Virus record (IMG/VR): IMGVR_UViG_3300025138_000334
Coordinates: 1 to 24,654 of that record
Length of the DNA stretch: 24,654 bases
Direction: 5' to 3' (one strand)
Source: a virus
The translations under genes were made by a program, and so were the position numbers. This document shows, in pieces, positions 1 to 24,654 of the stretch (within the stretch, counting starts at the first letter, position 1; every line of letters starts with the position of its first letter). The notes under the pieces are model-generated. The model did no database searches, was not told the origin of the DNA, and saw only the letters and a list, made by a program, of their open reading frames with translations.

Positions 1-1349
1 ATACACATATACATTGCTTGCTCAGCAAACTTATGTACTTTCATTTCAGAGTCAGTACCAAGACTATCACTTAAATAATCTACAACTACAGTTTTACCAG
101 ATACACCAGAACTAAAGTGAACAATACCTGTGTTGTCATTTATATAGTAAGAACCATTATCTTGCGCGTGTTGCGGATCGATACCGTATCTTCTACCTTC
201 AGCTGCAAATCTAGTATTATCTTCATAATCATCAGTCACAGTGTTTGATGTGTGAGCTCTGTATTTGTTCCAAGAGTTAGACTCTGTATTTAAATCTACA
301 AATATAATTTCTTTTCCATAAAGCTCTGCATTTACAACTGTTAAAGGTTTACCAGGATTTGTAGCTGGTTGGTTTGCAGAGTCTGTTAGTTTCCATTTTT
401 CAAAAAGTGGATTTGTTATTTCTAAAGCTATACCTGGAAATGTAGAGCTTACCGTTCCGGCTGTAGAAGATATAGTAGTATTATCTGGTATACCAGGACC
501 AAACACACTCATACCAGCTTCTAAACCACCAGGATCAACTTCTAATTGAATTATCATACCGTAGTGAGGAACATCTACACCATCTTTAGTTTGTTCTCCA
601 GCTTGACTTACATTAGCGCCATACAATATATTACGTTGAAAAGATTCACTAGAATGTGCGCTAATAGTTTGTCTAACTTCTTTTTCAAACTGAGGTAAAG
701 GTATTTTAGAAACAAAATCATTATCAGAAGCTATTTGGTTTCCAAATGAATCATAAGTTCTTGTTATACCGTACTCCATATACTTACCGAAGTATTGTTT
801 TTCTGCAGATGGTATTTCAATAAAAGCACCGTCTACTAAAGTAACATCTGGTATATTTACTTTCCAAGTATTAGTTTCAAACTTTATATCACCGTTAGTA
901 GCTTGTTGGTAAGACACAGGGTTAGATGTTTTAGACGTAGGATATAGTCTATGTTTTATACCAGCACTATCAACTCTAGATATAGCTGTGTAGTGTACGT
1001 AATCTTGTGGCAAAGGCAGGGTTAAAGAAGGTGGAACTTCTAATTCAAAAGACTTTACAGATTTTAAAGTATCAAAACTTAATTCAGCTAAAGCACGTTG
1101 TGCGTGAAAACCAATATCAGTTCTACTTACTTTGTTTATAATTTTACCTTCACCAACATATGCAACTAAAAATGAGTTTATAATATCTTCTAGTGAAGTA
1201 AACTGGTAGTTGCCATAGTTAGCATTGCCTGTTTGCTGAACACCATCAGGACCATCATAGTATATTTTTGAATCTAATCCAAGATCAATTAAACTACCTT
1301 CTGCGGTAACTTCATCTTGTTTTTGTATAAAGCCGTCTAATAATCCCAT
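1..1349 (-). CDS. Phage neck/tail structural protein, 3' end cut by window
   Basis: An open frame starts with ATG at 1349 (MGLLDGFIQKQDEVTAEGSL) and runs about 449 codons without a stop to the window edge, so the C-terminus is missing. It starts 3 bases after the stop of the upstream adaptor-like gene. The N-terminal 100 residues include FHAQRALAELSFDTLKSVK, a helical stretch of the sort seen in phage neck or connector proteins. Around residues 265-290 there is an EAGMSVFGPGIPDNTTISS stretch resembling a module present twice in the 1299-residue fibre of this phage. The visible end (VVVDYLSDSLG...EMKVHKFAEQAMY) reads as a conserved structural domain. The position after capsid and adaptor genes supports a ring, neck or tail-tube role. 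I do not recognise a named family with certainty; an enzymatic role is not indicated. Confidence 0.75.
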   Translation of the reverse strand, partial: MGLLDGFIQKQDEVTAEGSLIDLGLDSKIYYDGPDGVQQTGNANYGNYQFTSLEDIINSFLVAYVGEGKIINKVSRTDIGFHAQRALAELSFDTLKSVKSFELEVPPSLTLPLPQDYVHYTAISRVDSAGIKHRLYPTSKTSNPVSYQQATNGDIKFETNTWKVNIPDVTLVDGAFIEIPSAEKQYFGKYMEYGITRTYDSFGNQIASDNDFVSKIPLPQFEKEVRQTISAHSSESFQRNILYGANVSQAGEQTKDGVDVPHYGMIIQLEVDPGGLEAGMSVFGPGIPDNTTISSTAGTVSSTFPGIALEITNPLFEKWKLTDSANQPATNPGKPLTVVNAELYGKEIIFVDLNTESNSWNKYRAHTSNTVTDDYEDNTRFAAEGRRYGIDPQHAQDNGSYYINDNTGIVHFSSGVSGKTVVVDYLSDSLGTDSEMKVHKFAEQAMYMC

Positions 1350-1352
1350 GTG

Positions 1353-2030
1353 TTATGATTTTTCTTGTTGAATATTTTTATTGTCTTCTGCTACAGCTAT
1401 CTGATACATAGCAGGATCTTTTATAGCTATTCCAGCTAAAGCTAATATTTTTATAATTAAGTTGTTTTCTTCAGAAGGATGTAACTCAAAGTCTAAAGAT
1501 GTTGAAGGGTTGTATAATGCAGAGTCGTTAATAACATTATAACCCCAATTTATGTTTTTTGGTTTTCTTATGTAATGACAATGAACGTTGTTAGTAAACG
1601 TAGGGTAAATTCTAAAACCTTGAGGCATGTCAACATAAACAGCTCTTTTTAATGTTGGCTTTGCTAAAGGCGATAATTTAATTGCCAAATATTCTTTATG
1701 TGTAACTTGTTCTATTTCACCATAACCAGTTTCTACAGTTCCAACTCTATATAGCTCTTGTGGTTTTTGATAATAAGGTGATTGATAAAACAATAGTTTT
1801 ATGTTTTTAAATATAGCTATTTTTTCTTCTAATAAAGTTAGCATGTCAGCATATTCTGTGTCATTGCCAGGAACTCTATTAAATTGATTTATATCATAAA
1901 AATATTGCTCAAATATATCCATCTGAGCTTGGTCTGCAAATAAGTTAAACTCTTGTGGAGTTATATAACCTCTTTGCTCTTTATTAGCTATTGCTAAAAT
2001 TTTTTGATATACTGTATCTATATTTACCAT
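1353..2030 (-). CDS. Head-tail adaptor-like (neck) protein
   Basis: This 225-residue protein has no membrane segment or signal peptide. Its N-terminal part (KILAIANKEQRGYITPQEF, then FADQAQMDIFEQYFYDINQF) is mainly helical and resembles a conserved type in phages of Bacteroidota and marine metagenomes. The later part has short beta-like stretches (YVDMPQGFRIYPTF). Its place, two genes after the capsid protein and just before the neck/tail gene, fits a head-completion or head-tail adaptor protein that docks on the portal. It lies 55 bases after the previous gene, with a strong hairpin in the gap. The ATG at 2030 is preceded by an A-rich leader without a Shine-Dalgarno site. The role is inferred from position and general resemblance, not from a catalytic motif. 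Confidence 0.72.
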   Translation of the reverse strand: MVNIDTVYQKILAIANKEQRGYITPQEFNLFADQAQMDIFEQYFYDINQFNRVPGNDTEYADMLTLLEEKIAIFKNIKLLFYQSPYYQKPQELYRVGTVETGYGEIEQVTHKEYLAIKLSPLAKPTLKRAVYVDMPQGFRIYPTFTNNVHCHYIRKPKNINWGYNVINDSALYNPSTSLDFELHPSEENNLIIKILALAGIAIKDPAMYQIAVAEDNKNIQQEKS

Positions 2031-2040
2031 ATTTCTTTAT

Positions 2041-2079
2041 TGTAGTTTGCAGTCGCCCCGTAGAGCGACCGCTTCTACA
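2041..2079 (-). other. GC-rich hairpin between two late genes
   Basis: The 55-base gap between the 272-residue and 225-residue genes holds an inverted repeat. The inner arms are GCAGTCGC (2049-2056) and GCGACCGC (2065-2072), pairing over 8 bases with one G-T wobble. Outer arms TGTAG (2041-2045) and CTACA (2075-2079) add 5 pairs across a small internal loop. The loop is CCCGTAGA. In the transcribed (minus) direction no U-tract follows; the next bases are A-rich and lead straight into the ATG at 2030. It is therefore not a classical intrinsic terminator for this operon and may be an RNA processing or stability element. Confidence 0.6.
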
Positions 2080-2085
2080 GTTTGA

Positions 2086-2904
2086 TTATTTTAATTGTTT
2101 TTCTATATTTGCATAGATTTCCATACCTTCGTCAGTTTTAAACCAAGCGGCTAAAGCTGAATAAGGGTGCTCGTCAAATGGAACGTTCATTAGTTTTCTA
2201 CCATTAGAACCCCAAGAAAAAGTTCTTTGATCAGAAGATAATTTTATTAATCCAATTTCAGTAGCTTTTATACCATAGTTTCTTAATGAAACATTTTCAT
2301 CATTAACTAAATCTAAGAACAACTCTGGGTTTCTCTTAGCATATAACAACAAATCTCTTTTAAGCTCTTTAGAACTCATGCTAGACACTTTAGATCCTAA
2401 CTCTACTCTCATAACAGCCTCTGCCATATCAATGTCTAAGTTCATAGCCGCATTTAAAGCTTCTACTTCCATTTCTAACCAATCAATTTCTTGAGCGGCT
2501 ATAACTTGCGGTTGTAGTTCTTCGTATATTTTGTTTTTGTGAGGGTGATACAAAGATAAAAGTTTTTGAAGTGTTACTTTGTTTTTAGGAACAAATAAAA
2601 CTCCATTTCTAAATATAATATGCTCTAATCTTTGATCTCCTTTCATTTCATCTACAAAAGGTGTTTTTTGATTTTGACAATATTTAAGCTCTCTTTCGTA
2701 ACCTTTTTCTTCATCAAAATAATAAATTCCAGCTGATTTAATAGATCTACTTAATGGTGTTTTTCCATTTGCTAGCAAATAAGTTCTATCTTTTATTTCC
2801 CAAGTTGGTTTTTTAGGTTCAACTTTTTTAGGTTTTTGTGTTTCAACAACTGGTGTTTCAACAACAGGTACCTCTACCTCTTTTGTTTTTTGTTTTTTTG
2901 CCAT
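2086..2904 (-). CDS. Conserved phage protein following the capsid gene (unknown role)
   Basis: This 272-residue protein starts with a Lys/Glu/Pro/Val-rich linker (residues 1-35, with repeated VPVVETPVVET), which looks disordered. A mixed globular part follows (WEIKDRTYLLANGKTPLSRS, then FDEEKGYERELKY). The C-terminal half is helical and well structured, with ELKRDLLLYAKRNPELFLDL, LRNYGIKATEIGLIKLSSDQ and a closing segment containing FSWGSNGRKLMNVPFDEHPY. The general pattern resembles proteins I associate with uncultured marine phages, always of unknown function. No enzyme motif is visible. Lying directly after the major capsid gene, it could be a head decoration, head-completion or DNA-contacting structural protein. 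A terminator-like hairpin separates it from the capsid gene. Its ATG follows a purely A/T leader. Confidence 0.75.
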   Translation of the reverse strand: MAKKQKTKEVEVPVVETPVVETQKPKKVEPKKPTWEIKDRTYLLANGKTPLSRSIKSAGIYYFDEEKGYERELKYCQNQKTPFVDEMKGDQRLEHIIFRNGVLFVPKNKVTLQKLLSLYHPHKNKIYEELQPQVIAAQEIDWLEMEVEALNAAMNLDIDMAEAVMRVELGSKVSSMSSKELKRDLLLYAKRNPELFLDLVNDENVSLRNYGIKATEIGLIKLSSDQRTFSWGSNGRKLMNVPFDEHPYSALAAWFKTDEGMEIYANIEKQLK

Positions 2905-2929
2905 AATATAATATATAATAAAATTAATA

Positions 2930-2966
2930 AAAAGAAAGGGGTTGGGGAATTACCCCCAACCTCTTT
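2930..2966 (-). terminator. Intrinsic terminator-like hairpin after the capsid gene
   Basis: The 76-base gap downstream of the major capsid gene contains the perfect inverted repeat GGTTGGGG (2940-2947) and CCCCAACC (2954-2961) with a six-base loop. After one mismatched pair, four further pairs extend the stem. In the minus-strand transcript the hairpin is followed by CUUUUCUUUUUAUU-like sequence, the pattern of a rho-independent terminator. It begins about 15-20 bases after the capsid stop codon at 2981. It may be a partial terminator that gives the capsid message a protected 3' end while some transcription continues into the neck genes, as no new promoter is obvious. Confidence 0.72.
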
Positions 2967-2980
2967 AAATAATAAGTTGC

Positions 2981-4405
2981 TTAGTTCATTAACATGAAGT
3001 TGTTAGCACCTTGAACTACTAAACATCTTTCTGATAAGAAGTTTACAGTCATTGCGTCTAAATCAGAAGTAGCAGCTCCAACCGAACCAGTGATCCAAGT
3101 TTTCATTTTTCTACTTTCTAATTGAGAAGCTCTGTATCTAACATGTAGGAAAGGTCTTTTTAGATTTTTTCCTAATTGCTCGTCATATACAGAAGATGTA
3201 CCAGCTGGGATAATAACCCCTCTAATATCTTCACCTGCAGTAGCGTTAGCGTTGATACCACCTCTTGTAGCTAGATCATTTAAATATCTAAAGTCAGACT
3301 TGTAGAAATCATAAGATCCACGTCTGAAACCAGAGAAACCTAAATTTAATGCCATGTCTTCAGAGTTGTTGAATACACCGTATGATGTACCACCAGCACC
3401 ATAAGAATTCATTGAAGCTAACATATCGTCCATTGCAAGAGACGTAGCTCTATTTACAAATAACATGTTTTCTTCAATTGCGCCATTTTTATCAAATTCA
3501 GCTAATATAGCATCAAATTCAGCTAAGTCAGTAGCAGCATTAACACCAGTAACTCCAGAAGTTTGGTGACCTCTTGACTTAATAGCGGAAAATAAACCTT
3601 CAGTACCAACTAAACCGTTAGCACCACCTAGTATAGTAGAACTATCAGCAGCTTTTTCAGATTCAATCATACTCATTTCTAAGTAGTCGTTAAATCTTGA
3701 TCTAGTTTCACCTTCAGCTTTTAAGTACCACATGTAACCACTTTGTCCGTCTTCACCAGAAACTTCAACCCATCCAACTTGAGAAGCATCAGATCCTGAA
3801 ACTTCATACATGTCTTTTAAGATAATTGGTTTGTTAGTAAACGAAGTAAAGTTAGGCTTGTTAGCTCTTCCTCCACCGTAGCTAGTTCCTTTTGAATGCT
3901 CAGAACCAAAAACTAAAACTCTAAGATCATTGTCAGCATCAGCAAATCCCATATCTGATAAATGAGCTCCACCGTAAGGTAAAGCTGTAATAACTTTAGA
4001 ACCAGCAGCAGCAACAGTTACTAAAGCAGTAACAGTTTGACCACCTCCAGAAATTAATACTTGGTCACCAACACGAATACCGTGATCAGTTGTTCTTGCA
4101 ACACCATCAATATCTTTTTCAATATTAATAGTACTAGCAGATGCATCTAAACAGTCTGCTTGGTAAGATAAATGTAATCTACCTTGTTCTGACCAAATAA
4201 CTTGATCAGCTGACATAGCTTCTTCAGCCCCAACTTGTGCTAAAAAACCAGAGATTGTACGTTTTCCGTAAACCTCAGCTTCTTTCTCCATTAAGTCTGG
4301 AAGATATTGCTGTGCCCATCCGTTGTTTTGGATGTCTAAATAATTGTCCGACAGAACCTGCTGCAGCGGTGCAGCTTGGAACGACGTTCTTGCAGTAATT
4401 GCCAT
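2981..4405 (-). CDS. Major capsid protein (HK97-fold type, inferred)
   Basis: A 474-residue protein placed directly after portal and scaffold-like genes, the usual site of the major capsid gene. It starts MAITARTSFQAAPLQQVLSD. There is a helix-rich N-terminal region (YLPDLMEKEAEVYGKRTISG), a beta-rich inserted stretch at roughly residues 95-150 (HGIRVGDQVLISGG...), and a long central part with SRFNDYLEMSMIESEKAADS. The C-terminal portion, with KRPFLHVRYRASQLESRKMK and FLSERCLVVQGANNFMLMN, resembles P-domain and A-domain sequence of HK97-like capsid proteins. Codons are regular and the product is neither strongly acidic nor repetitive. The gene has its own hairpin downstream, consistent with a highly expressed message. 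The HK97 fold is assumed from family knowledge of tailed phages. Confidence 0.85.
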   Translation of the reverse strand: MAITARTSFQAAPLQQVLSDNYLDIQNNGWAQQYLPDLMEKEAEVYGKRTISGFLAQVGAEEAMSADQVIWSEQGRLHLSYQADCLDASASTINIEKDIDGVARTTDHGIRVGDQVLISGGGQTVTALVTVAAAGSKVITALPYGGAHLSDMGFADADNDLRVLVFGSEHSKGTSYGGGRANKPNFTSFTNKPIILKDMYEVSGSDASQVGWVEVSGEDGQSGYMWYLKAEGETRSRFNDYLEMSMIESEKAADSSTILGGANGLVGTEGLFSAIKSRGHQTSGVTGVNAATDLAEFDAILAEFDKNGAIEENMLFVNRATSLAMDDMLASMNSYGAGGTSYGVFNNSEDMALNLGFSGFRRGSYDFYKSDFRYLNDLATRGGINANATAGEDIRGVIIPAGTSSVYDEQLGKNLKRPFLHVRYRASQLESRKMKTWITGSVGAATSDLDAMTVNFLSERCLVVQGANNFMLMN

Positions 4406-4430
4406 AATTTTGTTTTTTTAAATTTATTAG

Positions 4431-5606
4431 TTATTTTTTAATTTTAAACTTAAAAGTAGGGGAATCATCGCTAAGTATTCTTACTTTTGGTCCGCTAGTA
4501 TTATCGTTTGAAAACGACTGTCTAGGGTCCATACTTACATTTTTGGCTTTGGCAACACTATCTTTCATAGCGTCGGCTTTACCTTGTTCGTAAAAATGAT
4601 TAGCAATAGCATCAGAGTTCATTGCTGTAAATAAAGACTTGTGATAACCTTTGGCATCTGATAATTCATTATTTTTGTTCAAAAACTTTTTGACAAAATT
4701 ATTAATATCGCTTTGGCTATCTTTAACTTCATTAGCATTCTTGACATTAAACCTATACTTCTTGTCTCCGACGTTGTATTCAAAACCTTTGAATTTATCG
4801 TTAAAAACTTCTTTAGTTTTTAATTTAAAAGTGTTAGTTTGTTTTTCTGCTATTTTTTGAGTTTCTTCCGACTCTTTGTTGTATCTATTAAAAAAGTTAA
4901 CTGCTTTCTGTTGTTCGGTAGTTAACCTAGAACCAGCTTTAACTTCTTCATAGTATTTAGACTTTTGCCCGTCTAAGTGGCTTTTAGCGCTGGCAACTTG
5001 CTCTTTAAGCGCTATTTTTTTCTTTTTAATCTCTCTTGCTTCATCTTCGTCTTCATCATATGAAAATGAGTCTTCTATTAAAAAACTAATTTCATCATCT
5101 GTCAAATGAGATTTTGTTTGTTTGTAGTACTCTCTAAGAACTGTCATGTCATCATAACTAGAATAGTCTTGATTAAGTCTTACGTAATCTTCTAATGTAC
5201 CACCAGTTTCTTCCATAAAATCTACAACTTTTTGTAAATTCTCTGGTATTGCTTTACCAGTTTCTTGGGCTTCAGCTACAGCTTCTTCAACTTGCTCAGT
5301 TAATTCTTCTGTTTCTTCTTTAACTTCTTCTTCAGTAACTTCCTCTAATACTGGAGTTTCTTGTGCTTCAGCTTCCGGTTGTACTTCTTCTTGTTTTTTT
5401 GTGGTGTCGGCATCTTCAACGAGCTCAACCACTCCGCTGTTGTCAGCGTTATCTTCTTTAACTTCATCTTCTTTTGGTGTTGGTGGTTTACTTAAATCTA
5501 ATTTAATAACACTGTCGTCTCCAGCGCTTTCAAATTTACTTTCATCAACTGTTTCTACAGTTTCTTGTGTAGTTTCTTCAACTACGTTTTCTACGTTTTC
5601 TTCCAT
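4431..5606 (-). CDS. Scaffold-like capsid assembly protein
   Basis: This 391-residue protein lies between portal and capsid genes, where scaffolding proteins or proteases are usually found. Residues 1-125 are strongly acidic and low in complexity (many Glu, Val and Thr, as in EEVTEEEVKEETEELTEQVE), and are probably disordered. The middle contains YVRLNQDYSSYDDMTVLREY followed by a long charged helix region (EIKKKKIALKEQVASAKSH) likely to form a coiled coil. The C-terminus is Lys-rich (FKFKIKK), as is typical of scaffolds that bind the capsid shell through a basic helix-turn tail. No Ser-His-Asp or Ser-Lys protease motif is evident. It sits 28 bases after the portal gene and 25 before the capsid gene. 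Scaffold is inferred from position, charge pattern and coiled coil. Confidence 0.72.
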   Translation of the reverse strand: MEENVENVVEETTQETVETVDESKFESAGDDSVIKLDLSKPPTPKEDEVKEDNADNSGVVELVEDADTTKKQEEVQPEAEAQETPVLEEVTEEEVKEETEELTEQVEEAVAEAQETGKAIPENLQKVVDFMEETGGTLEDYVRLNQDYSSYDDMTVLREYYKQTKSHLTDDEISFLIEDSFSYDEDEDEAREIKKKKIALKEQVASAKSHLDGQKSKYYEEVKAGSRLTTEQQKAVNFFNRYNKESEETQKIAEKQTNTFKLKTKEVFNDKFKGFEYNVGDKKYRFNVKNANEVKDSQSDINNFVKKFLNKNNELSDAKGYHKSLFTAMNSDAIANHFYEQGKADAMKDSVAKAKNVSMDPRQSFSNDNTSGPKVRILSDDSPTFKFKIKK

Positions 5607-5634
5607 AATATAATATAATAATAATTAATAATTG

Positions 5635-8055
5635 TTATCTAGGATCAAAGCTACCTAAATCAAAACCTCCTCCTAATATATCATTACCTGCAGACTCAAA
5701 GTTTTTAGGTGGTTTATTAGTTTTTCTTTGATCAATCATCTCACTTTGTTGTGAAGCTTGAATTTTTGTTCTTTCGTCTTTACGATCTTCTTTTTCTTTT
5801 TCTCTATTTGCAAGTCCTTGAGTTTCTACACCTTTTAACTGCATGCCATATTGAAACTCTAAAGCCATTAGCTCTTTTTTATACTCAACTTCTTGTGCTT
5901 GTTTCTGAGCATCTAATTGAGCTCTCATTTGCTCAAGCTGCATTTCTGTTTGTGCCATAGCTTGATTCTTCTGTAAATCAACTTGTGCAGCCGCTTGTGA
6001 AGACTGCTGGTTTGCTTGTGCTTGCGCTTGTATATTTTGTAACTGCTCAGCTCTGTCTGTCTCTTGCTTTTGTTTTCTTCTTATTTTTAATAATTGATTA
6101 GCAAGTTTGATATTTTTTATTTCTCTAAGATCAATAGCATCTTCAAGGTTTATACTCTGCTGTTGCAATGCCATTTGAATATTATTTTCAAGCATAGCTT
6201 TTTCTTCTTCATCAGGCTGTAACTCTATAAATATACCAAAGTCATATAAGTATAAATCACTTATTTCTTCTAGTGTAGCAACGTTATGAACACCTATAGC
6301 TTGTATAAATGCATCTTTTGTTGGTGAGTATTCTATAATATCAGATATTCTTAAAGATAAACACTCAGCTATTTCAGATGTTAAAAATAATCCAGACTGT
6401 AATATGTGTCTTGTTGCTGTATTACTATTTGCTGCAGCTAACTTTTGTACGCCAACTAAAGCATTTTTATCTGGCATACTACCATCTCTAGCTTCGTTAA
6501 GTCCGGTAGTATCTCTTATCATTTGTAAGTAGTAGTTGTATGTAGCTATTAAGCTTTGCATTTTAGCACCACCGTTGCTAGACTGTATTTCTTGAATAGG
6601 TACTTTACCAGGATTTAAATCACCTTCCGAAGTAAATGACCTACCTATAACAGAACCTGTTTGGAAGAACATGTTTAAAGCTTCTTGTGGGTTGTAGTTT
6701 GTACCATTACCTAAATCTATTTCAGCTAAACCATCAGCATCTAAATAAACACCATCTGGTACCATGCGTGATAACACTTGTTGTAACTTTAAATGTGTAA
6801 GCTGTATCATGTCAGCAAAACCTGTTATACGTTGTACTAAAGATTCAATACGACCTTTGTACATACGTGGAGCAACAATAGCATAGTTCATTTTAACCTT
6901 AGTGAAATCACTTTTAGGTCTCATCATGTTTTTAGCCATCTCCCACTTTAACAACTTGTCTGTACCTAAAATCATAGCGCCATCGTATAAGCACTCTACA
7001 GATCTTTGTAATTTGCCAAAGTTTTCTGCATCTTCAGGTGGATTAAAACTATCGTCTTTTTCTAATATCTTTTCAGCACCAGTACCAGTTTCTTTTACTT
7101 TGTAAACTTCGTTCATATATGTTTTATAATTAAAATATAAAACTTGAACTTTATTGTTATCTTCTTCTCTTAAATTATAACCAGTGTTGTTGTAGTTTGC
7201 CTTGTGATAGCTTTTGTTTTTAACTATATCTTCTAACTCGCTTTGATCTAAATGTGGAAACTGTTTTACAAGCTCATTAATTGGTATCATTTTAACTTCA
7301 CCAACATAATATATGTCATCAAAGTAAGGCGAGTCAGTGTAAGAATAAACTAAGTCAGCTGGATCAACATAATCAACCACAACACCTTCAGATGTATTAA
7401 AAGAAGTTTTTACAGCGCCTATACCTAAAACAGTAAGATCGTAGTAAAATTGTTTTTTAATTAACTCGTATTTATTACCTTCAAACAAAACATTAATAGC
7501 TTGCTCTTCTGCTATTTCAATTGCTTGCTTATAAGTTATCTGCATGTGAAGCTGTAACTCTTCTTCTGTTTGTGGTAGTTTAGGTATATCACTTTCTCTA
7601 GTATTAATACCAAATTGATCAGATGTAAAATTATCAAAGTCTTTAAGCTGCATGTCACTAATTATAGACTCCATGTAATCAGTTCTTTCTTTAACACCGT
7701 ATGGATCTTGTGAATAAGCTTTTACATCATATGTTCTTTCTGCAATACCGTTTACAACTATATCTACAAACTTAGGTATAATAGGTACTGGTTTCCAGTC
7801 TAAATTAAGATAAGATAAATCACCGTTAATAGATAATTCATCTTTGTATTTTTGTATTGATTGTTCACCTCTAGCGTATAGTCTTAAGTTATGAAAATTA
7901 TTATTATTAGTTCTATATCTATTTGAACCTCTATCAGTATGAAACCACTCAGTCTCAATAGCTTTAGCTACTTTCAAACCATAGTCATAGCTCATCTTTT
8001 CCAAATCACTTACGACTTGGCTTGGAAAATAATTATTTATAACAGACTCTGCCAT
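5635..8055 (-). CDS. Portal protein
   Basis: This 806-residue protein begins 2 bases after the large terminase stop, the standard place for the portal, which forms the dodecameric DNA gate and docks the terminase. The N-terminal 600 residues carry portal-like signs: an early helical region (FHNLRLYARGEQSIQKYKDE), NLDWKPVPIIPKFVDIVVNG, a beta-rich wing with VVVDYVDPADLVYSYTDSPY, and MIRDTTGLNEARDGSMPDKN. From about residue 655 to 765 there is a long Gln/Ala/Glu-rich coiled coil (QNIQAQAQANQQSSQAAAQV and onward), then a short Gly/Asp-rich tail. The product is larger than many portals (often 400-600 residues), mostly because of this C-terminal helix, which could form a barrel inside the head. 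Similar long portals are known from crAss-like and other phages of Bacteroidota. Confidence 0.88.
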   Translation of the reverse strand: MAESVINNYFPSQVVSDLEKMSYDYGLKVAKAIETEWFHTDRGSNRYRTNNNNFHNLRLYARGEQSIQKYKDELSINGDLSYLNLDWKPVPIIPKFVDIVVNGIAERTYDVKAYSQDPYGVKERTDYMESIISDMQLKDFDNFTSDQFGINTRESDIPKLPQTEEELQLHMQITYKQAIEIAEEQAINVLFEGNKYELIKKQFYYDLTVLGIGAVKTSFNTSEGVVVDYVDPADLVYSYTDSPYFDDIYYVGEVKMIPINELVKQFPHLDQSELEDIVKNKSYHKANYNNTGYNLREEDNNKVQVLYFNYKTYMNEVYKVKETGTGAEKILEKDDSFNPPEDAENFGKLQRSVECLYDGAMILGTDKLLKWEMAKNMMRPKSDFTKVKMNYAIVAPRMYKGRIESLVQRITGFADMIQLTHLKLQQVLSRMVPDGVYLDADGLAEIDLGNGTNYNPQEALNMFFQTGSVIGRSFTSEGDLNPGKVPIQEIQSSNGGAKMQSLIATYNYYLQMIRDTTGLNEARDGSMPDKNALVGVQKLAAANSNTATRHILQSGLFLTSEIAECLSLRISDIIEYSPTKDAFIQAIGVHNVATLEEISDLYLYDFGIFIELQPDEEEKAMLENNIQMALQQQSINLEDAIDLREIKNIKLANQLLKIRRKQKQETDRAEQLQNIQAQAQANQQSSQAAAQVDLQKNQAMAQTEMQLEQMRAQLDAQKQAQEVEYKKELMALEFQYGMQLKGVETQGLANREKEKEDRKDERTKIQASQQSEMIDQRKTNKPPKNFESAGNDILGGGFDLGSFDPR

Positions 8056-8057
8056 AT

Positions 8058-10271
8058 TTATTCTTTAATTAATTTAGATGTATTACCTGTGTTTTTATAC
8101 TTAGCAATACTTATGTTTAGTTTCGGTTTTTCTATTTTAGCGTTTGGCGCGTATAAATGCCTATTGTTAGCCATGATAGCTAAACCAGAGCTTATAGATG
8201 CATCATGCTTTGTTCTTTTGTTTATATCAAACTTAGCCCAGTCGTTTAGTAATTCATTAAAATAACAACTACCAAATTGACCTTCGTTGTTCATACCTAC
8301 GTGGTTTTGTATATACATTTCAATTGCAGCAGCATGAGCTTGTTTTATATCTTCACTAGAGTTTGGTATACCACCTATTTCTTTTTCTGCTACAGATAGT
8401 TTATTCCATATTTTATCTGGTCTGTTCATGCTAAAACCTCTATAACCACGCCTTCGTAAATAATACAATAGACGAGGTTTATTGTTCTCTGCAAGTAAAG
8501 GCATCCCGTAAAATACTAATGCCATTAGAACGTCTTCAAAGAATATCTCTGCAGTTTGTGGTCTAGCTAAATACTCTAAAAAAAACTGATTAGCTGGCGC
8601 ATCTTCCATACTGAACTTAGTTAAACCGTGCAAAGCACCTTTAGAACCTTTGCCATCTACTGTTCCTGATATATCATAGCTATCACAACCAAAAGCACCC
8701 ATGTGTTCGTTGCCTGGGTATCTAACACCGTTTTTTATTATAACTTTGTTTTGTATATTTGGTGGCGGTGTCCAGCTTACTTTAAACCTACCTTTAGGAT
8801 CTGGATAAAATATTACTGTTGAATCTTTAACGCCGTTAACCCACTGAAAGTTACCTATTGAAACACCTAGTGTTCTAGACATTTCTTCATTGTAATCTAT
8901 TTGCTCGTATAATTTAACTAAGTTAAATATACTGTTTTTAGTTTCATCTCTAAACGCATGTTCAGTAGTTCTTGGAAACTGTCTGTAAAATTCGTTTAGC
9001 GCATCTTGATCACCTTTTAAACCGTCAGCTTCATTTTGCCAACTGTCTACAACTCCTATATCTATTAATTCCCCATGTGGATCGAAGACTTCATGATCCG
9101 GAGTATCGAAGACTGGGCTTCCGTGCTCATCAATAAATCCTTCGTAGTTCCACTCCATTGGGATAAAAAGAGAATATAGCCCAGACGCTGTCTGTCCATT
9201 TCTGTTTCGCTTAGTAACGTCTGATGCATTATATAGTTTTTTAAAGTTTTCTCCACCCTTATCTAATGAATTTGATGTTGAGCCCATCATACATTTACCT
9301 ATAATTCTACTACCTAATCGTAAACATGTTTTTGTAACTCGCCAATTATTTAATATATTATCAGGTCTTTCCCACTTACCACTTTCATCATGTACTAGTA
9401 ACTTTAGTTTTTCACCGTCATAACTGTTATCACCTGTATTCTTCCAGTCTATAGTTGTATCTAATCCTTCTAGGTCTTCTAGCTTTTCGTTTGTTGTAAT
9501 TTTCTTTCTAGTGAACTTAGAAGCTGGAACTCTATATGCAAGCTCGGATTTTGGCCTATCCATACCGTCTTGAATAGGACTAAAAAAGAAAGGATAATTA
9601 ATCGATATAGGTACAACTTTGTCAGTAAACATTTTCTTAGCATCACTACCTGTTTTTGATAATATTCCAAACCTAGCATCACTTGATATTGTAGCTTGGT
9701 TGACTGTTTCAGCCGATGACATAAAAGAAAAACCAGACCGTCTATTTTTAAGGTAACACATACCATAACATCTTTTATCTGCTTTGCATGCTTCCCAAAA
9801 TATATAGAATAGTCTGTTAGCTTCTCTGAAGTCTGGCGCGCCTACATCTATTTTACTCCACTGCAGATACATATAGTGCGTACCAGTTATGTATGTTGCT
9901 TTGCCTTTGTTGTTAAACCAGAAACCTTGCTCTCTACGTTTAAACTCTTCGTCTATGTAATCAAACCAGTCAGCTTTTTTTTCTTCAGCGTAAGCTCTCC
10001 AGTCAAATATGTTTTTAAGTCTACCTAATTCTTTTGGATATTCAAACTGTTTCCACTTTTTTTCTTTGTTGCTATACACACTACGCTCTTTCGGTAATGC
10101 TATCTGAAAGTTTTGTATCTCGTATATCTCACCTATTTCACCAGTCTTAGATACAACTACAAGATCGTGTTCTTTGTTATAACCGTACTTCCACTTCTTA
10201 CCTTTGTTAAGTCTGCTTATAGTAGTTTTTTTTATAGGTTCTACTATTTGTAGTAAATTCTGTTCGTACAT
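8058..10271 (-). CDS. terL: Terminase large subunit (packaging ATPase and nuclease)
   Basis: This 737-residue protein cuts concatemeric DNA and pumps it into the head through the portal. A deviant Walker A (KNRRSGFSFMSS, about residue 174) and a Walker B (LKLLVHDESGKW, about residue 291, ending in Asp-Glu) mark the ATPase half. The sequence LNEFYRQFPRTTEHAFRDE is typical of the end of that half in large terminases. The nuclease half has an RNase H-type set of acidic residues: Asp in GAFGCDSYDISG (about 527), Glu in FFEDVLMAL (about 577) and Asp in KHDASISSG (about 690). The ATG shares one base with the stop of the preceding small gene (TAATG), so the two are translationally coupled. The portal gene follows 2 bases downstream. 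Confidence 0.93.
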   Translation of the reverse strand: MYEQNLLQIVEPIKKTTISRLNKGKKWKYGYNKEHDLVVVSKTGEIGEIYEIQNFQIALPKERSVYSNKEKKWKQFEYPKELGRLKNIFDWRAYAEEKKADWFDYIDEEFKRREQGFWFNNKGKATYITGTHYMYLQWSKIDVGAPDFREANRLFYIFWEACKADKRCYGMCYLKNRRSGFSFMSSAETVNQATISSDARFGILSKTGSDAKKMFTDKVVPISINYPFFFSPIQDGMDRPKSELAYRVPASKFTRKKITTNEKLEDLEGLDTTIDWKNTGDNSYDGEKLKLLVHDESGKWERPDNILNNWRVTKTCLRLGSRIIGKCMMGSTSNSLDKGGENFKKLYNASDVTKRNRNGQTASGLYSLFIPMEWNYEGFIDEHGSPVFDTPDHEVFDPHGELIDIGVVDSWQNEADGLKGDQDALNEFYRQFPRTTEHAFRDETKNSIFNLVKLYEQIDYNEEMSRTLGVSIGNFQWVNGVKDSTVIFYPDPKGRFKVSWTPPPNIQNKVIIKNGVRYPGNEHMGAFGCDSYDISGTVDGKGSKGALHGLTKFSMEDAPANQFFLEYLARPQTAEIFFEDVLMALVFYGMPLLAENNKPRLLYYLRRRGYRGFSMNRPDKIWNKLSVAEKEIGGIPNSSEDIKQAHAAAIEMYIQNHVGMNNEGQFGSCYFNELLNDWAKFDINKRTKHDASISSGLAIMANNRHLYAPNAKIEKPKLNISIAKYKNTGNTSKLIKE

Positions 10272-10543
10272 TACTTAGATCTACCCTCTGCAAAACCTTT
10301 AAATACTTTAACTTCGGTTTCAGTTTCTTTACCTTCAAGTATGTTCTCTTCCTCTTGTATTCTATTCAATATTTCAAACGCATCAAATATAGCTAGTTTC
10401 TTTGTCGCTGCAGCATTTTTTAATCTGTCAGCAGATATATCATCGTCAGAATCTACAATAGCTTCTTTAGCAACTTTAATCAGTTCTTCAACTGCTTTAT
10501 GCCCAGCTTGGATTATATTCTTCTTCGTCTCCTTGATATTCAT
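10271..10543 (-). CDS. Small helical protein, candidate terminase small subunit
   Basis: This 90-residue protein is predicted to be almost wholly helical (AGHKAVEELIKVAKEAIVDS, then DRLKNAAATKKLAIFDAFEI, then LNRIQEEENILEGKE). It lies directly upstream of the large terminase and overlaps its start by one base, the usual place of the small terminase that recognises DNA and tethers it to the large subunit. The N-terminus overlaps the previous gene by 47 bases. There is no other Met near the start, and the bases upstream of the ATG at 10543 are A/T-rich, so this start is a best guess. No explicit helix-turn-helix can be assigned by eye. A head scaffold helper is the main alternative. Confidence 0.6.
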   Translation of the reverse strand: MNIKETKKNIIQAGHKAVEELIKVAKEAIVDSDDDISADRLKNAAATKKLAIFDAFEILNRIQEEENILEGKETETEVKVFKGFAEGRSK

Positions 10544-11075
10544 ATTTGATTGTAATAAAATTTGATAGTAGTCTATATAGTTTCTGGCCGTCTATTATAA
10601 ACTCATATTCTGAGCTTGGCCTAAAACCTATTAAATCGCCTTTGTTAACTGTACCGTCAGTATGTTTTACAATACCAACTAAAGGCTTTTCTTTATCTAC
10701 ACTGTATTTGTCTGTAGATTTTACTGGTGCCACAAAACAATATCCTTTTTGCGCTTGCCATTCGGTATTTTTGTATAAGAATATTTGATCTGGTTGTACT
10801 AGGTAAGTTTCTTCATCAATATAACCTCTACTATTCTTTTCTATACCGTGCTGGTTGTGCCATCTTCTAAATACATTATGGTGCACTATAACCTTATCAC
10901 CAACTTTTATATCTGTATCACCAACTGTAGGTATTGCTTTTACTATAGCTTCTCTACTAACATACTGGTGGTTGAATATATCTGTATTAACTATCAGTTC
11001 TCTACCTCCTATATCTTTTGTATTGTTGTATCTTGATTTTACTGGCGTTACAACAAAGTTGTAAACCGACTTCAT
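10497..11075 (-). CDS. Tandem GroES-fold-like protein
   Basis: This 192-residue protein appears to contain two co-chaperonin-type barrels in a row. Half 1 (residues about 5-102) has FVVTPVKSRYNNTKDIGGRE followed by LIV, like the GroES start plus mobile loop. It then has REAIVKAIP, IKVGDKVIVHHNVFR and EETYLVQPDQIFLYK, matching in order the GroES elements that read GEVLAVG, VKVGDIVIFND and EEVLIMSESDILAI. Half 2 (about 111-178) repeats the plan: YCFVAPVKST, LVGIVKHTDG, VNKGDLIGFRP and GQKLYRLLSNFITIKYE. Half 2 lacks an obvious mobile loop. Tandem barrels of this kind are known in plastid Cpn20. The ATG overlaps the upstream stop by one base. Alternatives are a structural protein with unrelated beta-barrels; the similarity is by eye and not tested. 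Confidence 0.6.
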   Translation of the reverse strand: MKSVYNFVVTPVKSRYNNTKDIGGRELIVNTDIFNHQYVSREAIVKAIPTVGDTDIKVGDKVIVHHNVFRRWHNQHGIEKNSRGYIDEETYLVQPDQIFLYKNTEWQAQKGYCFVAPVKSTDKYSVDKEKPLVGIVKHTDGTVNKGDLIGFRPSSEYEFIIDGQKLYRLLSNFITIKYEYQGDEEEYNPSWA

Positions 11076-11296
11076 TAATACTGTAAGTTATATTCTACAG
11101 ATACAGCCATATTTTTGTTAAAGTCTTTCCAAGGCAGAACATCTTTACCTTTTCTAATATACACGCTGTATTTATTTTCTTCTTCTAAGATGTCACATAT
11201 AGTATGACCACCATACACTTCTTGCCCAACGGCATAGTGCATGGCGTCATTCTTATAATCTTTACCGATACTAATCTTCCTTATTAGCTTCGACAT
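11075..11296 (-). CDS. Small conserved phage protein, unknown
   Basis: I do not recognise this 73-residue product. It is soluble, with no membrane segment, and has a beta-like pattern: MSKLIRKISIGKDYKNDAMH, then YAVGQEVYGGHTICDILEEE, then YSVYIRKGKDVLPWKDF and a terminal beta strand VSVEYNLQY. A short barrel or ubiquitin-like fold would fit. It overlaps the end of the upstream coiled-coil gene by 26 bases and its stop shares one base with the start of the tandem GroES-like gene, so it is part of a tightly coupled string leading to the terminase genes. Confidence 0.65.
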   Translation of the reverse strand: MSKLIRKISIGKDYKNDAMHYAVGQEVYGGHTICDILEEENKYSVYIRKGKDVLPWKDFNKNMAVSVEYNLQY

Positions 11297-11537
11297 CTTC
11301 TAGTTCTGTTATAGTACCGTCTTGTATATTAACATTTACTTTACCATACTCTTCTTCAAGCTCTGCTTGAAACTTTGAAAGATCTTCTCTCATTTTAGAT
11401 AGATCGTGAAGTACAATATGTTTTTGAGTTTCGATCTGCCCAACTCTAGTGGTTGCACCGTTCATTGCTCCTACAATCTCTTGTAGTGTTTTTAATTGTT
11501 CGTCAGTTACTTTTAAGTCTTCTGTTTTTTTTGCCAT
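11271..11537 (-). CDS. Small coiled-coil protein, unknown
   Basis: This 88-residue protein is helical over most of its length. From about residue 10 it carries heptad-like sequence (EQLKTLQEIVGAMNGATTRV, then GQIETQKHIVLHDLSKMRED) followed by LSKFQAELEEEYGKVNVNIQ and a short acidic tail. The hydrophobic spacing and the QIETQKH segment resemble two-helix hairpins such as prefoldin or small phage assembly factors. No catalytic residues are evident. The ATG at 11537 follows an A/T-only leader (25-base gap after the 94-residue gene). Its location near the tandem GroES-like gene makes an assembly or chaperone role conceivable, but that is inference. Confidence 0.65.
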   Translation of the reverse strand: MAKKTEDLKVTDEQLKTLQEIVGAMNGATTRVGQIETQKHIVLHDLSKMREDLSKFQAELEEEYGKVNVNIQDGTITELEDVEANKED

Positions 11538-11562
11538 TTTATTTAATTTAAGTTAATTTAAT

Positions 11563-11847
11563 TTATAGAGATAACGCCTCTATTTGCGTTTTTTGTTCAG
11601 ATGTTAATTCAGTAACAAAAGCTGGGATAGCCATTTTAATTCTTAAATGACCTTCGTTTCTACGAAGCGTATCAGCATTGTAGTTAGCAGCCACATAGTT
11701 TCCATCACTGTCAACTGTGTCTTCTAAAACTCTATCGTTTACTGCAATAGCTCTCATAGCTACTACAATATCGTAAGAGTTAAAAGCTGGAGCTACATCT
11801 GCTGCGTAGTCTCTATTATCTATTATTTCAGGAGTTTCTTCTGCCAT
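11563..11847 (-). CDS. Small acidic phage protein, unknown
   Basis: I do not recognise this 94-residue product. It has a disordered acidic start (MAEETPEIIDNRDYAADVAP), a middle containing SYDIVVAMRAIAVNDRVLED and a terminal part RIKMAIPAFVTELTSEQKTQ. It lies 55 bases downstream of the large fibre gene, so it could be a fibre chaperone or a small virion component. There is no membrane segment or metal site. A/T-only bases precede the ATG. Confidence 0.65.
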   Translation of the reverse strand: MAEETPEIIDNRDYAADVAPAFNSYDIVVAMRAIAVNDRVLEDTVDSDGNYVAANYNADTLRRNEGHLRIKMAIPAFVTELTSEQKTQIEALSL

Positions 11848-11902
11848 AATTGTTTATTTATTTGTTATTATATAATTACTTGTTTTTCAGCTGTTTTACT
11901 TT

Positions 11903-14900
11903 CTATAATCCAGTTACTTTAGCACCATAAAATCTAATTAAAAATTTACCGGCGTCATATGTTCCTGCGGTTGTACCACCATGTGTTAGATATATAAAAT
12001 CATCTTGTATTCCACCTGAAGGTACCGCTATGTCATTTTTAACAGCAAGAGTTGCTACTCCACCATTTATCAACACATGAGCTCCTTCACCTCCTTGATC
12101 TTCAGCTATTGTTCCAGATCCGTTAGCACAAAGGTTAATATCAGGATCACCTGTTGTTGGTACTTCTAAACATATCATTTCACCCCTGTATACTATACCA
12201 TTAATAGCTGTTGTTAATTTTGTTATATAAGCAGATGAAAGACCATCGTTACCAATCACATCTCCAGCATCTGAGCTAGATATTATAGATCCAGCACCTA
12301 TATCCACAAATACTGAAGTTACAATTTCACTGTTGTATTCCCCAACTGATATTGACACCGCGTCTGTAGCGTCTATACCACCACCCTCAGCAGTTCCGGT
12401 GTAAGCTCTGTTTGTCATCGCACCATGAATTAAAGCGCTTGTTGTAGTTGTATTACCAATCACTGTTTCGTTATCTGCACCTATGGCAGAAGCTGCGGCA
12501 GTAGCACCTATTATAATGTTATTATCTCCAGTTGTAATAGCATCTCCAGCTTGACTACCAATTAAAGTATTATTAGCACCTGTTGATACCGCCATACCAG
12601 CTGCATATCCTAAAGCTGTATTACTATTACTACCATCGTTATCTAGAACAGCTAAAGCACTCCAACCAATTGCAATGTTTCTCGATTCACTACCGTTTGC
12701 CGTTCCTAAAGCACCGTAACCCACAACAACGTTCCTTTCACCAGCTAACAAACCATCGCCAGCAGAGCCTCCAATCAAAGTATTTTGGACACCTGTTGTC
12801 ACTGATAAACCAGCTTGATAACCAACAGCAACATTATAAGTGCTACTGTTTGTATTCATAGCACCATTTAGAGCTTGTGTTCCAATAGCTACATTTCTTG
12901 CCGAAGTTGTAAGAGCGCTTAAAGCGCCATGACCAAGACCTACGTTATCAGAAGCTGTTGTAGCCGAGGATAAAGATGCTTTTCCTACAGCTACATTTTG
13001 ACTACCTGTATTTATAGCATCACCAGCTAAACCACCCATAATAGTGTTGTTAATACCTGTTGTTACGCTAAAACCAGCGCTATATCCTACAGCAGTATTA
13101 TGACTATCTACACCGCCAGTAAATGTAAGTGTTCCATTATTCACCACTCCTCCAGTTGTACTGACATCATCACCAGCAGCATTTCCTAATTCAAACTCTG
13201 TATCACTAGTTTTTGTTTTAACAAAAGAATTAGCTGGAATACCAGTACCTGTAACACGCATGCCAACAAGTATTGCTGTATTTGCATCGTGACCAATAGT
13301 TGGGTCATTATTATAATCACAAGTTTCATCTGTAAACTGTGACGCTTGAACAGATAAAGCTCCACTTCCTATAGCAACCGATTTTGAACCGGCGTTTGTA
13401 GCTGATAAAGATGAATACCCCATAGCTACGTTATGGCTACCAAGACTAATACCATCACCGGCCGAACCACCAATTATAACATTTCTAACACCTGTTGTTA
13501 TGTTTTGACCTGTACCGTATCCTACTCCTACATTAAAAGCATTAACGCCTGCATTTTGATTTAATAAAGAGAAAGTTCCAACAGCAACGTTATATCCATG
13601 AGCATCTTCTGCACTTAAAGCGCTTCGACCAACAGCAACATTGTAATTACCTGTGGCAATTGCATCTCCGGCAAAACCACCTATCATCACATTACCTACA
13701 CCTGAACTTAGATTACCACCAGCACTTTTTCCTACAGCCGTGTTATTATCTCCTGTTGTAATAGCATCCATAGCTCCAAAACCATAAGCCGTGTTTCCAG
13801 TTGCTGTATCATCTGTTCCAGATACATCATGTGTATACATTGAGTTGTTTGCAGCATCAGAATAAAAAGGTATGCCAGCTAATATAGCTGAACCTGTTTT
13901 TAATAGCGAAAGCTTAGCGTCTGCTAAAACAGCTGAAGTAGAACCAGAGCCTGAAACTGAATTTAATATATGTACATTACCAGTAGCATCACCAACACCA
14001 TTATCGTCTCTTTCAAAAACTAAAGCAGAGTGTCTATATGATGTATTTGCTGACTCAGCGTAACCAAAGCTTAAACCTTGATAATTAGTAGTAGAATAAG
14101 TACCACCAATATGAGTATCTATAACTGAACCTGACGAGGTTGATAAAACTTCAAATCTTCTTTGTGGAGTTGTAGTCCCTATACCAACGTTTCCTGCAGA
14201 TAATACTGATATGTTAGTAGCAGCAGCTGTAGCGGTTTGTCCATAAGAAGCTATACTTCCTTCAGCTACTACATAAGCATTTGTATCGTTATCTGAAACA
14301 CGAAGCTTTGCTCTATTTGTTCTTGATTGTATTTTTAACCCATCTTCGTTTCCACCTTCGCTGTTAAACGTAACAAGAGCAGTTTGTCCTGAACTACTAG
14401 CACCTACAACTAAATTTCCTGCAAAAGTTGCGTCGTTATTAGCAGCTAAAGTAAGAGCGGTGGCAAAAGTTCCAGAGTTTTGAGTTTGAAAAACTAAAGA
14501 ACCACTGTTATCTGCACCGTCTCTAAAACTAGCTACTGTGGCAACACTATCGCCATTGTTATGGAAAATTATTTCACCAAAGGCTCCATCAGACCCTGTC
14601 TGAACACCTAAAACGTTTATTTGATTTCCAGTAGTAATTTTCCCTGCAAAAGTTGCTGCACCATCTTGATCAATCCTCATACGTTCTATAGGCGCAGTAG
14701 TAGTTCCAGTAGAAAATACTAAAGCTGTAGAATTATTATCAGAAGCAAAAGTTTCTTCAACTTCAGCGTGTATTGAAGCACCTATTAATATAGCGTCTGT
14801 TCCACTAGCTTCGCTAGGGGCTTGAAAATCTATTCTACCTAGTATGTCTCCAATAGTAACTTCTGGATTTGCAGTAGATAAAGTTAATTGACCAGGATCA

Positions 14901-15802
14901 GAAAATGTAAGAGTTACTGTATTAACACCACTACCACCACCATTTTGACTCATTTCAAACGAGTTGTTACTACTACCGTTAAGTGAAGCAACAAAAGCTC
15001 CAGCCGGAATTCCCCCTCCTGACACATGCATACCAACTTTAATTTTAGCATTTGCGGTGTGTGTAACTGTAGCATCGTTTTGCGTAACCACACAATCTGT
15101 TTGAGTAAAAGAACGTCCTAGTATTTCTGTAGAAGTTGCAATTGTAGTTTTAAATTCACTACCATCTAAAGTTAAGTAAGGTGTTAAACCACCTGAGCCA
15201 TCATCGCAATAAAAAACCATGTCACCGTCATTAGTGTTTTGATAAAAAGCCATGCTACCAGTACTATTTATCATAGTCATGTTAGTACCATCATGATTAA
15301 TGCTCATATCACCATCAGTTCCAAATATAGTATTAACACCATCTACAAACCTCATGTCTTTGTAAGCATAAGTATTACCAACCTCACCATCTAAAGCTAA
15401 ATAAGTTGCAGCAGCATTTGTACCTGTGGATGCTTTAAATATAATATCTTTATTGTCAGCACCATTTATAATTTCTAAGTCACCAGTAGCATTTTCAATA
15501 TAAGAATTAGTACTGTTGTGGTATATACCCATATCAACGCTAGATCCAAATGTAGCTTTTATACTATCTGAAAATTGTATATCTTTTGATGCAACAGTCC
15601 AACCTAACTCACCATCTAATGTAAGATAAGCAGTCATTACTCCAGAACCGTTGTCTGCTTTTAATATTAAGTCACCGTCAACAAGAGGTGATTGAATAAC
15701 TGTAGCGTTTATTGTATCTATATATGCTGATGCCCAGTATTTACTTGCTATTCCTAAACCTCCTTCACTGTCCGCTCTTGGGACGATATTTGGTGTTGCC
15801 AT
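11903..15802 (-). CDS. Tail fibre/adhesin with YadA-head-like repeats
   Basis: This 1299-residue protein is probably a trimeric fibre for host binding. Residues about 30-215 hold repeated beta units with AYLTLDGE or similar endings (TAYLTLDGELG, ATYLALDGEVG, TPYLTLDGS). Around residues 230-300 lies a module with IKVGMHVSGGGIPAGAFV. Residues about 300-640 are mixed beta modules, including SAGNVGIGTTTPQRRFEVLS. From about 680 to 1140 there are about 22 short repeats of the type NVAVG, as in the left-handed beta-roll of YadA heads, with five GG-AGD superunits. The module with ILVGMRVTGTGIPANSF is inserted into this array (13114-13341). A distinct C-terminal domain (about 1140-1299, ending FLIRFYGAKVTGL) may be a receptor-binding tip. 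The ATG follows a 35-base A/T-only leader and the stop is TAG. Confidence 0.85.
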   Translation of the reverse strand: MATPNIVPRADSEGGLGIASKYWASAYIDTINATVIQSPLVDGDLILKADNGSGVMTAYLTLDGELGWTVASKDIQFSDSIKATFGSSVDMGIYHNSTNSYIENATGDLEIINGADNKDIIFKASTGTNAAATYLALDGEVGNTYAYKDMRFVDGVNTIFGTDGDMSINHDGTNMTMINSTGSMAFYQNTNDGDMVFYCDDGSGGLTPYLTLDGSEFKTTIATSTEILGRSFTQTDCVVTQNDATVTHTANAKIKVGMHVSGGGIPAGAFVASLNGSSNNSFEMSQNGGGSGVNTVTLTFSDPGQLTLSTANPEVTIGDILGRIDFQAPSEASGTDAILIGASIHAEVEETFASDNNSTALVFSTGTTTAPIERMRIDQDGAATFAGKITTGNQINVLGVQTGSDGAFGEIIFHNNGDSVATVASFRDGADNSGSLVFQTQNSGTFATALTLAANNDATFAGNLVVGASSSGQTALVTFNSEGGNEDGLKIQSRTNRAKLRVSDNDTNAYVVAEGSIASYGQTATAAATNISVLSAGNVGIGTTTPQRRFEVLSTSSGSVIDTHIGGTYSTTNYQGLSFGYAESANTSYRHSALVFERDDNGVGDATGNVHILNSVSGSGSTSAVLADAKLSLLKTGSAILAGIPFYSDAANNSMYTHDVSGTDDTATGNTAYGFGAMDAITTGDNNTAVGKSAGGNLSSGVGNVMIGGFAGDAIATGNYNVAVGRSALSAEDAHGYNVAVGTFSLLNQNAGVNAFNVGVGYGTGQNITTGVRNVIIGGSAGDGISLGSHNVAMGYSSLSATNAGSKSVAIGSGALSVQASQFTDETCDYNNDPTIGHDANTAILVGMRVTGTGIPANSFVKTKTSDTEFELGNAAGDDVSTTGGVVNNGTLTFTGGVDSHNTAVGYSAGFSVTTGINNTIMGGLAGDAINTGSQNVAVGKASLSSATTASDNVGLGHGALSALTTSARNVAIGTQALNGAMNTNSSTYNVAVGYQAGLSVTTGVQNTLIGGSAGDGLLAGERNVVVGYGALGTANGSESRNIAIGWSALAVLDNDGSNSNTALGYAAGMAVSTGANNTLIGSQAGDAITTGDNNIIIGATAAASAIGADNETVIGNTTTTSALIHGAMTNRAYTGTAEGGGIDATDAVSISVGEYNSEIVTSVFVDIGAGSIISSSDAGDVIGNDGLSSAYITKLTTAINGIVYRGEMICLEVPTTGDPDINLCANGSGTIAEDQGGEGAHVLINGGVATLAVKNDIAVPSGGIQDDFIYLTHGGTTAGTYDAGKFLIRFYGAKVTGL

Positions 15803-15837
15803 ATTTTAATTTTTTATTTGTATTTTTTATATTTTTT

Positions 15838-17364
15838 TTAAATGTCTAAAGGTTGTATTGCGTATTCTCTTACTGACACGTTGTCTATTGAGCCGTTAAA
15901 TGAAGAGCCTCTAAATCTCAAGTCAGTGCTAGTAGCAACTCCAATACCAGTGTGAGTGCCGTTAGAGCTTAAAGAACCTAAACCATTGTTTATAAGCTCA
16001 ACTGAACCGCTAGAATAATCTTGTATTGTAAAAGTAAACTCATAAGTATCTCCAACTGTAAGAATACCGTCTTGTCTAAGTTCCTCTGAACTACCACTAG
16101 CTCCATTACCTTTAGCAACACCATCTTTTATAGTCCAGTCTGCTTCGCTAACCCACCTATTGTTTGGATCAACTTCTTTTACTGATACGTTGTCTATTGA
16201 ACCTACTAAATTTCCTGCGCCAGAATTATTAAAGTATAAATTTAAGCTGTTTGTAGTTGTAGTTACAAAAGAATGTGCACCTACAGTGTTAAACTCACTT
16301 GACACTCCACCGTAACAATTAACTACTACACCACCACTCTCACGTTCTACTATATTAAAAGTAACTTGCACAACTGTTCCTACATTTGACTCTAATTCTG
16401 GTATACTTTGATACATTCTACCACTACCAGTACTTGTGGCTTTTCCATTAGCTATAGACCAATTTGCATCTTTTTCCCAATTACTATCTGCATCAAACGT
16501 ACCATTTTCAACTAACTCACTACCTAAATCTGCGTAGTCACCGTTTAGAACTAATTCAGGTAGTGATGCACCTTCTGGATAACTTTCTTCCCAAAAGCCT
16601 TCGTCTTCAGGATCTTCTGCTATCATTATATCTGTACCGTCAAAATCCCAAACATTACTTGTATCGTTTAATGTTGTTGACACTGTTACTGTGCTACCTA
16701 CAGTTGGTATATAATTACCAACAAAATTATCTTGCTCTATTTGAGCACCAAAAACATAAACACCACTACTACCATCACCAGCATAGCTATTATTAGCATC
16801 TCCTGTGGCTAAAGCAACTAATAGATTTAAAGTAGTTGCTGCTGCTTGTGCGGTTAATGTTATTCTGTAAAAACCACTACCTATTAATTCTGTAGTTACA
16901 GTTAGATTTGCATTTTTTGAAGTAATAGCTCCATTTGATAAGTTAATCCAAACATTATACGAAACTAAACCTGAGTTTAAAAAGTTAGCTTTTATAAAAG
17001 TTCTTTCTTTTGCTTTTGCGTAAAAAGACATTGTAAAAGTTTGGCCAAGAGATGCTGAAATATTATTAGACCTAACCCAATGCTCTGCATTAGCATTATC
17101 TTCTTTTAACAAATCAGCTGTAAAAGCACTTGAATCAAGAGGACTAGCTATTTGATTAGGTTCAACAGTAGAAGCATTTTTAGTCCAAGAAGCATTATCC
17201 CAAGTTTCACTTTGCAAAACTAAATTTTCTCTATCAACAGTTTGAATAGGATGCATTTGACCGGCGGTAAAACTTTCAAATACAAAGTCATCTATACCTG
17301 TTACGGCACCTCCACTACCAGCAAGGGTTGATATATCAATAGTTGCTAACCCTAATCTAGGCAT
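15838..17364 (-). CDS. Jelly-roll (carbohydrate-binding-like) tail protein
   Basis: This 508-residue protein appears to hold three beta-sandwich modules. Residues about 45-230 (NLVLQSETWDNASWTKNAST to GAQIEQDNFVGNYIPT) form a pattern common in phage fibre and decoration proteins. Residues about 267-385 and 395-500 are related repeats: each has a WEKDANWSIANGKA or WVSEADWTIKDGVA start and ends in GSIDNVSVKE or GSIDNVSVRE, in the manner of CBM_4_9-type modules. The DNA of the repeat ends is also alike (near 15875 and 16185). These domains would bind glycans or other fibres. Its start at 17364 overlaps the upstream stop by one base (TAATG). A 35-base A/T spacer separates it from the long fibre gene. 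No enzyme active site is visible. Confidence 0.72.
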   Translation of the reverse strand: MPRLGLATIDISTLAGSGGAVTGIDDFVFESFTAGQMHPIQTVDRENLVLQSETWDNASWTKNASTVEPNQIASPLDSSAFTADLLKEDNANAEHWVRSNNISASLGQTFTMSFYAKAKERTFIKANFLNSGLVSYNVWINLSNGAITSKNANLTVTTELIGSGFYRITLTAQAAATTLNLLVALATGDANNSYAGDGSSGVYVFGAQIEQDNFVGNYIPTVGSTVTVSTTLNDTSNVWDFDGTDIMIAEDPEDEGFWEESYPEGASLPELVLNGDYADLGSELVENGTFDADSNWEKDANWSIANGKATSTGSGRMYQSIPELESNVGTVVQVTFNIVERESGGVVVNCYGGVSSEFNTVGAHSFVTTTTNSLNLYFNNSGAGNLVGSIDNVSVKEVDPNNRWVSEADWTIKDGVAKGNGASGSSEELRQDGILTVGDTYEFTFTIQDYSSGSVELINNGLGSLSSNGTHTGIGVATSTDLRFRGSSFNGSIDNVSVREYAIQPLDI

Positions 17365-17720
17365 TAGTAACCGAAATAACAGATTACACCTCCAGTAGAA
17401 TCATGTGGAAAAGTTGCAGATGTCCATCTACCATAAATTGTCATACCTGCTGGAAACTCACAATTGCTTAAAGCAATACCACCAGAACCTTCATCTACAG
17501 TTTCTGAACCAGAACCTAAACTATTAGCTGCGTGAGCTGTACTAAAAAATTTATCTGGATTTTCAGCTATTAAAGCTGTAGGTTTGCTTTTACTTATAAA
17601 TTGTATTGCTACTATAACCATACCAGTTGGTGGTACGACAGGAGCTGGAGATGCAGGTCCATCTGTGTGTACACTACCTAATGCTCCTAATATTACCCCA
17701 TGATCTATATTTGCTGCCAT
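17364..17720 (-). CDS. Small beta-rich virion-type protein
   Basis: This 118-residue protein lacks membrane segments. It has a Gly/Ala/Pro-rich start (MAANIDHGVILGALGSVHTD), an IVAIQFISKSKPTALIAEN strand pair, and a closing segment GMTIYGRWTSATFPHDST with CYFGY at the end. The pattern resembles small proteins I associate with tail or head decoration in marine phages, but I cannot name a family. It starts 6 bases after the holin stop and its own stop overlaps the jelly-roll gene by one base. A role next to the fibre proteins is likely. Confidence 0.65.
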   Translation of the reverse strand: MAANIDHGVILGALGSVHTDGPASPAPVVPPTGMVIVAIQFISKSKPTALIAENPDKFFSTAHAANSLGSGSETVDEGSGGIALSNCEFPAGMTIYGRWTSATFPHDSTGGVICYFGY

Positions 17721-17726
17721 ATTTTT

Positions 17727-18119
17727 TTATTTTTTTGATTTTTCAAATGATCGCCCGCCAAAATAAGCACCGATCACTGTTATTAATACTAATTGTAAAA
17801 GATCTACATACGAGTCTTTTACGTTAAAACTTAATTTACCTGCGTCTATAAATATTAATAGCATTGTACATACAACTAAAAATATTAATACTAAAGGCCT
17901 TACATTTTTGCTTAACCACGAGTCAGAGTTCATATCTGCGTTCCAGCGAGATGTAACGTTCTTTTCCATCTCTATTTCGTAATTAGCTATTATTTCTTTT
18001 ATCTTAGCTTGTGCTGCTAGCTTTTCATCTTTAGAGGTGTGTAAGTTATCTAAAACTCCACCAACACCTTTCACTAAGTCTGCCGCACCTGAGCTAAATA
18101 TTTTACCTAACACGCTCAT
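17727..18119 (-). CDS. Holin, 3TM GTA-type family
   Basis: This 130-residue protein matches the general plan of the gene-transfer-agent-type holins. It has an amphipathic start (VLGKIFSSGAADLVKGVGGV), a charged helix (EKLAAQAKIKEIIANYEIEM), the characteristic SRWNADMNSDSWLSKNVRPL stretch, and membrane segments at about residues 74-92 (LVLIFLVVCTMLLIFID) and 107-122 (LLQLVLITVIGAYFGG), ending in GRSFEKSKK. Holins form holes in the inner membrane to time lysis. A single membrane-protein neighbour and the peptidase gene lie a little upstream. The start is 2 bases after the preceding stop. Confidence 0.8.
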   Translation of the reverse strand: MSVLGKIFSSGAADLVKGVGGVLDNLHTSKDEKLAAQAKIKEIIANYEIEMEKNVTSRWNADMNSDSWLSKNVRPLVLIFLVVCTMLLIFIDAGKLSFNVKDSYVDLLQLVLITVIGAYFGGRSFEKSKK

Positions 18120-18121
18120 AT

Positions 18122-18550
18122 TTAGTAACCTCCACCTGTACCATATTCAACTGTAGTACCACCTTTTCTACTTACACCGCCACTTCTCTCTCCATCACTA
18201 GTTTCACCGCTAGAATCTTGCTCACTAGGTTTTTCTATAGCACCTTCACCATCACCACCGTTTTCACCACCAGTAGTTCCACCACCATTACCACCAGTAG
18301 TTGTTCCACCACCACCAGTGCTAGTTATACCAGCTGCAGCATTTTTCATTTGTTGTGCTGACACGATATTAACAACACCACCTATCATTGCTATTTGTAT
18401 TTCAACATGATTGTTACCTCCCATGTAGCCAAGCTGTCCTAAAACTTCATGCTCATGATAACCTACTAAACCGTATTGCATAGCCCAAAGCTCTGCTTCA
18501 GATATTGTTGTGAATAGTGGTACTTTATCTATATGTGTTATTAAACTCAT
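18122..18550 (-). CDS. Gly-rich protein with conserved N-terminal domain, unknown
   Basis: I chose the ATG at 18550 (142 residues) rather than one 39 bases further upstream, because it overlaps the preceding stop as ATGA. The N-terminal 70 residues are conserved-looking (MSLITHIDKVPLFTTISEAE, then LWAMQYGLVGYHEHEVLGQL, with GYMGGNNHVEIQ). This domain pattern occurs in other marine phage proteins, though I do not know its function. After about residue 75 the sequence becomes disordered, with long runs of Gly, Thr, Ser and Asp. The histidine-bearing region could bind metal or be structural. The position between membrane proteins is compatible with a lysis or virion role. Confidence 0.65.
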   Translation of the reverse strand: MSLITHIDKVPLFTTISEAELWAMQYGLVGYHEHEVLGQLGYMGGNNHVEIQIAMIGGVVNIVSAQQMKNAAAGITSTGGGGTTTGGNGGGTTGGENGGDGEGAIEKPSEQDSSGETSDGERSGGVSRKGGTTVEYGTGGGY

Positions 18551-18759
18551 TTCTTTGCAAATTTTTCTAAACCAGCTATACCAAAGCATCCTAGCACTAC
18601 TAATACAAATGAATCGTATACAAATTCATTTATTGCTAAGTCTCTGCCTAACCAACCTGTTAATAAATCTAACACCATAACTAAACACATAATAACAAAA
18701 GCTATTGCTCCTATTATAGATTTTTCGTTATAGTTGTTATCGTCTTTAAATATTTTCAT
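18547..18759 (-). CDS. Two-helix small membrane protein, possible holin-like
   Basis: I prefer the ATG at 18759 (70 residues, MKIFKDDNNYNEKSIIGAIA) over one 21 bases upstream, as it overlaps the peptidase stop as ATGA. The product has two predicted membrane helices, about residues 15-37 (IIGAIAFVIMCLVMVLDLLT) and 47-65 (VYDSFVLVVLGCFGIAGLE), with a short GWLGRD link and a Lys-rich end. This is a plan shared by small class II holins and antiholins. With a 3TM holin two genes later, it might be an antiholin or an accessory membrane protein. The function is inferred from topology and location. Confidence 0.65.
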   Translation of the reverse strand: MKIFKDDNNYNEKSIIGAIAFVIMCLVMVLDLLTGWLGRDLAINEFVYDSFVLVVLGCFGIAGLEKFAKK

Positions 18760-19157
18760 ATGTTTGCTGTTCTTTCCCAAGGAAAATCATCACCGGCCTC
18801 TTTCCACTGACCATCAACCTTAATCATGTCTTTACCGTTTATAGTTTCTCTTGGATATGTTACACCGTCGTAATACACGCTATCATCGTTATAAGCTAAT
18901 TTACCTAGCTTCATATCTGTAGCATGTCTCATTTCATGTAGTAACACTTGTCTTTCCATTGGGCTATTTACTGCTATTTCATCGCTAATAAATATACTAC
19001 CGTCCATATTAGCTTCACCTAGTATACCTTCATCTAGCTTTTTTCTTATAACAGGATTACCAGACACAGATGCATCGTAAGTTTTAAAACTTAACTTTTT
19101 ATTAATGTTACCACCTCTAGCTACAGGCTGTGATGCTTTACCTAGTTTAAACCCCAT
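18756..19157 (-). CDS. HExxH metallopeptidase-like protein
   Basis: This 133-residue protein has the zinc motif HEMRH (His74, Glu75, His78) in the stretch ERQVLLHEMRHATDMKLG, preceded by a strand and helix as in zincin peptidases. Glu128 in PWERTA near the C-terminus is a plausible third ligand, as in gluzincins, where a downstream Glu lies in a WExxA-like context. The start MGFKLGKASQPVARGG is basic. No signal peptide or membrane segment is present. The gene lies beside small membrane and holin genes, so it may help lysis, but a virion-processing role is equally possible. Its ATG overlaps the upstream stop by one base and its end overlaps the next start as ATGA. Confidence 0.72.
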   Translation of the reverse strand: MGFKLGKASQPVARGGNINKKLSFKTYDASVSGNPVIRKKLDEGILGEANMDGSIFISDEIAVNSPMERQVLLHEMRHATDMKLGKLAYNDDSVYYDGVTYPRETINGKDMIKVDGQWKEAGDDFPWERTANI

Positions 19158-19522
19158 TATTTCTCACCGCATTTTTTAGATGGATTACCAACTTGCCTCC
19201 AGTCTTGTTTTACCCAAGTTTTTAGGCTACCACCACTACTAGTACCTTTTACATTACTTTTACTTGAACGTCTATACTTACCAGCTTTACCTGCAGCTCT
19301 TTTAGCTCTAATTACTTTAGCTCTTTCTGATTTACTCATACTAGCTATTTTAGCTTTAGGTAAACATACTTTTTTAGTACCACCACCTTTTTGTTTTACT
19401 TTAGTAGGTGATGCTTTTACACAACTACCTTGACTAAATTCTGTTGTACCAGGTTTTCTTTTATAACCTTTCCAACAAGGTAATGGACTATTTTGAGTAA
19501 GCTTAGACGTTAAGTCGTACAT
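19157..19522 (-). CDS. Small basic Cys-bearing protein (DUF5872-like, uncertain)
   Basis: This 121-residue protein is rich in Lys, Arg, Ser and Gly. The start contains CWKGYKRKPGTTEFSQGSCV and a second part has KKVCLPKAKIASMSKSERAK. The end, GGSLKTWVKQDWRQVGNPSK followed by KCGEK, resembles a short 'W-K-W-x-V-Cys-Gly' segment found in small proteins of phages and giant viruses, which I recall as a domain of unknown function (DUF5872), though I have not been able to check the name. Four Cys residues may bind zinc or form disulphides. It could bind nucleic acid or package into the virion. Stop/start overlap with the HExxH gene is one base. Confidence 0.6.
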   Translation of the reverse strand: MYDLTSKLTQNSPLPCWKGYKRKPGTTEFSQGSCVKASPTKVKQKGGGTKKVCLPKAKIASMSKSERAKVIRAKRAAGKAGKYRRSSKSNVKGTSSGGSLKTWVKQDWRQVGNPSKKCGEK

Positions 19523-19759
19523 TTACTTTTTCTTCTTCATTTTCATTTTCATCGCAGAAACTTTCTTCATCATCATAGCTGACTTTTTCATCATAGCCAT
19601 AGATTCTTTTTTCATTTTAACGGCAACTCCTTCTTTCTTTTTAATCTCAGCAACTAAAGCTGGGTTTAAATTTTTTTCTTGTTTAGCTGTAATTTTCATT
19701 GGAGCTTTCTTCATCTTTGCCATTGATTTTTTCTTCATTTTTGCTGGTGCTTTTTTCAT
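19523..19759 (-). CDS. Lys/Met-rich repetitive basic protein
   Basis: This 78-residue product is about 36 percent Lys and 19 percent Met, made of short KKAP, KMKKK and MMKK units (MKKAPAKMKKKSMAKMKKAP at the start and a run of MKMKMKKKK at the end). The middle (ITAKQEKNLNPALVAEIKKK) is the only non-repetitive part. The composition resembles histone H1-like or protamine-like tails and suggests binding to nucleic acid, perhaps with the head DNA; this is inferred from charge alone. The Met-richness is unusual. Its ATG overlaps the PAP2 gene stop as ATGA, and the next gene starts immediately, so it is embedded in the operon and is unlikely to be a chance frame. Confidence 0.62.
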   Translation of the reverse strand: MKKAPAKMKKKSMAKMKKAPMKITAKQEKNLNPALVAEIKKKEGVAVKMKKESMAMMKKSAMMMKKVSAMKMKMKKKK

Positions 19760-20289
19760 TTTGTTTTATTTTTTATATGTTTATACATTGAGTTACCTAA
19801 TTTATCACCCATCTTACTATCAGACTTATAGTGAGCGCGGGCAACTCTACGACTATAAGATATATTTTCACCTGTCTTTACAAATGCAGATTTTGCTTTT
19901 GGATATTTATCACCTAGTACTTTTGCTATTAACGTTCCTTGAACAGAATGTCCAGAAGGATATGATTTAGTCTTCATAGAAGACATTTCGTAGTTAGGTA
20001 AACTTTTGTCTAACTGTTTAGGTCTAGGCCTGTTGAAGTGCTTCTTTAATTCTAAGATTACAGGTGCAGAGTCTTTTATTAACTTTGCAGCAACTTTTTT
20101 ATCATAATCTTCTATATTATTATCTTTAGCAGTCTTAGCAAATGCAGACTCTATGTTATCAAACTTCTTTACAAAAGATTTATTTAAAGGTATTTTCTTA
20201 AGTTCTTTTAACTCCTGCGCAGTATCAAAGCTACTATCACTAGGTGGCTTCATTTTTTTAAATGAACTTATATCAAAATCTTTTAACAC
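19756..20289 (-). CDS. PAP2 superfamily acid phosphatase
   Basis: This 177-residue protein carries all three motifs of class A nonspecific acid phosphatases and the wider PAP2 family: KKHFNRPRP (K, six residues, RP), YPSGHS, and SRRVARAHYKSD (SR, five residues, H, three residues, D). Spacings of 20 and 31 residues lie within the usual range. These histidines act as nucleophile and acid in phosphate monoester or lipid-phosphate hydrolysis. There is no signal peptide and no membrane helix, so unlike bacterial class A enzymes it is likely cytoplasmic or virion-borne. The N-terminal 75 residues are Lys-rich helices. It overlaps the preceding gene by 7 bases. Possible roles: phosphate release from nucleotides or lipid precursors of the host. 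Confidence 0.85.
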   Translation of the reverse strand: MLKDFDISSFKKMKPPSDSSFDTAQELKELKKIPLNKSFVKKFDNIESAFAKTAKDNNIEDYDKKVAAKLIKDSAPVILELKKHFNRPRPKQLDKSLPNYEMSSMKTKSYPSGHSVQGTLIAKVLGDKYPKAKSAFVKTGENISYSRRVARAHYKSDSKMGDKLGNSMYKHIKNKTK

Positions 20290-20498
20290 TTTCCTTTTTT
20301 CTGAGTTCTAGATGCCCACATATTAGCATACGCGCTAGGGTACACTTTAAACTTTCTTCTTGCTGCAGCTTTACAGCTAGCGCTAAGCTTAGCTAATGCT
20401 GGAGATTTTTTTAATTTAGCAGCACTTTGTTCAGCCATAGAAGCTTTTACAGCCATTTGCTGTTTTCTAGGCATATCTTTTACTTTTGGATTTGGCAT
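20283..20498 (-). CDS. Small basic phage protein with PSAYAN-type motif
   Basis: This 71-residue protein is Lys/Ala/Arg-rich. Its second half has SCKAAARRKFKVYPSAYANM and WASRTQKKGKC, a motif recurring in small phage and giant-virus proteins, often near structural genes. The function is unknown. The first half (MPNPKVKDMPRKQQMAVKAS) is charged and helical. A net positive charge suggests nucleic acid or virion interior association. The start is 13 bases after the previous stop, and the end overlaps the PAP2 start by 7 bases. Confidence 0.65.
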   Translation of the reverse strand: MPNPKVKDMPRKQQMAVKASMAEQSAAKLKKSPALAKLSASCKAAARRKFKVYPSAYANMWASRTQKKGKC

Positions 20499-20511
20499 AT
20501 TTATTTATTTG

Positions 20512-20889
20512 TTAACATTTCCACCTGCGTCTAGCTGCTTTACCACGTTCTCCAGTCCAACCTTTTGATCTTGCACAAAATGATTTTCTACGCTTAGCAG
20601 CTTTACTACCAGGTTTAACTTTACCAGTAACTGCAGTCTTTAATTTACTGCCTGGGTTTTTTCTTTTGTATTCAGTAACACCCTTGCTTGTCATACCAGC
20701 TCCTTCTTTTACAGTTCTAAAATTACGACCCTTACCTTTAGTTGTTTTTCTAGGTTCGTTACTTTTTTTATTTAAAGGTGATCCGTCGTTTCTTCTACGC
20801 CCACAGCTAGTAACAGGAAAAGGGTTTCCGAGTTGTTCGAAATCCCTATTATTTTTAAACATATTATTTTGCAGTGGTGATCCTGGCAT
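20512..20889 (-). CDS. Basic SFCAR-motif protein (DUF6321-like)
   Basis: This 125-residue protein is strongly basic. The C-terminal half (GMTSKGVTEYKRKNPGSKLK, then TAVTGKVKPGSKAAKRRKSF, then CARSKGWTG and RRRWKC) closely follows a phage domain that I recall as DUF6321, typified by KGSKAAKRRKSFCAR. The role of that domain is unknown. The N-terminal part (MPGSPLQNNMFKNNRDFEQL) appears disordered. The conserved Cys residues may bind metal or link to partner proteins. Its start overlaps the wHTH gene stop by one base. Confidence 0.68.
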   Translation of the reverse strand: MPGSPLQNNMFKNNRDFEQLGNPFPVTSCGRRRNDGSPLNKKSNEPRKTTKGKGRNFRTVKEGAGMTSKGVTEYKRKNPGSKLKTAVTGKVKPGSKAAKRRKSFCARSKGWTGERGKAARRRWKC

Positions 20890-21329
20890 TATCTATCTTT
20901 ATCTTTAATCATATCATCTATAGCTTTGTTATAAACTTTATCTGTATATGATTTGTTATTATAGAATATGCTTCTATCTGAGGTAGGCATATCTTCTTCG
21001 CCTAATAGTATGCGGTATATTCTATTTATTAATTGTTTACATCGGTAAGATGTTTTGTACACACTATACTTTATAGTAGTACGATTTCTATGTCTCCAAG
21101 TGTCTATCCAGCCATCTTGCCTAAGCCTGTCCCACCTGGCTTTGTCCCAAGAAAATGTATATACTCCGTCCATAAAATCTTTTCGTGTGAATCTTCCTTC
21201 ACAATCTAAATAAAATAAAAGTTCTAAGTCTGCGTCTAAAATCCCGTAAGTCTTACAAGCCCACTTTCTTGTGAGCCTGTAATACTTAAGGACATTCATT
21301 TCACGCAAATCTTGCGCAGTTAATCTCAA
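20889..21329 (-). CDS. Winged helix-like (MarR-type) protein
   Basis: This 146-residue protein resembles a winged helix-turn-helix fold: YGILDADLELLFYLDCEGRF (helices 1-2), the recognition-helix-like stretch SWDKARWDRLRQDGWIDTWR and a wing-like RHRNRTTIKYSVYKTSYRC, followed by a helix KQLINRIYRILLGEE. The order matches MarR-type regulators, including the GW-I-x-x-R pattern preceding the wing. It might bind DNA to control late genes or could have been recruited as a structural protein. No ligand site is evident. The C-terminal tail is Lys/Asp-rich. Confidence 0.62.
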   Translation of the reverse strand: MRLTAQDLREMNVLKYYRLTRKWACKTYGILDADLELLFYLDCEGRFTRKDFMDGVYTFSWDKARWDRLRQDGWIDTWRHRNRTTIKYSVYKTSYRCKQLINRIYRILLGEEDMPTSDRSIFYNNKSYTDKVYNKAIDDMIKDKDR

Positions 21330-21332
21330 TTA

Positions 21333-22127
21333 CTATGCGTAAGCAATATGGCATTCAGTAATACCTAAATTATGCCCGTTAATAGTAGTGTTATTAAACA
21401 CGTCTGTCATAGTAACAACGTTACCACGTTTTACAGCGCTACCATTTACAACAGCTTCTACAGCTCTACATATATCTTTGAATTTGTGAGCTGTGTGATG
21501 TAGTAATACATCATCATCTACAGCTGTTCCACTTAAAGATTTAAAAGATAATCTAGTTTTTGTTGTTGTAATAGAATCAGCACCTAAGTAATTAGCTGCA
21601 GGTAGTAATACGCCATCGGCCATTGTAAAAGCTGTTGAAGCTATATTTGCTATAGCAGCAGCAGAACCTGCTCCACCAGTAGCGTTAGTGCTTCCGTCGT
21701 TAGAGTCTCCAGCGCCGTAGTAAGAAATTACAGTAACAACATCAGTTTCCGCAAGATCAATACCATTTGCTCCAGACTGAGCTGTAAATGTTAATTTACC
21801 ACTACTAGCGTGAAGAGCCATATCAGCAGATGCTATTCTAGTAAATTCACCAACAGCTGTATTTGCAGCAGCGGTAAAGTTTTCACCAGTTACATCATCA
21901 CGCGTGTACTTAGTTCCTCTACCAGCAGAAATAGCAGCTTTATGCTCTATAACTACTTCTAAGTCTGTTGCAGCAGTTCCTGGCGTAATAATATTTCCAA
22001 AATCTGCTAGTGTTAATGTTACGGTATTAGCGTCAGCATGTCCTGACGCGCCTGCTTGATTTGCTGTTACCGTTAATGCTTGTTTTCTAAAGCCCATAAA
22101 CCTTAAAAAGTTTTTATTTTTATTCAT
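21333..22127 (-). CDS. Virion-type protein, largest of three paralogues
   Basis: This 264-residue protein is rich in Ala, Thr, Gly and Asn, as in beta-structured virion proteins. The first half (ALTVTANQAGASGHADANTV, then LTLADFGNIITPGTAATDLE) looks like a beta domain. The second half (ADGVLLPAANYLGADSITTT, then RLSFKSLSGTAVDDDVLLHH and FKDICRAVEAVVNG) aligns with the two smaller neighbouring proteins at 22153 and 22515. No enzyme motif or membrane segment is present. The ATG follows an A-run, after a gap of 25 bases. A capsid decoration or tail role is likely but not shown. Confidence 0.65.
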   Translation of the reverse strand: MNKNKNFLRFMGFRKQALTVTANQAGASGHADANTVTLTLADFGNIITPGTAATDLEVVIEHKAAISAGRGTKYTRDDVTGENFTAAANTAVGEFTRIASADMALHASSGKLTFTAQSGANGIDLAETDVVTVISYYGAGDSNDGSTNATGGAGSAAAIANIASTAFTMADGVLLPAANYLGADSITTTKTRLSFKSLSGTAVDDDVLLHHTAHKFKDICRAVEAVVNGSAVKRGNVVTMTDVFNNTTINGHNLGITECHIAYA

Positions 22128-22152
22128 TTTTTTTTATTTTATAAGTTTATTA

Positions 22153-22497
22153 TTACACTTCAGTGTCTATTGTTACTCCAGTTATATGCTCACTGCAAAA
22201 AATACCATTTTTTACATCAGCAATAGTAACAAAGCCATCACCTGGTGTTGAATTCATTGCTGCAACTAAATCATTTGATGCTTCGATAAATTTTCCATTT
22301 GCAATAGCAAATAGTATTGATCCTCTAGCTGCACCTGTGTTTGACAAAGATTCAAAAAACAGTGTCATGTTATCGCCAGTAGTTCCAGCAACTATACCTG
22401 GGTATATTCCTAAAACTCTTGATTGTGGTATTAATATCGCCTCATTTGTCCCATTTGCTTCGTCTGTTGTATCACAGAAATATAAGTTATTTTCCAT
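22153..22497 (-). CDS. Virion-type protein, paralogue
   Basis: This 114-residue protein has the layout of its neighbours: EAILIPQSRVLGIYPGIVAG, then MTLFFESLSNTGAARGSILF, then NGKFIEASNDLVAAMNS and a terminal ITGVTIDTEV. The F-x-S-x-x-x-G strand and the following helix match the 120-residue and 264-residue proteins on either side. It has no membrane or catalytic features. The leader is made of AAT/AAA repeats. It is probably the product of local gene duplication. Confidence 0.65.
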   Translation of the reverse strand: MENNLYFCDTTDEANGTNEAILIPQSRVLGIYPGIVAGTTGDNMTLFFESLSNTGAARGSILFAIANGKFIEASNDLVAAMNSTPGDGFVTIADVKNGIFCSEHITGVTIDTEV

Positions 22498-22514
22498 TTT
22501 TATTTATTTATTTA

Positions 22515-22877
22515 TTAAGCTGCAGTTGTTATTACTATTCCAGATACTCCAGTTATAAATGATTCACCTGAGTCTCCACCTCCATTAACCCCGTCTGATG
22601 CTACATTATCACTTTGTGTAAAGAATCCACTTTTTTGTCTTGATAAAACTGAAGATAGTTGCTGCATCAATGTTTTAACGTCTGATGTTGTTTGTGTAAT
22701 AGCAACAGTATCATCTGTAGCAGCTCCATTTCTAGATGCAAAAGATATAGTTACTTGTCCAGTGCCAGTAGTATCTGCACCTAAAAAACTAGAGGCAGTG
22801 TACATAGCTCCATCACCAGTACTATCTACTTGGTCTACGTCCTCATTAAAATAGAGGAATTTTTCGTTATAATTCAT
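22515..22877 (-). CDS. Virion-type protein, paralogue
   Basis: This 120-residue protein has YTASSFLGADTTGTGQVTIS, FASRNGAATDDTVAITQTTS and DVKTLMQQLSSVLSRQKS, followed by a Gly/Asp/Ser-rich segment and a terminal FITGVSGIVITTAA. The order of a hydrophobic strand, an F-x-S strand and a helix matches the two downstream proteins. It follows groES after a 67-base gap with no clear terminator or promoter. No function can be assigned beyond a likely virion role. Confidence 0.65.
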   Translation of the reverse strand: MNYNEKFLYFNEDVDQVDSTGDGAMYTASSFLGADTTGTGQVTISFASRNGAATDDTVAITQTTSDVKTLMQQLSSVLSRQKSGFFTQSDNVASDGVNGGGDSGESFITGVSGIVITTAA

Positions 22878-22944
22878 TTTGTTTTTTTTTATTAATTAAT
22901 TGTTTTATGTTTTTAGTTTTGTGGTTTAAGGCTTCTGGTTTAGG

Positions 22945-23202
22945 TTAATCTATTAGCACCACATCACCAGATCTGATAACGTGATATAATATTTCTTTAT
23001 ACTGAACACCGTGTCCAGCATGTTTGTCATAATAAACGATGTCTTTGTCGTTTATACCTTCTACAAGGTTACCAACAGATATTACGTTAGCTTTTATATA
23101 CCTATTGTCCTCGTCTAATTGTTCCGTCATAATTAGACCCGCAACTGTCTTTGGCCCTTGTTTTAATTTTTGTACTATTATATAGTTATTTACTGCTTGC
23201 AT
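22945..23202 (-). CDS. groES: GroES co-chaperonin (phage-encoded)
   Basis: This 85-residue protein caps the GroEL ring so that a bound protein can fold inside. It shows the GroES order: start strand NNYIIVQKLK, mobile loop QGPKTVAGLIMTE with the hydrophobic triplet LIM in place of IVL, IKANVISVGNLV, the KDIVYYDKHAG strand and ILYHVIRSGDVVLID at the end. It is about 10 residues shorter than the E. coli protein, mainly because the middle roof segment is short. The ATG at 23202 lies inside the end of groEL, a 17-base overlap, so both are made from one message. The groEL-groES order is reversed relative to most bacteria. Confidence 0.9.
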   Translation of the reverse strand: MQAVNNYIIVQKLKQGPKTVAGLIMTEQLDEDNRYIKANVISVGNLVEGINDKDIVYYDKHAGHGVQYKEILYHVIRSGDVVLID

Positions 23203-24654
23203 CGCCTCTCATGTTTGAAATTATACAATCAGCGGATATAATAGTAGTTACAACACTTACCGCATTTTTAAGTGCTGACTTGGTAACAAGTACTGGATCT
23301 ATAATACCATGCTTAATCATTTCACATGTATTTCCATTTGTTACATCTATTCCTTTACCATCAGTAGGTTCTACAGCCTCAATTATACCAGCATTATCTA
23401 ATATAGTCTGATAAGGTGATTTAATAGCGTTAAGTAGTATTTCTTCACCCCAACCATTAGCTTTTATTTCTTGAGCTGCGTTTAAAAGTGCGATACCACC
23501 ACCTGGCACTATACCTTCTTTCAAAGCTGCTTTAGTAGCATATATCGCATCTTCCACTCTATCTTTCTTTTCTTTCAGTTCTACCTTAGAAGCTGCACCT
23601 ACTTTGACCATACCTACTTTACCTGAAAGCATAGCCAACCTATCTTGTATTTTTTTCTTTATATACTCGTTTTTTTCTTTTTTTATAGCTTTTCTAACGT
23701 TTTCTATACGATCAGATAAGTCTTCACCAAGGTCTATAGTAGTTATTACAGTATTTTTGGCATTTGTAACAGCTTTTTTGGCTCTTCCAAGACAATCAAC
23801 AGTAATTAAGTCCATATCATCACCTAATTCTTCATTTATTACCGTAGCACCGGTTAAAAACGCTAAATCTTGCACTGTATCTTGCTTAGTAGGACCAAAG
23901 CCTGGTAAATCAACAATATTTATCTTGATATTACCCTTTACTTTGTTCATCATAAGGGCTGATTTTAGCTGCTGGTCAACTTGCGCTACTATTAACAACT
24001 CTTTTTTGTGCTTTATAACATGTTCTAGTATCGGTTGTATCTTACGTATGTTAGGTATTTGACTACCTACAATCAAAACTAGTGGTTCTTCAAGTATAGC
24101 CTCATGTTTTTCAGTATCTGTGACAAAATGTGGTGATGTTATACCACAATCAAACTGCACACCATCAACTATGTCAACATAAGTGTCTTCAGTTTCTGAC
24201 CCTTCCATAAAAACAACACCATCTTTACCTACTTTAGTATAAGCTTCTGAGATAATAGCACCTAGTTCAGCATCGTTATTACAGCTTATAGTGCTAATGT
24301 CTTTTAACATGTTACCTTCAACATCTATTGCTGTATCTGTTAAATACTTGTTTACTTTTCCAAGTGCTGAGTTTATGCCTTGCTTAATAAATCTAGTAGA
24401 AAGCTCTGCATACTGTTCTTTTTGTACTTCTTTAATCAGTGCTTCAGCAAGGACGGTAGCTGTAGTAGTACCGTCACCTGCTTCTTTCACTGTGTTTTTA
24501 GCGGCTTCTTTAATAAGAGTAGCCCCAAGGTTTTCAACCGGGTCATATAAGACAACAGATTCTGCTACTGTTACACCGTCTTTTGTAATGACCGGGTTGC
24601 CTCTAGCATCTTCGTATATTACACACTTTCCAGATGCTCCTAGAGTAGACTTCA
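23186..24654 (-). CDS. groEL: GroEL chaperonin (phage-encoded), 5' end outside window
   Basis: The frame is open to the window edge. From the edge it reads KSTLGASGKCVIYEDARGNP, VITKDGVTVAES and ENLGATLIKEAAKNT, then continues to AGDGTTTATVLAEALI, so about 25-30 N-terminal residues are missing; a GTG at 24490 is not the start. The equatorial ATP site is intact: Asp in TKDGVT, GDGTTT, Asp in RVEDAIYATK and VPGGGIAL. The apical domain spans roughly VVFMEGSETEDTYVDIVDGV to LPGFGPTKQDTVQD. GroEL forms a double ring that folds client proteins with GroES. The C-terminus ends in NMRGDASSK and lacks the GGM tail of the bacterial protein. A few surface residues used for client and GroES contacts differ from E. 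coli. Confidence 0.95.
   Translation of the reverse strand, partial: KSTLGASGKCVIYEDARGNPVITKDGVTVAESVVLYDPVENLGATLIKEAAKNTVKEAGDGTTTATVLAEALIKEVQKEQYAELSTRFIKQGINSALGKVNKYLTDTAIDVEGNMLKDISTISCNNDAELGAIISEAYTKVGKDGVVFMEGSETEDTYVDIVDGVQFDCGITSPHFVTDTEKHEAILEEPLVLIVGSQIPNIRKIQPILEHVIKHKKELLIVAQVDQQLKSALMMNKVKGNIKINIVDLPGFGPTKQDTVQDLAFLTGATVINEELGDDMDLITVDCLGRAKKAVTNAKNTVITTIDLGEDLSDRIENVRKAIKKEKNEYIKKKIQDRLAMLSGKVGMVKVGAASKVELKEKKDRVEDAIYATKAALKEGIVPGGGIALLNAAQEIKANGWGEEILLNAIKSPYQTILDNAGIIEAVEPTDGKGIDVTNGNTCEMIKHGIIDPVLVTKSALKNAVSVVTTIISADCIISNMRGDASSK

Follow-up and report, generated by a model that had tools for sequence, protein, structure and literature searches.

The window analysed here, which is the whole IMG/VR record IMGVR_UViG_3300025138_000334 (24,654 bases), carries a phage-encoded groEL-groES pair that is real, old and conserved (Table 1). 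We consider it quite probable that the pair is a functional, phage-owned chaperonin of the group I type that is dedicated to late proteins, with chamber and lid made together, with probably single or weakly coupled rings, and with a lid specific to its own GroEL. Phage pairs of this kind and their reversed gene order were already known; the newer points are the altered contacts of ring and lid and the presence of a double-length GroES-like gene.

Table 1. Chaperonin genes and neighbouring landmarks in the window.
Feature	Position	Strand	Basis
groEL (group I chaperonin large subunit)	23186..24654	(-)	ORF and HMM matches; truncated 5' at the contig end; covers residues 35-522 as numbered in full-length relatives
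groES (Cpn10 co-chaperonin), 85 aa	22945..23202	(-)	Pfam Cpn10 1.6e-7; AlphaFold model; roof alignment
17-nt overlap, groES ATG within the groEL 3' end	23186..23202	(-)	sequence; 14 or 17 nt in 76/79 relatives
Second GroES-like gene, 192 aa, near terminase	10497..11075	(-)	phrog_13932 'co-chaperonin GroES' 7.6e-20
Terminase large subunit	8058..10271	(-)	phrog_6681 1.5e-163
Portal protein	5635..8055	(-)	phrog_6547 2.2e-156
Virion structural protein, possible major capsid protein	2981..4405	(-)	phrog_13704 2.2e-101

The groEL-groES pair and its place in the genome

The window groEL is readable over 488 aa and remains open at the contig end. It matches Pfam Cpn60_TCP1 (3.6e-53) and the PHROG family chaperonin groEL (3.4e-124), while the groES product matches the PHROG family co-chaperonin GroES (1.6e-10) in addition to Pfam Cpn10. 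An earlier note, made from the DNA letters alone, had described a phage groEL followed by a groES that starts 17 bases inside it, and had proposed a search for the missing groEL N-terminus. The description is confirmed by the reading frames, the HMM matches and the relatives; the search is answered by full-length relatives (517–524 aa), which supply the 34 residues absent from the window.

A scan of viral contigs yielded 164 places that encode a relative, and the best 80 of these 164 were analysed; the counts out of 80 given below refer to this set. groEL is followed by groES on the same strand in 79 of the 80, and the remaining contig ends inside groEL. Counted from the conserved start methionine of groES, the two genes overlap by 14 nt in 40 of the 79 loci, by 17 nt in 36, by 4 nt in one and by 1 nt in one. 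The exception is locus L058, where an inserted ORF separates groEL and groES. Identity inside the viral clade falls to 67%. The median dN/dS is ~0.15 for groEL and ~0.11 for groES; both proteins have therefore been maintained by purifying selection. The 17-nt overlap in the window probably couples the translation of groES to that of groEL.

The insert in L058 (L058:3220-3660) is a 146-aa ORF that overlaps the end of groEL by 20 nt and looks, by eye only, like an iron/2-oxoglutarate oxygenase.

The wider setting is visible in a relative of 69.7 kb (G001), whose genome has two arms that are read in opposite directions. One arm carries recombination, ligase, ribonucleotide reductase, thymidylate synthase and sigma-like genes, and the other, late arm carries the terminase, portal and virion genes. 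Shortly past the strand switch, the groEL-groES pair takes an early place in the late arm, upstream of the terminase, portal and virion genes. The earlier note had placed the pair at the head of the late operon. Its location at the late-arm start holds, but in relatives the pair does not quite come first, being separated from the strand switch by an ORF of ~96 aa (66/69 loci) and a few further small ORFs. This ~96-aa ORF (L003:1154-1444 (+) and equivalents) stops ~27 nt before groEL in the 66 of 69 loci, and its copy in G001 (L100:12780-13073) gave no Pfam or PHROG match.

The relatives of the terminase belong to phages of Flavobacterium, Cellulophaga, Tenacibaculum and Maribacter, and the hosts of this marine phage family are therefore probably Flavobacteriia.

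Chamber, lid and a second GroES-like protein

The AlphaFold model of a full-length GroEL orthologue (L003) matches GroEL structures with TM-scores up to 0.88, and the phage protein has both the Cpn60 sequence family (by its Pfam match) and the three-domain fold (by the model match). The ATPase residues D52, D87 and D398 are kept in all 80 relatives. Six of the eight positions of the groove in which clients and the mobile loop of GroES bind are replaced in nearly all of them. Y199 has become L or I, L234 has become Q and L259 has become K, Q or R in 80/80, Y203 is H or N in 79/80, and V263 and V264 are mostly M. The other two positions are retained, L237 in all 80 and F204 in 78.

The contacts between rings are altered as well. 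The loop 423–440, with E434 and D435, has 10–13 residues versus 16–19 in bacterial GroEL, and the loop 455–479, with E461, S463 and V464, has 19–21 versus 23–27, in each case in 80/80. Inter-ring positions 434 and 435 are deleted throughout the 80, R452 is kept in two, a K105-D435 bridge is possible in none, and the combination of R/K452 with E/D461 occurs in five. The GGM tail is absent from all 80 phage GroELs. In mitochondrial Hsp60, the single ring is associated with a loss of the K105-D435 and E461-R452 salt bridges, and a GroEL engineered to form a single ring was functional only with weakened GroES binding (PMC5575113). The changes in the groove and between the rings are therefore consistent with a machine whose rings are single or weakly coupled. 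They do no more than suggest this, because 51 of the 80 retain K105 and the alignment of the loops is uncertain.

The model of the window GroES (pLDDT 87) matches Cpn10 structures and T4 gp31, with Foldseek E-values of 7.6e-6 to Hsp10 and 5e-4 to gp31. Its mobile loop retains the hydrophobic tripeptide (GLIMT in the window, GLIMT or GLILT in the alignment) and is modelled with a low pLDDT, in keeping with a flexible stretch of the protein. The roof hairpin of this protein is reduced, its loop having at least 4 residues fewer than that of the GroES of Flavobacteriia. A reduced roof loop, the Cpn10 fold and a phage origin are shared with T4 gp31, which has no roof loops and folds the large capsid protein gp23 (PMC6318259). 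By analogy, the short roof of the window GroES could admit larger clients. T4 differs from the window phage in having no GroEL of its own, so that gp31 uses the host ring.

Near the terminase, the window encodes a further GroES-like protein of 192 aa, which probably consists of two Cpn10 domains in tandem, the second better supported and the first insecure. Compared with bacterial Cpn10 by hhalign, domain 2 gave a P of 3e-7 and domain 1 a P of 4e-4 over 24 columns only; ten control families gave P values of 0.07 or worse. The profile of the phage's own groES gave no match (P of 0.026 or worse), and the assignment is supported by the bacterial Cpn10 profile and by PHROG. A homologue of the 192-aa protein is encoded at 66 of the 79 loci, and most of the others end too soon to tell. 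Homologues beside the terminase are annotated as co-chaperonin GroES in Elemovirus, phi38:1 and Panino, and the homologue in phage ctfjg026 is annotated as hypothetical. A comparable plan is known from chloroplast Cpn20, in which two Cpn10-like domains are joined head to tail and which occurs beside a single-domain Cpn10 (PMC5780408). This is a likeness of plan only, without a close sequence link shown.

Proposed working of the pair

Late transcription, close to where the late arm begins, would produce one message that carries groEL and groES. Since the groES start codon lies inside groEL, groES would be translated by coupling to groEL, and chamber and lid would thus be made together, before or alongside the virion proteins that are to be folded. 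The GroEL subunits would assemble into a seven-membered ATPase ring, for which the phage GroES would serve as lid. This ring would bind unfolded virion proteins, and ATP would let the phage's own lid close the chamber, where the short roof might leave room for larger clients, as with gp31. The scheme is likened to that of T4, in which gp31 together with the host GroEL folds gp23. A likely client is the possible major capsid protein listed in Table 1, and the lid is probably specific to the phage's own GroEL. Support of a direct kind is given by a related system in another phage family: the GroEL protein of phi38:1 has been found both in infected cells and in samples of free virions (PMC13288928).

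A more far-reaching version, which we put forward tentatively and with the odds against it, is a naturally single-ring, lid-dependent viral chaperonin. The inter-ring sites would have been lost and the affinity for the lid retuned, such that the roof-poor GroES cycles without a second ring. The tandem-Cpn10 protein near the terminase would then be a second lid, which might serve another client or mix into the lid ring like plant Cpn10 and Cpn20.

An alternative explanation might be that the two proteins are neighbours rather than partners, with GroES acting as a gp31-like lid for the host GroEL and the phage GroEL acting as a lid-free holdase like those of EL and AR9. Phage chaperonins that are independent of a co-chaperonin are known (PMC7185714, PMC9598537). 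Those of the jumbo phages EL, OBP and AR9 function without one (PMC9598537), and a phage GroEL therefore need not use a lid. Several phages have a GroEL with no GroES found nearby. Moreover, the residues of the GroES-binding groove are altered in the phage GroEL, which could mean that the lid is bound weakly or not at all, and not that it is bound specifically. Against this explanation, groEL and groES stand together in 79 of 79 loci, overlapping in 78 of them, and the hydrophobic tripeptide of the mobile loop has been kept. L237 and F204 have been kept too, with methionines at 263 and 264, and a hydrophobic lid contact is therefore still possible. We regard the explanation as rather unlikely. 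The jumbo phages resemble the window phage in encoding GroEL relatives, and the chaperonins of OBP and AR9 form single rings (PMC9598537). However, these proteins are very distant from that of the window (~25% identity for AR9), besides working without a co-chaperonin. In vitro, the protein on which the EL and AR9 chaperonins act is an endolysin and not a capsid protein.

If the two proteins are partners, as we prefer, the clade offers a complete and compact chamber with its lid from medium-sized phages, with the inter-ring contacts naturally lost. The phage chaperonins studied in vitro so far are either lid-free (EL, OBP, AR9) or lid-only (gp31). It thus becomes testable whether a group I chaperonin can function with one ring and a lid of its own, an issue otherwise addressed via engineered GroEL mutants and mitochondrial Hsp60. 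It also becomes testable whether phages bring their own chaperonin and so free virion folding from that of the host.

Gene order and origin

In the bacterial loci nearest to the phage GroEL, groES lies upstream of groEL in all 77 that have a detectable groES. This is in line with a published survey of complete genomes, in which 4,824 of 5,658 groEL genes were found closely downstream of a groES (PMC5406781), and it agrees with the order that the earlier note had given for bacteria. The bacterial order is absent from the viral clade, where it is reversed in all informative loci (79/79).

Outside this clade, the reversed order is also found in phage ctfjg026 and in Elemovirus, and the bacterial order in phi38:1, Calle_1, Immutovirus, cthkR962, DAC16 (whose GroES was recognised by HMM) and MT835992. 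The expectation of the earlier note that few phages encode both proteins was not borne out: both genes occur in Elemovirus (68 records), ctfjg026, Pervagoviridae, Immutovirus, DAC-type Bacteroides phages and others. Deposited genomes already contain the reversed order, as annotated pairs in Elemovirus isolates and in the podovirus ctfjg026, and the window pair is not a first. The reversed order may go back to rearrangement or to separate acquisition of the two genes. In work on virioplankton chaperonins by Marine et al. in 2017, the order of the large and small subunit genes reportedly follows the GroEL phylogeny, in which case the order difference would be already published. A tblastn search with the window groES against annotated phages gave no match at E 1e-3, the protein being too divergent, and the groES linkage in these phages was established via GroEL and HMMs. 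The ORFs directly downstream of groEL in phi14:2 and cr108_1 were not recognised as Cpn10.

Three of these phages invite closer comparison. ctfjg026 (MW202828.1, Manatee Spring) shares with the window the groEL-groES order, the position of the pair where the late arm begins, directly behind the strand switch, a tandem GroES-like gene near the terminase, and the terminase nearest to that of the window (63% identity). It differs in its GroEL (~36% identical) and GroES (32%), and its GroEL is longer (542 aa) and lacks the loss in loop 423–440. The Flavobacterium phage Elemovirus (NC_055853.1 and relatives) likewise has the reversed order with annotated GroEL and GroES, overlapping by 1 nt, and a tandem GroES-like gene beside the terminase. 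In contrast to the window, its pair is transcribed against the structural-gene neighbours, and its GroEL identity is ~36–37%. The Cellulophaga phage phi38:1 (Pervagoviridae) is a flavobacterial podovirus that has, like the window phage, both subunits and a tandem GroES-like gene, which lies before the terminase, yet its chaperonin genes have the bacterial order (Cpn10, small ORF, GroEL) and lie in the replication module.

The closest bacterial GroELs that were found are 43% identical and mostly from Flavobacteriia. In a tree of 85 GroELs, the viral proteins form one clade (SH-aLRT 100), whose stem measures 1.75 substitutions per site. An AU test did not reject a grouping of phage and Flavobacteriia GroELs (p 0.527), and an ancient Bacteroidota source of the phage GroEL is therefore possible. 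The data also allow a single origin for the reversed-order phages, a grouping that the AU test did not reject (p 0.963) and whose likelihood was above that of the free tree. Any placing of the deeper root of the clade is weakened by the long branches of the phage GroELs, which attract each other.

Recent capture of a host groE operon, followed by a flip of its gene order, would be in agreement with nearest bacterial GroELs that come mostly from the probable host class and with the grouping kept by the AU test. Nevertheless, we consider it very improbable. The identity of only 43% to any bacterial GroEL found excludes a recent event, and the stem of the single viral clade, the residue and loop differences fixed in 80/80 (the best 80 of 164 relatives) and the identity within the clade down to 67% argue in the same direction. 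Recent capture was hence rejected on identity and the tree, which supports the doubt about it already voiced in the earlier note; a nesting of both genes in one bacterial genus, which would have spoken for such a transfer, did not appear in the GroEL tree.

An assembly or binning artefact, with a bacterial piece fused to a phage contig, might be suspected from the position of groEL at the contig end, but it was rejected as next to impossible on account of the 79 separate contigs in which the arrangement recurs, and is countered further by the same terminase on the same contig in all 13 longer relatives checked and by the phage DNA that extends up to 10 kb upstream of the pair in relatives, where bacterial chromosomal genes, the finding that the earlier note had named as contrary evidence, did not appear.

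Some further genes in the surroundings of the pair deserve mention. A sigma-70-like protein is encoded on the opposite arm of G001 (L100:1488-2267 (-)) and could drive late transcription, including that of the chaperonin pair. The late arm of G001 also encodes two very large proteins of 2755 and 2961 aa (L101:10698-18965 and L102:2739-11624). A PAP2-family gene lies downstream of the pair in the window (19756-20289 (-)), but in G001 an ORF resembling it is found upstream of the pair (L100:11936-12478 (+)). The window further encodes a small basic protein with DUF6321 (1.8e-10) at 20512-20889 (-).
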